A stretch of DNA of 64,000 nt from Phycisphaeraceae bacterium (GTDB lineage Bacteria; Planctomycetota; Phycisphaerae; Phycisphaerales; UBA1924): positions 1-64,000 of the forward strand of contig JAJTGZ010000010.1 of assembly GCA_021299385.1 (NCBI GenBank), given 5' to 3'. A program made the translations under genes and the position numbers. Shown here in pieces: positions 1 through 64,000 of this stretch. Positions within the stretch are counted from its first letter, which is position 1. The number at the start of each line of letters is the position of its first letter. Below the pieces are notes generated by a model that was not told the origin of the DNA, did no database searches, and saw only the letters and a program-made list of their open reading frames with translations.

Positions 1-58
1 ATCGACACCAAGTTGCAGCAGCAGCACAACCAGCCGTGACCGCGGCGTGGGCACTTGC

Positions 59-1591
59 TTACCCGGCCAGTGCCTCTCGGCGTGGGTCGATGCCGAGGGC
101 TTTCATTTTTTTGTAGAGCGTGGTGCGGTTGATGTGCAGGTTGTCGGCCGCTTTGGCGCGGTTCCACCCCGCGGCGCGGAGGGCGTCGATGATGATCCGC
201 CGCTCGGGTGCGCGCATCGCATCGACGAGCGAGGGGGCCTGGCCCGTGGTTCCGCCCTGGGCCGGGGGTGGTGCGAAGGGGTCGGCCGCGTCGTCTGGGC
301 CGATGCGCCCGAGCGTTGCAGGACCGACATGGGTGGCGGCAGCGCTAGGCGTGGGGGTCCAGGCGGCGCGGTTCTCGATGACGTTGACGGGGAGGTCTTC
401 GAGTTTGATCGTCGGCGTGCGAGTCAGCACCGCCGCACGCTCGATAACGTTGGAGAGCTCGCGCACGTTCCCCGGCCAGGCATACCGGCGGAGGATGTCC
501 AGCGCCTCGGGTGAAAAACCAACGATCGGCTTGCCCATCTGTGCCGCGTGCTGGGCGAGGAAATGCTCGGCCAGCAGCGGGATATCGCTGACACGCTCAC
601 GCAGCGGGGGCAGGTCGATCTTGACGACGTTAATGCGGTAATACAGGTCCTGGCGGAAGCGCCCGTCGGCGACCATCGGCTCTAAGGGCTGGTTGCCGGC
701 CAGGATCACGCGCACGTCCACCTCGATGGTCTGGTTGCTGCCGACAGGCTCGAAGCGGCGTTCCTGCAGCACACGCAGCAGTTTGAGCTGCATCGCGGGG
801 CTTGCGCTGTTGATCTCGTCGAGGAAGAGCGTCCCGCCGTCGGCGGCGAGGAACTTGCCCGGCTTGTCGGCGTGCGCGCCGGTGAAGGCACCCTTGACGT
901 GCCCGAAGAGTTCACTCTCTAAGAGCGTCTCAGGGATCGACCCGCACGCGAGCTCGACAAAGGGCTTGTCGCGTCGCGGGCTGCGGATGTGCACGGCGTG
1001 GGAGATGAGGCTCTTGCCCGTGCCGCTCTCGCCCATCATCAGCACCGTCGTCTTGGTCGGGGCGACGGCCTCGATGAGGTCATAGAGCCGGACCATCCGC
1101 GGGTCGTGCCCGATGATGTTCTCAAGCCCGAAGCGCTCGCCGAGCTGCTGCTTGAGCGCGGCGTTCTCTGCCAGCAGAGCCTGCTGGCGCAGCCCACGCT
1201 CTAAGGCCAGTTCCAGTTCCGCATCAATCACCGGCTTGATGAGGTAATCGACCGCGCCGCTGCGCACGCTGGCGACGGCGTTCTCGATGGTGCCGTAGCC
1301 GGTGAGAATGACAACGCTGGTGGGTGCGTGCTCGCGTGTGATGATCCTGAGCAGTTCGGTGCCGTCCATCTGGGGCATTGAGACATCGACGATCGCCAGC
1401 GCAAAGGGGCGGGGTTTGACGCCCGAGCCGCCGCGGGCCGCCTCGGTCAGTTTGGCGATCGCCTCGTGCCCGCCCGTGGCGGTTGCGGGGTCGTACCCCT
1501 GCCTTCGCAGGTGCTCAGCGAGCGAATCAACGATGATGGGGTCGTCATCGACGATCAGCACCCTGGGCCTTTGTGTTCCTTCCTTGCTCAC
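59..1591 (-). CDS. Sigma54-dependent response regulator (NtrC family: receiver, AAA+, Fis-type HTH)
   Basis: VLIVDDDPIIVDSL receiver; GESGTGKS Walker A; ELFGHVKGAFTGAH sigma54 loop; C-terminal NRAKAADNLHINRTTLYKKMKALGI HTH. Confidence 0.96.
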   Translation of the reverse strand: MSKEGTQRPRVLIVDDDPIIVDSLAEHLRRQGYDPATATGGHEAIAKLTEAARGGSGVKPRPFALAIVDVSMPQMDGTELLRIITREHAPTSVVILTGYGTIENAVASVRSGAVDYLIKPVIDAELELALERGLRQQALLAENAALKQQLGERFGLENIIGHDPRMVRLYDLIEAVAPTKTTVLMMGESGTGKSLISHAVHIRSPRRDKPFVELACGSIPETLLESELFGHVKGAFTGAHADKPGKFLAADGGTLFLDEINSASPAMQLKLLRVLQERRFEPVGSNQTIEVDVRVILAGNQPLEPMVADGRFRQDLYYRINVVKIDLPPLRERVSDIPLLAEHFLAQHAAQMGKPIVGFSPEALDILRRYAWPGNVRELSNVIERAAVLTRTPTIKLEDLPVNVIENRAAWTPTPSAAATHVGPATLGRIGPDDAADPFAPPPAQGGTTGQAPSLVDAMRAPERRIIIDALRAAGWNRAKAADNLHINRTTLYKKMKALGIDPRREALAG

Positions 1592-1613
1592 GCCTGCTCC
1601 TTACTTGCAACGT

Positions 1614-2438
1614 TCACCCGATCGGCCCGGCCGGTTCACCCGCCGGCGCGTTGGCCGGGAAGGAGGTGCGCAGGACCGCGCCGCCACCCTCGCGTGCGAG
1701 CAGGTCGATGAACCCGCCGAGGCTCTCGACGATCTGCCGGGAGAGTGAAAGGCCAACGCCCAGCCCGCCGGGTTTGGTTGAGAAGCGTGGTTCAAAGACC
1801 ATCGCGGCGCGCCCGCTGCCGAGTTTGGGCGGTCCGATGCCGGTGTCGCGCACCTCGATAACAACCCACTCGCCGCTGGGGCGGGCCTCGACACAGCCGT
1901 GGACGACGACCTTGCCCGGCACGAGCACCTTGCGCGGTCCTGCGGCGACGATTGCCTCCAGCGCGTTGCGCACGCCGTTGAGCACCACGGTGTAGACGTG
2001 GCCCGGGGGGAGTTGGCTCAGGCGGTCGGCGAGCTCGACCTCGATGGTGATGCCACGCTCGTGCGCGGCGGGCTCCATGATCCCCGCGGCGTAGCGCACC
2101 GCGTCGGCCAGCGACAGCCCGCAACTGCCCTGCAGCCACGCGCTCGGCGCGCCGCCGCTGGCGTGGCGGAGTGCCTCGGCCATCTTCCCCATCGCCGTGT
2201 GGACCACGCGCAGCCGCTCGGCCTGCTCGTCATCACCCCGGCGTACGCCCTTGGCCTCCTCCAGATCGCGCAGTACCAGCGAGACCTGCCGCATCGAGCC
2301 ATCAAGAAGCCCGGCGATCTCGTGGACCAGGACCGTCAGGCGCTGGCTGACGGCGTCGGGCTCGACGGGGCGCCGCCAAGCCCCGCCCGGCTTGACGGTG
2401 CGTGCCTTGAGCGGATCGCGATGCCCGGGTGCGCCCAT
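1614..2438 (-). CDS. Sensor histidine kinase, probable partner of the upstream-numbered regulator
   Basis: HATPase motifs: NGVRNALEAI (N box), VRDTGIGPPKLGSG, PRFSTKPGGLGVGLSLSRQIVESLGG. Confidence 0.85.
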   Translation of the reverse strand: MGAPGHRDPLKARTVKPGGAWRRPVEPDAVSQRLTVLVHEIAGLLDGSMRQVSLVLRDLEEAKGVRRGDDEQAERLRVVHTAMGKMAEALRHASGGAPSAWLQGSCGLSLADAVRYAAGIMEPAAHERGITIEVELADRLSQLPPGHVYTVVLNGVRNALEAIVAAGPRKVLVPGKVVVHGCVEARPSGEWVVIEVRDTGIGPPKLGSGRAAMVFEPRFSTKPGGLGVGLSLSRQIVESLGGFIDLLAREGGGAVLRTSFPANAPAGEPAGPIG

Positions 2439-2548
2439 GTGTTGAAGATCGTCGACACAGCCCCGCGCGTCAAGCCCGCGCGCTGCTTGCGGGCAACACG
2501 CAGGTAGGCTGGTGCCGGTTGATCGGATATAGGACGTGCGCGTCCCTG

Positions 2549-4513
2549 CTAGATCGTTGATTCGGTGATCCGCAGGACCTCTTGCACACTCGTGTGCCCT
2601 GCGACGGCCTTCTTCAGCCCGTCGCTGCGGAGGTTGACCATGCCGCGATCGGTGCAGAGCCGGCGCAGCTCGGAGACGTTGGGATTGCGGGCGACCATGT
2701 CGCGCAACTGGTCGTCGATGACCAGCAGTTCATAGATGCCCAGGCGGCCGGAGTAGCCCGATTTACGGCACTTGTCGCACCCATTTGCTGCCCACGCCTT
2801 GTCAGCCGGGAGGCCCTGCAAGGTGAGGAAGTCGGCCAGGCTCTCGTTGGGCTTAGCCTGCTGCTTGCACTCCTTGCACAGGCGGCGCACCAGCCGCTGA
2901 GCCAGCACGGCGTTGAGCGCGGCGCCGACAAGGAACGGCTCGATGCCGATGTTGACCAGGCGCGTGATGCTCGACGGCGCGTCGTTGGTGTGCAGCGTGC
3001 TGAGCACCAGGTGGCCCGTCAGCGCGGCCTGCACGGCCGTCACGGCCGTCTCAAGGTCGCGGATCTCGCCGAGCAGGATCACGTCGGGGTCCTGCCGCAG
3101 CAGGCTTTTGAGGGCCTTGGCGAAGGTCATGCCGATTTTTTCGTGCGTCTGGCACTGGGTGATCCCGTCGAGGTGATACTCGACGGGGTCCTCGACCGTC
3201 GAGATGTTCATGCTCGATTTATCGAGCTGCTGGAGCGATGCGTAGAGCGTGGTGGTTTTGCCCGAGCCGGTCGGGCCGGTTACCAGCACGATCCCGTGCG
3301 GGGCCTCGATCTGGCTTTTCCAGATGCGCAAGGTGTCCGGCTCAAAGCCGAGCTGGTCGAGCGGGACGCTGATGCTCTTGGTGTCGAGGATGCGCATGAC
3401 GACCTTCTCGCCGTTGCTGACCGGGAGCGTCGAGACGCGCAGGTCGAGCTTGCGTCCGCCGACGAGGCAGCGGATGCGGCCGTCCTGGGGCAGTCGACGC
3501 TCGCTGATATCCATGTTGGACATGATTTTGAGGCGCGAGACGATCGCCGGGCCGAGCGCGGGGGGTGGCTGCATCATCTCGTAAAGCTCGCCGTCGATTC
3601 GGAAGCGGACACGGATTTTTTTGTCCCCCGGCTCGATGTGGATGTCCGACGCGCCATCCTTGCTGGCGGTCTGGATGATGTAGTTGACGTACTTGATGAC
3701 CGGGGATTCTTCACCCAAGCGTGCCAGGTCGGCCTGGTCGTCGGTTTTTTTCTCGACCTGCACGTCGCTCTCGGAGACCTCCGAGAGGAGCGCATCGACA
3801 TCGACGCTGCTGGCCGCGGCGTGGTTGATGTTATCAATAATCTCCAGCGCGCCGCGCAGGTCAAAGCCCGCGATCACCACCGACCGCGTAACCATGATCC
3901 CCAGCCGGCGGCGGACCTCGTCGATGACGAAGAGGTCCTCCGGGTGCAGCATCCCCACCACGGCCACGCCCCCTTCCATCCGCAGCGGGAGCACGCCCTG
4001 CACCCGGCAGAAGTCAGCGCCCAGCCGCTGCGTCAGCTTGCCGTCAAAGCCCCCTTCAAGGCCCTTGGCCAGGTCGATGGAAACAAAGGGGAGGTTGAGC
4101 GTCCGGGCGACGCCCTGCTGCACCTTGACGCCGTCGCACCCCTGCTCGATGAGCACGTCGGAGAGGCGCTTGCCAGGGGTTGTGCCAACGACCTGCTCAG
4201 CGGCGAGCAGCTGCTGCTCGGTTGCCGCGCCGCTGCGCACGAGCCACTGCCCGAGCGTGGTCGCCGAGTCGTCGGCCCCTGGGGCCTCACCGGCGGGCTG
4301 CTCGATGGCGATGAGCGTCTGCCCATCGGCACCGTCGTCTTGCCAGGGTGGTGCCGGTGCCGGGCCATGCTCGCCCTGCGTGCCCGGCACGTTCTTTGCC
4401 GATCCGTGTATGTTGGGCTTGCCCGGCGGCGTGCCCGCGCCGGGCGCGGCGACGCGGCGCGTTGTCTTGACGCCCAGTTCCTTCAAGATGAAATCAAAGT
4501 CAAACTTTCCCAC
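2549..4513 (-). CDS. GspE/PilB family assembly ATPase
   Basis: GPTGSGKTTTLYA Walker A; LLRQDPDVILLGEIRDLETA; CDKCRKSGYSGRLGIYELL. Confidence 0.95.
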   Translation of the reverse strand: MGKFDFDFILKELGVKTTRRVAAPGAGTPPGKPNIHGSAKNVPGTQGEHGPAPAPPWQDDGADGQTLIAIEQPAGEAPGADDSATTLGQWLVRSGAATEQQLLAAEQVVGTTPGKRLSDVLIEQGCDGVKVQQGVARTLNLPFVSIDLAKGLEGGFDGKLTQRLGADFCRVQGVLPLRMEGGVAVVGMLHPEDLFVIDEVRRRLGIMVTRSVVIAGFDLRGALEIIDNINHAAASSVDVDALLSEVSESDVQVEKKTDDQADLARLGEESPVIKYVNYIIQTASKDGASDIHIEPGDKKIRVRFRIDGELYEMMQPPPALGPAIVSRLKIMSNMDISERRLPQDGRIRCLVGGRKLDLRVSTLPVSNGEKVVMRILDTKSISVPLDQLGFEPDTLRIWKSQIEAPHGIVLVTGPTGSGKTTTLYASLQQLDKSSMNISTVEDPVEYHLDGITQCQTHEKIGMTFAKALKSLLRQDPDVILLGEIRDLETAVTAVQAALTGHLVLSTLHTNDAPSSITRLVNIGIEPFLVGAALNAVLAQRLVRRLCKECKQQAKPNESLADFLTLQGLPADKAWAANGCDKCRKSGYSGRLGIYELLVIDDQLRDMVARNPNVSELRRLCTDRGMVNLRSDGLKKAVAGHTSVQEVLRITESTI

Positions 4514-4545
4514 TGCCTGTCCGCTCCTGATTGACTTGCCGGTTG

Positions 4546-5277
4546 CTACTTTTGCCCCGAGTTCTGCCCGGTGCTCAACTCAAGAATGAAAACGTGCCCG
4601 TCGGCCTGTATCTGCACGCCGCGCCCGGTGATCGCCGCGACCCTGAAGACCTCATCGAGCTTGTCGCCCACGCGCACCAGCCGGCCGTTGATGCGTGCCA
4701 CCGGCCTGCCCCCGGCCATCACACTGTTGAGCGTGAACTTCTGCGCTCTGGCCCCGAGCTGCTGCTTGCGCGCAGCGACCTCGCCTGCCAGGCGGGCCAT
4801 CTCTGCCTCGTCCTGCGATGGGGAATCTGTATTCTCATCCTCCTGCTCGCCGCTGTCGAGGATGAACGGGTTCATCTTGACCATCCCCGGCTCGACCTGG
4901 TTTTCTGACCGCGAGCGGTTGAGCGCGGCGATCACCGCGACATGCCGGTTGTCCGCACGCGGCAGATCGGCAAGGTCCACCGTCTGGACAATCGCACCGG
5001 TTGCCCGCAGGTTCCCAAGCCCGATCTTGCGCATGCCATAGATCGCGCACCCGGCGATGACCACCACCACGCCCACGAGCACAGTGTGCATGTTCACCGG
5101 CGCACGACGCCTGGCCGCGACGCCAAAGCCGGGCAGCACAGACCCCTCGCCAACCCCAACAATTGAGCCGGGTGTGCCGCCACCGGTGCCACCCGCGGCG
5201 AGCTGCCCGTGCGGCGCAGCGACGGCATCGTGCCCGGGAGGGGCACCGAGTTTGCCGAAGATGCCCGGGTGGCTCAT
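4546..5277 (-). CDS. PilP/GspC-like inner membrane assembly protein
   Basis: Single TM (HTVLVGVVVVIAGCAIYGM) and C-terminal FTLNSVMAGGRPVARINGRLVRVGDKLDEVFRV...VFILEL; position in PilMNO locus. Confidence 0.55.
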   Translation of the reverse strand: MSHPGIFGKLGAPPGHDAVAAPHGQLAAGGTGGGTPGSIVGVGEGSVLPGFGVAARRRAPVNMHTVLVGVVVVIAGCAIYGMRKIGLGNLRATGAIVQTVDLADLPRADNRHVAVIAALNRSRSENQVEPGMVKMNPFILDSGEQEDENTDSPSQDEAEMARLAGEVAARKQQLGARAQKFTLNSVMAGGRPVARINGRLVRVGDKLDEVFRVAAITGRGVQIQADGHVFILELSTGQNSGQK

Positions 5278-5879
5278 GGTTTGCGCTCCGTGGTTCCCTC
5301 AGCCGAGGCGACGGGCGTTTGGCTCTGGTAGTAGATCGACATTTTCAGGCTGCCGCGCAGCAGGCCGTCGCGTCCTTTTTCCTGCACGCGCTGGACGTTC
5401 ATGTCCGTCAGGCGAGTGATGCGGGGCATCTGCTCGATGCCGAGCAGGAACTTGTAGAACCCGTCAAAGTCCCCGGTTATCTCGACTTCCAGCTGCTGCT
5501 CCTTGGCCGTCCCCGCCTCGCGCGTCTGGGCGCTCTTAACGAACTTGGGGACCCGCAGCCCGCACCGATCGGCGATCTGCGCCACATCGCGCAGCACGCT
5601 GTCAAGCTCCTTGTTGTTGGGCAGCCTGCTCTCGACCTCGGCGATCGTCTGCTGGATCTGCGCCGTCGCCGCCGAGAGGTCGTTGGCCTGCGCCGTAACC
5701 TCACGCAGGCTTGTCAGCAGCGCACGCTTGGCCTGGATATCGGCCTTGGCATGCTTGATCTCGGCGTTCTGCGGGCGAAAGACGAGCATGAACGAGGCGA
5801 TCGGCACCGCCATGAGCGTCGCAACGAAGACCATCTGCCTTGGTGAAAAGTCCATGTTCGCTCCACACCCGGCGATCAT
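5274..5879 (-). CDS. PilO-like type IV pilus assembly protein
   Basis: N-terminal TM, coiled coil, ferredoxin-like C-terminus (VEITGDFDGFYKFLLGIEQMPRITRLTDMNV); 4 nt overlap with neighbour. Confidence 0.75.
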   Translation of the reverse strand: MIAGCGANMDFSPRQMVFVATLMAVPIASFMLVFRPQNAEIKHAKADIQAKRALLTSLREVTAQANDLSAATAQIQQTIAEVESRLPNNKELDSVLRDVAQIADRCGLRVPKFVKSAQTREAGTAKEQQLEVEITGDFDGFYKFLLGIEQMPRITRLTDMNVQRVQEKGRDGLLRGSLKMSIYYQSQTPVASAEGTTERKP

Positions 5880-5903
5880 GCCGGGTGGTCAACCACTCAA
5901 CAC

Positions 5904-6728
5904 TCACGGGTTCCAGCCCGGACCATCGGAACCATCCACGCCCGCACGGGGCCGGTCCGGCCCGCCCAGGCTTGCCCCGCGCTTGACGCCCGCTGGGCTT
6001 GCCTGCAGCGACATCGCCGCGTTTGCACGCCGCACGGCCAGCGGCTTGATGTTCCCCGTGTCGGCGTCGGGCTTGATGGACGCCTCCAGGCGGAACCGGC
6101 GGAGCGTGCGGTCCTTGTCGATGAGCTCGACGGTGCTGACCAGGTCCACGCGGTCAAGGAGCGGGCACTCCTTGAGATTGCTCTGGAAGTCGGCCACGAA
6201 TGTGTCCGTCGGCGCCAGGCCGGCGATCGACAGCTTGAACTCCAGCGTCGGCGGCTTGGGCTTGGGCGGCGGTGCCTTGGGGTCCTTTGCTGCGCCGGGC
6301 GTGTCGGCCAGGCTCTTGGCCGCTGCGTCCTTAGGCGGCGCTGGTGGGGCGACGCGTGTGCTCTCCATCACCAGGTCCGTCAGCGTAATGCCCTCGGGCA
6401 ACCGGTTGACGATCTCGGCCAGCAGGATCGACCGCGGGACGCGCTCGATCAACGCCGTCGTTACCTCCGCGCGGTAGAGCAGCTGCTGCTTCTGCGATTC
6501 CATCACCTTGAGCTGCTCGATCTTGGCCGCCTCGCGGGCATACTCAGCGCTCACGTCCGCCTGCTCGGAGCGCACGGCCGACCACTGCCGGTTGGTAACT
6601 AGAAACGCACCGCCGACGGCGCTGATCATCCCCGCAAAGAGGACCAGGTTGAGTATCAGCGCCTTGGACTCGCGTTTGCGCTGGAGATAGTCCTCGGGAA
6701 GGAAGCTGGCGTTGGTCGGCTTGCTCAT
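5904..6728 (-). CDS. PilN-like type IV pilus assembly protein
   Basis: SFLPEDYLQRKRESKALILNLVLFAGM N-terminus and coiled coil; gene order between PilO-like and PilM-like. Confidence 0.75.
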   Translation of the reverse strand: MSKPTNASFLPEDYLQRKRESKALILNLVLFAGMISAVGGAFLVTNRQWSAVRSEQADVSAEYAREAAKIEQLKVMESQKQQLLYRAEVTTALIERVPRSILLAEIVNRLPEGITLTDLVMESTRVAPPAPPKDAAAKSLADTPGAAKDPKAPPPKPKPPTLEFKLSIAGLAPTDTFVADFQSNLKECPLLDRVDLVSTVELIDKDRTLRRFRLEASIKPDADTGNIKPLAVRRANAAMSLQASPAGVKRGASLGGPDRPRAGVDGSDGPGWNP

Positions 6729-6765
6729 GGTTACTCCGTCGCGTCAAGCTCCACAACCGATCGAT

Positions 6766-8013
6766 CTACAAATCCGTCGGGGACATCAGCAGCCCCAGCG
6801 GCACCGCCCATCCAGGCTGCGGCTGGGCAAGGTCCACGCCCGCGCACGGCTCAGAGCCGGTGCGCGCCAGCCGGGCCAGCGGGTCGCCCGCGTGCGCTGG
6901 GAACTTAAACTGCCGGGCGATGTGCTGGCAAAGCCCGGTGTGGCGGCTCTCACCGCCTACGAAGATCAGCCGGTCGATCCTCCGGCTTGGGAAGAGCTGC
7001 TCGTAGTAGCGCACGCAGAGGGCGATCTCGTCGGTCAGCGCCCGCAGCGGCTCGGTCAGGTCGATGCGCCCTGCCATCCCGGCCGCACGCGCGGCCAGGC
7101 GGTGCGCCGCCGATGCCGCGTCGGTCGCGGGCCGCACAGCGACGGCCACGCCCGCACCCGGTGCCGACAGCGTGGGTGTGATCATCGCGACGGCCGGCGC
7201 GGTGGCGTCCAGCCGTATCAGGCTCGGCATCCCCTGCCAGAGCGCGTGCGCCTGCGCATGCTCGCACCCAATCTGCTGGGCCACGACCTGATCAAAGAAC
7301 CTGCCCCCGATGGCCACGCCCTTGGCGAAGGCGAGCTTGGTTCCGTGCCCGATGACGATCTTGGTCCCCCCAGCGCCGATATCGATGTAGAGCGAGGTGA
7401 TGTCCGCGTCGCTGGCCCGCCGGTTGACGGGGCGGAAACTCGACAGCAGGGCCTGGAACTCACTCTGGAGCCCCACCGGCTCAAGCCGGCACTGCCGCAG
7501 CGCCTGCATCAACCTGTCGACGAGGCTCTGCGCCGTCGCCAGCGCGATCACCTCCTGCTTGCCCGCCGGGCAGACGGCACCCTCAACGACCACGCCCCGG
7601 CACCCGAGCATCGACGGCTCGCACCCGAGCTGCTCGGCCGCGGCGCGCAGCGTCGCGTCCTGCACGCTCTGCCCGTGTGCCGGCTGCACCTGCATGTGCT
7701 TGCACAACATCTGTGAGGAGGGGATCGCGCACACACCACGCCGGGCCTTGAACCCACCGGCACGCACCACCTGCGCCAGTTGCCCGCACTGGAACTCAAA
7801 CCGCCGGGGCGCGTCGGCGAGCAGCTCGGCAGGCGTCTGCACGCACGCCGCGGCCACCAGGTGCAACGGCTCGACGGCCGAGACCTGCAGCAGTTTGAGC
7901 GCCTGGGTCCCAAAGTCGATCGCCACAACACCCCCGCCGCCGAAGGGGTTCAGTCCAGCCAACCTGCTCCCAAGGCCAAGGTCCAAGCGCGTTCCTCCTG
8001 CGCAGCAGCACAC
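6766..8013 (-). CDS. PilM-like actin-fold pilus assembly protein
   Basis: VVAIDFGTQALKLLQV; SLYIDIGAGGTKIVIGHG; IFVGGESRH. Confidence 0.85.
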   Translation of the reverse strand: MCCCAGGTRLDLGLGSRLAGLNPFGGGGVVAIDFGTQALKLLQVSAVEPLHLVAAACVQTPAELLADAPRRFEFQCGQLAQVVRAGGFKARRGVCAIPSSQMLCKHMQVQPAHGQSVQDATLRAAAEQLGCEPSMLGCRGVVVEGAVCPAGKQEVIALATAQSLVDRLMQALRQCRLEPVGLQSEFQALLSSFRPVNRRASDADITSLYIDIGAGGTKIVIGHGTKLAFAKGVAIGGRFFDQVVAQQIGCEHAQAHALWQGMPSLIRLDATAPAVAMITPTLSAPGAGVAVAVRPATDAASAAHRLAARAAGMAGRIDLTEPLRALTDEIALCVRYYEQLFPSRRIDRLIFVGGESRHTGLCQHIARQFKFPAHAGDPLARLARTGSEPCAGVDLAQPQPGWAVPLGLLMSPTDL

Positions 8014-8222
8014 CGCCGCCTGCGCACCGAAAAGTTACATCGACCCGTTCAACCCCCCGGTTCACACACCCGCAAAGGGGGGACGCACAAGCAGACCCAC
8101 ACGACCCCCACACGCTACCCGCACCAAAAGCACCGACCGAGAACCACTAACGCCCACCCCGGCGGGCGTCCGAAAACAAACCACGATCGATTTACACCCC
8201 ACCCGCCCCCGGCCCCCCGGCC

Positions 8223-9725
8223 TCAACCCCCCTTGATCCCCGCGATCACGCCCTTGATCTTCCCGCGCACCTCGCGCACATCCTTGAACATGATGTTCTG
8301 CACCGCGATCGCGCTGGCGAGCCGGTCGGCCTCCTCCGCCGAGGCCAGGTCCTTGTCCTGGGCCCCCTTGGCCAAGAGGCAGACGCACAACTCGTACCGC
8401 AACTCCAGCCCCCCCGCGTCGTTGGGGTCGGCGTGGTTCTCCACGGCCTGGCGCAGCGTGCCGACGGCCTCGTCCATCCAACCGATCTGCTTGAAACACC
8501 GCGCCAGCGACGCCAGCGACTGCGCCTTGTACCGCCCGTCCCCCTTGCTCTGCTGCAACTGCGCGATCGCCTCCTCAAACCGACCGGCCAGGATGTACCG
8601 CTGCCCCAGGTCAAACTTCTTGGCCAGGTCCGTCGGATACGCCTGTACCGCACCTTGCAACTGCTCGATCTCCAACTCGAGTTGCTTGGCCTCCTGATCG
8701 AGGAACGCCGAGCGCACCGACGCATCGTCGGGGGCCGCGTCGAGCTTCTCCTTGAGTTTCTTGAGGCGCAACTGCCCCAACTTCACCCGCACCTCCCCGG
8801 CGACGTGCTTGAACCTGTACTCCTGCGTCTGCTCATACGCCCGCTCAGCCACGGCGATCGCCTGGTTCCAGTCCTCCACGCTCTTGCGCTCAAACAACGC
8901 CTGGATGTACGCCAAAATCGTCGGCTTGTCCGTCGGGCGGGCCTCATACTCACCCTTGGTGCGCTCGACGTTGCGGTCAAGCGTGCTAACGCTCTTGGTC
9001 AGACGCTCGTTCTCGTCGAGCTGCTTTTGCCGGTCTTGGTCGCGGATGTTCTTGCGGAAGCCCCCCTGCTGGTTGTTGTCCTCGTACCCACCCTTGCTCA
9101 TCGTCGCCATCGCCGCCAGGTCGCGCAGGTCGTTGGAGAGCTTGAAATCACCCGGGTCCAGGTTGAGCGCGCCCTGCCCGGCGTTGTTGGCATAGTCGTA
9201 CTGCTCGTTGGCGATGAAGACCTGCATCAGCCGAATAAACTGGTCCTTGCGCGGCTTGACCTCGTGCTCCTTGACAACCGCCAGCGCCCGCGGGGCCACC
9301 CACACGCTCACGTCCCGCAGCGACAGCTCCGCCACCCCCACAGCCGCCCGCACTGCCAGCTCACCATCACCCTGGCGGAACGACCAGTTCATGATCGCCG
9401 AGAGTGCCTTGAGCACCGGCCCGGGGCCATCGACGACCCCCTTGAGGTCCTTGGGCGTCTGCGTCAGCCCACTGGCGCGCACGCACTCGAAGTAGGCCTG
9501 CAACGCGGGGAGGTTGTTCGGGTCCAGCCGAAGCCCGCTCAGCCACAGGTGCAGGGCGTATGCGAACGAGCCGGTCTCTTGCTTGACGCGGGCCTGGACA
9601 AAGAAGATCTCGGCCTTGGCCGGGTCAAAGCCGCTCGGGGCGGTCTGTGCGGGCTTGCCGGCCGGGTCTTTGCCCCCACCACCTGCGCTGTCGCCAGTTT
9701 TCTTGCCAAAGAACGGGAAGGCCAA
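8223..9725 (-). CDS. Tetratricopeptide repeat protein
   Basis: TPR-like helical repeats (e.g. DLGQRYILAGRFEEAIAQLQQSKGD). Confidence 0.7.
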   Translation of the reverse strand: MAFPFFGKKTGDSAGGGGKDPAGKPAQTAPSGFDPAKAEIFFVQARVKQETGSFAYALHLWLSGLRLDPNNLPALQAYFECVRASGLTQTPKDLKGVVDGPGPVLKALSAIMNWSFRQGDGELAVRAAVGVAELSLRDVSVWVAPRALAVVKEHEVKPRKDQFIRLMQVFIANEQYDYANNAGQGALNLDPGDFKLSNDLRDLAAMATMSKGGYEDNNQQGGFRKNIRDQDRQKQLDENERLTKSVSTLDRNVERTKGEYEARPTDKPTILAYIQALFERKSVEDWNQAIAVAERAYEQTQEYRFKHVAGEVRVKLGQLRLKKLKEKLDAAPDDASVRSAFLDQEAKQLELEIEQLQGAVQAYPTDLAKKFDLGQRYILAGRFEEAIAQLQQSKGDGRYKAQSLASLARCFKQIGWMDEAVGTLRQAVENHADPNDAGGLELRYELCVCLLAKGAQDKDLASAEEADRLASAIAVQNIMFKDVREVRGKIKGVIAGIKGG

Positions 9726-9832
9726 GCCAATCTCCTTGCATCAAGCACAACGGCACGCGCTGGCACCCACCGCCGGGGGCCGGGACGCGCAGGCCGATCG
9801 TAGCGACACCACACCCCGGCAACCGCACGCGC

Positions 9833-11620
9833 TCACGGCCTCTTGCCCCCCCAGACCCTGCTGAGCACCAGGGACAACTCCCGCTCGGGAGACTCCGTAA
9901 ACAACCGCTCCATCTCCGCAAGCCCGTCGGCCAGCCATGCCGGCTCGTCAAACTGGTATCCCAGGTAGGCCATCTGCAGCGCACCCTCGCGCGACACCGG
10001 CGAGCCTGGGTTCGAGGCCCACTGCTCGCGGATGGTCTCAACGATCTGCCCGGCACGGGACACGGGCATCACCAACGCCGCGTCAAACCGCACAGGGATC
10101 ATCTCCGGGTGGTCTGTCAGCAGCCGGCGCAGTTCCAGCCCAGAGGACAAGAACATCCCCGCCCCCAGCTGCGCATGCACGCGGCCGGCACGGGCAAACA
10201 GGTTCTCCCGCTGCCGCAGCAGCGCCTGGTCAAACGCCTGCTCAGCCGAGACAAACCTGCCCGCCGCGAGGAGCTCCTGCCCGAGCTTGATAAACCCATC
10301 GGCCGCCTGCTCGCGCGTCGCACCCGCGGGGACGAGCTGCTGCACGCGCACGCGCATCTGCTCGAGCGCCTGCACGCCACCAAAGTCAGGCAACTCTTCC
10401 AGTTTGGGCACGCGTGGCTGCTGCCCGCCGGGTGCACCATCCCCCGCACCCGTTGCCCCACTGCCCGGGCCATTGGGAGTAGCAACCTTCGCCGGCGTCG
10501 TCATGCCTGGGGGCTGCCCGATCCCCACGGTGCCCGTCGGCATCGACTCGCCACGCAAGCGTGCCCGCAGCCGTTCTAGCGAGGCGTCGATCTCCTGGTC
10601 CGTCAACGGCTGCACCTTTGTCGGGTCCGGCTGCGCGCCGGGCCTGGGGGTCGTGGTGGCCGATGGAGATAGCCCGGGCGTCGCACGTGCTGAGTCGCGG
10701 AAGATCTGCAACAGGCCCTGCTGGCTCAGGCCACCATTGCCCACACTAGCTGGGCCGCCCACTTCTCCCGTCGGCTGGGTGGTCGGCGTGCCAGGACGAC
10801 CCGGCGCACCGGGTGTCCCAGGCCCACTGGGCAGCGGCATGGCACCCGGGCTTGCGGGGTTGGCAGGGTTGAACGCATCCCGCAGCCCCGGGCGGAGAGG
10901 CCGGCCGTCGGGGCCAATGCGGCCGCGGTCATCCTGAGGGTTCTTTGCCAAGTCCAGCCGATCACTCCCGGCACGTTTATCAATCGACTCGGTTACCAGA
11001 CCGCGCAGCGCACTGGCACGCACCGTCGAGGCACGCCCGTCCCGATCAATCGAGTACCCGATCAACTGATTCGACCGCCCATCCGCCCGGCTCTCGACCG
11101 CCCTGGGCGTGCGTGCCCGCACCGCTAGGTCCACCGGGTTCCTGGGCAGCACCGACCCAGGTGCCACCGTCATGCCGGCACCCAAATATGAACTGAACGC
11201 CGCCGTGCTCGCCGGGCGCACCGATGAGGAGGGCGCCTGCTGAGCGGCGAGCACCGAGATGCGCCAGTCCGCCGCGTCGCGGTTGAACCTATCGATCTGG
11301 CTGGTTCGGCTGGGAGTTTCGGTGTTGAGTTGATACCCCAGCGGCACACGCAGCGACCGCCCACCCGTCGCCTCGCCGGAGACGATCGCGTTGTTGTACC
11401 GGATCATCGCCTGGATATTGGAAGTCTGCGTGTTGATTCGCCCGAGCGTCGTCGAAAGCCCGGCGTCGAGCGCCCGACCCCCACCCAGGGGGTCGCGTGC
11501 CGGGTCCGTTGATGGTCGGTTGACCTGCCCGAGGCAGACGCCCGAGCATGTTGACCCCGCCAGCAATGCCAGCCAGAGACGCACACCCGAAAACGGACCA
11601 ACGAAAAATGTCGATTTCAT
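9833..11620 (-). CDS. Secreted or envelope protein with low-complexity Pro/Gly linker and C-terminal TPR
   Basis: N-terminal signal-like segment; GPGTPGAPGRPGTPTTQPTG linker; GFIKLGQELLAAGRFVSAEQAFDQAL TPR. Confidence 0.65.
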   Translation of the reverse strand: MKSTFFVGPFSGVRLWLALLAGSTCSGVCLGQVNRPSTDPARDPLGGGRALDAGLSTTLGRINTQTSNIQAMIRYNNAIVSGEATGGRSLRVPLGYQLNTETPSRTSQIDRFNRDAADWRISVLAAQQAPSSSVRPASTAAFSSYLGAGMTVAPGSVLPRNPVDLAVRARTPRAVESRADGRSNQLIGYSIDRDGRASTVRASALRGLVTESIDKRAGSDRLDLAKNPQDDRGRIGPDGRPLRPGLRDAFNPANPASPGAMPLPSGPGTPGAPGRPGTPTTQPTGEVGGPASVGNGGLSQQGLLQIFRDSARATPGLSPSATTTPRPGAQPDPTKVQPLTDQEIDASLERLRARLRGESMPTGTVGIGQPPGMTTPAKVATPNGPGSGATGAGDGAPGGQQPRVPKLEELPDFGGVQALEQMRVRVQQLVPAGATREQAADGFIKLGQELLAAGRFVSAEQAFDQALLRQRENLFARAGRVHAQLGAGMFLSSGLELRRLLTDHPEMIPVRFDAALVMPVSRAGQIVETIREQWASNPGSPVSREGALQMAYLGYQFDEPAWLADGLAEMERLFTESPERELSLVLSRVWGGKRP

Positions 11621-11887
11621 GGCCTATCCCTCGCTATCAAGCACACGGGCGTACAGCACGCCCCTGCACAACTACTACGCCCCCGGCTGCCCGCGGGGTG
11701 CATCATTCATTAGGGTATCACCCGATCGCCCGACCTGCAGCACACTTGCCGAACCTGCCGGGGCCCCATGGCCCTAGCCTCGCCCCCACCCGGCCCCGGC
11801 GGATTGGGTCGGTTATCATGGACCCATCAGCCGGCCCGCTCCGTATCGACCGGCAGAGACTCCCCGTCCAGCAAAGCAGGTTCCCCT

Positions 11888-12730
11888 ATGGCCAAGATGT
11901 TCTACAGCGAAGAAGAAGCCGCCGCCAAACTCGGGATCACCACCGATGAACTCGAAAACCGCGCCAAGCGGGGCGAGCTCGAACGCCTCATGAACCTCAA
12001 CAAGCCCGTCTACAAGGTCGTCCAGATCGACATGCTCGCCGGCGGCGGCGACGACGGGGGCATCCCCCTGGCCGACTCAGGTTCCGACGACGCCATCTCC
12101 CTGGCCGACTCCTCCACAGGCCAACGCGGCACCGGCGAATCGACCAAAGAACGCTCGGGCATCTCCATCTTCGAGGCCGACGAACTCGAAGACACCACCG
12201 ACGGCAGCGCGCAAACCCAGATCACCGGCTCCATCGGGGGCGTTAAGGTCGGCGACTCCTCAGGCTCAGGCTCGGGCCTGCTCGACCTCACACGCGACAG
12301 CAAGGACGACACCGGCATCGGCGCAGGCATCCTCGGCGACACCTACGACCAGGACAGCCAGGACATCGCAGGCACACCCGTTGACGGCTCCCCGGCCATC
12401 CGCAACAGCGCCGGCAACGGCGCGCCCGCGATGTTCGAGGACGCGGGCGTCGCCTCCGACGTCGCCGAACCCGCAGGTGCGCAGGCAGGGGGCATGATGA
12501 TGGTCCCCGTCGAGTCGATCGACAAACTCTCCGGCCTCGTCGGCGGCCTCGCCTTGGGCATGAGCCTCGTGAGCCTCTTCTCCCTGGCCGTCGTCGCTAT
12601 GGCCGTCGGGGGCCTCACCGGTGGGCTGCTGGGCATCGTCGCGGGCAACTTCTTGGCCGTCGTCGGCGTCCTGGTCGTCCTCGTCGTCATCGCCGCCGTC
12701 GCGGGCATGTTCCTCGGCCGGAGCAAGTAA
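11888..12730 (+). CDS. N-terminal MerR/excisionase-like HTH, acidic linker, C-terminal hydrophobic helices
   Basis: In-frame ATG at 11888: MAKMFYSEEEAAAKLGITTDELENRAKRGEL...; C-terminus GGLALGMSLVSLFSLAVVAMAVGG...FLAVVGVLVVLVVIAAVAGMF. Confidence 0.8.
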   Translation: MAKMFYSEEEAAAKLGITTDELENRAKRGELERLMNLNKPVYKVVQIDMLAGGGDDGGIPLADSGSDDAISLADSSTGQRGTGESTKERSGISIFEADELEDTTDGSAQTQITGSIGGVKVGDSSGSGSGLLDLTRDSKDDTGIGAGILGDTYDQDSQDIAGTPVDGSPAIRNSAGNGAPAMFEDAGVASDVAEPAGAQAGGMMMVPVESIDKLSGLVGGLALGMSLVSLFSLAVVAMAVGGLTGGLLGIVAGNFLAVVGVLVVLVVIAAVAGMFLGRSK

Positions 12731-12793
12731 ATTTCAGAACCCCTCCCCCAGAATGTTCACGCGGGCAGGGGCAGGGGTATGGGATCACCGGTG

Positions 12794-12814
12794 GTGCAGG
12801 CTTCCAGCCTGCAC
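12794..12814. repeat. Perfect 9-bp hairpin GTGCAGGCT-TCC-AGCCTGCAC
   Basis: Read directly; related GCTGGAAGCCTGCA near 34450. Confidence 0.7.
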
Positions 12815-12824
12815 GGCAAATACA

Positions 12825-12925
12825 TTTCACCACAGAGGCACCGAGAAATACAAATGCATTAGGTTTGTTTTTCTCAACCACCCCTGCATCTCTCTTCTCT
12901 GTGGCTCTGTGCCTCTGTGGTGAAA
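12825..12925. repeat. Inverted repeat, 21-nt arms (TTTCACCACAGAGGCACCGAG ... CTCTGTGCCTCTGTGGTGAAA)
   Basis: Arms 12825-12845 and 12905-12925, one mismatch; between convergent genes. Confidence 0.85.
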
Positions 12926-12959
12926 CGCATATACACAGGTAAAACCTCAAACACAAAAC

Positions 12960-13679
12960 TCACGGCAACCCCTGTAACCAAGCCTCCACAGGCTCGGTGT
13001 ACCCACTCCCGCTCCCATCCAACCTCACGGCGTTGAACCGCTTGTGCCCCGCGTGCACACGCCCGACGCGCTGCCGCACGTGCTCGTCCAGCCGCCAGTC
13101 CAGCACGCTGGCCGTGCGCATCGCGGGCGTGTCCGGGATGCGGGCGCTGTCCAGCAGCAGCACCATCGCCGAGGGGTTGGCAACCAGGTCCATCCGTACG
13201 CTCACGGGCTGCTCGTCGTAGTCGTCCGGGTCTGCCGAGAACGGGTTTTTGTTATGCCCCGTCGCGTTGATGGCATAACTCCGCTGCACATCGGGCAACT
13301 CCACCCGCGTGCCCGGGCAGACCAGCGATGAGTTCACCCGCGAAACATAGATATCACTGGCCCCACCAGTCCGCCCCTGGCTCTCCATGACAACAAAGCA
13401 CCAGTTGGGCACTGAGCCATACGGCTGCCCGAGCGCCGGCGAACGCCCCTTGTTGTCGTTGGCGTACCCCAGGCAGATGGCGTAGTTCTGCCGCAGGTTC
13501 GCCGCGCACGCCACATCCCGCCCCGCCGCCCGCGCCCCGGCCAGCGCGGGGACGATCAACGCCACCAGCACCCCCACCACGGCGATGACAACCAGCAGCT
13601 CGACAAGCGTAAACGCCCATACCCCTCGGGCGTACGCCCGCCCTCGACCAACACCGCGCTGCACAGCCGCGCTGCCCAT
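12960..13679 (-). CDS. Prepilin-type N-terminal cleavage/methylation domain protein
   Basis: AFTLVELLVVIAVVGVLVALIVPALAGAR type III signal; C-terminal HKRFNAVRLDGS. Confidence 0.9.
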   Translation of the reverse strand: MGSAAVQRGVGRGRAYARGVWAFTLVELLVVIAVVGVLVALIVPALAGARAAGRDVACAANLRQNYAICLGYANDNKGRSPALGQPYGSVPNWCFVVMESQGRTGGASDIYVSRVNSSLVCPGTRVELPDVQRSYAINATGHNKNPFSADPDDYDEQPVSVRMDLVANPSAMVLLLDSARIPDTPAMRTASVLDWRLDEHVRQRVGRVHAGHKRFNAVRLDGSGSGYTEPVEAWLQGLP

Positions 13680-13707
13680 TATCAACCAATCTACCCTCAC
13701 CGAGCCT

Positions 13708-14328
13708 ATGCCCACACCCAGACTACGCCCAGCATTGTTGACCCTTGCCGTGGCTCTGGTCATCCCCGCGTGCGAACGGGCACCCGCCCCTGGCCCACTG
13801 CCCACACGCTGGGCCGCACCGCTGAAACTTGCGCCCCTGACCTTCTTCCAAGGGCACTGCGCAAACTGCCACGGCGCCTACGGCAAGGACTACGACCCCG
13901 ACTCCCCAACCAACACCGACGCCCCCAAACTCCAGCAGATGCTCCGGGAAATGGCCGCCGCCCACGCGGCTGAGACCCCGCTGGACGACAACGACCTGGC
14001 GGTCCAGAAATCCTTCCACCTCGCCGCCGTCGCAAGGCGCCCCTTCCTGGCCATCACCAACCACACCTGGCCCGAACCGGGTGAGATCACCGGCGAGGCC
14101 ACCCCCGGCTCGCAAGTCGAACTCATCAGCGCCCCCGCGCGGGTGAGCATCCCCCTGCACGGGCACACCTTTACCATCGACGCCAAAGCCCTGGCCCAGG
14201 TCCGCGCACAGGTAACCGACGAACAGTGGCTGCAAACAAAGATCGTCGCCACCAAGGGGAGCGTGCAGGCACGCATCACACTCGCAAGCGAAAACTTCTC
14301 GGCATCACCCGATGCACCCGGCCACTAA
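13708..14328 (+). CDS. Putative single-haem c-type cytochrome lipoprotein
   Basis: Lipobox-like LVIPACERAP; CANCHG (CxxCH); in-frame ATG at 13708. Confidence 0.75.
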   Translation: MPTPRLRPALLTLAVALVIPACERAPAPGPLPTRWAAPLKLAPLTFFQGHCANCHGAYGKDYDPDSPTNTDAPKLQQMLREMAAAHAAETPLDDNDLAVQKSFHLAAVARRPFLAITNHTWPEPGEITGEATPGSQVELISAPARVSIPLHGHTFTIDAKALAQVRAQVTDEQWLQTKIVATKGSVQARITLASENFSASPDAPGH

Positions 14329-14343
14329 GAAACAATCACCCCC

Positions 14344-15483
14344 TCACCGCTGCTCGACAAGCACCGGCGCGCCCACGCGCTGGCCCCACGTCGCCGGCGC
14401 GTTGAGCCACCAGAGCACGCTCTCGCCGTCGGTAGCCAAGTCCCCCGGCATCGGCACGAGCAGTTCAACAAAATCCGCGCTCATCGACTCACCCGTGAGC
14501 ATGTGCAGCACCTTCTCTAGCGCCTCGGGCGTCCCCTGCACGCTGGCCGAGTACGCCGTCGGGGCGATCACCAGCGGAAGATGGGCCGGCACACCCGGTG
14601 CAACGTTGGGTGAACCCTTGCTCTCCTCGGCTACAAGCACCGGCTTGACCCGCACGCCCCGCGCGTGCGCCTCGGCCTGAGCCAAGCCGCCCGACGCGAC
14701 GCTCATCGCCACCTCGCCCATCTTGCTCAACGCGCACCATTCCATGTGCCTGTTCGCCTGGTTCTCTAGGCGTGCAACCGCCTGCTCGATGTTCGTCGCC
14801 CGCACGCGGATCAGCAGCCGGCCCTGGTGGGCCAACTCCAGCGCCCTGGCCGGCGCGATCACAGGCCGGGCGGGAGGAACATCTCCTTGCAGACCTGAAG
14901 AACGAGGGGTCGATCCACCCGCCAGCATTGTTCCTTGCGCACCCCCTGGCAACTCATCAGGCCCCAACTCAAGCATCTTCGGGTCCACCGGGTTGAGCAC
15001 CGGGGTGTTGTTCTTGAGGGCAAGCAGCCTCTGCTGGCGTGCCGACCGATCCCCCTGCCAAATCAGAAACCCACTGCCCACAACGACGGCCAGCACCGCC
15101 GCGACCGCCGTCAGCCTGAACCAAGCACGCTGGGCAATCGGCCTGCTGGGGCGCACGATGCGGACGATCTGCCCCGCCGCCGCGTCCGCCTCCCCACGCG
15201 CCAGCCCGACCAATGCCTCACGCTCGAGCTGGGCCTCGACGCGCTCAAGCAAATCCGCCGGGGGCTTGACCCCGACCAGCCCCGCCAACTCCGCACGGTC
15301 GGCACGCATCTGCGCGACCAACCCACCCAGCCGGGCGTCCCGCGCAATCGCCCCGCGCACAACCCCGGCACGTTCGGCCGGCATGGGCAACCCCTCGATC
15401 AGGGCCAGCAGATCACCCTCGCTCACGCCAAGGGGCAAAACCGGGTTGGATAGATCATCACTAGGCACAGGCCGCTCACTCAT
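14344..15483 (-). CDS. Putative anti-sigma factor
   Basis: N-terminal cytosolic helices, single TM (RLTAVAAVLAVVVGSGFLIW), directly follows sigma factor. Confidence 0.65.
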   Translation of the reverse strand: MSERPVPSDDLSNPVLPLGVSEGDLLALIEGLPMPAERAGVVRGAIARDARLGGLVAQMRADRAELAGLVGVKPPADLLERVEAQLEREALVGLARGEADAAAGQIVRIVRPSRPIAQRAWFRLTAVAAVLAVVVGSGFLIWQGDRSARQQRLLALKNNTPVLNPVDPKMLELGPDELPGGAQGTMLAGGSTPRSSGLQGDVPPARPVIAPARALELAHQGRLLIRVRATNIEQAVARLENQANRHMEWCALSKMGEVAMSVASGGLAQAEAHARGVRVKPVLVAEESKGSPNVAPGVPAHLPLVIAPTAYSASVQGTPEALEKVLHMLTGESMSADFVELLVPMPGDLATDGESVLWWLNAPATWGQRVGAPVLVEQR

Positions 15484-15492
15484 ACAAACCGA

Positions 15493-16239
15493 TTAGACAT
15501 CCCGATCTCCACCCGACCGGCACAGCCGCTCATACGCCGAACGAAGCGCTGAGCGTGCCCTAAAGAGTCGGCTCTTGACCGTCCCAACGGGCACGCCGAG
15601 CACCTCGGCGATCTGCCCATAATCCATGTCGCGCACATCACGCAGGATCAACAACGCACGCTGCTCACCATCCAACTCCGCCAGTGCCTGCCCCATCTTG
15701 CCTCGGGCCTCCTCACGTTGGACGCCCGACCCCTCCCCAGGTTCCCGGCTCTGAAGCAACTCCGCAAACGTCCCCCCACCCCCAGACCGATCAGAACCCA
15801 AACCGCCACCAATACCCCCGGCAGGAGTATCCAGCGAGGCATGCCGGCGGTGCTGCTGCCCACGCTGCCAACTCAAGCAGACGTTCATCGTTACCCGCAC
15901 CATCCACGTGCTGAGCTTCGCCTGCCCGTTGAAACTCCCAAGCCCCTGGATGATCTTGACCATCGCGTCCTGCGCCAAATCCCCGGCTATCTCCCGCGCC
16001 CTCGGTCCCGTGCCCACCATTCTATAACATACACCATACAAACGGTCTTGATGCCGGTTGAGCAGGCGTTGCCACGCCCCGGGCTGCCCGGCCCTGATCT
16101 CGGCGACGAGTTGCAGGTCGTGCGCGTCGGCCGAGGGAGCCTCCGTCGGGCTGGGCCCCTGGGCGTCATCGCTCAGGCGTGGACCATCCTCGGGTTTGGC
16201 AGGGGGGCTGACCATCGGCTGGCGCATCCTATCGACCAC
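15493..16239 (-). CDS. ECF RNA polymerase sigma factor (RpoE family)
   Basis: WQRLLNRHQDRLYGVCYRMVG; FNGQAKLSTWMVRVTMNVCLSWQR; DYGQIAEVLGVPVGTVKSRLFRARSALR. Confidence 0.93.
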   Translation of the reverse strand: MVDRMRQPMVSPPAKPEDGPRLSDDAQGPSPTEAPSADAHDLQLVAEIRAGQPGAWQRLLNRHQDRLYGVCYRMVGTGPRAREIAGDLAQDAMVKIIQGLGSFNGQAKLSTWMVRVTMNVCLSWQRGQQHRRHASLDTPAGGIGGGLGSDRSGGGGTFAELLQSREPGEGSGVQREEARGKMGQALAELDGEQRALLILRDVRDMDYGQIAEVLGVPVGTVKSRLFRARSALRSAYERLCRSGGDRDV

Positions 16240-16291
16240 CCCTGGCCCGGGGGAGGCACGGGCCAGCAGGTCTGGCCTGCCCTAGCCGATA

Positions 16292-16328
16292 TGTAGCCTG
16301 CGCTACATTGTTCGTAGCGCAGGCTACA
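16292..16328. promoter_or_regulatory. Nested palindromic operator candidate upstream of metal ABC importer
   Basis: TGTAGCctgcGCTACA (16292-16307) then GTAGCgcagGCTACA (16314-16328); the two halves also form a 15-bp inverted repeat; 22 nt before the ATG at 16351. Confidence 0.6.
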
Positions 16329-16350
16329 ATCAGACTAATATCATAAGGCG

Positions 16351-17385
16351 ATGCCCATGTACACACACACCCTCCGGCTCGTTCTCGCGATTGCTGTGAT
16401 GCTCCTGCTGGCGCTCGCCATGCCCGCCTGCGAAAGGCGTGCGCCCGCACCGGCGGTGCAGTCGCACGGGCCGCTGGTCGTCGTCGCGACCACGGCACAG
16501 ATCGCCGATCTCGCACGCGCCGCCGCGGGGCCTCAGCTTGGCAAGGCCCTGACCGTCGAGTCGATCATGGGCCAAGGGGTAGACCCGCACACCTACAAAC
16601 TCACACGCTCAGACGCGGCCAGGCTCGACGCCGCCGACGTTCTCCTGGCCAGCGGGCTGCACTTGGAGGGCAAACTCATCGACACGCTGACACAACTCAA
16701 GGCCTCGGGCAAGCGTGTGGTGCTGGTGGCCGACGAACTGCCAGAAAGTGAACTGATCGCCGCGGGCACCACCGGGCAGTCGGCCAAGGCGCACGACCCG
16801 CACTTCTGGATGGACACGCACCTGTTTGCCCTCGCCTCGGGCATCGTCGCCGAGACGCTTTCGCAGGCCCTGCCCGAGCACGCACAGACCTTTGCCGAGG
16901 GGTCGGCAGAGTACCGCAAGCAGCTGGCCAAGCTCGACGACTACGCCCGGCTGATCCTCTCGCAGGTGCCGCCGCAGCAGCGCATCTTGGTAACGAGCCA
17001 CGACGCCTTCGCCTACCTGGGCCGGCGATTCGGGCTGGAGGTGCACGCCATCCAGGGGATCAGCACCGAGAGCGAGGCGAGCGTGCGCGACATCGAAGCG
17101 CTCGCCAAACTCATCGCCGAGCGCAAGGTCAACGCCGTGTTTGTCGAGAGCAGCGTCCCGCGCCGGACGATCGATGCACTGATCGCCGCCACCGGCGCGA
17201 GCGGGCACACCGTGGGCACAGGCGGCGAACTGTTCAGCGACGCCATGGGCAGGCCGGGGACGTACGAGGGGACATACATCGGCATGCTCGACCACAACCT
17301 GACGACCATCGCCCGCGCGCTGGGCGCATCACCCCCCCCACCACCACGCGGCATGCAGGGCCTGCTCGCCGAGCCTGCAAAGTAA
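16351..17385 (+). CDS. Metal ABC transporter substrate-binding lipoprotein (TroA/ZnuA cluster A-I)
   Basis: LAMPACERR lipobox; GVDPHTYKLTRSD; HDPHFWMDTHL; VTSHDAFAYLGRRFGL; GTYEGTYIGMLDHNLTTIARAL; no long His-rich loop. Confidence 0.93.
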   Translation: MPMYTHTLRLVLAIAVMLLLALAMPACERRAPAPAVQSHGPLVVVATTAQIADLARAAAGPQLGKALTVESIMGQGVDPHTYKLTRSDAARLDAADVLLASGLHLEGKLIDTLTQLKASGKRVVLVADELPESELIAAGTTGQSAKAHDPHFWMDTHLFALASGIVAETLSQALPEHAQTFAEGSAEYRKQLAKLDDYARLILSQVPPQQRILVTSHDAFAYLGRRFGLEVHAIQGISTESEASVRDIEALAKLIAERKVNAVFVESSVPRRTIDALIAATGASGHTVGTGGELFSDAMGRPGTYEGTYIGMLDHNLTTIARALGASPPPPPRGMQGLLAEPAK

Positions 17386-17404
17386 ACCTTCCCCGCACGC
17401 ACCC

Positions 17405-18223
17405 ATGAACCAGCACAGCACCAACACCGACCCACCCCTGCTCGTGCGCGACATGACCGTCGCCTACGACAAGCGCCCGGTTCTCTGGGACATCGACTAC
17501 GCCTCGCCGCCGATCACGCGTGGGCACGGCTCGCTCACCGCCATCGTCGGCCCCAACGGCGCTGGCAAAAGCACGTTCATCAAGGCCTGCCTCGGCCTGT
17601 TGCCTGTGGCCACCGGCAACGTCCGCTTCTTCGGCCAGCCGCTGGCCAAGGCCCGCGCGCTCGTCGGCTACGTCCCCCAGCGAGAGAGTGTCGATTGGGA
17701 CTTCCCCGTCAGCGTGCTCGACGTTGTCGCCATGGGGCGCTACCGCACGCTCGGCTGGCTCAGCCCCGTTACCCGCGCCGCCAAGGCCCAGGCGCTCGAT
17801 GCGCTCGCACACGTCGGCATCGACAACCTCGCCCACCGCCAGATCGGCCAACTCTCCGGCGGGCAGCAGCAGCGCGTCTTCATCGCCCGCGCGCTCGCTC
17901 AGCAGGCACGCCTCTACTTCATGGACGAACCCTTCGCCGGCGTCGACGCCGCCACCGAGCAGGCGATCATCGCCGTGCTCCGCTCACTGCGCGATCAGGG
18001 CGTAACCGTCCTGGTCGTGCACCACGACCTGCAGACCGTGCCCACCTACTTCGACCACGCGCTCCTGCTCAACACCCGACTGATCGCCACGGGCACCATC
18101 GCAGACGCCTTCACCCCCACCAACCTCCAGCGGACCTACGGCGGTCGCCTGACGCTCCTCGAGCAAGCCTCCACCGCCCTCGCCCAAAACATCGGCCCGG
18201 CCGGCGTGCGAGGGCAAGCATGA
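17405..18223 (+). CDS. Metal ABC transporter ATP-binding protein
   Basis: VGPNGAGKST Walker A; QLSGGQQQRVFIARAL; LYFMDEPFAGVD. Confidence 0.96.
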   Translation: MNQHSTNTDPPLLVRDMTVAYDKRPVLWDIDYASPPITRGHGSLTAIVGPNGAGKSTFIKACLGLLPVATGNVRFFGQPLAKARALVGYVPQRESVDWDFPVSVLDVVAMGRYRTLGWLSPVTRAAKAQALDALAHVGIDNLAHRQIGQLSGGQQQRVFIARALAQQARLYFMDEPFAGVDAATEQAIIAVLRSLRDQGVTVLVVHHDLQTVPTYFDHALLLNTRLIATGTIADAFTPTNLQRTYGGRLTLLEQASTALAQNIGPAGVRGQA

Positions 18224-19521
18224 GCCAACTGACCGACATCCTGCTCCTGCGCGCAGGCTATGCCAGCACACTCGTGCTCGTGGGCAGCACGCTGCTGGGG
18301 ATCGCCGCGGGCGTCGTCGGCGTGCTGGCACTGCTGCGCCAACGCTCGCTGCTGGCCGACGCGCTGGCGCACGCGACGCTCCCCGGCCTGGCCGCCGCCT
18401 TCATCACCGCCGCGGCGCTCGGCATCGACGGGCACGCTTTGCCCGTCCTGCTCGGCGGCGCGACGCTCGCGGGGCTGTTGGCCCTCAGTGCCGTCAAACT
18501 CCTGCAGGCCTCCCCGCGCATCACGCCCGACGCCGCGCTTGCCAGCGTCCTGGCCAGTTTCTTCGGCGCTGGCGTTGTGCTCATGACGGTTGTCCAGAAC
18601 CTCGACACCGGCGGGCAGGCCGGCCTCGAACGCTTCATCTACGGCCAGGCCGCCGCGATGCAGTCGCACGACGTCTACATCGCCGCCCTCTGCTCGATCG
18701 TCGCCTGCGCGCTCTGCCTGCTGCTGCTCAAGGAACTCCGCTTGGTTACCTTCGACCCCTCCTTCGGCCGAGCGATCGGCAGGCCGATCAGCATGCTCGA
18801 TGCGCTCGTGCTGGTGCTGGTGCTGGCTGTTACCGTTGCTGGGCTGCAGATGGTCGGGCTGATCATGGTCGTCGCGCTGCAGATCGTCCCCGCAGCCGCC
18901 GCACGGTTCTGGACCAACCGCCTGGGCACCATGCTGGTCATCTCAGGCTCGATCGGTGGCCTGAGCTGCGCCGTCGGTGCGGCGATCTCTGCCAGCATCC
19001 CCAAAGCCCCCACCGGCGCGGTCATTGTCCTTGTCGCGGGCGTGGCCTTCACCATCAGCATGCTCGCCGCGCCCAGACGTGGCCTGCTGGCAACCGCCCT
19101 GCGCCGCGCGGGCGCATCGCTGCGCATCAGCCGAGCGCACGCCCTCCGATCGGCGCTCGAACGCAGCGAAGAAACCGGCACACCGCTGCACTCGCCTGAA
19201 CTGCTCGCATCCCCGCACACCGGCGGGCTACAACGATTCTCGCTGACCTGCGCCGGGCTGCTGCGCCGCGGGGCGCTGACAGATGCCGGCATCGCCCAAG
19301 CCCGTGCCGCCACGCGTGCGCACCGCCTGTGGGAGCAGTACCTCGTCGCCCGCGCGCTGCACGACCCGTCTCACGCCGACCTCATCGCCGACCTCGTCGA
19401 GCACGCCGCGACGGAGGCCGACGTGCAGGACCTCGAACGCGAGCTCGCCCTGCCGCACGCGGGCACGCTGCCGCAGAGCACCCACCCGCTGCACGCGCAG
19501 CAGACCGGGGGCAGCACATGA
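18220..19521 (+). CDS. Metal ABC transporter permease (ABC-3) fused to C-terminal DtxR/MntR-like domain
   Basis: ATG at 18220 overlaps previous stop; ABC-3 helices; C-terminal LTDAGIAQARAATRAHRLWEQYLVARALHDPSHADLIADLVEHAATEADVQDLERELALPHAGTLPQSTHPL resembles DtxR wHTH end plus metal-binding/dimerisation region. Confidence 0.85.
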   Translation: MSQLTDILLLRAGYASTLVLVGSTLLGIAAGVVGVLALLRQRSLLADALAHATLPGLAAAFITAAALGIDGHALPVLLGGATLAGLLALSAVKLLQASPRITPDAALASVLASFFGAGVVLMTVVQNLDTGGQAGLERFIYGQAAAMQSHDVYIAALCSIVACALCLLLLKELRLVTFDPSFGRAIGRPISMLDALVLVLVLAVTVAGLQMVGLIMVVALQIVPAAAARFWTNRLGTMLVISGSIGGLSCAVGAAISASIPKAPTGAVIVLVAGVAFTISMLAAPRRGLLATALRRAGASLRISRAHALRSALERSEETGTPLHSPELLASPHTGGLQRFSLTCAGLLRRGALTDAGIAQARAATRAHRLWEQYLVARALHDPSHADLIADLVEHAATEADVQDLERELALPHAGTLPQSTHPLHAQQTGGST

Positions 19522-20474
19522 CGTGCACACTCGCCGACGCCGTCGGCAGCATCTTCTGGCGCTTGGACTTCGCCCCCCTGCTTGCCGCGGTGCTCGCCGG
19601 TGCGCTCTGCGGGCTGCTCTCGGGCGTATTGGTGCTGCGTCGCTCGGCGATGCTCGGCGACGCGATCAGCCACGCCGTGCTGCCGGGGCTGGTCATCGCC
19701 TTCCTGCTCACGGGCACGCGGTCGGTGGGGCCGATGCTCATCGGCGCGGCGCTCGCGGGCGTGCTGGCCGTCGGGATGATCGAGGCCCTCCGCCGGCTCG
19801 CCCGCGTCGAGGCCGGCGCGGCGACAGGTGTCGTCTTCTCCGTCTTCTTCGCCCTCGGCGTCGTCCTCATCAACGCCTATGCCGACGCCATCGACCTCGA
19901 CCCCGGGTGCGTGCTTTACGGCTCGCTCGAAGGCCTGCGCTGGCCGGGGCTGAACAGCCCGAGCGACCTGCTGAACATCGAGACGCTCACAAACACACCA
20001 CGCCCCATCGCCACGCTCGCCGCGACGCTCGCCGTTACGCTCGTGCTCTTCGCCGGCGGGTTCAAACTCCTACGCCTGTGGTGCTTTGACGCAGGCCTTA
20101 TGGCCTCCCTCGGCCTTCGCCCGGGCCTCGTCGGGGGCGTCGTCATCGCCCTTGTCGCCGCCGCGACTGTGGCGAGTTTCGAGGCCGTCGGGTCGATCCT
20201 GGTCGTCGCGCTCCTGGCCTGCCCCGGTGCCGCGGCCCGGCACCTGACCGACCGCTTCGGCACGCACCTGCTGCTGAGCACACTGCTGGCCGTGCTCGCC
20301 GCGGTCGCGGGATACACGCTGGCCGTCTGGGGCCCTGGACTTTTCGGGCACCCGCACGCCGTCAGCGCACCGGGGATGATTGCCGTGTGCAGCGGGGTGA
20401 TCCTGCTTGTGTGCGTGCTGGGGCGGATGGTGAGGAAAAAACTACTCGCGCTGTCCCAGCGTCACTTTGCATAA
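19518..20474 (+). CDS. Metal ABC transporter permease (ABC-3), second subunit
   Basis: ATG at 19518 overlaps previous stop; LRRSAMLGDAISHAVLPGLVIAFLL. Confidence 0.93.
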   Translation: MTCTLADAVGSIFWRLDFAPLLAAVLAGALCGLLSGVLVLRRSAMLGDAISHAVLPGLVIAFLLTGTRSVGPMLIGAALAGVLAVGMIEALRRLARVEAGAATGVVFSVFFALGVVLINAYADAIDLDPGCVLYGSLEGLRWPGLNSPSDLLNIETLTNTPRPIATLAATLAVTLVLFAGGFKLLRLWCFDAGLMASLGLRPGLVGGVVIALVAAATVASFEAVGSILVVALLACPGAAARHLTDRFGTHLLLSTLLAVLAAVAGYTLAVWGPGLFGHPHAVSAPGMIAVCSGVILLVCVLGRMVRKKLLALSQRHFA

Positions 20475-21370
20475 GCGGGCATCACACCCGCAAGCGCACG
20501 CTCGAGCCCCTGCACCGTCCCCGCACCCGCCTCGGTCATCGGCAGACGCAGCACACCGGTGTCCCACCCTAGCAGCCGCATCGCCGCCTTGAGCGGGATC
20601 GGGTTCGTCTCGGCGAACAACGCCTTGACCAACGGCATGAGCTCGCGGTGGATCGCCAGCGCATCGCCCCATCGATTTGCCCCCACAAGCCGGCACATCT
20701 CGCTGACGCGCTCGGGCAGGAGGTTGCTCACCACGCTCACCACGCCCACACCCCCAACGCTCGCAAACGGCAGCGTCATCGCGTCATCGCCCGACAGCAG
20801 CGCCAGCCCCGGCGCACGCACGCAGATTTCCCCGGCTGAATCCGTGCTCCCCGTCGCCTCCTTGATCGCGCGGATATTCGGGTGCTTGGCCAGGCGCGCC
20901 ACCGTCTCGGGCGTCAACGCCACGCCCGTCCGCCCCGGGATGTTGTAAAGCATCACCGGCAACGCGGCCGCGTCCGCCTGCATCATAAAATGCCGGTATA
21001 ACCCCTCCTGCGTTGGCTTGCTGTAGTACGGGTTGACCGACAACGCCGCGTCCACACCCGCCCCGGCAGCAAACTCCTGCAACTCGCACGCGTGCTGCGT
21101 GCTGTTGCTCCCCGTCCCAGCCACCGCGAGGATCCCCGCCTCGTGCGCCATCGCCGTCCCCTTGCGCACCAACTCGCGATACTCATCCTCACGCAGCGTC
21201 GGGCTTTCACCCGTCGTGCCCGCAAAGACCACGCCCGTAACGCCCCCCGCAGCCTGCCGCTTGACCTGCTGGGCCAGGCGTACAAAGTCGATCTCTGACC
21301 CGTCGGCAACAAAGGGCGTAACGACCGCCGTGAAGCAGCCGCGGAACTGAACTGGAAGTTTCTGTGCCAT
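20462..21370 (-). CDS. dapA: 4-hydroxy-tetrahydrodipicolinate synthase
   Basis: FRGCFTAVVTPF; VVFAGTTGESPTL; VNPYYSKPTQEGLYRHF; LPVMLYNIPGRTGV; IKEATGS. Confidence 0.94.
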   Translation of the reverse strand: MAQKLPVQFRGCFTAVVTPFVADGSEIDFVRLAQQVKRQAAGGVTGVVFAGTTGESPTLREDEYRELVRKGTAMAHEAGILAVAGTGSNSTQHACELQEFAAGAGVDAALSVNPYYSKPTQEGLYRHFMMQADAAALPVMLYNIPGRTGVALTPETVARLAKHPNIRAIKEATGSTDSAGEICVRAPGLALLSGDDAMTLPFASVGGVGVVSVVSNLLPERVSEMCRLVGANRWGDALAIHRELMPLVKALFAETNPIPLKAAMRLLGWDTGVLRLPMTEAGAGTVQGLERALAGVMPAYAK

Positions 21371-21517
21371 AGTGTTGATCTTATCGTCCTGACAACCCAC
21401 CCAGATGTAATCAAGCTCAGAACCCCCGCGTCGAGGGCAGGGGCATCGGTGGGGTTCGCGCTGTCCTTACCCGATCCAATAACCAGCGTGCAGGGGTGGG
21501 GTTACCCGCACAGCACC

Positions 21518-22264
21518 TCAATCGCAGGCACTCAATAGTACGCGCGCCGCTCTCGGCAGCCGCCCCTCCAGCCGCTGAATCTCCCGGTGCAGCACGCACC
21601 GGTAGTGCTTCAGCCGGGCCGCGGGGTCATCGAGCAGCCCGCCGAACGTCCGCGTCAGGTCCTTGTAGATCAACTTCACCGGCACCTCGACAACCCGCAA
21701 ACGTGCGGCGGCGACCTGGGGCCACAACTGCATCGGGAACGCATACCCACACTCAGTCAACGCGAGCTTCGACAGCGCCGAGACGCGGTGGCTCTTAAAC
21801 CCGCAGAACGTGTCCGTCAGCGCCGGCTCAAAGCCCAGCCGCTCGTTGATCTCCGCCGTCATCGCCACGTTGATCGCACGCCGATCCGCCGGGGGCGTCG
21901 TCTGTGCGTCCATCGTCGCGATATACCGCGAGCCTGAGAGGATGTCCGCCCCACCCACGGCCTGCGCCGCAAAGAACCCCGGCAGCCGGGCCGGCTCGTG
22001 CTGCTCGTCGCAGTCCATCGTTACAACCCAGTCATACCCCCGCCCAGCCGCGTACGCGAACGCATCGATCAGCGACCGCCCATACCCCTGGTTGCCCGCG
22101 TGCCGGATCACATGCACCGGCAGCCCCGCCAGCAACGCGGGCGTCCGGTCCGTTGACCCGTCGTCGATGACCAGCACGTCGTCGGCATACTCAAGCACGC
22201 TGCTAACAACACGCGCCACGTAGCGCTCTTCGTTGTAAACCGGGATGGCAACCAGCGTCCGCAT
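21518..22264 (-). CDS. Family 2 glycosyltransferase
   Basis: MRTLVAIPVYNEERYVARVVSSVLEYADDVLVIDDGSTDRT; VVTMDCDEQHEP; start at 22264 gives an intact frame. Confidence 0.9.
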   Translation of the reverse strand: MRTLVAIPVYNEERYVARVVSSVLEYADDVLVIDDGSTDRTPALLAGLPVHVIRHAGNQGYGRSLIDAFAYAAGRGYDWVVTMDCDEQHEPARLPGFFAAQAVGGADILSGSRYIATMDAQTTPPADRRAINVAMTAEINERLGFEPALTDTFCGFKSHRVSALSKLALTECGYAFPMQLWPQVAAARLRVVEVPVKLIYKDLTRTFGGLLDDPAARLKHYRCVLHREIQRLEGRLPRAARVLLSACD

Positions 22265-22405
22265 AGGCCAGCACCTGGTGGACGGCAACACAACACGGTC
22301 GCACCACCGGGCCATCCCTGGCCAATGAACCGTTCCGACTTTACGCCGGGAATGTGCCGACGGTTCGATGATGATCGATGGGGGTGCACGTTGCAGGCGG
22401 GGCAA

Positions 22406-22501
22406 GGCAATGGGGAATAGGCAATGGGCAATAGGCGCAGAGGTGTGGTCGTCAACAAATGGGCTACTGCGCCGATTGCCTATTGCCCATTCCCTATTGC
22501 C
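22406..22501. repeat. Inverted repeat of heptamer arrays (GGCAATR / YATTGCC)
   Basis: Left arm 22406-22440, right arm 22467-22501, mismatched but clearly complementary. Confidence 0.85.
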
Positions 22502-22545
22502 TGTCTCCGATTGCCCATTCCCTATTGCCCAGTCCCCCTCCCCCC

Positions 22546-23223
22546 CTACTTCCTCACAAACACACTCTCCCGCCCAAACCGCACCTTCTTGAGCCCCGCC
22601 ATCTTGTCCTCCGTGGACCGATAGCCGAAGGTCGCCACCACTGTCGCGTGGTAGCCGATCTCCGTCAGCCCCAGCAGTTTGTTGTACGCTGCGGGATCGA
22701 ACCCTTCCATCGGGCACGCGTCGATGCCCAGCTGTGCGGCTGTATACAGCCCAAAACCCAGCGCGATATACGCCTGGCTGCGCGTGTACGCCGCCATGCT
22801 CCCGCCCGGCAGCATCGCGGGGTTAGAGACGCTCCCGACCATCATGTCGCGGTACCCCTCCAGCTGCGGCGTTATCCCGCCGCCACGCACCTCCGCGATA
22901 CGCTCGACAAACTTCACCACGTCCTGCTTGCTCACCTCGACCTTGCTCGCCAGCACCACCAAATGGCTTGCATCAACGATCTGCGACTGGTTCCAACTCA
23001 CCTTCTGCAACTCCGCACGCAACGCCGGGTTGGCGACCGTAACAAACTTCCACGGCTGCAACCCGAAGCTGCTCGGCGCAAGCACCATCGCCTCCTCGAT
23101 CGCCGACCAGTACGCCGCATCAATCTTCCGGCTGGCGTCAAACCTCTTGACGGCGTATCGCCAGTGCAACTGTGCAAGAAGTTGCTCGGCGGAGGTCAGT
23201 TGGTCGGCAGTGCTCGTGGGCAT
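22546..23223 (-). CDS. Nitroreductase family NAD(P)H oxidoreductase
   Basis: RYAVKRFDASRKI; EEAMVLAPSSFGLQPWKFVTV; GIDACPMEGFDPAAYNKLLGL. Confidence 0.92.
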   Translation of the reverse strand: MPTSTADQLTSAEQLLAQLHWRYAVKRFDASRKIDAAYWSAIEEAMVLAPSSFGLQPWKFVTVANPALRAELQKVSWNQSQIVDASHLVVLASKVEVSKQDVVKFVERIAEVRGGGITPQLEGYRDMMVGSVSNPAMLPGGSMAAYTRSQAYIALGFGLYTAAQLGIDACPMEGFDPAAYNKLLGLTEIGYHATVVATFGYRSTEDKMAGLKKVRFGRESVFVRK

Positions 23224-23369
23224 GTCAATCTCCAGTGCAAGGGCCGGGGGCAAGGCCGGCGGTGGCCATATCGATAGTCGTCGAAGCGTAAAAGCATACG
23301 GCACCACAAGCCCCCCGGCAATCGGGCAGTGATGCTCTATCCCCCCAGGCCGCCCCCCACCCCGGGCAC

Positions 23370-23407
23370 AAAAAACGCCGCCGCACGGGCAATCCCGCAC
23401 GGCGGCG
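23370..23407 (-). terminator. Rho-independent terminator for 23421..24200
   Basis: 14-bp GC stem CGCCGCCGTGCGGG/CCCGTGCGGCGGCG followed by T6 on the minus strand. Confidence 0.9.
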
Positions 23408-23420
23408 CGTGTTGACTTAA

Positions 23421-24200
23421 TCAGAACGGGTCGCCGGTGATCAGCAGCTGGCTGATGATGTTCCCGGCACGGTCAACCTCCACGATCCGACCGTCCTCCT
23501 GGCTGATGATCAGCAGGTTGTTGGCCGTCGAGCCAGAGAAGAAGTTGGAGTTGGCCACCGCGTACACGTCGGCAAAGTCCGTCAGCCCCGCGAACGAGGG
23601 GTTGAAGAGGTTCGTCGGAGAGGCCGGTTTATAAAAGTTGCTGGTGGTGCCGGCGTTAAAGTCGACCACCGTCGAGAAGATGCCGCGCGAGGCGATCTCC
23701 TTGATGAAGATAAAACCGCCGGTCGTCGGGTCGTAGCTCATCCCCTCATACCCCGCGTTGCCGGGGCTGGGCGAGGTGGTGGCGATCACCACGCTCTGTG
23801 CGCCCGAGCGGCTCAGCGTGGTGCCCGCGGCATAGGTAAAGCGACTAACGATGCTCGAACGCTCCTCAACAAACGCAAACTGCCCGTTGCCCAAGTACGC
23901 GATCCCCTCGGGGTCGTAGAAGGCGGTCCCCTGCGGGCTGGTGCCCGTGGCCAGCGCCATCGAGTCGATCAGGTTGCCCGTGAGGCCCACCTGAGCGATC
24001 CCACGCCCGCCGTCGCCGACGATGAAGAGGGTGTTGGTGTCGCGGTTCCAGGTAACGCCCGAGGCCTCGCGGGCCTGCTCCAGGCCCGAGGGCAGGTTGT
24101 AACGCCCCACACGCTGATAGTTGGCCAGGTTCACCTGGGCAAGGGCGATCGGGCAAAGGGAAGCGGCAAGAGCAGCGGCGATAATGATATTGCGGGTCAT
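23421..24200 (-). CDS. Secreted SdiA-regulated-like beta-propeller protein
   Basis: Signal peptide; NLPSGLEQAREASGVTWNRDTNTLFIVGDGG...GIAYLGNGQFAFVEERSSIVSRF...YEGMSYDP repeats. Confidence 0.75.
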   Translation of the reverse strand: MTRNIIIAAALAASLCPIALAQVNLANYQRVGRYNLPSGLEQAREASGVTWNRDTNTLFIVGDGGRGIAQVGLTGNLIDSMALATGTSPQGTAFYDPEGIAYLGNGQFAFVEERSSIVSRFTYAAGTTLSRSGAQSVVIATTSPSPGNAGYEGMSYDPTTGGFIFIKEIASRGIFSTVVDFNAGTTSNFYKPASPTNLFNPSFAGLTDFADVYAVANSNFFSGSTANNLLIISQEDGRIVEVDRAGNIISQLLITGDPF

Positions 24201-24332
24201 ATATTACTTTCTAAGTTAGTTATTATAAAATCAAACTCGGGAGACCGCCCCGGCCGGGGCACCTTGATGAGAAAACAACTGCCGATTACACGCCCAAGGG
24301 TCTTCCCCCAAGGGCGCTGGTACCAGCTGGAA

Positions 24333-25022
24333 TCAGCGGGCCGAGCGGCGGTTGCGGCGGACCATGCCCATCGCCCCCAGGGCCAGAAGCGCGGCAGCAC
24401 CGGGCGTCGGGATCACCCCGGGCGAGCCAACCTCCGTCGGCGTGCCCGTCGAGCTGAACGCGCCGTTGGTGCCAACTACGCTCAGCTGCGAGATCACCGG
24501 CAGCGGGAGCGTGGTGCCCCCAATGCCCGCGGCGTTGTCAAAGGTAACGTTCGTCGTCGACGCGCCGAACGCCACGCCCGTAACCCGTGCCCCGGTGCTG
24601 TCGAAGATGTTCACCGCGTCGCCGCCGGTGCCCAGGCCAACGCCCGAACCCGTGTAACTGCCGATCAGCAAGCCCGCCGGGGCCGTACCGCCGAACCAGG
24701 CGTTGATGAACGCGGCAATCGTGGTAGCAGGGGCCGCCGACTCGATAAAGATCACCGACGCGCCCGCCGGGATGCTTGTGATCCCAGTCAACGCCACCGA
24801 CGAGCCGAACGAGTTGGTGTTGTCGTCAAACCTCCACCCCGTGATGTTCACCGCCGAGGTGCCTGTGTTGGTGATCTCAAAGAAGTCTGCGGCGTACGGC
24901 GCGTTGCCGCTCCCGCTCGGGTGCACCTCCGAGACGATAATCCCACCCGCAGCCACGCCCGAGAGCGCGGCGGCGGAAAGCAGTGCGGCCAGTGAAAATA
25001 ACGCGGTGTTCAGTCCAGACAT
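24333..25022 (-). CDS. Secreted lamin-tail-like domain protein with PEP-CTERM-like anchor
   Basis: GIIVSEVHPSGSGNAPYAADFFEITNTGTSAVNITGWRFDD; C-terminus TPGAAALLALGAMGMVRRNRRSAR. Confidence 0.8.
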   Translation of the reverse strand: MSGLNTALFSLAALLSAAALSGVAAGGIIVSEVHPSGSGNAPYAADFFEITNTGTSAVNITGWRFDDNTNSFGSSVALTGITSIPAGASVIFIESAAPATTIAAFINAWFGGTAPAGLLIGSYTGSGVGLGTGGDAVNIFDSTGARVTGVAFGASTTNVTFDNAAGIGGTTLPLPVISQLSVVGTNGAFSSTGTPTEVGSPGVIPTPGAAALLALGAMGMVRRNRRSAR

Positions 25023-25249
25023 GACAACTCCTCCAAATCATAAGAAATTTAATAAACCAGGCACACACCCGGTTTTCTTCAGAGAAATTATATGTCATAG
25101 GGTGAAAACGATTTGTTTTCGATCGAACAAGGTTCTGTTCAGATTTGATGAAAACCACGCCGCGGAAGGCAAAAACTAACCATGGTTACTCGCGAGCGAG
25201 ACCCCCCACAACCCCACTCGTCGCTCATCGCTCACCCCTGACCACTGCC

Positions 25250-25546
25250 CTACCTCCCGCAGCTCATCTCAAACGAGCGTTGGTTGCTCCCGTCGGGCCC
25301 GATGGCAAAGCGGGCCTGCTGCCCGCAGCGCGGGCACCGCGCCAGGTACATTGTCCCATCGGGGTTTTTGTACGCGCGGCTGTAGGCGTTGGCGCACCGG
25401 AAGAAAAGCCGAAGAAATGGGCGGGCACCGGGCATACCCCCACCCTGCCCCGTCGCACCCGCACCCGGCGACCCCGGCAGACTAGCCGGCCCCGGCGTGG
25501 TGCCCGGCAGGCCAGGGATTTCAACGATGTCTCGGCCTTGGTTCAC
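25250..25546 (-). CDS. Short zinc-ribbon-like hypothetical protein (putative GTG start)
   Basis: NPDGTMYLARCPRCGQQARFAIGPDGSNQRSFEMSCGR; plausible GTG at 25546; longer antisense ORF extension rejected. Confidence 0.5.
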   Translation of the reverse strand: MNQGRDIVEIPGLPGTTPGPASLPGSPGAGATGQGGGMPGARPFLRLFFRCANAYSRAYKNPDGTMYLARCPRCGQQARFAIGPDGSNQRSFEMSCGR

Positions 25547-25690
25547 GCTTCGGATATCGGTTCGGGCATCAGGCCTGGGCTTGCAAAAGATTTGGAATTC
25601 TGCTATAAAAGGGTTGTGCCGGGGGTTTGATGGTGCTAAACTAGTGCCCACTAGCCACCGCACGTTGCCAATGATTGCCGGTAGATTCCG

Positions 25691-26578
25691 ATGACCTCCG
25701 CCGCCCTGACCATCCTGCCCGACCCACCCCCGCCCGGCACGCCCGTCGGCCTGATCGCCGGGGGGGGCCGCCTGCCCATGATCGTCGCGCAGGGCTTGCG
25801 CGACAGCGGGCACCCGATCCACTGCCTCGGCCTGGCCGACCAGTACGACGCCCTCCTGCCCCCAATGTGCGCCAGTTTTCAGCAGGTCGGTCTGCTCCGC
25901 GTAGGGAGTTGGGGCCGCAAGCTCCGCACCCTCGGCGTGCACCACGCCATCATGGTCGGGCGCGTCGACAAGGCCAAGTTGATGTTCGACCCGCTCAAAC
26001 TGGTCAAACACCTGCCCGACCTGACGACCCTTGTCGGGTGGTACAAAGAACTCCGCCACGACCGCCGATCGCACGTCCTCCTCGGGTTCGTTGCACGCCA
26101 GCTCGAGCTCTCCGGCGTGCAACTGCTCGACAGCACCACCCCCATCGCCGACACCCTCGGCCATCCGGGCGTCATGACCAGCCGGCAGCCCACCCCGGAA
26201 GAGCGGGCCGATTACGAGTTTGCCTGGCCCCTGCTCGGGGAACTGCTCCGCCTGGACATCGGCCAGGCCCTGGCCGTGCGCGACCGCGACGTGATCGCCG
26301 TCGAGGGGATCGAGGGGACCGACCGGATGATCGAGCGCGCCGGCGGCCTGAGCCGGCGCAGCGGGTGGACGCTCTGCAAAGGCGCACGCTCGGGCCACGA
26401 CCGCCGAAGCGACGTGCCGACCATCGGCATCCAGACCGTCGAGAACCTCGCCGCGGCGGGTGGCACCTGCCTGGCCCTAGCCGCGGGCAGCGTCCTCATG
26501 CTCGACAAGGTGCAGACGCTCGAAGCCGCCGATCAGCTCGGCGTGGCAATCGTCGGCGTGCCGATGGCAAGGGCGTGA
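25691..26578 (+). CDS. lpxI: LpxI-type UDP-2,3-diacylglucosamine pyrophosphatase
   Basis: GLIAGGGRLPMIVAQGLRDSG; HHAIMVGRVDKAKL; RDRDVIAVEGIEGTDRMIERAG; VPTIGIQTVENLAAAGGTCLALAAG. Confidence 0.9.
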   Translation: MTSAALTILPDPPPPGTPVGLIAGGGRLPMIVAQGLRDSGHPIHCLGLADQYDALLPPMCASFQQVGLLRVGSWGRKLRTLGVHHAIMVGRVDKAKLMFDPLKLVKHLPDLTTLVGWYKELRHDRRSHVLLGFVARQLELSGVQLLDSTTPIADTLGHPGVMTSRQPTPEERADYEFAWPLLGELLRLDIGQALAVRDRDVIAVEGIEGTDRMIERAGGLSRRSGWTLCKGARSGHDRRSDVPTIGIQTVENLAAAGGTCLALAAGSVLMLDKVQTLEAADQLGVAIVGVPMARA

Positions 26579-26583
26579 GGGCG

Positions 26584-26743
26584 GGCAATAGGGAATAGGC
26601 AATAGGCAATGGGCAATAGGCGCACAGGCCTAGTCCTGCACCTTTGCCACTCTGCCACTCTGTCACTCTGTCACTTTGCCACTTCACCACACCACCACTC
26701 AACACCTCCGCGCCTATTGCCCATTGCCCATTGCCCATTGCCC
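26584..26743. repeat. Inverted heptamer arrays (GGCAATR) enclosing an octamer array (TYTGYCAC)
   Basis: Left 26584-26624, right 26710-26743; internal tttgccac|tctgccac|tctgtcac|tctgtcac|tttgccac. Confidence 0.85.
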
Positions 26744-26761
26744 TCTTCCTACACTTGCCCC

Positions 26762-27460
26762 ATGTCCAAACCCCGGCATATCGGGATCGTTGCCGCCAGC
26801 CCAGAAGGCTCCAGCCTCTGCTACCGCGAGGTCAACCGCTGCGCCATCCGCCTCGTCGGCGACACCGGACACCCGCGCATCACCCTGCACAACGAGCCGC
26901 TCGAAGACTACCTCAGCGCCGTCGAACGCGACGACTGGCACCACGTCGGCGAGCTCCTCGCACGCTCCGCCTCCGCCTTGCAGGCCTGTGGGGCCGAGTT
27001 CTGCATCATGCCCGACAACCTCCTCCAGCACGGCGTGCACATGGCCGAGCCACGCTCACCGATCCCCTGGCTGAACATGGCCGAGCTCGTCGCCCAGCAG
27101 GTCGCCGCCGCGGGGCACAAAACCGTCGGGCTTATTGGCACACGCCAGGTCATGTTCGGCTCGACCTACCAAACCCTCCTGGGCATCCGCGGCGTCAAGG
27201 TCATCGCACCCGAGGCCGCCGACGCCGAGATGTTCAACGCCATCATCTTCGGCGAACTCGTCCACGGCGAGGTAACCGCCGCCAGCCAGACCAAGTGGGT
27301 CCAGGCGATCGGCCGCCTGCAGGCCCGCGGCGCCGACGGCGTCATCCTCGGGTGCACCGAGGCCCCCCTGCTCATCGGCGCCGCACAAAGCCCCCTGCCC
27401 GTCTACGACTCGACCGCCATCCTCGCCGAGGCCGCCGCCAGGCACGCCCTCCGCCTCTAA
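26762..27460 (+). CDS. Aspartate/glutamate racemase family protein
   Basis: HIGIVAASPEGSSLCYREV; CIMPDNLLQH; VGLIGTRQVMFGSTYQ; GADGVILGCTEAPLLI. Confidence 0.92.
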   Translation: MSKPRHIGIVAASPEGSSLCYREVNRCAIRLVGDTGHPRITLHNEPLEDYLSAVERDDWHHVGELLARSASALQACGAEFCIMPDNLLQHGVHMAEPRSPIPWLNMAELVAQQVAAAGHKTVGLIGTRQVMFGSTYQTLLGIRGVKVIAPEAADAEMFNAIIFGELVHGEVTAASQTKWVQAIGRLQARGADGVILGCTEAPLLIGAAQSPLPVYDSTAILAEAAARHALRL

Positions 27461-27617
27461 CGCTCCTACCCCCGCATCGACGGGAGTTTGCGCAAAAACG
27501 GCGAACCCCAAGGGTCTATATGGTCGATAACAACACCGCGCCACTTTGGGCAAGGTGCTTCGGTTGCGCCTGTGCCTGATCGGGTCGATGGGTGGCTTTG
27601 GAGGCAAGTGTCTGGAG

Positions 27618-30374
27618 ATGTCCGCCGCGCCGCAAAAACCTGCCCCAGCAGGGGCCCAAGCCCCCAAGGGTGCTGCTGCGCAGCCCGAGGCCCCGGCACA
27701 GCCCGCCGCTACGCCCGCCCCCGCGACGAGCCAACAAGCCCCGCGCCGGCCGCGCGTGGATTGGAAGAGCGTTTGGCCGATCCCCTTAGCGATCGGTTCC
27801 GTCGCGCTGCTCGGTGCGGGGATCGTGATCGGGATTAAGCGGATGCCGACGCACGACCCGGAGTTACCCCTTGCCCGCACGCGTGCGCAGGTGGGCAGCG
27901 AGGATTACGTCAGCGCGCTGGGGACGCTCAACGCCGAGCTGCTCCCGCTGCTGAACACCGACCGCCTGAGCACCGAGCAGCAGCGTGAGTTTTACCAGTT
28001 GCGTGGGCGGAGCCTGATGTTCGGGCAGGAGAAACTGGGGGTTTCCGAGCCTGAGAACTACCGCGGGATCATCGAGGCGTTCGATGCTGGGCGTCGGCTT
28101 GGGCTTGTTCTTGAGCCGACGGACACCGCCGGGCTTGTCCAGGCGCACCTGGCGCTGGGGCAGACGGACAAGGCCGTGGCTCTGACCCGTTCGCTGGCCG
28201 GGCAGGATGAAGCCCGTCGGCTGCGGCTCTACCGGCAGATCGTCGAAGAGACGCTCAGAGGGGGCGAGCAGCGGGGTGCCCAGAAGGACCCCAATATGGG
28301 CATCGCCCTGGAACTGCTGGCCGAGTTGCTCGAGATGCCCGACCTGCCCCTGAAGGACCGGGCCTGGGTGGTGGCCCGGCAGGCGGAGTTGCGCCTGGCC
28401 GGGGGGTTTGCCGACGAGGCCGCCGTGCGCCTGCTGCGCGATGTCAACAAGTTTGACGCCCTGGACAAAGAATCCAAGGCCGAGCTGCTCTTCCTGCTCG
28501 GCAAGAGTTATTCCCTCGCCGGGATGCCGGCCGAGGCGGTGCAGTACCTTCTCGCGGCCGAGCGCGACCTGCCGGGCTTTGACGAGCGCCGGGCCGAGTC
28601 GGGCGTCCTGCGTGCCCAGGCCCAGCAAGGTTGGGGCCAGAACGAGGACGCCCGTGAACTCTTCGAGGCCGTCGCCAAGGGGTTTGCCGAGTCACCCTGG
28701 CAGGTCCCCGCGCTGCTGGGGCTAGCCGAGACGCACGGTGCGCTGGGGGATTCCAAGTCGAGCCTGGAGGCCTTCCGCGAGGTGATCGCCGCGGTCGGCA
28801 CTCGCAAGAGTGAGGGGAAAGATACCGGGGGCATCACCTACGAACTCATCGGCGAGCGATTGCTTGATCGCAGCCAGGACAAACATTTGCAAGGCTCGCC
28901 CAATGAGGCGCTCGCCTACGCCCTAGCCGCGCAGGACGCGTACCGCGCTGCCGGCAGCGTGCCCGCGGCCGTGCACCTGGCTCTGGCTCTTGCCAACCGG
29001 GGCAGCGCCGAGAAGATCATCAAGGAAGCGGGCCTGACGGGGGCCGCCCGCCCCGACTGGAGCGCGATCTCACCGGTTACCGCGACCGAGGCCAAGGGCT
29101 TCCTCATCGACGCGGGTGAGAACTACCGCCAGCACTCGCGCCTGATCACCTCGGCTGACTATGACGCGATGATGGAGAGCCTCTGGAACGCGGGCGAATC
29201 GTTCGACCGCGCCGGCGACGCCGAGGGGGCGATCGAGTCGTTCAGCACCTTCCTGCAAGGCGCCCGGGCCGACTACCCCAAACGCAGCGAGGGGGTCTTC
29301 CGCCTCGGGCAGGTCTACGAGAGCCAAGGCACCTACAACATCGCGGCGGGCCTCTACGAGCAACTCATCGCCCAGCGCGACAACCCGCAGGGGTTTGCAG
29401 GCGTCTGGGCCGACAGGTCGATCGTTCCCCTGGCCCGTTGCCTCATCAACGACACCGGTGCCGGGCCAGAATCTGCGGCCAACCCAGAAGCCAACCCAGA
29501 AGCCAAGCCAGTAGCCAACCCAGAAGCCAAATTGGGCGAAGTGGCCCCGGGGGCTAAGGAGGGGGAGGCCAAGGTTGAGGCGGGAGTCGAGGCTAGCAAG
29601 CGTGGGGCGCGCAACCAGGAGCGCGCTATCGAACTGCTGACGACCGTCATCGACGGCGGCCGGCTGCTCGAGCCGGAGGCGGAGGAATACCTTCAGGCGC
29701 TGGCCGAGCTGGGCGAACTGCACTACCGGCGTGGTGAGTACGCGCAGGCGATCGCCCGCCTGCGCGACGCGGTTCGCCGGGACCCGGATTCCGCACGCGC
29801 CGCGACGCTGCGCTACAAGATGGCCGACGCGCACCGCCTCAGCGCCGTAACGCTCGGCGAGGAGGCCAACGACGAGCCGCTGGTCGACCGGCGTGCCCGT
29901 GCCGCCGAGCGGCTAGAGCACCTGCGCGAGGCCGAGCAGCTCTACCGAACCGTCGCGGCCGACCTGGGTCGCAAGCCCTCAGGACGCCTGAGCAAGATGG
30001 AGCAGTTGATCCGCCGGAACGCGGTCTTTTATGCTGCCGATTGTGTATATATGGCCGGGAACTTTGCCGAGGCCGTCCGGCAATACCTGGCCGCCCGCGA
30101 CCAATACCCGACGGACCCCGCGAGCATGATGGGCCTGGTGCAGACCGTCAGCTCGCTGGTGAAACTCCAACGCTGGGACGAGGCCCAGGCCGTGCACGAG
30201 CGGGCCAAGGCGCTGCTGGCCTCGATGCCCGACTCGGTCTGGAACGAACCCGACCGCCTGCTGCCGATGGAACGCCGGCACTGGGAGGCGTGGCTGGAAA
30301 GCCGCCTGCAACTGGAGCAGCACACCCGCGCCAAGAGCCAGCCCGATACCACGGCTGCGGTCCCAACGCCTTAA
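27618..30374 (+). CDS. Large TPR protein with one N-terminal TM helix
   Basis: TM IPLAIGSVALLGAGIVIGI; many TPR-like units; in-frame start alternative at 27546. Confidence 0.8.
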   Translation: MSAAPQKPAPAGAQAPKGAAAQPEAPAQPAATPAPATSQQAPRRPRVDWKSVWPIPLAIGSVALLGAGIVIGIKRMPTHDPELPLARTRAQVGSEDYVSALGTLNAELLPLLNTDRLSTEQQREFYQLRGRSLMFGQEKLGVSEPENYRGIIEAFDAGRRLGLVLEPTDTAGLVQAHLALGQTDKAVALTRSLAGQDEARRLRLYRQIVEETLRGGEQRGAQKDPNMGIALELLAELLEMPDLPLKDRAWVVARQAELRLAGGFADEAAVRLLRDVNKFDALDKESKAELLFLLGKSYSLAGMPAEAVQYLLAAERDLPGFDERRAESGVLRAQAQQGWGQNEDARELFEAVAKGFAESPWQVPALLGLAETHGALGDSKSSLEAFREVIAAVGTRKSEGKDTGGITYELIGERLLDRSQDKHLQGSPNEALAYALAAQDAYRAAGSVPAAVHLALALANRGSAEKIIKEAGLTGAARPDWSAISPVTATEAKGFLIDAGENYRQHSRLITSADYDAMMESLWNAGESFDRAGDAEGAIESFSTFLQGARADYPKRSEGVFRLGQVYESQGTYNIAAGLYEQLIAQRDNPQGFAGVWADRSIVPLARCLINDTGAGPESAANPEANPEAKPVANPEAKLGEVAPGAKEGEAKVEAGVEASKRGARNQERAIELLTTVIDGGRLLEPEAEEYLQALAELGELHYRRGEYAQAIARLRDAVRRDPDSARAATLRYKMADAHRLSAVTLGEEANDEPLVDRRARAAERLEHLREAEQLYRTVAADLGRKPSGRLSKMEQLIRRNAVFYAADCVYMAGNFAEAVRQYLAARDQYPTDPASMMGLVQTVSSLVKLQRWDEAQAVHERAKALLASMPDSVWNEPDRLLPMERRHWEAWLESRLQLEQHTRAKSQPDTTAAVPTP

Positions 30375-30387
30375 CGTCCCCACCAAG

Positions 30388-30450
30388 CGGGTACCCCGGA
30401 CCTCCGGGCCGGGCTTCGACCAACGGGTACCCCGGACCTCCGGGCCGGGC
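30388..30450. repeat. Two 27-nt direct repeats CGGGTACCCCGGACCTCCGGGCCGGGC
   Basis: 30388-30414 and 30424-30450, identical. Confidence 0.85.
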
Positions 30451-30524
30451 GTCTTGCCCTTCTGTTGTCGCCACGCCATACAGATTGCCGATGAAGCCCG
30501 GCGTGGCGAGCGATCAGATGAAAA

Positions 30525-30562
30525 CCAACCCCACCCCTGCCCCTCCCCTCGGGGGAGGGGTT
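30525..30562. repeat. REP-like hairpin CCAACCCCACCCCTGCCCCTCCCCTCGGGGGAGGGGTT
   Basis: Recurs at 32652, 33785 and inverted at 43748. Confidence 0.85.
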
Positions 30563-30642
30563 CTGAGGTTGCAGCTGGGGCCACAACTCCGCTGCTTTGC
30601 GCAACCGGGCGGCCCTACTGACCGATTCAGGAGGTCGGCGAT

Positions 30643-31143
30643 ATGAACGACCAGAGCGGGACGCTGGACTTTTCGGGTGGGCCGTACGCCGAGCCGGCCA
30701 ACTGGCTGCCCAGGTTGCACAAGCTCGTGGGCGAGCAGTTGCTGCTGGCGCAGCGTCTGCTCTCGCACGCCGACGACCTGGACGCCTCGGCTGCGGAGGC
30801 CGACGACGAGCGTCTGGAGGACGTGCTGGAGCAGCGCGAGGCCGTGATACGGGAGATGCTGGTCATAGGCGAGGATTTGCGCCCGCTGCTGGAGCGTTTT
30901 ACGCAGTTGGCCACGGGTTTGCGCACGACCGAGCAGCAGGTGGTGCAGGAGCGTGTGCTGGAACTGGACACGCTGCTGGAGCAGGTCGCCCAGCGGGACG
31001 GGGGCGTGCAGCGGAGGCTGGAAGGCCGCCGGGGGCAGATCGCCCGTGCGCTGGCGGGTGTGCAGACGGCGCGTAGCGCGGCGTCGGCGTACGGGGGTTC
31101 GGGTTTATCGGCCGCCCCGCAGGCGCGCGATCTGGAAGTGTAA
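30643..31143 (+). CDS. Helical protein, weakly FlgN-like
   Basis: Continuous heptad-rich helices (LVGEQLLLAQRLLSHADDLD...); weak resemblance only. Confidence 0.5.
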   Translation: MNDQSGTLDFSGGPYAEPANWLPRLHKLVGEQLLLAQRLLSHADDLDASAAEADDERLEDVLEQREAVIREMLVIGEDLRPLLERFTQLATGLRTTEQQVVQERVLELDTLLEQVAQRDGGVQRRLEGRRGQIARALAGVQTARSAASAYGGSGLSAAPQARDLEV

Positions 31144-31197
31144 GTTTCACGGTGTGATGGATCGGGGCCGGCAGGCCTTGGACAGAGGCACGAAGCG

Positions 31198-32121
31198 ATG
31201 CAGACCGACGCCGTCGAGGCCCAACCCGGTGCCAGTGCAGATGCCGGGGTCGGGCAGGGGATGTCAGGCCCTGAACTCGTGCGTCTGATGGGTGCGTTCA
31301 ACGACGTAACAACGCGCCTGACGCGCACGCACGAGGCGTTGCAGGCGGAGGTTACCAAACTGCGCGGCGAACTGCGCGAGGCGCACGGGCAGGTCGAGCG
31401 GAGCAAGCACCTGGCGCTGCTCGGCGAGATGGCCGCGGGGATCGCCCATGAAGTGCGCAACCCGCTGGGGTCGATCCTGCTTTATGCGCGGATGTTGCAG
31501 CAGGACCTGGGTGGGCAGCCCGAGCAGCGGTTGATTGCCGACAAGATCGCCGGGAGCGTGCAGAAACTCGAGCATGTGGTTGGGGACGTGCTGGCGTTCT
31601 CGCGTGAGGCGCCGTGCCGGCCTTTGGCGGTGGGGGCCGATGAGTTGGTGTCGGCGGCGTTGTCGGCTGCGCGCGGGGATGGGCCTGAGTGGATGGGTGT
31701 GCGTGTGGTGGTGGACGTGCCGGGGGATTTGACGCTGCTGGCTGAGCCTGAGCAGAGCCAGCGTGCGTTGGTCAACATTTTGCGCAACGCGGCGGAGATC
31801 ATGCACGAGTGTGGCACGCGTGGGCGCGAGCGGCTGATCGAGGTCGGGGCGTCGCGGGCCTCGCTGCTGGGGGCTGATGGGAAGCCGAGGGAGATGGTGG
31901 CGATCTGCGTCAAGGACTTTGGCCCTGGGCTGCCGGCTGAGAGTGCGGGGAGGTTATTTACGCCGTTTTTTACGACCAAGCGGGCGGGTACGGGGCTTGG
32001 GCTGGCGATTGTGCACCGGATCATGGACTCGCACGGGGGGCGTGTGGTGGTGCGGAGTTGGCAGGAGGGGGATGTGGCCGGGGGTGCGGTTGCGGAGTTG
32101 CTGTGGCCTGCGGGTGGGTGA
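31198..32121 (+). CDS. NtrB-like sensor histidine kinase (orphan)
   Basis: ALLGEMAAGIAHEVRNPLGSILLYARML H-box; NILRNAAEIMHE; VKDFGPGLP; FFTTKRAGTGLGLAIVHRIMDSHGG. Confidence 0.93.
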   Translation: MQTDAVEAQPGASADAGVGQGMSGPELVRLMGAFNDVTTRLTRTHEALQAEVTKLRGELREAHGQVERSKHLALLGEMAAGIAHEVRNPLGSILLYARMLQQDLGGQPEQRLIADKIAGSVQKLEHVVGDVLAFSREAPCRPLAVGADELVSAALSAARGDGPEWMGVRVVVDVPGDLTLLAEPEQSQRALVNILRNAAEIMHECGTRGRERLIEVGASRASLLGADGKPREMVAICVKDFGPGLPAESAGRLFTPFFTTKRAGTGLGLAIVHRIMDSHGGRVVVRSWQEGDVAGGAVAELLWPAGG

Positions 32122-32173
32122 ATGTGGGGGGCTTGACCTTGGGCGGTGGGTTGCGGACGATTGGTGTTCAGCC

Positions 32174-32265
32174 GGAGAGGTGGCCGAGCGGCTGAAGGCG
32201 GCGGTTTGCTAAACCGTTATACGTGGTATTTCCGCGTATCGGGGGTTCGAATCCCCCCCTCTCCG
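32174..32265 (+). tRNA. tRNA-Ser (anticodon GCU)
   Basis: Acceptor GGAGAGG/CCTCTCC, long variable arm, GGTTCGAATCC T arm, anticodon loop TTGCTAA. Confidence 0.96.
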
Positions 32266-32355
32266 CTTTCTGTGTCCGCCGGCCCTGTGGGCTTGCGGGC
32301 GAGCGTGTTGGTGGCTTGGGCATGGCGGGGTGCCTGGGCGACAATCTGAAGGTAC

Positions 32356-32428
32356 GGGGCGGTAACTCAATTGGTAGAGTGCCAGCTTTGCAAGCTGGAA
32401 GTTGAGAGTTCGAGTCTCTTCCGCTCCA
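32356..32428 (+). tRNA. tRNA-Ala (anticodon UGC)
   Basis: Acceptor GGGGCGG/CCGCTCC with G3:U70, anticodon loop TTTGCAA, T arm GAGAG-TTCGAGT-CTCTT, discriminator A. Confidence 0.93.
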
Positions 32429-32430
32429 TT

Positions 32431-32689
32431 TTGGAAAGAGTTTTACTCCAGAGGCCCAGAGAGCCCAGAGGGGGAATTACTCAGAGGACGGAGGGGCAGA
32501 GGGGTAGAGGAAGAGTGGAAGAGTGGCAGAGTGGCGAAGTGGCGAAGTTTTTTTTGTGGGTGGCTTTGGTGGTAGCGTGCATCACCCTGGCATTTGCTTG
32601 GCGTTGCTTCGCTGACCTCCGCGAACCTCTTTTGCACGGGGGTTGTGTGAGCCAACCCCACCCCTGCCCCTCCCCTCGGGGGAGGGGTT
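32431..32689. repeat. Composite repeat copy A
   Basis: TTTTACTCCAGAGGCCCAGAGAGCCCAGAGGGGGAAT core, octamer array, TTTGTGGGTGG, terminal REP hairpin; matches copy B. Confidence 0.85.
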
Positions 32690-32716
32690 GAATACAAGAA
32701 ATATCCGTGATTTGGA

Positions 32717-33547
32717 TTAGCTCTTGCGAGGTTGGTGGTGGGTTGGCGCGAGGACCCAGAGGTAGTAGCCGAGTGTGGCTTGGGGGCGGGGTGTGCCCTC
32801 GGCGTTGTAGATGGCTTGGACTTGCCAGCCTGCTTTGGTGATGAGGGTGCGCCACTGGGCGTGGGAGTAGGTGCGGAGGGTGTAGGTGCTGTCGACTTGT
32901 TTTTCTTGCCCGCTGGTATTGATGAGCATGGTGCTGATGACCTGCTCGGTGCGTGAGCGGCCGAGGTGGGGTGGGGGGAGGTACTGGACGACTTGCTTGA
33001 CGCGGATGTTGCCGGTTGGGGTTTGGCGTTTGCCGGTCCAGACGTCCTCGCTGGGCTGGGCGAGGGCAGGCTGGGCGGTCTCGATGCCGACGATGTAGAT
33101 GCCGTGGGGGTGGAGCGCTCGGCGTGTGCAGGAGAGGTGGGCGAGCATCTGCCGATCGGTCATCAGGTGGCGGATGGAGTTGATGGTGCAGAAGGCAACG
33201 TCGGCGGGGGCGTCGAGGCTGAAGCGGGTCATGTCGCCGACGAGGAACTGAAGGTGCTGGCGGGCGCGGGGGGGCAGGAGTGCTGCGCGGGCGCGGGCGT
33301 AGGCGATCATGTTGGCGGAGAGGTCCAGGCCGGTGGCTGTGTGCCCTTTGCGGGCGAGGTGGAGGAGGAAGCGTCCGGTGCCGGAGGCGGGTTCGAGGAA
33401 GTGGATGGGTTTGGTGGAGAGGATGCGGGGGAGGTGTGCGCGGGCGAGTGAGAGGAGGGTGTCGGCTTCATCGGCGGTGCCGGGGGCGTGGAGGACGTCG
33501 TAGATGAGTGGGTCGGCGTAGAAGTCGTCGCGGTGGGTGGTATGCAT
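32717..33547 (-). CDS. Class I SAM-dependent methyltransferase
   Basis: FLEPASGTGRFLLHLARKGHTATGLDLSANMIAYARAR motif I; FLVGDMTRFSL. Confidence 0.9.
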   Translation of the reverse strand: MHTTHRDDFYADPLIYDVLHAPGTADEADTLLSLARAHLPRILSTKPIHFLEPASGTGRFLLHLARKGHTATGLDLSANMIAYARARAALLPPRARQHLQFLVGDMTRFSLDAPADVAFCTINSIRHLMTDRQMLAHLSCTRRALHPHGIYIVGIETAQPALAQPSEDVWTGKRQTPTGNIRVKQVVQYLPPPHLGRSRTEQVISTMLINTSGQEKQVDSTYTLRTYSHAQWRTLITKAGWQVQAIYNAEGTPRPQATLGYYLWVLAPTHHQPRKS

Positions 33548-33557
33548 TGGGGAGGTG

Positions 33558-33820
33558 TTGGAAAGAAATTTTACTCCAGAGGCCCAGAGAGCCCAGAGGG
33601 GGAATCACTCAGAGGACGGGGGAGCAGAGGGGGCAGATGCAGAGTGGCAGAGTGGCATAGTGGCATAGTTTGTTTGTGGGTGGATTTGGTGGCCGCAAGC
33701 AAGACCCCCTGCTTGACTCTGCGTTTCTCCGCCAGCTGCCGCTGCCTTCGCGAATATCTTGAACTGGGGGGTATCGAAGATGCAAACCCCACCCCTGCCC
33801 CTCCCCTCGGGGGAGGGGTT
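33558..33820. repeat. Composite repeat copy B, same orientation as copy A
   Basis: Same core, octamer array (GCAGAGTG x2, GCATAGTG...) and terminal REP hairpin. Confidence 0.85.
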
Positions 33821-33826
33821 TAAAAT

Positions 33827-34306
33827 TTAGTTTTCGCCGTCGCTCATGGCGGATTTGAGGACGTGTTCTTGGACGTACATGGGGACGGCGGCGGCTACGC
33901 CGAGGGCGATGGCGTCGCTGGGGCGGCTGTCGACTTTGATGGCGCGGCCGTCGGCGGTTTTGATGGAGAGTTCGGCGTAGAAGGTGCCCTCGGAGAGGTC
34001 GGTGATGGCGATGCTTTCGAGCCTGCCGCCGAGGGCTTTGAGGAGGTTGAAGAGGAGGTCGTGCGTCTGCGGCCTGCGGACGGGTGTGCCCTTGAGGGCG
34101 CGCTCGATGGCGTAGGCCTCGGGCAGGCCGATGACGATGGGGAAACTGCGACCACCCTCGACTTGCGAGAGTGCGGGGCCGCCGGGGGAGTCGGTGGTGG
34201 CGTTGGCGTCGGTTTCGGGGACCTCGGCGACCTCGCGGAGCTCGACGAGGGGGTAGTCGTTGAGTTCGCGGATGAGGATGCGGGAGAGTTCCATGCGCAC
34301 GGCCAT
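33827..34306 (-). CDS. Bifunctional nuclease family protein (DUF151-like)
   Basis: FPIVIGLPEAYAIERALKGTPVRRPQTHDLLFNLLKALGGRLESIAITDLSEGTFYAELSI...DSRPSDAIALG; start placed at MAVRMELSRILI (approximate). Confidence 0.88.
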   Translation of the reverse strand: MAVRMELSRILIRELNDYPLVELREVAEVPETDANATTDSPGGPALSQVEGGRSFPIVIGLPEAYAIERALKGTPVRRPQTHDLLFNLLKALGGRLESIAITDLSEGTFYAELSIKTADGRAIKVDSRPSDAIALGVAAAVPMYVQEHVLKSAMSDGEN

Positions 34307-34505
34307 GACTTGATGCCTCCGCCACGGTCTGCCCGTGGCCTGTTGGCCCGGTGTTTGGGCCAAGAACCCGCCGGGGGACGGCCCGGGTGGATCAGGTGAG
34401 CGTAGAGGGGATAGGTGCGCGGGGGAAGGTGGCGTGTGGGGTTGCGAGGATGCTGGAAGCCTGCAACACCTGTGTGCACGTTGGAGGCCTGGAGCACCTT
34501 TGCTC

Positions 34506-35969
34506 TCAGGCTGGAACGAGGGGGCGGCGGTTCATCTTGATCTGGCCGGCGACGATGGTGGTGATGGCTCGGCCGACGACTTTTCGGCCGAGGAAGGGGG
34601 TATTTTTGCTCTGGCCGACGAGGTCGGCGTCGGTGATGGTCCACTGTTCGTTGGGGTCGATGATGGTGACGTCGGCGGGTCCGCCGACGGTGAGTTGGCC
34701 GAGGCCGAGGTGGTCGAGGTTGCACAGGCGTGCGGGCTGGAGCGTGAGCATGTCGATGAGGCGTGGCCAGTTGACGACGCCGTCGGCGATGAGGGCCTGG
34801 ATGTAGAGTGCGAGTGCGGTTTCGAGGCCGACGATGCCGAAGGTCGCGGCGTCGAAGGGGAGGAGTTTGCTCTCGTGGGTGTGGGGAGCGTGGTCGGTGG
34901 CCAGGACGGTGATGGTGCCGTCGGCGATGGCGTGTTTGATGGCATCGATGTCGGATTGTTCACGTAGGGGGGGGTTCATTTTGTAGCGTGTGTCGTAGCC
35001 ACTGGTGTCGATGTTGTCGCAGGTGAGCAGGAGGTGGTGTGGCGTGGCCTCGGCGGTTGCGGGGAGGGCAGCTTTGCGGGCGGCGCGGATGATGGGGATG
35101 CTGCCGCCGCTGGAGAGGTGCTGGACGTGGTATCGGCAGTTGATGGCGGCGTTGAGTCGGAGGTCGCGGTCGATGATGATTTCCTCGGCGGCGCGGGGCC
35201 AGCCGGCGAGGCCGAGTTTGGTGCTCAGGGTGCCGGCGTGCATGACGCCGGCGTTGCTGAGCTGGTGGTCTTGGCAGTGCTGCATGAAGGCCTTGCCGGT
35301 GGTGGCGACGGTGGCCAGTACGCGCTGCATCATGGCGGCGGAGGAGACGCAGTCGCCATCGTCGGAGAAGGCGCAGGCGCCGGCGCGGTGCATGAGCTCG
35401 ATCTCGGCGAGTTCCTCGCCCTTTCGGCCGCGTGTGGCTGCGCCGACGGGGTAGACGCGGCATGCGCCGGTCTGGCGTGCGCGGTCGAGGACCGAGCGCA
35501 TCATCACGTCGTTGTCGAGGCAGGGTGTGGTGTTGGGCATGCAGCAGAGGGTGGTGAAGCCCCCGGCGACGCCGGCGCGGGTGCCGGTGGCGATGGTCTC
35601 GGCGCGCTCGTTGCCCGGCTCGCGGAGATGAACGTGCGGGTCGATGAGGCCGGGGGTGGCGTAGCAGCCCGTGGCGTCGATGACGTGGACGCCGGGGGTG
35701 CGGGGGAGTTTTTTGCCGATGGCGGCGATGGTGCCGTGGCGGATGGCGATGTCGGCGTGCTTGTTGAGTTTGGAGGCGGGGTCGATGACGTGGGCGCCGG
35801 TGATGAGGATGTCGGCGGGTTGCGTGGGTGTGGTGTGGAAGAGGCGGGCGGGGACGCCCGCCCCACCGCGGGAGAGGCGGGCGGGGACGCCCGCCCCACC
35901 GTGTAGGGTGAAGATGTCGGCGTCTGGCGTGGGTGTGGTGTGGGCGGCGGCTTTGGTGTGTGTGGGCAT
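34506..35969 (-). CDS. pyrC: Dihydroorotase
   Basis: PGLIDPHVHLREPGNE; TTLCCMPNTTPCLD; AEATPHHLLLTCDNI; LATDHAPHTHESK; start at 35969. Confidence 0.92.
   Translation of the reverse strand: MPTHTKAAAHTTPTPDADIFTLHGGAGVPARLSRGGAGVPARLFHTTPTQPADILITGAHVIDPASKLNKHADIAIRHGTIAAIGKKLPRTPGVHVIDATGCYATPGLIDPHVHLREPGNERAETIATGTRAGVAGGFTTLCCMPNTTPCLDNDVMMRSVLDRARQTGACRVYPVGAATRGRKGEELAEIELMHRAGACAFSDDGDCVSSAAMMQRVLATVATTGKAFMQHCQDHQLSNAGVMHAGTLSTKLGLAGWPRAAEEIIIDRDLRLNAAINCRYHVQHLSSGGSIPIIRAARKAALPATAEATPHHLLLTCDNIDTSGYDTRYKMNPPLREQSDIDAIKHAIADGTITVLATDHAPHTHESKLLPFDAATFGIVGLETALALYIQALIADGVVNWPRLIDMLTLQPARLCNLDHLGLGQLTVGGPADVTIIDPNEQWTITDADLVGQSKNTPFLGRKVVGRAITTIVAGQIKMNRRPLVPA
35808..35943. repeat. 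Intragenic repeat block inside pyrC
   Basis: Two 28-nt GAGGCGGGCGGGGACGCCCGCCCCACCG hairpin units (35841-35868, 35874-35901) flanked by 31-nt direct repeats (35808-35838, 35913-35943; 28/31 identical). Confidence 0.85.
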
Positions 35970-36019
35970 CGCCGGGAGGGTACCTGGGGTGCGGGGGTGG
36001 AGCGGGCGGGTTTGGAGGC

Positions 36020-36766
36020 TCAGCCGAGCTCGACGGACCAGTAGGCGTGGTCGAGGAACTGCTTCCAGCTGGCGTAGCGATCCTGGCCCATGCGGACGGC
36101 GATGAGGGGGTTGCGTTTGGGCATGGTGGGCTTGCGGATCATGGCCATTCGTGCGCCCTCGGGTGTGCGGCCACCTTTGCGGGCGTTGCAGGCGATGCAG
36201 GCGCAGACGAGGTTTTGCCAAGAGTCGCCGCCGCCCATGGAGCGGGGGAGGACGTGGTCGATGGAGAGTTCGCTGGTGGGGAAGTGCTTGCCGCAGTACT
36301 GGCACTGGTTGCGGTCGCGGGCGAAGAGGTTTCGGCGGTTGAGTTTGACCTGCGGTGCGGGGAGGCGGTCGTAGCCGAGGAGGCGGATGACGCGGGGAAC
36401 GGCAACGTGGAAGCGGACGGTGCGGACCCAGTCGTGCCGCTCGTGCTCGAAGCGTTGCTGATACTCGGCTAGGTCGGCCCAGCTGCGGAAGTCGTAGCCG
36501 ACGTAATGCCCGCTCTCGACCTGGATGACCTCGGCGAGATCGGACCAGAGCATGGTAAAGGCCCGGCGTGCGCTGACGACGCGGAGAGCGAGGTAGAGTT
36601 TGTTCAGGACGAGGACCTTGGCGTCTAAGGCGGCTGGGCCGATGACGGAGGCTGTGGGGCCGTGGGCGAGGAGTGCGTCGGTGGAGTCATCGCAGGGGTC
36701 GTCCGGGTGGTGGAACCCTTGTGTGCGATCATCCGGGTTGGGTTGGTGTTGGTTTCCCATGCCCAT
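36020..36766 (-). CDS. HNH endonuclease family protein
   Basis: RDRNQCQYCGKHFPTSELSIDHVLPRSMGGGDSWQNLVCACIACNARKGGRTPEGA. Confidence 0.93.
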   Translation of the reverse strand: MGMGNQHQPNPDDRTQGFHHPDDPCDDSTDALLAHGPTASVIGPAALDAKVLVLNKLYLALRVVSARRAFTMLWSDLAEVIQVESGHYVGYDFRSWADLAEYQQRFEHERHDWVRTVRFHVAVPRVIRLLGYDRLPAPQVKLNRRNLFARDRNQCQYCGKHFPTSELSIDHVLPRSMGGGDSWQNLVCACIACNARKGGRTPEGARMAMIRKPTMPKRNPLIAVRMGQDRYASWKQFLDHAYWSVELG

Positions 36767-36988
36767 GCCTTGCCGATCGGAGTGGAGTGTACGCCGGGTG
36801 TTGGGTGTTGGGGGTTGGGGGTTGGGGGTGGGGGTGGGTGGGGCGTTGGGGTTATCAGAACCTTTGTACGGGCTGGGTGGGTGGTGGGCTTGGGTGGGCC
36901 CGTGTGGGGCTAGCCGGGGGTGAACCGCCGAGTGTGGGTGCCCGATGAGCGTGTTGTGCGCCGTCGGTGATGGTGGGGCCGGAGGGTT

Positions 36989-38047
36989 GTGATGCAGTTA
37001 CACGACATTCTCAAGGCGGCGATGGAGGCTGGGGCCTCGGACGTGCACTTGGTAACGGGGCACCAGCCGGCGGTGCGTGTGCACACGGAGATGGCGCTTT
37101 TGGAGATGCCGGTGTTGGGGCCGGAGGTGATGAAGACGTTTTTGGAGGCGATGGCCCCTCGTGGTGCACAGGAGCGTTTCAACCAGCACATGGACGCGGA
37201 TTTTTCGTACGCCGCGGCTGGGCTGGGGCGGTATCGTGTCAATGCGCACATGCAGCGTGGGCAGTTGGCGTTTGCGATGCGATTGATCAAGACGAAGGTG
37301 CCGGCGTTGGAGGTGCTGAACCTGCCGGAGGTGATCGGGCGGCTGACGTACCTGCCGCGTGGTCTGGTGCTTGTTACGGGGGACACCGGTTCGGGCAAGA
37401 GCACGACGCTGGCGGCGATGATCGAGTCGATGAACGCGCGGTACAACAAGCACATCATCACGCTGGAGGACCCGGTGGAGTATGTCTTTAGCAGCAACCG
37501 CTCGCTGCTGGAGCAGCGTGAGCTGGGGCTGGACATGCCGAGTTTTAGCAGTGCGCTCAGGCACGCGTTGCGTCAGGACCCGGACATCATCCTGGTCGGT
37601 GAGATGCGCGACCTGGAGACGACGCAGCTGGCGATCACCGCTGCCGAGACGGGGCACCTGGTGCTCAGCACGCTGCACACCAGCAGCGCGGCACAGACGG
37701 TCGAGCGCATCATCGACATGTACCCGGCGAACCAGCAGAACCAGATCCGCGCGATGCTGGCCAACACGCTGCAGGCGGTGGTGAGCCAGACGCTCATCAG
37801 CCGGGTGGATAAGCCCGGGATGGTGCCGGCGGTGGAGGTGCTCTTATGCACGCCGGCGGTGCGGAACCTGATCCGCGAGGCGCGTGCGTTTGAGATTCCC
37901 AACGTCATCGAGACGAGCCGGGCGTTGGGTATGACGACGCTGGACAGGTCGATCGCGGAGTTGTACTTCAACGGGATGATTAGCCGGGAGGACGCGATCG
38001 GCTCGGCTGCGCTGCCGGAGAAGCTCGAACGGCAGCTGGCGGCGTAA
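36989..38047 (+). CDS. pilT: Type IV pilus twitching ATPase PilT
   Basis: ASDVHLVTGHQPAVRV; VTGDTGSGKSTTLAAMI; IITLEDPVEYVF; LRQDPDIILVGEMRDLETTQLAITAAETGHLVLSTLHT. Confidence 0.95.
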   Translation: MMQLHDILKAAMEAGASDVHLVTGHQPAVRVHTEMALLEMPVLGPEVMKTFLEAMAPRGAQERFNQHMDADFSYAAAGLGRYRVNAHMQRGQLAFAMRLIKTKVPALEVLNLPEVIGRLTYLPRGLVLVTGDTGSGKSTTLAAMIESMNARYNKHIITLEDPVEYVFSSNRSLLEQRELGLDMPSFSSALRHALRQDPDIILVGEMRDLETTQLAITAAETGHLVLSTLHTSSAAQTVERIIDMYPANQQNQIRAMLANTLQAVVSQTLISRVDKPGMVPAVEVLLCTPAVRNLIREARAFEIPNVIETSRALGMTTLDRSIAELYFNGMISREDAIGSAALPEKLERQLAA

Positions 38048-38092
38048 ACGCCCCCACCTGCACCCTGCACGTAAACCCAGAGAGTTTCACCC

Positions 38093-39316
38093 ATGCCCAG
38101 CTACAAGTTCCAGGTTACCACCAGCGCAGGCCAGGCGCATGCGGGCGTGCTCACGGCGGACTCGGCGGGGGCGGCGGCGGCGGTCCTGCGTAAGCAAGGC
38201 TCGCACGTTGTCTCTATCCAGGTTGTTGGTGCCGAGGAGGGCGGGGGCCTGATGGTCAGGCTCAAGGAAATCAACAGCGGCAGGCCCAAGCAGAAGCATG
38301 TGCTCGACTTTACGACCCAGTTGGCAGTGATGATGCGGGCGGGCATCAACCTGCGCTTGGCACTGGAGGGGATCGCCGAGCAGACCACGCACGTGGGGTT
38401 CAAGAGGGTGCTGCTGCAGGTCAAGGGTGATGTCGAGAGCGGCAAGCAGTTCAGCGAGGCTTTGTCGCGGCACCCGAGGCTCTTCGGGCCGTTGTACATC
38501 AACATGGTGCGTGCGTCGGAGATGTCCGGCTCGTTCTCGGCGATGCTCGACCGGATCGCCGAGTACATTGGGCAGGAGATTGACACGCGGAAGATGGTCG
38601 TCGGCGCGGCGATCTATCCGGGGATCATCGGGACGATGGCCGTGGGGGTGACGATCTTTTTGCTCACGTTTGTGCTGCCCCGGTTCCATGGGGTGTTCAA
38701 GGGCAAGGAGCACATCCTGCCGTGGGCGACGAAGTTTTTGATGGACTTGTCGGGCTTCATGGTGGCGTACTGGTACGTGGTGCTGGGCGTGGCGGTGCTG
38801 CTGGTTGGTGGGGTGTATGCCTTTAGCAGGACGCGGGTGGGGCGCGAGATTTTCGACAAGGCGAAGTTGACGGTGCCGATCTTGCGGATGATGTTCCGGT
38901 CGCTGTACATCAACCGGTCGCTCAAGACGATGGGCCAGTTGGTCAACGCCGGCGTGCCGATGCTCGACACGCTGGCGATCACGGGGGATGTGTCGGGGAA
39001 CGTCTACTACCGGCGGATGTGGGAGGGGACGTACGAGGCCGTCAAGACGGGCAAAAGGATCAACCAGAACCTGCAGCGGACCGGGCTGCTGCCGGTGAGC
39101 GTGGTGCAGATGATCTCGGCCGGTGAGGAGTCGGGTAAGCTCGGCGAGGTGCTCGACGAGGTCAGCGCGTACTACGCCAAGCAGCTCAAGGACCAGATAA
39201 AGGCCGTAACAAGCATGATCGAGCCGCTGATGATCGTGGTTATGGGCGTTGTTGTTGGGTTTATCGCGATGGCGATCATCCTGCCGATTTTCAAGATGTC
39301 GCAGGTGGTCAAATAA
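38093..39316 (+). CDS. PilC/GspF family inner membrane platform protein
   Basis: FTTQLAVMMRAGINLRLALEGIAEQ; LYINMVRASEMSGSFSAMLDRIAEYI; MISAGEESGKLGEVLDEVSAYY; EPLMIVVMGVVVGFIAMAIILPIF. Confidence 0.95.
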   Translation: MPSYKFQVTTSAGQAHAGVLTADSAGAAAAVLRKQGSHVVSIQVVGAEEGGGLMVRLKEINSGRPKQKHVLDFTTQLAVMMRAGINLRLALEGIAEQTTHVGFKRVLLQVKGDVESGKQFSEALSRHPRLFGPLYINMVRASEMSGSFSAMLDRIAEYIGQEIDTRKMVVGAAIYPGIIGTMAVGVTIFLLTFVLPRFHGVFKGKEHILPWATKFLMDLSGFMVAYWYVVLGVAVLLVGGVYAFSRTRVGREIFDKAKLTVPILRMMFRSLYINRSLKTMGQLVNAGVPMLDTLAITGDVSGNVYYRRMWEGTYEAVKTGKRINQNLQRTGLLPVSVVQMISAGEESGKLGEVLDEVSAYYAKQLKDQIKAVTSMIEPLMIVVMGVVVGFIAMAIILPIFKMSQVVK

Positions 39317-39325
39317 GTTGCACGG

Positions 39326-40102
39326 GTGTGCGGTGAATCGGATGCTCTTGCTGTATCGCAGCGTATGAGTGGGCCGGCCAGGGTGTGCCCGGGCGGCCCG
39401 GGAAGGATCGGAGCCTTGATCTGCCAGGGGAACAAGCTGAGCGTCCCTTTGACCGCGTGCGTGCGTGCACGGCGGGGGCGTGTGCGAGGTGGCTTTACGC
39501 TCATCGAGTGCGTGCTGGCGATGGTGATCTTGGGTGTGGGGATCATGGCCGTGGTCGAGGCGCAGGCCTATTTCATGCGGGCGAACGATTTTTCATCCGG
39601 GGGGGCGACGGCGGGGTACCTGGCCGGTGAGGTCCGCGAGAAAATGCGCGGGCTGCCCAAGCACGACCCGGTCGAGGGGCTGTACCTGGACGGGGCAAAC
39701 CTCGTTGGGTGGGGTGGTGAGCCTGGCGAGGGCGGGGTGGTGGACTTTGACGATGTCGATGACTTTGACGGGAAGGTCTTCGGCGGCGGGCAGGCCGGGG
39801 CACTGCCGGGGCCGGTCGATGCGCGCGGGCGCGTGATCAACCAGGTGGACTTCAACGGCGTTGTCGAGCAGGAGTCGGGCAGCCCTGTGCCGATGCGGGG
39901 CTGGCGGCAGCAGGTTGCCGTCGTCAAGGTCGAGCCGACGGACTACTCGACCGTGCGGGCGAACAACTACCAGCACCTGACAACGGCCCCGCGCCTGGGC
40001 GTGGCGGAGTTTGCCCTGCGTGTAACGGTAACGGTTACGTACCAAGGCCCGCTGGACAACTCGCCACGCACGATGGCGACGCTGAGCTGGGTGGTGCCGT
40101 AG
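39326..40102 (+). CDS. PilV-like minor pilin
   Basis: GGFTLIECVLAMVILGVGIMAVVEAQAYFMRAN type III signal. Confidence 0.82.
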   Translation: MCGESDALAVSQRMSGPARVCPGGPGRIGALICQGNKLSVPLTACVRARRGRVRGGFTLIECVLAMVILGVGIMAVVEAQAYFMRANDFSSGGATAGYLAGEVREKMRGLPKHDPVEGLYLDGANLVGWGGEPGEGGVVDFDDVDDFDGKVFGGGQAGALPGPVDARGRVINQVDFNGVVEQESGSPVPMRGWRQQVAVVKVEPTDYSTVRANNYQHLTTAPRLGVAEFALRVTVTVTYQGPLDNSPRTMATLSWVVP

Positions 40103-40154
40103 GGAGAGCAGAGCAGGGGTTGGAGGATGTGCAGGAAGCGGAACTGAGCAAACC

Positions 40155-43025
40155 ATGGATCGTCAACGGATGACAGGTTGTGCAGAGCCCAAGGCCCAGT
40201 CGCGCAGCGCTCGGGTGGGCTGGATCACCCGGCGTGGCGTTGTGGCGATCGTGGCGATGATGTTCTTGGTGCTCTTTGTTACCCTCTCGGTGGCGATGGC
40301 GGTGGCGAGCAAGGGGAACCTGCGGACGGCCGAGACGCACATCCAGGTGCTGCGCGCCACGGCCGCGGCGGAGACGGGCCTGGAGATCGGCGTCGCCCGC
40401 CTTCGTGCCGCGGCAGGGCGGTTTGTCGTTGCACGCAGCACGATGGACGGCGCGTTCGTGCAGCGCTTGTGGGGCGGGGGGATCGAGAGCGGCGACGGGC
40501 GCGTGGTCCGGCTGGACCCGGTCGGTTATTCTGAGTCGGTGCTGCCGGCCGGGATCGCACAGGCGTTGCGCAACAACTTTGCCGCCGACTCCAACACGCT
40601 GGTCTTTGGCTCCTCCGTCAGCACGCCGAGCATCAGCGGGTCCCCGGCGGGGGTTGATTCGTCTGTCTTTGGCAAAGCCAACTGGCTCATCACGCCGATC
40701 ACGGCATTTGATGCCGCGGCCAGCGATACCAGCGCCCACCCCGCGGCGTACCAGATCACGTATGCACCGCTGGCCAACGGGACGGACATCCGCGTGGTTG
40801 TTACCGGGTATGCCGGGGTGAACGCCACGGGTGGTACGTATGCCTCCGGCTCATCGGGGCTGGATAATCCTGTTACGCGGATCGTGCAACGCGACGTTCG
40901 GCTAACCAAGCGGCACCGGCACGCGATTGTCAGCCCCACCCGCGTGCTGGTGGGCAAGAACGTGAGTGTTACCGGCTCGATCGGTGCGGCGTATACAGCC
41001 GTGGACAAGCCCAACGGGGACCCGCTGCAGATCAAGTCGGATTTTTACGGGCTCAACGCGGACCTGGACCGGAAGCTTGACGACTTTTTTGCTGGCGTTC
41101 GGCAGCACGACGTTGATGGGGACCAACGCCTGCGCGTCAACCACGCCGGCGAGAGCGCTGGCCTGCCCCCGGCCAGCGGGGACTACAACGGCGACGGCAC
41201 GCCGGACAACGCCTTTGCCGATGTTACTGGTGATGGGTACGTCGATGATTTTGACATCTTCCTCAAGCACTACGACGGCAACAACGACGGGAAGATCGTG
41301 CTCTCGGCGGCCCTGACCGTCGGCACGCCCAACGAGGGGAAGGCCGTCGAGTTTACAGACGACGACGACCTGGCGCGCCTGATCGACGGGAACAACCCCG
41401 ACCGCAACAACAACAAGGTCTATGGGTGGCAGGACACCGACCGCAACGGGAAGTGGGACAGCGGCGAGAACCTCAACGACTACGACGCGATCACCACCAC
41501 CTATCCCGACCGCGTGCTGGGGTGGCGCGACGGGGCGATCGACCGTAAGGATGCGTACGCCAAGGTCAAGGGGCAACTGCTCTTGAGGGCGAGCCGCTCG
41601 GCGTGGGAGGCTGCACGTGGTGGGACGTACCAGCGCGTTACCGAAAGCTCGGTCAACCCCGGGCGGGGTACGTCGCCCACGGTGTTCAACGCCGACAACG
41701 GGCAGGTGCCCGACCTGGACGTGGCCGATGTTGCCAACGCGGTCGACACGCTTGCAAACCTGGCCGACGGGCAGAGCCTTGACAACCAGGCCGCGATTCA
41801 GTTGGGTGTCGCGTCGTCAGAGATGGCGACTTATACAGAGGCCAAGACAGACGCGACCAAGCCGAGGTTCTTCCGTGCCACGATGAACAACGCCGCGGCC
41901 AAGGCCCTGACGGGGCAGAACCTCTACGAGAAGGCCCCGTTCAACAGCCCGAGTTTCACCGACTGGTACTACCGCCCGCGCTACGAGAATATGGTCTTTA
42001 AGAACGTGCAGATACCCGCGGGCAACAACGGCTTGTTCGTCAACTGCACGTTCGTCGGCGTTACGCAGGTGCGCACCAACACGCAGAACACGCACACCAA
42101 CTGGTCTATCTACGGCAAGATGGTCTGGGACAACACGCTGGCACGCCCCGTCCTGGCGACGCAGGCGCTGGACAAGTCTGACTTTGTACGCTATACCACC
42201 GGGCTGGTCCCCGACGGGCCGATCAACTACACCGACTTCCCCGACCCGCCGGTTATTGACGGGGTAACCCGCACAGGCGCGGCACGCAACACCAAGCTCT
42301 ACTCCAACAACCTGCGTATGCACAACTGCCTGTTTGTCGGGTCGATCGTTTCTGACACGCCGCAGGTCTTCAACCCGGTGCGCAACAAGATTCAGTTCAC
42401 CGGCTCGACGCGCTTTGCCAAGGAGCACCCGACGTCGCCGGAGGACGTGGCCCTCAACCCCGACAGCACCGACGTGCCCGAGATCCAGAAGAGCAGCATG
42501 ATGCTGCCGCAGTATTCGGTAGAGATCGGGCAGTTCAACAGCCCGACGGACACTTACACCGGCGGCCCGACGCCACAGTCGGTCACGCTCTCGGGCACGA
42601 TCATTGCCGGGGTTCTCGACGCGCGCGGCAACACCGATATCCAGGGGACGCTGCTGATGACCTTCAAGCCGACTCTGGGGCAGGCACCGCTGGAGTACAA
42701 CGGGACGCCCGTCGGGAACCCGGCCAACTTCAACGTCTCGCTGGGGTACTTCGGCCCCAGCGACGGCGACGCCGAGTCGTACGACCCGGCCACACTGCCG
42801 ACCGTCGGCGGGCGGAAGATCGTTGGCTACGACACCGACGGCGACGGCCTTGCCGACGTCAAATACGACATGGCCCAGCCCATCGGGTCCACCGCCATCC
42901 CCTTCTACGGCTACGGGCGTCTGAACGTCGTCTGGAACCCAGCCCTGCCGATGCCCGACGGGATCATGCTCCCCGTCTCGGTCGTGCTCGTCGAGAACTC
43001 CTACCGCGAGGGGAGGCCGTGGTGA
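40155..43025 (+). CDS. PilX-position large pilus protein with dockerin/EF-hand-like loops
   Basis: GVVAIVAMMFLVLFVTLSVAMAVASKGNLRTAE N-terminus; DVDGDQRLRVNHAGE, DYNGDGTPDNAFADVTGDGYVDDFDIFLKHYDGNNDGKIVLS, DTDRNGKWDSGE, DTDGDGLADVKYD. Confidence 0.8.
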   Translation: MDRQRMTGCAEPKAQSRSARVGWITRRGVVAIVAMMFLVLFVTLSVAMAVASKGNLRTAETHIQVLRATAAAETGLEIGVARLRAAAGRFVVARSTMDGAFVQRLWGGGIESGDGRVVRLDPVGYSESVLPAGIAQALRNNFAADSNTLVFGSSVSTPSISGSPAGVDSSVFGKANWLITPITAFDAAASDTSAHPAAYQITYAPLANGTDIRVVVTGYAGVNATGGTYASGSSGLDNPVTRIVQRDVRLTKRHRHAIVSPTRVLVGKNVSVTGSIGAAYTAVDKPNGDPLQIKSDFYGLNADLDRKLDDFFAGVRQHDVDGDQRLRVNHAGESAGLPPASGDYNGDGTPDNAFADVTGDGYVDDFDIFLKHYDGNNDGKIVLSAALTVGTPNEGKAVEFTDDDDLARLIDGNNPDRNNNKVYGWQDTDRNGKWDSGENLNDYDAITTTYPDRVLGWRDGAIDRKDAYAKVKGQLLLRASRSAWEAARGGTYQRVTESSVNPGRGTSPTVFNADNGQVPDLDVADVANAVDTLANLADGQSLDNQAAIQLGVASSEMATYTEAKTDATKPRFFRATMNNAAAKALTGQNLYEKAPFNSPSFTDWYYRPRYENMVFKNVQIPAGNNGLFVNCTFVGVTQVRTNTQNTHTNWSIYGKMVWDNTLARPVLATQALDKSDFVRYTTGLVPDGPINYTDFPDPPVIDGVTRTGAARNTKLYSNNLRMHNCLFVGSIVSDTPQVFNPVRNKIQFTGSTRFAKEHPTSPEDVALNPDSTDVPEIQKSSMMLPQYSVEIGQFNSPTDTYTGGPTPQSVTLSGTIIAGVLDARGNTDIQGTLLMTFKPTLGQAPLEYNGTPVGNPANFNVSLGYFGPSDGDAESYDPATLPTVGGRKIVGYDTDGDGLADVKYDMAQPIGSTAIPFYGYGRLNVVWNPALPMPDGIMLPVSVVLVENSYREGRPW

Positions 43026-43732
43026 AACTCACAGATGGCACAAGGCCGGTGCGGGCACGCCGGGGGATGAGCATCATAGAGGTGCTGCTCGCGCTGACCA
43101 TCAGCGCGGTCCTGCTCACCGCGGCCCTGGTTGCGCTGGACGTGATGTTCAAGCGGTATACCGTCATCGGCGACTCTGCCAGCAGCAACGTGCTGGCACG
43201 CACCGTCATGCACCGGATGCTGGCGATGATCCGCACGGGGCAGGAGTTTGGCCCATACCCGGCTGACCCGCTGGACCCGGATCAGAACCCGAGCGACTCA
43301 GACCGCCTGGAGTTCATCTCCGCCGGCGTGCGCGGGCCGGGGGCGTATGAGATCACGACCATCGAGCTGCGACCGGCCGAGGCCGTGGTCATTGAGGGTG
43401 AGACCATCCAGCTGCGTGGCCCCAATGTGCTGTGGATGACCGTCCTGACCCGTGCAGGAAACACCACCACCGCGACGAACACCTTTCCGCTCCTGGACGG
43501 AGTTGCCGCGTGCAACTTCAACCTCGACTTTGCCCCCGGGCCGCGCCTGGTGCGCGCGACGATCGACCTGACCGTGCTGCCGCAGGGCGGCGCGACGCAG
43601 CGCGAGATCGAGGGTGGCACGTTCAGCTCCGAAACAGCCGGAGGGGGCGTTAACGAGGAGATATCAACCACATCGGCCAAGCAGACGATCCGGCTCATCG
43701 CCTCTACCGGCCCGCGCGGGCAGGATGAGTGA
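43019..43732 (+). CDS. PilW-like minor pilin
   Basis: RRGMSIIEVLLALTISAVLLTAALVALDVMF; GTG start overlaps previous stop. Confidence 0.8.
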   Translation: MVKLTDGTRPVRARRGMSIIEVLLALTISAVLLTAALVALDVMFKRYTVIGDSASSNVLARTVMHRMLAMIRTGQEFGPYPADPLDPDQNPSDSDRLEFISAGVRGPGAYEITTIELRPAEAVVIEGETIQLRGPNVLWMTVLTRAGNTTTATNTFPLLDGVAACNFNLDFAPGPRLVRATIDLTVLPQGGATQREIEGGTFSSETAGGGVNEEISTTSAKQTIRLIASTGPRGQDE

Positions 43733-43747
43733 ACATTTGTCGCATCT

Positions 43748-43783
43748 AACCCCTCCCCCGAGGGGAGGGGCAGGGGTGGGGTT
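43748..43783. repeat. REP-like hairpin in inverted orientation between convergent genes
   Basis: AACCCCTCCCCCGAGGGGAGGGGCAGGGGTGGGGTT. Confidence 0.85.
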
Positions 43784-43846
43784 GATTCTGTTTACAGGCT
43801 TACAGCAAGCAAGTGCCTGCCAGACGTACCCGGTTAGCCCCCCGGC

Positions 43847-44950
43847 TCAATCCTCCGGCACATGCTGGCCGGTAACAACCCGCCGGAAGGCCTCACGCAG
43901 GCGCTTGGTAACAGGCCCCTCCGCCCCGGTGCCGATCTTGCTGTCATCGATCTGCGAGACGGCGATGATCTCGGCAGCCGTGCCCGTCAGGAAGACCTCG
44001 TCGGCACCCTTGACCTCGTCGGGGCGCATCGCTTTGACGTTGCAGGCGATCCCCTCGTCGGCGCACAGGTCCATGACGAACCGGCGGGTGATCCCCTCGA
44101 GGATCCCAGATTCTGTCGGCGGGGTGAAGACCTTGCCGTTCTTGATTACGAAGATGTTGTCGCCGGTGCACTCGCCGACGTACCCGTCGAGGTTGAGCAT
44201 GATCGCCTCGTCGCACCCGTGGTCGATGGCTTCGACCTTGCCGAGGATGTTGTTGAGGTAGTTGAGGCTCTTGATGCGCGGGTCCAGGCACTCGATGGGC
44301 GTGCGTGGGCGCTTGGCGACGATGATGCGCATGCCGGTCTGGTAGAACTCCTTGGGGTAGAGGCTGATCTGGTCGGCGATGCAGATCACGCCGGCGGTGG
44401 GGCACTTGCGCGGGTCTAGGCCCAGGTTGCCTGCGCCGCGTGAGACGATCAGGCGGATGTACCCGTTGTCGATACTGTTGGCGTCGATGCAGTCGCGCAT
44501 GACCTGGACCATCTCCTCACGCGAGACGGGGATGCGCAGGCGGATCATCTCGGCACAGCGCCAGAGGCGTTCCATGTGCTGACCGCACTTGAAGATCTTC
44601 CCGTTGTAGATGCGGATGCCCTCGAAAACCCCGTCGCCGTAGAGAAGCCCGTGGTCATAGACGCTGACCATCGCGTGGGCCTTGGGGACCATCATTCCGT
44701 TGACGTAGATGATCGGCTTCTGCGCGGTGAGGAACTCGTGCGTCGTCGCGAAGGTGGCATAGGTGCTGTGCTTGACCGCCACGCCCGCCCGAGCGGGCTT
44801 GGGGGCGTGCCCGTTGGTTGTGCCGTTGTGCGAGGGGGTGGGCCGCCCGGCCTTGGCCTTGACCACGGCGGTGGCCTTCGTGGCGGCCTTCGCCACGGGC
44901 TTGCGTGCGGGCTTGCTGGTCTTGACGGCTCGGGCGGGCTTGGTGCGCAT
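43847..44950 (-). CDS. ilvE: Branched-chain amino acid aminotransferase with basic N-terminal extension
   Basis: IYVNGMMVPKAHAMVSVYDHGLLYGDGVFEGIRIYNGKIF; SLNYLNNILGKVEAIDHGCDEAIMLNLDGYVGECTGDNIFVIKNG. Confidence 0.93.
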   Translation of the reverse strand: MRTKPARAVKTSKPARKPVAKAATKATAVVKAKAGRPTPSHNGTTNGHAPKPARAGVAVKHSTYATFATTHEFLTAQKPIIYVNGMMVPKAHAMVSVYDHGLLYGDGVFEGIRIYNGKIFKCGQHMERLWRCAEMIRLRIPVSREEMVQVMRDCIDANSIDNGYIRLIVSRGAGNLGLDPRKCPTAGVICIADQISLYPKEFYQTGMRIIVAKRPRTPIECLDPRIKSLNYLNNILGKVEAIDHGCDEAIMLNLDGYVGECTGDNIFVIKNGKVFTPPTESGILEGITRRFVMDLCADEGIACNVKAMRPDEVKGADEVFLTGTAAEIIAVSQIDDSKIGTGAEGPVTKRLREAFRRVVTGQHVPED

Positions 44951-45070
44951 CGTGGTGCTCCGGGGCGGGGTGGTGCGGTAGACGGTACCTCTGTGGGCAG
45001 ATCGTACAGCGTGCGTTCGGGCTGGAGCCGGGCGGGCGTGCCGTAATACATAGTTTGGCTATGTTTGTTC

Positions 45071-45406
45071 CTACGCGAACGCGCTGACCACCCCGTCCAC
45101 GCCCGCGGCGAAGCGCAGCCAGAGTTTGTGCTGCTGCGCCCAGTGCCGGCGGCCCGGCCCGGTGATCCAATACACCCTCGCCCGGCGGCCCGAGGCCGAT
45201 ATCCCCCACTCCCCAGCCAGTTGGCCCTGCCTGCGGAGCCTCGATAATGCCGGGTAGAGCGACCCTTCCTCAACCGCGATGGCGCCCCCGCCCGCACCCT
45301 CGATCGCCCGTGCGATGGCGTACCCGTGCAAAGGCCCGGCCATGAGCACGCTCAGGACCAACAGGTCAAGCGTGCCGGGGAGCAGAGCAGTGGTCGGGGC
45401 GGGCAT
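45071..45406 (-). CDS. PadR family transcriptional regulator
   Basis: LPGTLDLLVLSVLMAGPLHGYAIARAIE...VEEGSLYPALSRLRRQGQLAGEWG. Confidence 0.92.
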   Translation of the reverse strand: MPAPTTALLPGTLDLLVLSVLMAGPLHGYAIARAIEGAGGGAIAVEEGSLYPALSRLRRQGQLAGEWGISASGRRARVYWITGPGRRHWAQQHKLWLRFAAGVDGVVSAFA

Positions 45407-45460
45407 GCGTCAGTATAGCGCACACATCGATAAACTATGCTTCTTCCTTGCGCGGGGTAG

Positions 45461-45493
45461 AAAAACAGGCGGTCGGTCTTTCGACCAACCGCC
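45461..45493 (-). terminator. Rho-independent terminator for HDOD gene
   Basis: GGCGGT.GGTC-loop-GACC.ACCGCC followed by T5 on the minus strand. Confidence 0.75.
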
Positions 45494-45557
45494 CGGAGGA
45501 AGAAAGAGTCTGTTGCACACGCCGGGTTGGCGTGGAAAATCGGCGGGGGAGGGGCTG

Positions 45558-46448
45558 TTAGCCCAGGACCGTTTCAGAGAGCCGGATTGCATCGGGGAGT
45601 TTGGCCCTGACCACGGCGATGTCCTCGGCGGTGATGTTCAGGGTCTCGACAATCTCGGCTGGGATTTCGATGTTGGCAATATCGGCCAGGAAGCCGGCCT
45701 TGATCTCGGCGGTCAGGCGGTCGGCGACAAAGACCATCGCCGCGAGCGTCCTCTGCTCGGGGGGCAGTTCCATCGGGTTGTGGTGGTGCCCGATGACGGT
45801 CGTAAAGCTCTTGGGGAACTTCCACTTCTCGCTCAGGGCGGCGCCAAAGTCTTGGTGTGTGGCACCGAAGACCGCCAGCTCGAAGGCCAGCATGTCCGCC
45901 GGCTGGGGTGCCGCGGCGGTCTTCTCGAGCACCTCGACGAGCTTGCTGCGGTCCCACTGCAACTGCACCATGATGCCGATATCGTGGATCAGCCCGGCCA
46001 CGAAGGCCTCATCGATCAGGGCGAGTTTCATCTGCTCGGCCAGCAGGCGCGTGGCCGTGCCGGTGGCCAGCGAGTGGGCCCACAGGTCCTTGGCGCTGAA
46101 GTTCGGCGTCAGGCTCCCCCCCTTAAACAACTTGGCGAGGCTAGCTGCAATCGCGATGTTCTTGACGGCGTTCAAGCCCAGCAGCACGATGGCGCGGTTG
46201 ATCGAGCCGATCTGCCCGGGCAGCCCGTAGAACGCGGAGTTGACGACCTTGAGCACGCGCGTGCACAACGCCGGGTCCTTGCTGATAACCGTGTGCAGGT
46301 CCTGTGCCGTGCTCGACGGGTCCTCGACGATGCTGACGATCTTGAGGGTGATCTCAGGGAGCGTGGCAATGTGCGAGATCTCGCGGATTGCATGGGCGAC
46401 GATTTGCTCTCGGGCGGCGGTCTCGACTGGCATGTGATGCATCTCCAA
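45558..46448 (-). CDS. HDOD domain protein
   Basis: LPEITLKIVSIVEDPSSTAQDLHTVISKDPALCTRVLKVVNSAFYGLPGQIGSINRAIVLLGLNAVKNIA. Confidence 0.93.
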   Translation of the reverse strand: MEMHHMPVETAAREQIVAHAIREISHIATLPEITLKIVSIVEDPSSTAQDLHTVISKDPALCTRVLKVVNSAFYGLPGQIGSINRAIVLLGLNAVKNIAIAASLAKLFKGGSLTPNFSAKDLWAHSLATGTATRLLAEQMKLALIDEAFVAGLIHDIGIMVQLQWDRSKLVEVLEKTAAAPQPADMLAFELAVFGATHQDFGAALSEKWKFPKSFTTVIGHHHNPMELPPEQRTLAAMVFVADRLTAEIKAGFLADIANIEIPAEIVETLNITAEDIAVVRAKLPDAIRLSETVLG

Positions 46449-46589
46449 GGGCGCGATTCCCGCACCTGCTCATTCATCGGATCATCACGGGCCAGACTTT
46501 CGCCCGTCCGGGGCAGAATAACACCCCTTGCAAGCACCACCGCCGCCCAACCCGACCCAGGGCACCCGCGGGCCGGTTATCCTGCCAAC

Positions 46590-46925
46590 ATGCCCGATCA
46601 CCCCCCACCGGCACCAGAGCTCACAGCCGCCGATATTCGGCACATCGCCCGCCTGGCATGCCTGTCCCCTACTGATGCCCAGATCGCCGATTATCAAACC
46701 AACCTTGCAGCCGTCCTCGGGTACGTCGGGCACCTGCGCACGCTCGACCTGGCCGGCGTTGCCCCGCTGGCCACACCCCTGCCGACCACCGGCCCGATGG
46801 ACCCTGATGAACCAGGCCAGATGCTCCCCCCGGCAACCCTGCTGAAGATGGCCCCGGCAACCGACGGGCCCTTCATCGCCGTGCCCAAGGTGCTCGGCGA
46901 GAGCGAAGGCGGGGGTGGTGCGTGA
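46590..46925 (+). CDS. gatC: Asp-tRNA(Asn)/Glu-tRNA(Gln) amidotransferase subunit C
   Basis: ELTAADIRHIARLACLSPTDAQIADYQTNLAAVLGYVGHLRTLD; followed by gatA. Confidence 0.92.
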   Translation: MPDHPPPAPELTAADIRHIARLACLSPTDAQIADYQTNLAAVLGYVGHLRTLDLAGVAPLATPLPTTGPMDPDEPGQMLPPATLLKMAPATDGPFIAVPKVLGESEGGGGA

Positions 46926-48382
46926 GCGTGCTCCAGACGGCCCTGCAGATCGCCCATGCCGTGCGCACCGGTGCGCAGAGCGCGAGCGGCACCGTGCAAC
47001 AGGCCCTCGCCCGCATCGATGCCGAGAACCCGGCGATCAACGCCCTCACGCAGGTTTTCCACGCCGAGGCACTCGCCCGTGCCGAGCGCATCGATGCGCA
47101 GGTCGCCCTCGGCCAAGACCCTGGCCCGCTGGCGGGCGTACCGGTTGCGATCAAAGACAACATCTGCACCACGCTGGGGATGACGACGTGCGCCTCGCGC
47201 ATGCTGGCCGAATACCGCTCACCCTTTGACGCCACGGCTGTTGAAAAACTCCTCGCGGCCGGGGCGGTCATCATCGCCAAGGCGAACCTCGATGAGTTTG
47301 CGATGGGCTCATCGACGGAGAACTCGATCCACGGCCCGACGCGCAATCCGCACGACCACACCCGCGTGCCTGGGGGCTCATCGGGCGGGTCCGCCGCGGC
47401 TGTGGCCGCCGGGCTGGTCCCCGTCGCGCTGGGCAGCGACACGGGCGGGAGCATCCGCCAGCCCGCCTCGCACTGCGGGGTCGTGGGCTTGAAGCCGACG
47501 TATGGGCGCGTCTCGCGTTACGGGCTGGTTGCATATGCCAGCAGCCTGGACCAGATCGGCCCGCTGACGCGCACCGTTGCCGATGCCGGGCTTGTGGCGA
47601 GCGTCATCGCCGGGCACGACCGGCGGGACAGCACGTGCGCCCCGACCACCGCAGACGACATCACCGCCACGCTTTCAACACTTGACAATGTGCCCAAGGG
47701 CCTCGTTGTGGGCGTGCCGAGGCAGGCGCGGGGGCAGGGCAACTCGCCCGGCGTAGCGCAGGCTCTGGCGCGCACGGCTGAGGCGTTCGTTACCGCGGGT
47801 GCTCGCGTCGTTGAGATCGACCTCCCCCACGCAGGTGCCGCGATCGCGGCGTACTACCTCATCGCCACGGCCGAGGCCTCCAGCAACCTCGCCCGACTCG
47901 ACGGCATCCGCTACGGGCACCGCGCCACGCTCGCGCCGGGTGAGGGCCTCGGAGCGCTCTACTGCAAGAGCAGGTCCGAGGGGTTCAGCCCCGAGGTGCA
48001 ACGCCGGATCATGCTCGGCACATACGCGCTCTCAAGCGGGTATTACGACGCCTACTACGGCACGGCCCTGAAGGTCCGCCGGTTGATCAAGCAGGACTAC
48101 GACCAGGCCTTTGCCAACGGCGCACATGTTGTCGTCATGCCCGCCGCACCCGGGCCCGCGTTCGAGATCGGGAGCAAAACCGCCGACCCGCTGGCGATGT
48201 ACCTCGAGGATATCTACACCGTCGGCGTCAACCTGGCGGGCCTGCCGGCGATAAGCGTGCCCGTGGCCACCGAGACCATCCGTGGCAAGGCCCTGCCGAT
48301 CGGGATGCAACTGATCGCCCCCCCCCTGGGCGAGGGGATTCTGCTGCGTGCCGCGGCGTTGCTCGAACGCACCGGGGCCTGA
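46922..48382 (+). CDS. gatA: Asp-tRNA(Asn)/Glu-tRNA(Gln) amidotransferase subunit A
   Basis: GVPVAIKDNICTTLGMTTCASRML; NEFAMGSS-like DEFAMGSSTENS; PGGSSGGSAAAVAAGLVPVALGSDTGGSIRQPA. Confidence 0.97.
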   Translation: MSVLQTALQIAHAVRTGAQSASGTVQQALARIDAENPAINALTQVFHAEALARAERIDAQVALGQDPGPLAGVPVAIKDNICTTLGMTTCASRMLAEYRSPFDATAVEKLLAAGAVIIAKANLDEFAMGSSTENSIHGPTRNPHDHTRVPGGSSGGSAAAVAAGLVPVALGSDTGGSIRQPASHCGVVGLKPTYGRVSRYGLVAYASSLDQIGPLTRTVADAGLVASVIAGHDRRDSTCAPTTADDITATLSTLDNVPKGLVVGVPRQARGQGNSPGVAQALARTAEAFVTAGARVVEIDLPHAGAAIAAYYLIATAEASSNLARLDGIRYGHRATLAPGEGLGALYCKSRSEGFSPEVQRRIMLGTYALSSGYYDAYYGTALKVRRLIKQDYDQAFANGAHVVVMPAAPGPAFEIGSKTADPLAMYLEDIYTVGVNLAGLPAISVPVATETIRGKALPIGMQLIAPPLGEGILLRAAALLERTGA

Positions 48383-48415
48383 ACCGGCCTTGGTCGGTGC
48401 CCGTAGGATACGGGC

Positions 48416-49519
48416 ATGCTCGCCGCGCCGATCATCGCTGCCGCCATGCTCGTCCAACCAGCCGAGGTGATCCTCGCGCAGCCGGCCCGCGCACCGATCG
48501 CGGCCCTCCCCGCCACTCCCACCTCACCCCCCCCTGATCTCAGCGCCCAGAACAAGCCCGTGCAGGACGAGATCAACCCCGCCCTTGACGAGGCCGTCAA
48601 CCGGGGCCTCGAAGCGCTGGTCAAGATGCAGAACGACGACGGCTCCTTCGGCACCGGGCGCTTCCAGCGCAACGTCGCCGTTACCAGCCTCGCTTGCCTC
48701 GCCCTCATGGCCGATGGGCACGTGCCCGGCCGCGGCAAGTATGGCAAGAACGTTGCACGCGGGCTTGAGTATGTCCTCTCCTGTGTTACCGAGACGGGCC
48801 TCATCGCCGGGGACTCCGGCAGCGGGCCGATGTACGGGCACGGCTTTGCCGCCCTCTTCCTGGGCGAGATCTACGGCATGACCCGCGGCGGGGGCGAGAC
48901 GGCCCAGGCCGACCGCGTCCACGAGGCCGTCGTCAAGGCCGTGCGCCTTATCGAACGCACGCAGAACGAAGAAGGTGGCTGGCGCTACAACCCCGTGCCC
49001 TACGACGCGGATGTTTCGGTAACGATCTGCCAAGTCATGGCCCTGCGCTCGGCACGCAACGCCGGGCTTGAGGTTTCCAAGACCGTCATCGACCGCGCCG
49101 TGGCATATATACGCGCTTGTCAGAACCCCGACGGTGGTTTCCGCTACATGCGCGACGGGGGCATCTCGGCCTGGCCCCGCTCGGCCGCGGGGGTCGCCAG
49201 CCTCTACTACGCGGGCATCTATGACGACCAGGCCGTACGCGACGGGCTGAAATACCTCCGCGCGATCTCGGCCCCTGAAAACCCGATGCGTGCAGAGGCC
49301 CACTACTGGTACGGGATGTACTACACCGCCCAGACGATGTACCTGGCCGGGGGGCAAGACTGGGCCACCTGGTGGCCACAAGGCCGCGCCGAAATGCTCC
49401 AACGCCAACGCGAGAGCGGCGAATGGACCGACCCGGGCGTAGGCTCGGCCTATGGCACCGCGATGGCGCTGATCGTCCTGCAAATGCCCAAGCGTTATCT
49501 GCCGATCTTCCAGAAATGA
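48416..49519 (+). CDS. Exported prenyltransferase/squalene-oxidase repeat protein
   Basis: VNRGLEALVKMQNDDGSFGTG; VIDRAVAYIRACQNPDGGFRYM repeats; N-terminal signal. Confidence 0.8.
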   Translation: MLAAPIIAAAMLVQPAEVILAQPARAPIAALPATPTSPPPDLSAQNKPVQDEINPALDEAVNRGLEALVKMQNDDGSFGTGRFQRNVAVTSLACLALMADGHVPGRGKYGKNVARGLEYVLSCVTETGLIAGDSGSGPMYGHGFAALFLGEIYGMTRGGGETAQADRVHEAVVKAVRLIERTQNEEGGWRYNPVPYDADVSVTICQVMALRSARNAGLEVSKTVIDRAVAYIRACQNPDGGFRYMRDGGISAWPRSAAGVASLYYAGIYDDQAVRDGLKYLRAISAPENPMRAEAHYWYGMYYTAQTMYLAGGQDWATWWPQGRAEMLQRQRESGEWTDPGVGSAYGTAMALIVLQMPKRYLPIFQK

Positions 49520-50754
49520 AAGCGACGCTCTCAACCCCGGCCCGCCGCGCCCTGGCACTGGGCCTCATCGCCTCGCTCCCGCACTCGGGCATCGCGCAGC
49601 CGCCAACCCCGCCGCCGAAGCAACGTGGGACCCAGGCGATCGTCTACGACGCAGCCCTAAGCCCGATCCCCGGCACGCTCACGGCACTCTCGGGCCGCAC
49701 CGCCACGATCACCACCGACGGGCGCGAAACAACCATCCAGAACGCCGTCGCCGTTCTCTTCCCCCAGGCCACGCGGCCTGCGCGGGAGGGCGACGCCGCC
49801 ACGACGATCACCCTCGACCTAGCCGACGGGCAACGCTGGATCTTCCCCCTCGCGGCCGTCAAGTTTGCCGGCGAGGTGGTGCAAACGCCCACCTGCCCCG
49901 AAGGCTCACCGCTGAAACTCGACCAGGTACGCCGGGTTGTGCTCGACACAACCAGCACCGACGCGCCGATCGGCTCACCACCCCCGGCTGACACCGCCCG
50001 GCTCGGCTCGGGGGACCAGATCACCGGGTTTGTCGCCTCCATCAACACACTCGGCAAGGAGGGAGCCTTCACCGTCGCTCTCGAGCGTGCCGGCACCACC
50101 ACCACGCTGGCGCACACCACCCTGCGCACGCTCACGCTGACAACGCAACCAAGCCCACGCCAGAGCGTAACGGCATGGCTCGCCGACGGGCAACGCCTAG
50201 ACGCCTCGGCCACACTCGCGGAGGGCCAATGGAGCATCCAGCAGCACACACCCGCCGGCCCGCAGCCGCACACACTCCCGCCGGGCATGCTGGAAGGGGT
50301 CCTGCTCGCACCCGGCGAGTTCGTCCCCCTGCTCTCGCTGCCCGGGCCAACAGTCGTCGGGGCCACCGCTGGCGTTGAGCCACCGGTACGCGGGCCTGAA
50401 CGCCCCTTGGGCCTGCAGGACCTGCTGATACCCGAGCCGCAGACGCTGACGTGGACGCTTCCCCCCTCGGCCTCGCGCCTGGGCGCGATGCTGGCGCTCC
50501 GTGAAGACTGCCGGGCGTGGGGTGATTGCACGGCAACACTGACGTTCGCACGCGCGGGGCAGAGCGCCGAACTGTTCAAGGGGACGTTGACGGGTATGCA
50601 GCCCATCGCGCTCGTGGCCGTCGATATACCCCCGGGAACAACGGCGGGCACGCTGACTCTGGCGATCGACGCGGGGCGCAACGGGCCGATCCAAGACCGC
50701 GTGGTGCTCAGGGGAGGGGTGGTCAAATTATCAAATAGCCAAATGGTCAAATGA
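49516..50754 (+). CDS. Exported hypothetical protein coupled to the preceding gene
   Basis: ATG at 49516 overlaps previous stop; signal-like N-terminus; C-terminal residues and stop inside a repeat. Confidence 0.65.
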   Translation: MKATLSTPARRALALGLIASLPHSGIAQPPTPPPKQRGTQAIVYDAALSPIPGTLTALSGRTATITTDGRETTIQNAVAVLFPQATRPAREGDAATTITLDLADGQRWIFPLAAVKFAGEVVQTPTCPEGSPLKLDQVRRVVLDTTSTDAPIGSPPPADTARLGSGDQITGFVASINTLGKEGAFTVALERAGTTTTLAHTTLRTLTLTTQPSPRQSVTAWLADGQRLDASATLAEGQWSIQQHTPAGPQPHTLPPGMLEGVLLAPGEFVPLLSLPGPTVVGATAGVEPPVRGPERPLGLQDLLIPEPQTLTWTLPPSASRLGAMLALREDCRAWGDCTATLTFARAGQSAELFKGTLTGMQPIALVAVDIPPGTTAGTLTLAIDAGRNGPIQDRVVLRGGVVKLSNSQMVK

Positions 50755-50794
50755 CCAAATCAAGGCATTTGACCATTTGGCCATTTGACCATTT
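50721..50794. repeat. Octamer array (NNYCAAAT) with inverted copy between convergent genes
   Basis: CCAAATGGTCAAAT (50739-50752) / ATTTGACCATTTGG (50767-50780). Confidence 0.85.
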
Positions 50795-50803
50795 CATCCT
50801 CAC

Positions 50804-51655
50804 TCACCGCTTGTCGCGCGTAATCCTCGCATACGCATTGTGGCTGTGGATGCTCTCGAAGTTTTCGCTGTTGATCTCGTACCAGCTCACGCGCGGCTCG
50901 TTGTCCAGCCCGATCGCCAGGTCGCGGATGATGTCCTCGACGAACTTGGGGTTCTCGTAGGCCGATTCGGTTACAAACTTCTCGTCGGGGCGTTTGAGCA
51001 CAGAATAGAGCTCGCCGGACGCGCTCTTTTCGAGGATTCCCACCAGGTCCTCGATCCACAGCGTCGCCCCCCCGGCTAGGCGCACACGCGCCTCGATCTC
51101 GCACCGCTGGTTGTGCGCGCCGAACCGGCTGATCTCCTTGCTGCACGGGCAGAGGCTCGTCGCCTGCGCCTTGACGCCCATGACTAGGTCAACCTTCCCC
51201 CCCTCGGCCGCCTCGGCGTCGCACTGGAAACCCACCTGATAGTCCATCAACCCAGGCGAGCCAGTAACCGGGGCGTGCTTGCGGATGAAGTAGGTGAACT
51301 CCGCCGAGAAGTGCGCAAACGGCGCGCTCAGCCGGCGTGCGATCGCCCGCGTCATCGACGGAATGCGCTCCGGCGAGATCGCCGGCTGCCCGTCGGCCGT
51401 CTGCTCGTTGAGCACCTCCAGGAACCGGCTCATGTGCGTCCCCTTCTGCTCAGCCGGCAGCGAGACGTACATGTTGATGGTTGCCACGGTCGTCTGCTCC
51501 CCGGCTGTCCCCGGATGCACATGGTGCGGCGCGACCTTTAGGCGGATCGGGTAGACAACATGCTTGACGCCCACCTTGTCGATGGCGACCTGACGCACAT
51601 CACGCAGCCCTTGCACATCCGGGATTATGTCGGCAGCAGAAAAAATATTTGCCAT
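50804..51655 (-). CDS. folE2: GTP cyclohydrolase FolE2 (GTP cyclohydrolase IB)
   Basis: DVQGLRDVRQVAIDKVGVKHVVYPIRL; MSRFLEVLNEQ; VMGVKAQATSLCPCSKEIS; AHNQRCEIEARVRL; start at 51655. Confidence 0.94.
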   Translation of the reverse strand: MANIFSAADIIPDVQGLRDVRQVAIDKVGVKHVVYPIRLKVAPHHVHPGTAGEQTTVATINMYVSLPAEQKGTHMSRFLEVLNEQTADGQPAISPERIPSMTRAIARRLSAPFAHFSAEFTYFIRKHAPVTGSPGLMDYQVGFQCDAEAAEGGKVDLVMGVKAQATSLCPCSKEISRFGAHNQRCEIEARVRLAGGATLWIEDLVGILEKSASGELYSVLKRPDEKFVTESAYENPKFVEDIIRDLAIGLDNEPRVSWYEINSENFESIHSHNAYARITRDKR

Positions 51656-51883
51656 GGACCCCAACAATAGGGACCACCAAACCCCAGGCATACCGGGCAC
51701 ACCACCCCTCCCAAGCACTTTTCCCACACCCAACTCGGGAACAATCCCCGCTCTGGCCCCACCCCCCTCGTCGCTCATCGCTCACCACGCACCACTACTC
51801 AGGACCACCCATGCCCCGGAGGCCTTCACCGAGGGCTTCCGCATGCTCGGCCCGGGCAAAAGCATCGGCACACGCACTTGGGG

Positions 51884-52008
51884 CGGCGGGTGTTTGGGGA
51901 GGGAATTGGCTAAATGGTCAAATTGCCAAATAGTCAAATCTTTAAGGCAAGCCATGCGCGCTGTGTCTATTTGACCATTTAGCCAATTCCCTCCCCAAAC
52001 ACCCGCCG
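51884..52008. repeat. Perfect 40-bp inverted repeat (45-nt spacer)
   Basis: CGGCGGGTGTTTGGGGAGGGAATTGGCTAAATGGTCAAAT (51884-51923) and its exact reverse complement (51969-52008). Confidence 0.93.
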
Positions 52009-52380
52009 TCCCAGCGTTGCAACCGCAGCCGGCGAAACCCCGGCACCTTTGCACTCGATCGCCACGCGCGCCCCGCGTGCGTACGCCGTCTGGCTGATGA
52101 GCACGCCCGCCACGGGCACGCCCGCACCCTCGGCCACCTGCTTAGCCGCACGCCACTCGCGGACAGATCGGCAGAACCGCAGACGCAAGAGCCAACCCGC
52201 CGCACGCTCGGCGTCCACCCGCATCCACCCCCACCACCCCGCCACCAGCACCACGCCCAGCACCACCAGACCGATCCCCACAAGCATCGGCCAATCACTC
52301 GGCATCGCGGCGCGCAAATCCCCCGGCCCCACCACCAGGCGCACCGCCTTCTCCGCCGTCGCTGGCTCGACGAGCATCAC
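51979..52380 (-). CDS. Small membrane protein, hypothetical
   Basis: TM WPMLVGIGLVVLGVVLVAGWWGWM; overlaps HEAT gene by 4 nt; 3' end runs into inverted repeat. Confidence 0.55.
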   Translation of the reverse strand: MMLVEPATAEKAVRLVVGPGDLRAAMPSDWPMLVGIGLVVLGVVLVAGWWGWMRVDAERAAGWLLRLRFCRSVREWRAAKQVAEGAGVPVAGVLISQTAYARGARVAIECKGAGVSPAAVATLGRRVFGEGIG

Positions 52381-54518
52381 AGCATCAACTCCTGGCCCGC
52401 GCCGACATACGCCGCTGCCTGATCTTTACCTTGCCCCCCGATCGTCGGGGCCCGCTTGCTCCAGTTCGACCGCACCTCAACATGCAGCCGGGCCGATGCC
52501 CGGCCCGCACGCAACCGTTCCAGCCCCTCGCCGGCACGCTGCTCGATCGCCGAGACCATGTCGATTATCTCCGCCGGCGCGGGCAAAGCCGGGGCAAACC
52601 GCTCGACAAGCCACAACCCGGCCACGCGGTGCATCGGCCGGGTGTCCGTGAGCATCGCCCCGAGCGTCCGCTGTCCCGCCGCCGAGAGCGTCGGCACCTT
52701 GCCGAGCATCCCCATGGTCATCAACCCCCGCGCCGCCGACCCGCGGATGCGGTGGTGCGGGTCCAAAGCATGGTCCAGCAGCACCTCGATGATCGAATCG
52801 CGTGCGGTCGGGGCCGGGCTTGCTGGAGCAGCGGACGGCTCGATATACAACCCCAAACTTGACGTTTGCCCCACGACTCCGACGGGCAAGGGCATCCGCC
52901 GGCCATGCCGGAGGATCGCGTCCAGGGCATTGGCACGCACGCGCATATCGGGCAGGCCAAGGCAGGATCGCAGGAGGGCCAGCGCCTCTGGCCCGGGCAG
53001 CAGCCCCATCGCCGTCGCCGCACCGGCCGCCTGCCGGGCCAGCACCGCGTCTGCCGACTTCTGCTTGAAGCGCTCGACGATCTTGGCCAGGTCAGCCAGC
53101 CGCCGACGTGTGCCCCCACCCGCACCCGCACCCGCACTCGCCCCGATCGATCGGCAGCGCAGCTGCCGGCCCAGCGCACGCACGCGCTCGTGCGGGCTGC
53201 GTAGGGCCAGTTCGGGCAGACGCTTTTCCCACCCGGTGGTCCCAAGTTTGTACGCCTGCACCGCCAGCACCGCATCAGCGGCAAGCCCGGCTATCCGCGG
53301 GTCTGCGTCAAAGACCAGGTCAAGCAGCGACCCCGGGCAACGCCGCTGCTCCACGGCCGTCCGCACCAGCATCAGCCGCACCGACGCCTCCGCGTCGATC
53401 AACCTGCCTGCCCACGCCCCGTCCTTGACCTGCGCATCGCCGGGCAACGCCCCGATCATGCGCACCAGCCCAGCGCGGGCTTCGCCACGCATCTCCGTGG
53501 TTTCTGCCCGCGTCGGCAGCGTGCTTGGCACGCTCTGGCCGCCCGCCCCGCGCAGCTTCCCCAGTGCTCGCGCACGCGCGGGGTTGAGCACCAACTGCCA
53601 GCGCTCCAGCACCGCGCTGTGCTGCCCCGCCGACGCCGGCTGCGCCAAACGCTCCAAACACGCCGGCGACAGGGCATCAAACTTTAACCACGACCACGCG
53701 CACGACCGCAGCTGCGGCTCGGCCCCCCGCCGGATCAACCCACGCATGACCAGTTGTGCCGGGTGCTGCTGGTCGTTCATCCAACCCATCCCAAGGAGCA
53801 GCCCACCACCGCCGACACCCCCACCGGCCGATGCTCCATCGCCCGTCCAGGGGGCCAGTTTGATGGCCGTCCGCAGCACGCCCGTGCGCCGGTGGCGATC
53901 AAACTGCTCGATCGCCCGCTCGATCGCCCCCAGTATCTTCACCCGCTCGGCCCCGCGCACCCCGGGCACCCCCGCGGCCTTGACCAGTTCCCCCAGCGCC
54001 CACTCCGCCCGCTCGCCCACACCCGCGTCGGCGTCGGAGAGCAGCCCGACGACCTCCTCGGCCGCTTCGGTCAACTGCAACCCCCCTACCAGCGTCAGCA
54101 GCGACGCCCGCACACGCGCATCGCCGTCGCCCGAGAGTTTCCCAGCAACCTCCCGCACCCGCCCACGGAACAACGCATAGACCCCCTCCCGCTGCTCAAC
54201 ACGCAGACCATCCCACGCCCCGGCCAGTGCCAGGCACGCCTCCCACGCCGCCCCACTCACCCCACGCCCACCCGCCACGCCCATCTTCCCCAACTGTGCC
54301 AGCAGCTCGTCGGCAATCCCCCCCTGCTCGCCAAGTTCCGACGCGCGCAGCGCAGCGGACAACGCCAGCAGACGCCGATCTCCCCCCAACCAACCGAGCA
54401 CACTGATCCGGCCACCCAACTCAGGCATCATCCAGAGATCGACGAGCCACGCGCAATCCCTGCACTTTCCAGTTTCCACAGGCCCACTTACCCCCTCCCC
54501 CACCCACCCCGACACCAC
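52377..54518 (-). CDS. HEAT-repeat-like protein
   Basis: Repeated helical units e.g. DARVRASLLTLVGGLQLTEAAEEVVGLLSDADAGVGERAEWALGELV. Confidence 0.65.
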   Translation of the reverse strand: MVSGWVGEGVSGPVETGKCRDCAWLVDLWMMPELGGRISVLGWLGGDRRLLALSAALRASELGEQGGIADELLAQLGKMGVAGGRGVSGAAWEACLALAGAWDGLRVEQREGVYALFRGRVREVAGKLSGDGDARVRASLLTLVGGLQLTEAAEEVVGLLSDADAGVGERAEWALGELVKAAGVPGVRGAERVKILGAIERAIEQFDRHRRTGVLRTAIKLAPWTGDGASAGGGVGGGGLLLGMGWMNDQQHPAQLVMRGLIRRGAEPQLRSCAWSWLKFDALSPACLERLAQPASAGQHSAVLERWQLVLNPARARALGKLRGAGGQSVPSTLPTRAETTEMRGEARAGLVRMIGALPGDAQVKDGAWAGRLIDAEASVRLMLVRTAVEQRRCPGSLLDLVFDADPRIAGLAADAVLAVQAYKLGTTGWEKRLPELALRSPHERVRALGRQLRCRSIGASAGAGAGGGTRRRLADLAKIVERFKQKSADAVLARQAAGAATAMGLLPGPEALALLRSCLGLPDMRVRANALDAILRHGRRMPLPVGVVGQTSSLGLYIEPSAAPASPAPTARDSIIEVLLDHALDPHHRIRGSAARGLMTMGMLGKVPTLSAAGQRTLGAMLTDTRPMHRVAGLWLVERFAPALPAPAEIIDMVSAIEQRAGEGLERLRAGRASARLHVEVRSNWSKRAPTIGGQGKDQAAAYVGAGQELML

Positions 54519-54754
54519 CAGTTGTGCACCCCAACTGACAGACCCCCATTAGGTAGAAAAAATATCTCTGGCTTCTGTGTAGATTGTGTTGTAATCTTCA
54601 GGCAGCCGAGTCTTTGTTCTGTTCGATTGTTTCAGGCTTTGTTTATCTCGTCTGGGGAACTGCAAAGACCCAAGGAAGCAACTCTATTTCTGCCGTGGCT
54701 GGTAGTTTTCCCCCGCGCAAGGCCGCGCGGGCTTGAGAAAGGAGATCTCTCCCT

Positions 54755-55321
54755 ATGCACCCGAGCACCAAACTCGCCCTGGCCGCCCCTGTGCACACGC
54801 TTTTGCTCTACCGCCGGCCGTTGCACCCGGAGTTGTTCCATGTCAAGTCGCGCAAAACCATGGCGATCCGGGGTGGGATCGAGGCCGAGGCTTGGCTGCT
54901 GCCCTTAGGGCACATGGTGCGCGTGCAGTCGGGGGGGCACTGTTTGTGTGAACTGGTCATCGACCGCGACAACGGGCTGCCGACACAGGGGGTGATCAAG
55001 GTCTACCCCACGGCCGGGGAAAACGACTACGAACTGCTGCTGGAAGATGCGACGCTTATGCACAACTCCAGCACGCAGACGGAGAACCTCTCACCGAGGC
55101 TTTACGCCTCGACGCTGATCGAGCAGCAGGCCCTGGCCGCAGAGACGCACGCCCTGCTGCACACCTGGAAACTCCCCGAGCACGCGCCGACCCCCGAGGG
55201 CACGTGCCTCTCCCTGCTCGACGTGGCCACATATGACGGCGAGCTGCACGTCAGCAGCACACACATGCACCCGGCCGGCGGGCTGGTGCTGCGGACGCAG
55301 TCGGTGATCCACCGCGTCTAA
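54755..55321 (+). CDS. Conserved hypothetical, DUF2617-like
   Basis: LLLYRRPLHPELFHVKSRKTM; good RBS (AAAGGAG) upstream; family assignment tentative. Confidence 0.6.
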   Translation: MHPSTKLALAAPVHTLLLYRRPLHPELFHVKSRKTMAIRGGIEAEAWLLPLGHMVRVQSGGHCLCELVIDRDNGLPTQGVIKVYPTAGENDYELLLEDATLMHNSSTQTENLSPRLYASTLIEQQALAAETHALLHTWKLPEHAPTPEGTCLSLLDVATYDGELHVSSTHMHPAGGLVLRTQSVIHRV

Positions 55322-55335
55322 CTCGGGCACCCGGC

Positions 55336-57006
55336 CTACTTCTTGCGCGAGACTTCGACACGCCCGCTCGGGGTGTCCTTGATCGCATAGCCCAGGGCGG
55401 CGAGTTCATCGCGGATCGTGTCGGAGGCCTTGAAGTCCTTGGCGGCGCGGGCGGCCTTGCGGGCTTGCAGCCGGCCCTCGATGGCCGGGTGCGGCTCGGT
55501 GCCTGGGGCGTACTCGGCTAGTTCTGTGCCCTGCGAGGCAAGGCGGGGGCGTTCGAGGACGCCGAGCACCTGGTCGATGAGTCGGATCGCTTCGGCGTCG
55601 TCGGCCGAGGGGGTGGCGATGGTGTTCAGCCAGGCGTTGACGGCGCCGATGGCCTTGGCGACGTTGAGGTCATCGTGCATTGCATCGGCAAAGGCCGTGA
55701 GCACGTCCTGGGCCCTTGCTTTGGGGGCGGTCGTGCCCGGCGTGGTGGCAGAGGCGATCTTGCGCCAGCGTTCGACCATCCGTGCGCTGTCGGCCAAGCC
55801 CTGCATGGTGAAGTTGGCGTTGGTGCGGTAGTGGGCGCGGATGAGTTCCAGCCTCAGCGCGGCTGGCTCGTGCCCCTGAGCAAAGAGGTCGCGCGGGGTG
55901 AAGAAGTTCCCCCGGCTTTTGCTCATCTTCTCACCCTCGACAAACAGGTGCCGGGCGTGGAACCAACTACGCGCAAATACTCCCCCTGCGGGGGTCTGGT
56001 TGAATGCGCAGCAGGATTGGGCGATCTCGCACTCGTGGTGTGGGAAGGCGTTGTCCTCACCTCCTGAGTGCAGGTCGATGAGGGCCTGGCTGCCGGGCTT
56101 GGTGAAGGAGGTCAGTGCACCCCAGGCCTGTTCAAGAGCGGGCAGGGATTCGCCGATGGGCGTGTCGGTGCGCCCGATGGCGGCGCGCCAGACGCTCATG
56201 ACCGAGCACTCGATGTGCCAGCCGGGGTACCCCCACCCCCAGGGGCTTTCCCACTTCATGATGTGCCGGGGGTCTTCTTTCCAGAGCAGGAAGTCGGCCG
56301 GGTGGCGTTTGCCGGCCTGGTCGGCGGCATTGACGCGGCCACCTTCACCCTCGCGGAGTTTGTCGAGGGTGTTGCCCGAGAGTTTGCCGTAGCCTGCGAA
56401 GCTCTGCACGCTGAAATAGACGGCACGCTGGCCCGTGCTACCAGCGACGTACGCATTGCCCCGTGCGATGAGCCTTTCGATGACGACCACCATGCCGGGG
56501 ACAAACGCGCTGGCGCGGGGCATGAGGCTCGCGTCTTTCTGCGCCTCGATGGCGACGAGGAGGCCCAACTGCCGGGCGTCTTCGAGGAAGCGTTGGGCGT
56601 AGAACCCAGCCACGGCGTAGGGGTCGGTCGCGTCGATCTGGACGTTCGCCGGGATTTTGCCCGACTTTTTTGCCTCGGCGATGCGCCGGCCTGCCAGGGC
56701 CATCTTGTCCTCACCGCCGCCGTCGGCCACGTCGTCCTCGGTCATGTGCCCGACGTCGGTGATGTTCATCACGTGCACGACGGTGCGCGGCCCCGGGCCG
56801 GTGCCCTCGAGCTGGCAGAGCGGGCTTTGTAAAAAACGCTTCAGCACGTCGGCGGCGAGGAACGAGCGGAAGTTGCCGATGTGTGCGTCGTCATAGACCG
56901 TCGGCCCGCACGAATAAAACGTGATCCTCCCCGCGTCGGCGGGTACAAACGGCTCGACCGAGCGCGTCAGCGAGTTGTAGAGTTTGAGGTGTGGGATAAG
57001 AGCCAT
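55336..57006 (-). CDS. cysS: Cysteinyl-tRNA synthetase
   Basis: LKLYNSLTRSVEPF; FYSCGPTVYDDAHIGNFRSFLAADVLKRFL; GWHIECSVMS; IDLHSGGEDNAFPHHECEIAQS; EGEKMSKSRGNF. Confidence 0.97.
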   Translation of the reverse strand: MALIPHLKLYNSLTRSVEPFVPADAGRITFYSCGPTVYDDAHIGNFRSFLAADVLKRFLQSPLCQLEGTGPGPRTVVHVMNITDVGHMTEDDVADGGGEDKMALAGRRIAEAKKSGKIPANVQIDATDPYAVAGFYAQRFLEDARQLGLLVAIEAQKDASLMPRASAFVPGMVVVIERLIARGNAYVAGSTGQRAVYFSVQSFAGYGKLSGNTLDKLREGEGGRVNAADQAGKRHPADFLLWKEDPRHIMKWESPWGWGYPGWHIECSVMSVWRAAIGRTDTPIGESLPALEQAWGALTSFTKPGSQALIDLHSGGEDNAFPHHECEIAQSCCAFNQTPAGGVFARSWFHARHLFVEGEKMSKSRGNFFTPRDLFAQGHEPAALRLELIRAHYRTNANFTMQGLADSARMVERWRKIASATTPGTTAPKARAQDVLTAFADAMHDDLNVAKAIGAVNAWLNTIATPSADDAEAIRLIDQVLGVLERPRLASQGTELAEYAPGTEPHPAIEGRLQARKAARAAKDFKASDTIRDELAALGYAIKDTPSGRVEVSRKK

Positions 57007-57080
57007 CGCCCAAGCGTAGAAGCCCATCACCCACGCCGGGTTCGCACGCACGAACGGTGCGAACTAACCTCCGGCATCTC

Positions 57081-58163
57081 ATGGCCGACCCATCACTCAT
57101 GCCCGACCCCAAGCGCATCCTGCTGGTCCGGCCGAGCGCACTCGGGGACGTCTGCCGAACTGTGCCCGTGCTTGCGGCCCTCCGGACCGCCTTCCCGCGG
57201 GCACGCATCGACTGGCTGGTGCAAGACTCGTTTGTGGACGCCGTCGCTAGCCATCCGGCCCTGACGGCACACGGCGGTGGTGTGCTCCCCTTCCCCCGCA
57301 AGCGCTTTGGGCGGTTGTGGAACCCGAAGATCGCCCTGGAACTGGCCCAGTGGCTCGACGCCCTGAACGCGGCACACTATGACTTGGCAATCGATGCACA
57401 GGGCCTGCTCCGCAGCGCAATCTTCACGGGCTTTTCCGGCGCGGGTACGCGGATCGGTTATTCCAACGCCCGCGAGGCCGGGCGCCTGGCATACACCCAC
57501 GCCGTCTACGCCCCGGCAGACTGGCACGCCGTCGAGAGGATGCTGCACCTGCTCACCCCACTTGGCATTTCCGTGGCCCACCCGGACATGCGGCTGTACG
57601 CCCCACCGGCCGCACGCGATGCGGTGGCCAGCGACGCGCGGTTTGCCGGTCGCTTTGCCGTCTTTGCCCCTACAACGCGCTGGCCGAGCAAGCAGTGGCC
57701 CGCCGGGCGTTTTATTGACCTTGCCCGTGGGCTTCTTGATGGGGGGCAGGTTGACCGTGTGGTGCTCGTGGGCGCGCGGGGTGAGGAGCCGCAGTGCGCC
57801 AAGTTGCTCACCTGGGCGGGGAGTGAACCGCGTGCTGTGAACCTGATCGGGCAGACGACGCTCGGTGAGTTGATGGCCGTGATCGGGCGTTCGGCGATAC
57901 TCATCGGGAGCGACTCGGCGGCGGTGCACATTGCCGTGGGCTTTGGGAGGCCGCTGGTGGCGTTGTATGGGCCGACCGTTGCCGCGTTTGTCGGGCCGTT
58001 TGGTCGCGATGGGGACGTGATCTCGCGCGTCCACCCGGGCGAGGTGCACGACCACAAGGCCGACGAGCCAGGGGGGACGCAGATGGCACGCATCACGACG
58101 CAGGAAGTGCTCGGGGCGTGCAAGGCCCGTCTGGGCGTGCACGCGGGGGTAGGGACTGATTAG
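57081..58163 (+). CDS. Family 9 glycosyltransferase (heptosyltransferase-like)
   Basis: RILLVRPSALGDVCRTVPVLAALRTAFPRARIDWLVQ; FAPTTRWPSKQWP; LIGSDSAAVHIAVGFGRPLVALYGPT. Confidence 0.92.
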   Translation: MADPSLMPDPKRILLVRPSALGDVCRTVPVLAALRTAFPRARIDWLVQDSFVDAVASHPALTAHGGGVLPFPRKRFGRLWNPKIALELAQWLDALNAAHYDLAIDAQGLLRSAIFTGFSGAGTRIGYSNAREAGRLAYTHAVYAPADWHAVERMLHLLTPLGISVAHPDMRLYAPPAARDAVASDARFAGRFAVFAPTTRWPSKQWPAGRFIDLARGLLDGGQVDRVVLVGARGEEPQCAKLLTWAGSEPRAVNLIGQTTLGELMAVIGRSAILIGSDSAAVHIAVGFGRPLVALYGPTVAAFVGPFGRDGDVISRVHPGEVHDHKADEPGGTQMARITTQEVLGACKARLGVHAGVGTD

Positions 58164-58615
58164 GCGCCCTTGCCCTGCGCACGACGCCGGGCCTCGAACG
58201 CGGCCATATCGGCGACCGTAGTCGCCCGCATGAAGTCAGCGGCCCGGGCACGCTGCTGGGTCCAGAACTTGTGGCAGGGGCAGGCACGCTCATCGGTGCA
58301 CGCGGCGACGCCGAGCATGCAACGCTCTAGCACTGCGGGGTCTTCTAGAGCGACGGCGACCTCATAGATCGTAATCGACTGGGCCGAGCGGGCGAGCATG
58401 ACCCCCCCGCCGATGCCGCGCTGGGTGTTGACGATCCCCTTGTGGGCCAGGGCCTGGATGATCTTGGCAAGGTACGGGCCGGGCATGTTGGTAGCCTTGG
58501 CGATCTCCTTGACCCGCAGCGGGCGATCCCCGGCAGCGGCAAGCTGCGAGAGCGCGGTCGCGGCATATCCGACGGCCTGGCTGAGCACTGTAAAGCTCCC
58601 GAAGAGCACAAACAT
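58160..58615 (-). CDS. Rrf2 family transcriptional regulator with Cys cluster
   Basis: ALSQLAAAGDRPLRVKEIAKATNMPGPYLAKIIQALAHKGIVNTQRGIGGGVMLAR; CMLGVAACTDERACPCHKFW. Confidence 0.92.
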   Translation of the reverse strand: MFVLFGSFTVLSQAVGYAATALSQLAAAGDRPLRVKEIAKATNMPGPYLAKIIQALAHKGIVNTQRGIGGGVMLARSAQSITIYEVAVALEDPAVLERCMLGVAACTDERACPCHKFWTQQRARAADFMRATTVADMAAFEARRRAQGKGA

Positions 58616-58732
58616 AGCGGCTTCTTCCGCGCGGGGCACTACCATACCACCCGCACCAAGAACCCCCACGCGGCAGGCCCCCGGCCCGCTCATTAACCGC
58701 CGGCAGAACATGATCCATGACAGGAGCGATCC

Positions 58733-61700
58733 TTGAGTAGCAGCAGCCCAACCCGCGGCGCACCACTGGCGAGCGCCACCAACGGCCTCCTTGTGGCCGT
58801 CGACGCGAACCCGCGCACCCCGCACCCGGCGATGCCAGACCCGGCGCGGTGCATCCGGGTGCGCGGCGCACGCGAGCACAACCTCAAGGGGATCGATGTT
58901 GACATCCCGCGCGATAAGTTGGTGGTCATCACGGGCCTCTCCGGCTCGGGCAAATCATCACTCGCCTTTGACACGATCTTTGCCGAGGGGCAACGCAAGT
59001 ACATGGAGAGCCTCTCGGCGTATGCCCGGCAGTTCCTCGACCAGCTCAAAAAGCCCGACGTTGAGGACATCCAGGGCCTGCCGCCCACGATCGCCATCGA
59101 ACAGCGCAGCAGCGGGCACAACCCGCGCTCGACCGTCGCGACGAGCACGGAGATCTATGACTACCTGCGCCTGCTCTTTGCCCGCGTCGGCCGGCCGACG
59201 TGCTGGCACCCGACCAAGGTGAGCAAGAAGGACGGCGGCGTGCTCGAACGGTGTGGGATGCCCATCAGCGCGACGGGCGCGAGCCAGATCGTTGACGCTG
59301 TGGTCAACCTGGCGGACAAGGGTGGTGCCCGTCTGATGGTGCTGGCCCCGGTTATTCGGCAGAAGAAGGGGTTCCACCGCGACGTGCTCGAGCAGTTGCA
59401 GGCGGCGGGTTGGAGCCGGGCGCGTGTCAACGGCAAGCTCATCGACCTTCGCGAGGCCCTCAAGGATGCCGGGGACAACCCGCTGAAACTGGCGCGGTAC
59501 GAGAAGCACGACGTTGATGCCGTGATCGACCGGATGAACCTTGTTTCGGGTGAGGGGGAGTCGCGCCAGCGTCTGGCCGAGAGCGTCGAGGCGGCCCTAA
59601 AGCTTGCCGAGGGGTCGGTGATCGTGAGCACCGAGCAGCCGGCCAAGGAGGGGGCGTCGCCGTGGTACGACCGGACGTTCAGCGACAAGCTGGCGTGTGC
59701 GGCACACCCCGAGTGTGCGCTCGCGGAGCTCGAGCCGAGGATTTTCTCCTTCAACTCCCCCTTCGGCGCGTGCCCGTCGTGCGCGGGCCTCGGCTCGCTG
59801 ATGGTCCTTGACGAGGCCCTTGTGGTGCCCAACGAGCAGCTTAGTTTCCGCCAGGGGGCGATCAAGGCGTTCAACAAGAACCACGCCGTGCGTAGTTACA
59901 TGACCAAGGGCCTCCGCCGCATGTGCCGGGCGATGGGCGCGGCGTACTACGACACCGCTTGGTCCAAACTCCCTGCCGACATGCGCCGCATGGCCCTGCA
60001 CGGGACCACCGCGGCCGACGCCCAGAAATACGGCTTCAAGATCGGCGGCGCGATCAAGGACCTGCAAGAGTGGTTCGACAGCACCCAGAACGACGAGGTC
60101 AAAGAGTGGCTCAGCCAGTTCATGGGCGCGACGCCCTGCACCACCTGCCGGGGGCACAGACTGCGCATCGAGAGCCTGGCGGTCTATCTTGAAACAGCCG
60201 TGCCCGTGCCCGCCCGGATCACCTCCGACCGCGCGGGGCTGGGGCTCAGCCGTGATGCGCACAAGATCAACATCGCCGACCTATGCCGGCTGACGATCAC
60301 CGAGGCGCAGGAGATCATGTCGGGCCTGAATCTTACGACAGAACAGGCCCAGATCGCCGAGCCGATCGTCAAGGAGGTCAAGGGCCGGATCGGGTTCCTC
60401 GCCAGCGTCGGGCTGGAGTATCTCTCGCTGGACAGGCGAACGGCCACGCTCTCGGGTGGTGAGGCCCAACGCATCCGCCTGGCAACCCAGGTCGGCAGCG
60501 GGCTGGTCGGCGCGGCATACGTGCTCGATGAGCCGACCATCGGCCTGCACCAGCGCGACAACGACCGCCTCATCGCAACGCTCCGCCACCTGACGGACAT
60601 CGGCAACACCGTCATCGTTGTCGAGCACGATGAGGACATGATCCGCGCCGCCGACTGGGTGCTGGACATCGGCCCCGGCCCGGGCGTGCACGGCGGGCGC
60701 GTCGTCGCCGCCGGCACCGCCGATTCCATCTCCTCGCACCCGACGAGCATCACCGGCCTGTACCTCTCGGGGCGCAGGAAGATCGACCTGCCCCCCAAAC
60801 GCCGGGCGCTCAGCGAGAAACGCGCCATCACACTCAAGGGGTGCAGGCAGAACAACCTCAAGAGCATCGACGCTCTCTTCCCCCTCGGCGGGCTGGTCTG
60901 TGTTACCGGTGTCTCCGGTTCGGGCAAGAGCACGCTGGTCAACGAGATCCTGCTGCAGGCACTCCGCCGGGAGGTGATGGCACAGCGCGTCAAGCCCGGG
61001 GACTTTGACAAGATCACCGGGGCGAAGCAGATCGACCGCATCGTCGAGGTTGACCAGTCCCCCATCGGCCGCACGCCACGGAGCAACCCGGCGACGTACA
61101 CCGGCTTCTTCGATGAGGTGCGCAAGGTCTTCTGCGCAACGAAAGAGGCCAAGATCCGCGGCTACGAACCCGGGAGGTTCAGTTTCAACGTCAAAGGTGG
61201 GCGCTGCGAGGCCTGCCAGGGCCAGGGCGTCAAGAAGATCGAGATGCACTTCCTGCCCGACGTCTTTGTCGAGTGCGAGGTCTGCAAGGGCACACGATAC
61301 AACGGCCAGACGCTGGACATCAAGTACCGCGGCAAGACCATCGCCGACGTGCTGGAGATGACCATCGAGGACGCCTGCGGCTTCTTCGAGAACCACCCCA
61401 AGATCGTCAAGTTCCTCCGCTGCCTCAACGAGGTGGGCCTGGACTACATCAAGCTCGGCCAGCCGAGCACGCAACTCTCAGGTGGTGAAGCACAACGCGT
61501 CAAGCTGGCGACCGAACTGGCAGGTGGCACCGCCGCGGTAGACATGCAAGACGCCGCCAACCGCAGCGGGCTTGATCTGCCCGACGGGGCCAAGCCAACA
61601 ACCGAGCCCGGCACGGGCGACGGCAAGCTCCGCAGCAGGAAGATGACCGAGAAGATGGCCGCGCAGATGTCCCTGCTCAACCAAGGCCTGCACACGCTCT

Positions 61701-61969
61701 ATGTCCTCGACGAGCCGACGACGGGCCTGCACTTTGAGGACATCCGCAAGCTCATCGGGGTGCTGCACCGCTTGGCCGATGCGGGCAACACGCTGGTCGT
61801 CATCGAGCACAATCTCGATGTGATCAAGTGCGCCGACTGGATCGTTGACCTCGGCCCCGAGGGGGGCGCACGCGGCGGGCGGATCGTCGCCGCCGGCACG
61901 CCCGAGGAGGTCGCGCAGAACCCCGCCAGCCACACGGGCGGTTACCTCAAGGCGTTCCTGCGCCCTTGA
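58733..61969 (+). CDS. uvrA: Excinuclease ABC subunit A
   Basis: [76 protein letters not shown]; second ABC domain [18 protein letters not shown] start. Confidence 0.97.
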
Positions 61970-63848
61970 CCGCGCCGGCCTGCCCCCCCGCAGCAGCAGC
62001 CGCACGCGCGCGCCGACCGAGCTGGTCGAGCACCTGCCGGGCCATCATCTCCGCCGTGGCGACCTCCTCGACGGTTACGTGGTCGGCGCCGAGTTGCGTT
62101 GCCACCATGGCCTTGCTCAAAAAAGTGGTCCGGGCAGCGATATAGACGTGCGGGCTGAGGGCACGAATAGTCCGGCAGGCGCGGAGCGTCGCCTCGTCGT
62201 CGGGGATCGTCAAAATTACGCCCTCGGCCTCCTCGATCCCAGCCGACTCAAGCACCTGCGGGTTGCTCGCATCGCCGTAATACGCCTTGCGACCGAGCTT
62301 GCGCTGAGTGCGGACGGTCTGCTGGTTCAGGTCAATGATGCGGAACGGGATGTTCTGTATCTCCAGCCGGTCGGCGATCGACCGCCCCACCACGCCAAAG
62401 CCCGCGATGATGATGCACCGCTTGGGGTCAGGCGGGGTGGGCTCGCTGGCTGCAGCAACCCCTACGCCCGCCGCAGCGGCCGCATCAGCATCCTCGGGTG
62501 GGTGGGGCACCGGCACAATCGTTACCATCGGCGCACGCGGGGCGTGCCGCTTGAAGCCGACCGTCGGCAGCCTGGCAAACCTTGGCATCAGCACGTGCCC
62601 CAACTCATAGACGCTGGGCGTAACGACCAGCGAGAGCACCACCACAAAGATCAAACCCGACATCGTCTTGGCGTCAACCAACCCCAGCCCCTGGCTGACG
62701 GACAAGATCACGATCGCAAACTCCCCGGCCTGGAACATCGCCAGCCCAAAGAAGACCGACGTCGCCGCCGTCGCCCCCAGCACCCACGCCACCACCGACA
62801 TCACCAGAGGCTTAACGAGCACAAGCCCGAGCGTCGCCACGACGATCAGCACCCACCCGTCCGCGATCACCCACGGGTCCAGCTGAAGCCCCACGGCGGT
62901 GAAAAAGACCGCCATGAACAGGTCCCGCATCGGGATCAACTGCCCGCTGAGTTGGTGCCGAAACGGCGTGCCCGCCAGCACGAAGCCCGCCAGGAACGCG
63001 CCCAACTCCGGGCTGAAACCCAGCCCCGCTGCGAGCAGCGCGGCCCCGAGCGCAACCGCCGCTGAGAGCACCAGGGGCACCTCCGAACTGGTGTGCCTGG
63101 CGGCCTCGGCCAAGAGCTTTGGCAGCACCGCCCGGCAGGCGATGATCATCGCCGCGATCCCCACCACCGCCAGCACAAACTGCGCCCATCCAGGCCATGC
63201 GGCCGGCAGCAGCACCGCCGAGCTGTGCGAGGCACCCGCGGGCCTCACGCCCGCCCAAGCCGCGATCAGCGGGAGCAGCGCCAGCGCGACCAGCGCGAGC
63301 ATGTCCTGCACGATCAGCGAGCCAAAGAGGAGCCTGCCGTGCACACGGTGTAGTTCCCGGCGTTCTTGCAGCAGGCGTAGCAGCACCGCCGTGCTGGACA
63401 TCACCAGGGCCATCGACACCGCCAGTGCCGCCGGCCATCCCAACTTTCCCAGCACCAGCATCGGCCACATCGCTAGCACCGCGCCCACCGTGCTAGCGAC
63501 GCAGATCGCCGCGGTGCGCAGCATTCCCCCGCCCAGCCCGCGCGGGTCAAGGTGCAGGCCGACGATGAACATGAGCAGGATCGTCGCCAGCCCGGAGATC
63601 GACTCGATGTTTTCGCCGGAGTGGATCAGCCCGAGCGTGTGCGGGCCGATGAGCACGCCCGTGAGCAAATAGGCCGGGATCGCCGCGACACGCAGGTATC
63701 GCAGGAGCATCACCATCCCCGCCGCGGAGGCGAGGATGACGACCAGGTCCAGCACGATGGGGCGTTGCTGAGCGATCTCCGTCGCGAGGGTTAGTGGTTG
63801 CATGAGTGTCACGCAAGCGAGCGTAGCGGCCCAGCGGGCCAGCACCAC
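61947..63848 (-). CDS. KefB-type monovalent cation:proton antiporter with TrkA-N domain
   Basis: LIGPHTLGLI; GFSPELGAFLAGFVLAGTPFRHQLSGQLIPMRDLFMAVFFTAVGLQLDP; CIIIAGFGVVGRSIADRLEIQNIPFRIIDLNQQTV. Confidence 0.93.
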   Translation of the reverse strand: MVLARWAATLACVTLMQPLTLATEIAQQRPIVLDLVVILASAAGMVMLLRYLRVAAIPAYLLTGVLIGPHTLGLIHSGENIESISGLATILLMFIVGLHLDPRGLGGGMLRTAAICVASTVGAVLAMWPMLVLGKLGWPAALAVSMALVMSSTAVLLRLLQERRELHRVHGRLLFGSLIVQDMLALVALALLPLIAAWAGVRPAGASHSSAVLLPAAWPGWAQFVLAVVGIAAMIIACRAVLPKLLAEAARHTSSEVPLVLSAAVALGAALLAAGLGFSPELGAFLAGFVLAGTPFRHQLSGQLIPMRDLFMAVFFTAVGLQLDPWVIADGWVLIVVATLGLVLVKPLVMSVVAWVLGATAATSVFFGLAMFQAGEFAIVILSVSQGLGLVDAKTMSGLIFVVVLSLVVTPSVYELGHVLMPRFARLPTVGFKRHAPRAPMVTIVPVPHPPEDADAAAAAGVGVAAASEPTPPDPKRCIIIAGFGVVGRSIADRLEIQNIPFRIIDLNQQTVRTQRKLGRKAYYGDASNPQVLESAGIEEAEGVILTIPDDEATLRACRTIRALSPHVYIAARTTFLSKAMVATQLGADHVTVEEVATAEMMARQVLDQLGRRARAAAAAGGQAGAVKGAGTP

Positions 63849-64000
63849 ACTCTACCCCCGCCGGCGAGCCGCAACCCTGCCCGCGGGGCTTGATCGCGCG
63901 CTCTTGCCCGCTGCCACAAGCGCCGCGCACCTTCTTGGGTCAGGCCCGGCGTCCCAACGCCCGCCACGCTTGATCGATGAACCCACGATGACCCCGTCGG

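Follow-up and report, generated by a model that had tools for sequence, protein, structure and literature searches.

A metal importer whose first permease ends in a DtxR-like domain raises the question of whether this tail controls genes or the transporter that carries it. The locus lies in the window, i.e. the whole 64,000-nucleotide stretch of Phycisphaeraceae DNA that was analysed, where four genes on the + strand form an operon (16351-20474), the last three joined by ATGA overlaps. Its features are the following:

16292-16307, unstranded: operator box 1, TGTAGCCTGCGCTACA (TGTAGC-N4-GCTACA), exact and conserved upstream of relatives' operons
16313-16328, unstranded: operator box 2, CGTAGCGCAGGCTACA, one mismatch, 21 bp from box 1
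16351-17385, + strand: substrate-binding protein of the TroA/MntC type (among solved relatives, TroA scores best, with 228 bits)
17405-18223, + strand: ATPase subunit, nearest by family matches to Mn/Fe importer ATPases (MntA/SitB type)
18220-19521, + strand: first permease, 433 aa, ATG start, with an ABC-3 domain (about 18274-19065) and a DtxR-like cytosolic tail (19069-19518)
19168-19281, + strand: winged-helix segment of the tail, degenerate and without a wing (AlphaFold); Pfam matches no HTH in it
19279-19455, + strand: PF02742 metal-binding/dimerisation domain of the tail (Pfam)
19518-20474, + strand: second permease, 318 aa, without a tail; most relatives have one at the same place

The importer and its genes

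Judged from its sequence, the operon is of the Tro/Ytg type and encodes an ABC importer predicted to carry Mn, Fe or Zn. Regarding the permease, its place in the ABC-3 family follows from PF00950 and from an operon that also encodes an ATPase and a metal-binding protein; in NCBIfam, the proteins of the operon matched Mn and Zn systems, always below the curated cut-offs. The ATPase has 272 aa that are mostly covered by family matches, the putative regulatory domain being placed on the permease instead. As for the second permease, its truncation by a frameshift was ruled out: no tail remnant occurs in the 600 nt downstream, and a convergent dapA follows immediately. A search of the genome for an Nramp transporter (MntH) found none.

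The tail of the first permease

In the 433-aa protein, Pfam assigns residues 19-282 to ABC-3 (165 bits) and residues 354-411 to Fe_dep_repr_C (PF02742), the latter with 29.1 bits, above the cut-off of 27 bits; the score is 31.8 bits when the tail is searched alone. No match to PF01325, the N-terminal winged HTH of DtxR, was found in this tail, and its AlphaFold model (pLDDT 79) has helices and no wing strands. Thus, both the fusion of an ABC-3 permease with a DtxR-type metal-binding/dimerisation domain and the degenerate winged-helix end, as read from the letters in an earlier note, were borne out, the former also by the conserved tail family described below.

In the structural comparison proposed in that note, 44 of the 45 top Foldseek hits of the window's tail were DtxR-family proteins, but the match was weak (best E = 0.14, probability 0.97) and the wing was absent. 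The D tail of a relative, i.e. that of the second permease, was instead modelled as a complete DtxR-like fold with a full winged helix (pLDDT 90) and was matched clearly (E 1e-5); the Foldseek matches of the tail models are DtxR, IdeR and SloR. Profiles of the tails, compared with the PDB, also matched DtxR-family chains (A2, 5.6e-27; A1, 1.2e-11). The window's tail is only 30-42% identical to those of its relatives.

Two halves with different fates

The tail family was aligned from 40 operons and comprised 76 sequences, 38 from C subunits (37 homologues and the window's) and 38 from D subunits; 24 free regulators, namely the genome's own and 23 from the operons of near relatives, served for comparison. 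PF02742 was matched by all 76 tails, including the 37 homologous C tails, and PF01325 by none of them at E <= 0.1, whereas the 24 free regulators all matched both domains. Pairwise identity over the HTH and wing was 0.18 in C tails and 0.16 in D tails, against 0.54 in free MntR, and the length of this segment ranged over 32-59 residues in C tails and 28-61 in D tails, against 43-45 in free MntR; in the metal domain, the corresponding identities were 0.61 and 0.58, against 0.56. On these comparisons, the DNA-binding half of the tail is eroded and the putative metal-sensing half is kept.

The net charge of the HTH segment was tried as an indicator of DNA binding and was uninformative: the median was +4 for the relatives' tails, with +2 for MntR and 0 for the window's tail. 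Since the relatives' HTH segments are mildly basic and the D tail of one relative is modelled with a full winged helix, the tails of relatives may contact DNA or lipid.

Regarding the metal site, the putative ligands in the window's tail are H368, E372, H385, D387, D391, E394 and H395, together with H307 in the preceding helix. Positions M10, H79, E83, H98, C102, E105 and H106 of DtxR, whose roles as ligands are known from DtxR structures, correspond to H307, H368, E372, D387, D391, E394 and H395, so that M10, H98 and C102 are replaced by His or Asp. The ligand columns are nearly invariant in both alignments of 38 tails, reading H/H/E/H/D/D/E/H in C tails and D/H/E/H/H/(mostly E)/E/H in D tails. 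Conservation of metal ligands was among the checks named in the earlier note, and all eight candidate positions are present in the window's tail.

Architecture and history of the fusion

The operon survey covered 101 operons, that of the window and 100 others of its order. In 70 of them, the two tandem permeases are both tailed; the tail is on C only in eight, the window's among them, and on D only in seven; 13 have a tailed C and no separate D gene that could be found, and three have no tail at all. The 13 operons with a C gene only include some at contig ends, some with a single permease and three single-chain forms. The latter (L143:5416-7977, L109:58-2634 and L137:6404-8812) are proteins of 802-858 aa with the order permease-tail-permease, in which one tail joins both permeases.

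When tails and free regulators were placed in one tree, rooted at the midpoint, the fused tails formed one group (100/100), with those of single-permease operons basal within it; PF01325 is still weakly matched by some of these single-permease tails, in one case with 25.7 bits. With this rooting, the data fit a scenario in which a complete regulator was fused once, with duplication and a loss of DNA binding coming later.

Named relatives of the fusion include some from planctomycete and phycisphaeral genomes and from some Bacteroidota. Two further kinds of protein were observed: ABC-3 permeases whose tail is short, resembles a winged helix and lacks PF02742 (L013, L014, L016 and L018, mostly Bacteroidota), and proteins from Anaerolineales and Phycisphaerae (L025:4707-5750, L026:4755-5789 and L027:1568-2602), in which a short N-terminal, possibly membrane, segment precedes a DtxR metal domain and one or more FeoA domains, resembling a membrane-tethered DtxR-FeoA protein.

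The operator and the free MntR

The earlier note had seen no free-standing DtxR or Fur gene, and this holds for the window but not for the genome, which has a Fur on contig C90 and a complete free-standing MntR on contig C58 (PF01325 27.1 bits, PF02742 44.7 bits); the latter reaches 145 bits with the model of E. coli-type MntR, just under the curated cut-off of 153.

As for the DNA upstream of the operon, box 1 is the sole exact match within the 2.63 Mb genome. The DNA upstream of E. coli mntH, read directly, contains AAACATAGCAAAGGCTATGTTT, the established MntR box of that gene, with the same core and spacing as TAGC-N4-GCTA. Among relatives, 36 of 97 upstream regions contain this motif, against 0.42 expected from shuffles and none in a control stretch. 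A free regulator lies inside the fetched region in 75 of the 101 operons. Where the linked regulator is a short MntR, the box is present in 26 of 43 operons; where it is long and of the DtxR type, in none of 32 (Fisher p = 8e-9, a value that is only indicative because related genomes are not independent). Nearly all the operons in this comparison carry tails, and yet the box tracks the short MntR as opposed to the long DtxR type; for this reason, the operator is assigned to the free regulator, and the sequence data fit MntR-type boxes that are presumably read by the free MntR and not by the tail. Consequently, the palindrome at 16292-16328, which the earlier note had suggested trying as a target of the isolated tail, is indeed a conserved operator, with the evidence assigning it to another protein.

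A sigma-70 promoter scan around the operator found nothing. On the opposite strand, a gene judged sigma-factor-like from its sequence (15493-16239, -) starts about 50 bp from the boxes, and it might also be under MntR control. The 16-mer TTTACCCGTGGCTACA is repeated on contigs C9, C13, C26, C29, C42, C46, C78 and C93 of genome G000 and is possibly part of a repeated element.

Relation to known systems

The free E. coli-type MntR has its parallel here in the genome's own MntR and in the TAGC-N4-GCTA boxes; unlike the window's tail, it is a complete DNA-binding repressor, encoded on another contig and outside the permease. The Treponema troABCDR system shares a DtxR-family regulator, and its TroA is the solved protein closest to the window's binding protein. 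TroR, however, is a separate protein, and the Tro permeases are not known to carry a DtxR tail.

The closest parallel in architecture is YtgCR of Chlamydia trachomatis (ytgABCRD), with the same order of binding protein, ATPase, permease with a DtxR-like C-terminus and second permease; the A-B-C(R)-D arrangement is found here as well, and so is the metal domain of the DtxR type that ends the permease. The mechanism of the Chlamydia fusion has been described in detail: the regulator is cleaved off, binds DNA in an Fe-dependent way and represses its own operon (PMC5599777, PMC6504234, PMC7755916). Orthologous fusions have been reported from 11 phyla (PMC5599777), so that the earlier statement that no mechanistic description of ABC-3/DtxR fusions was known is out of date. 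The fusion type is already known, and what differs here is the tail: YtgR, according to its published description, has a DtxR-like HTH (PMC5599777), which is eroded in the present family; YtgR is cut off and represses DNA, whereas the window's genome has a free MntR; and most relatives of the window have both permeases fused. The open-access papers searched gave no account of operons with both permeases fused, nor of an HTH lost from such tails.

A precedent for trans-inhibition of ABC importers is offered by MetNI and ModBC, which have regulatory domains added to their ATPase subunit for this purpose (PMC10710835). The proposed logic is alike, with a dimerising cytosolic domain that binds the imported substrate and halts transport, but their folds are unrelated and sit on the ATPase, while here a DtxR fold is placed on the membrane subunit.

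A probable sensor and brake on the importer

On balance, we find it somewhat more probable than otherwise that the DtxR-derived tail is a cytosolic Mn/Fe/Zn sensor that would slow its own importer, beside the control exerted by MntR, the allosteric step being inferred. Because the DNA-binding half is eroded and a separate, complete repressor is kept, the tail probably signals to the pump and not to genes. Imported metal would bind the tail on the cytosolic face, the tails would pair or dock on the ATPase or the permease, and at high cytosolic metal transport would be slowed, giving a fast trans-inhibition alongside the slower transcriptional control by the free MntR. Most relatives have tails on the two permeases alike, and a DtxR-like tail dimer could therefore form inside one transporter; the second permease of the window has no tail, which precludes such a dimer in this genome, where the lone tail would act by docking or between transporters. 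Several points speak against a brake: the regulatory domain of MetNI and ModBC is on the ATPase subunit and not on the permease, the second permease here is untailed, the fold match of the window's tail is weak (Foldseek E = 0.14), and among relatives one D tail is modelled with a full winged helix and the HTH segments are mildly basic.

The gene order and the fusion shared with Chlamydia ytgABCRD, together with the palindromic operator upstream, would suit a tail that a protease releases and that then represses its own operon in a metal-dependent manner. We consider this improbable: an HTH match is missing in all 76 tails and the wing in that of the window, the operator follows the type of the free MntR/DtxR regulator and not the tail, and a complete MntR is present in the genome. 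On the same grounds of HTH loss, MntR and operator distribution, a tethered or cleaved repressor is disfavoured as the main function. Hence, of the two mechanisms left side by side in the earlier note, direct sensing with trans-inhibition is favoured, and the membrane-tethered regulator, with its wing lost and a MntR with matching operators in the same genome, is not; the tail is most likely, as far as its sequence tells, a trans-inhibition brake and not a repressor.

It is unlikely, though deserving of some weight, that the tail serves structure or metal handling, by pairing the permeases, by docking on the ATPase, or by taking up and buffering the imported metal, with no feedback on the transport rate. 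Such a module would agree with the role of PF02742 in dimerisation and with its presence on both permeases, in single-permease operons and as the linker of the three permease-tail-permease chains, and also with the Bacteroidota relatives, whose winged-helix-like tail lacks it; the near-complete conservation of the DtxR ligand set, instead, exceeds the needs of a scaffold, and tails are not required for assembly, since three of the 101 operons have none and in 15 one of the permeases is without. Finally, the window's tail might be a vestige heading for loss in this genome, given that the second permease has already lost its own, that the wing is gone and that the PF02742 score (29 bits) is barely above the cut-off; all eight candidate ligand positions are nevertheless kept despite the low identity to relatives, and we regard this as very improbable.

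In conclusion, the brake, if real, would add to the ABC importers a trans-inhibition architecture with the sensor on the permease, built from the metal domain of a repressor; it would also suggest that many permease-DtxR fusions which one would take for repressors of the YtgR kind may lack DNA binding. A broader proposal, which we hold tentatively and at slightly less than even confidence, is that a DNA-binding metalloregulator, once fused to a permease, had its HTH eroded and became a metal-sensing brake on the membrane subunits of an ABC importer, with the tandem permeases together supplying the sensor dimer in most of the order. One system would combine a transcriptional sensor, MntR, with a transporter-borne one, probably for the same metal.
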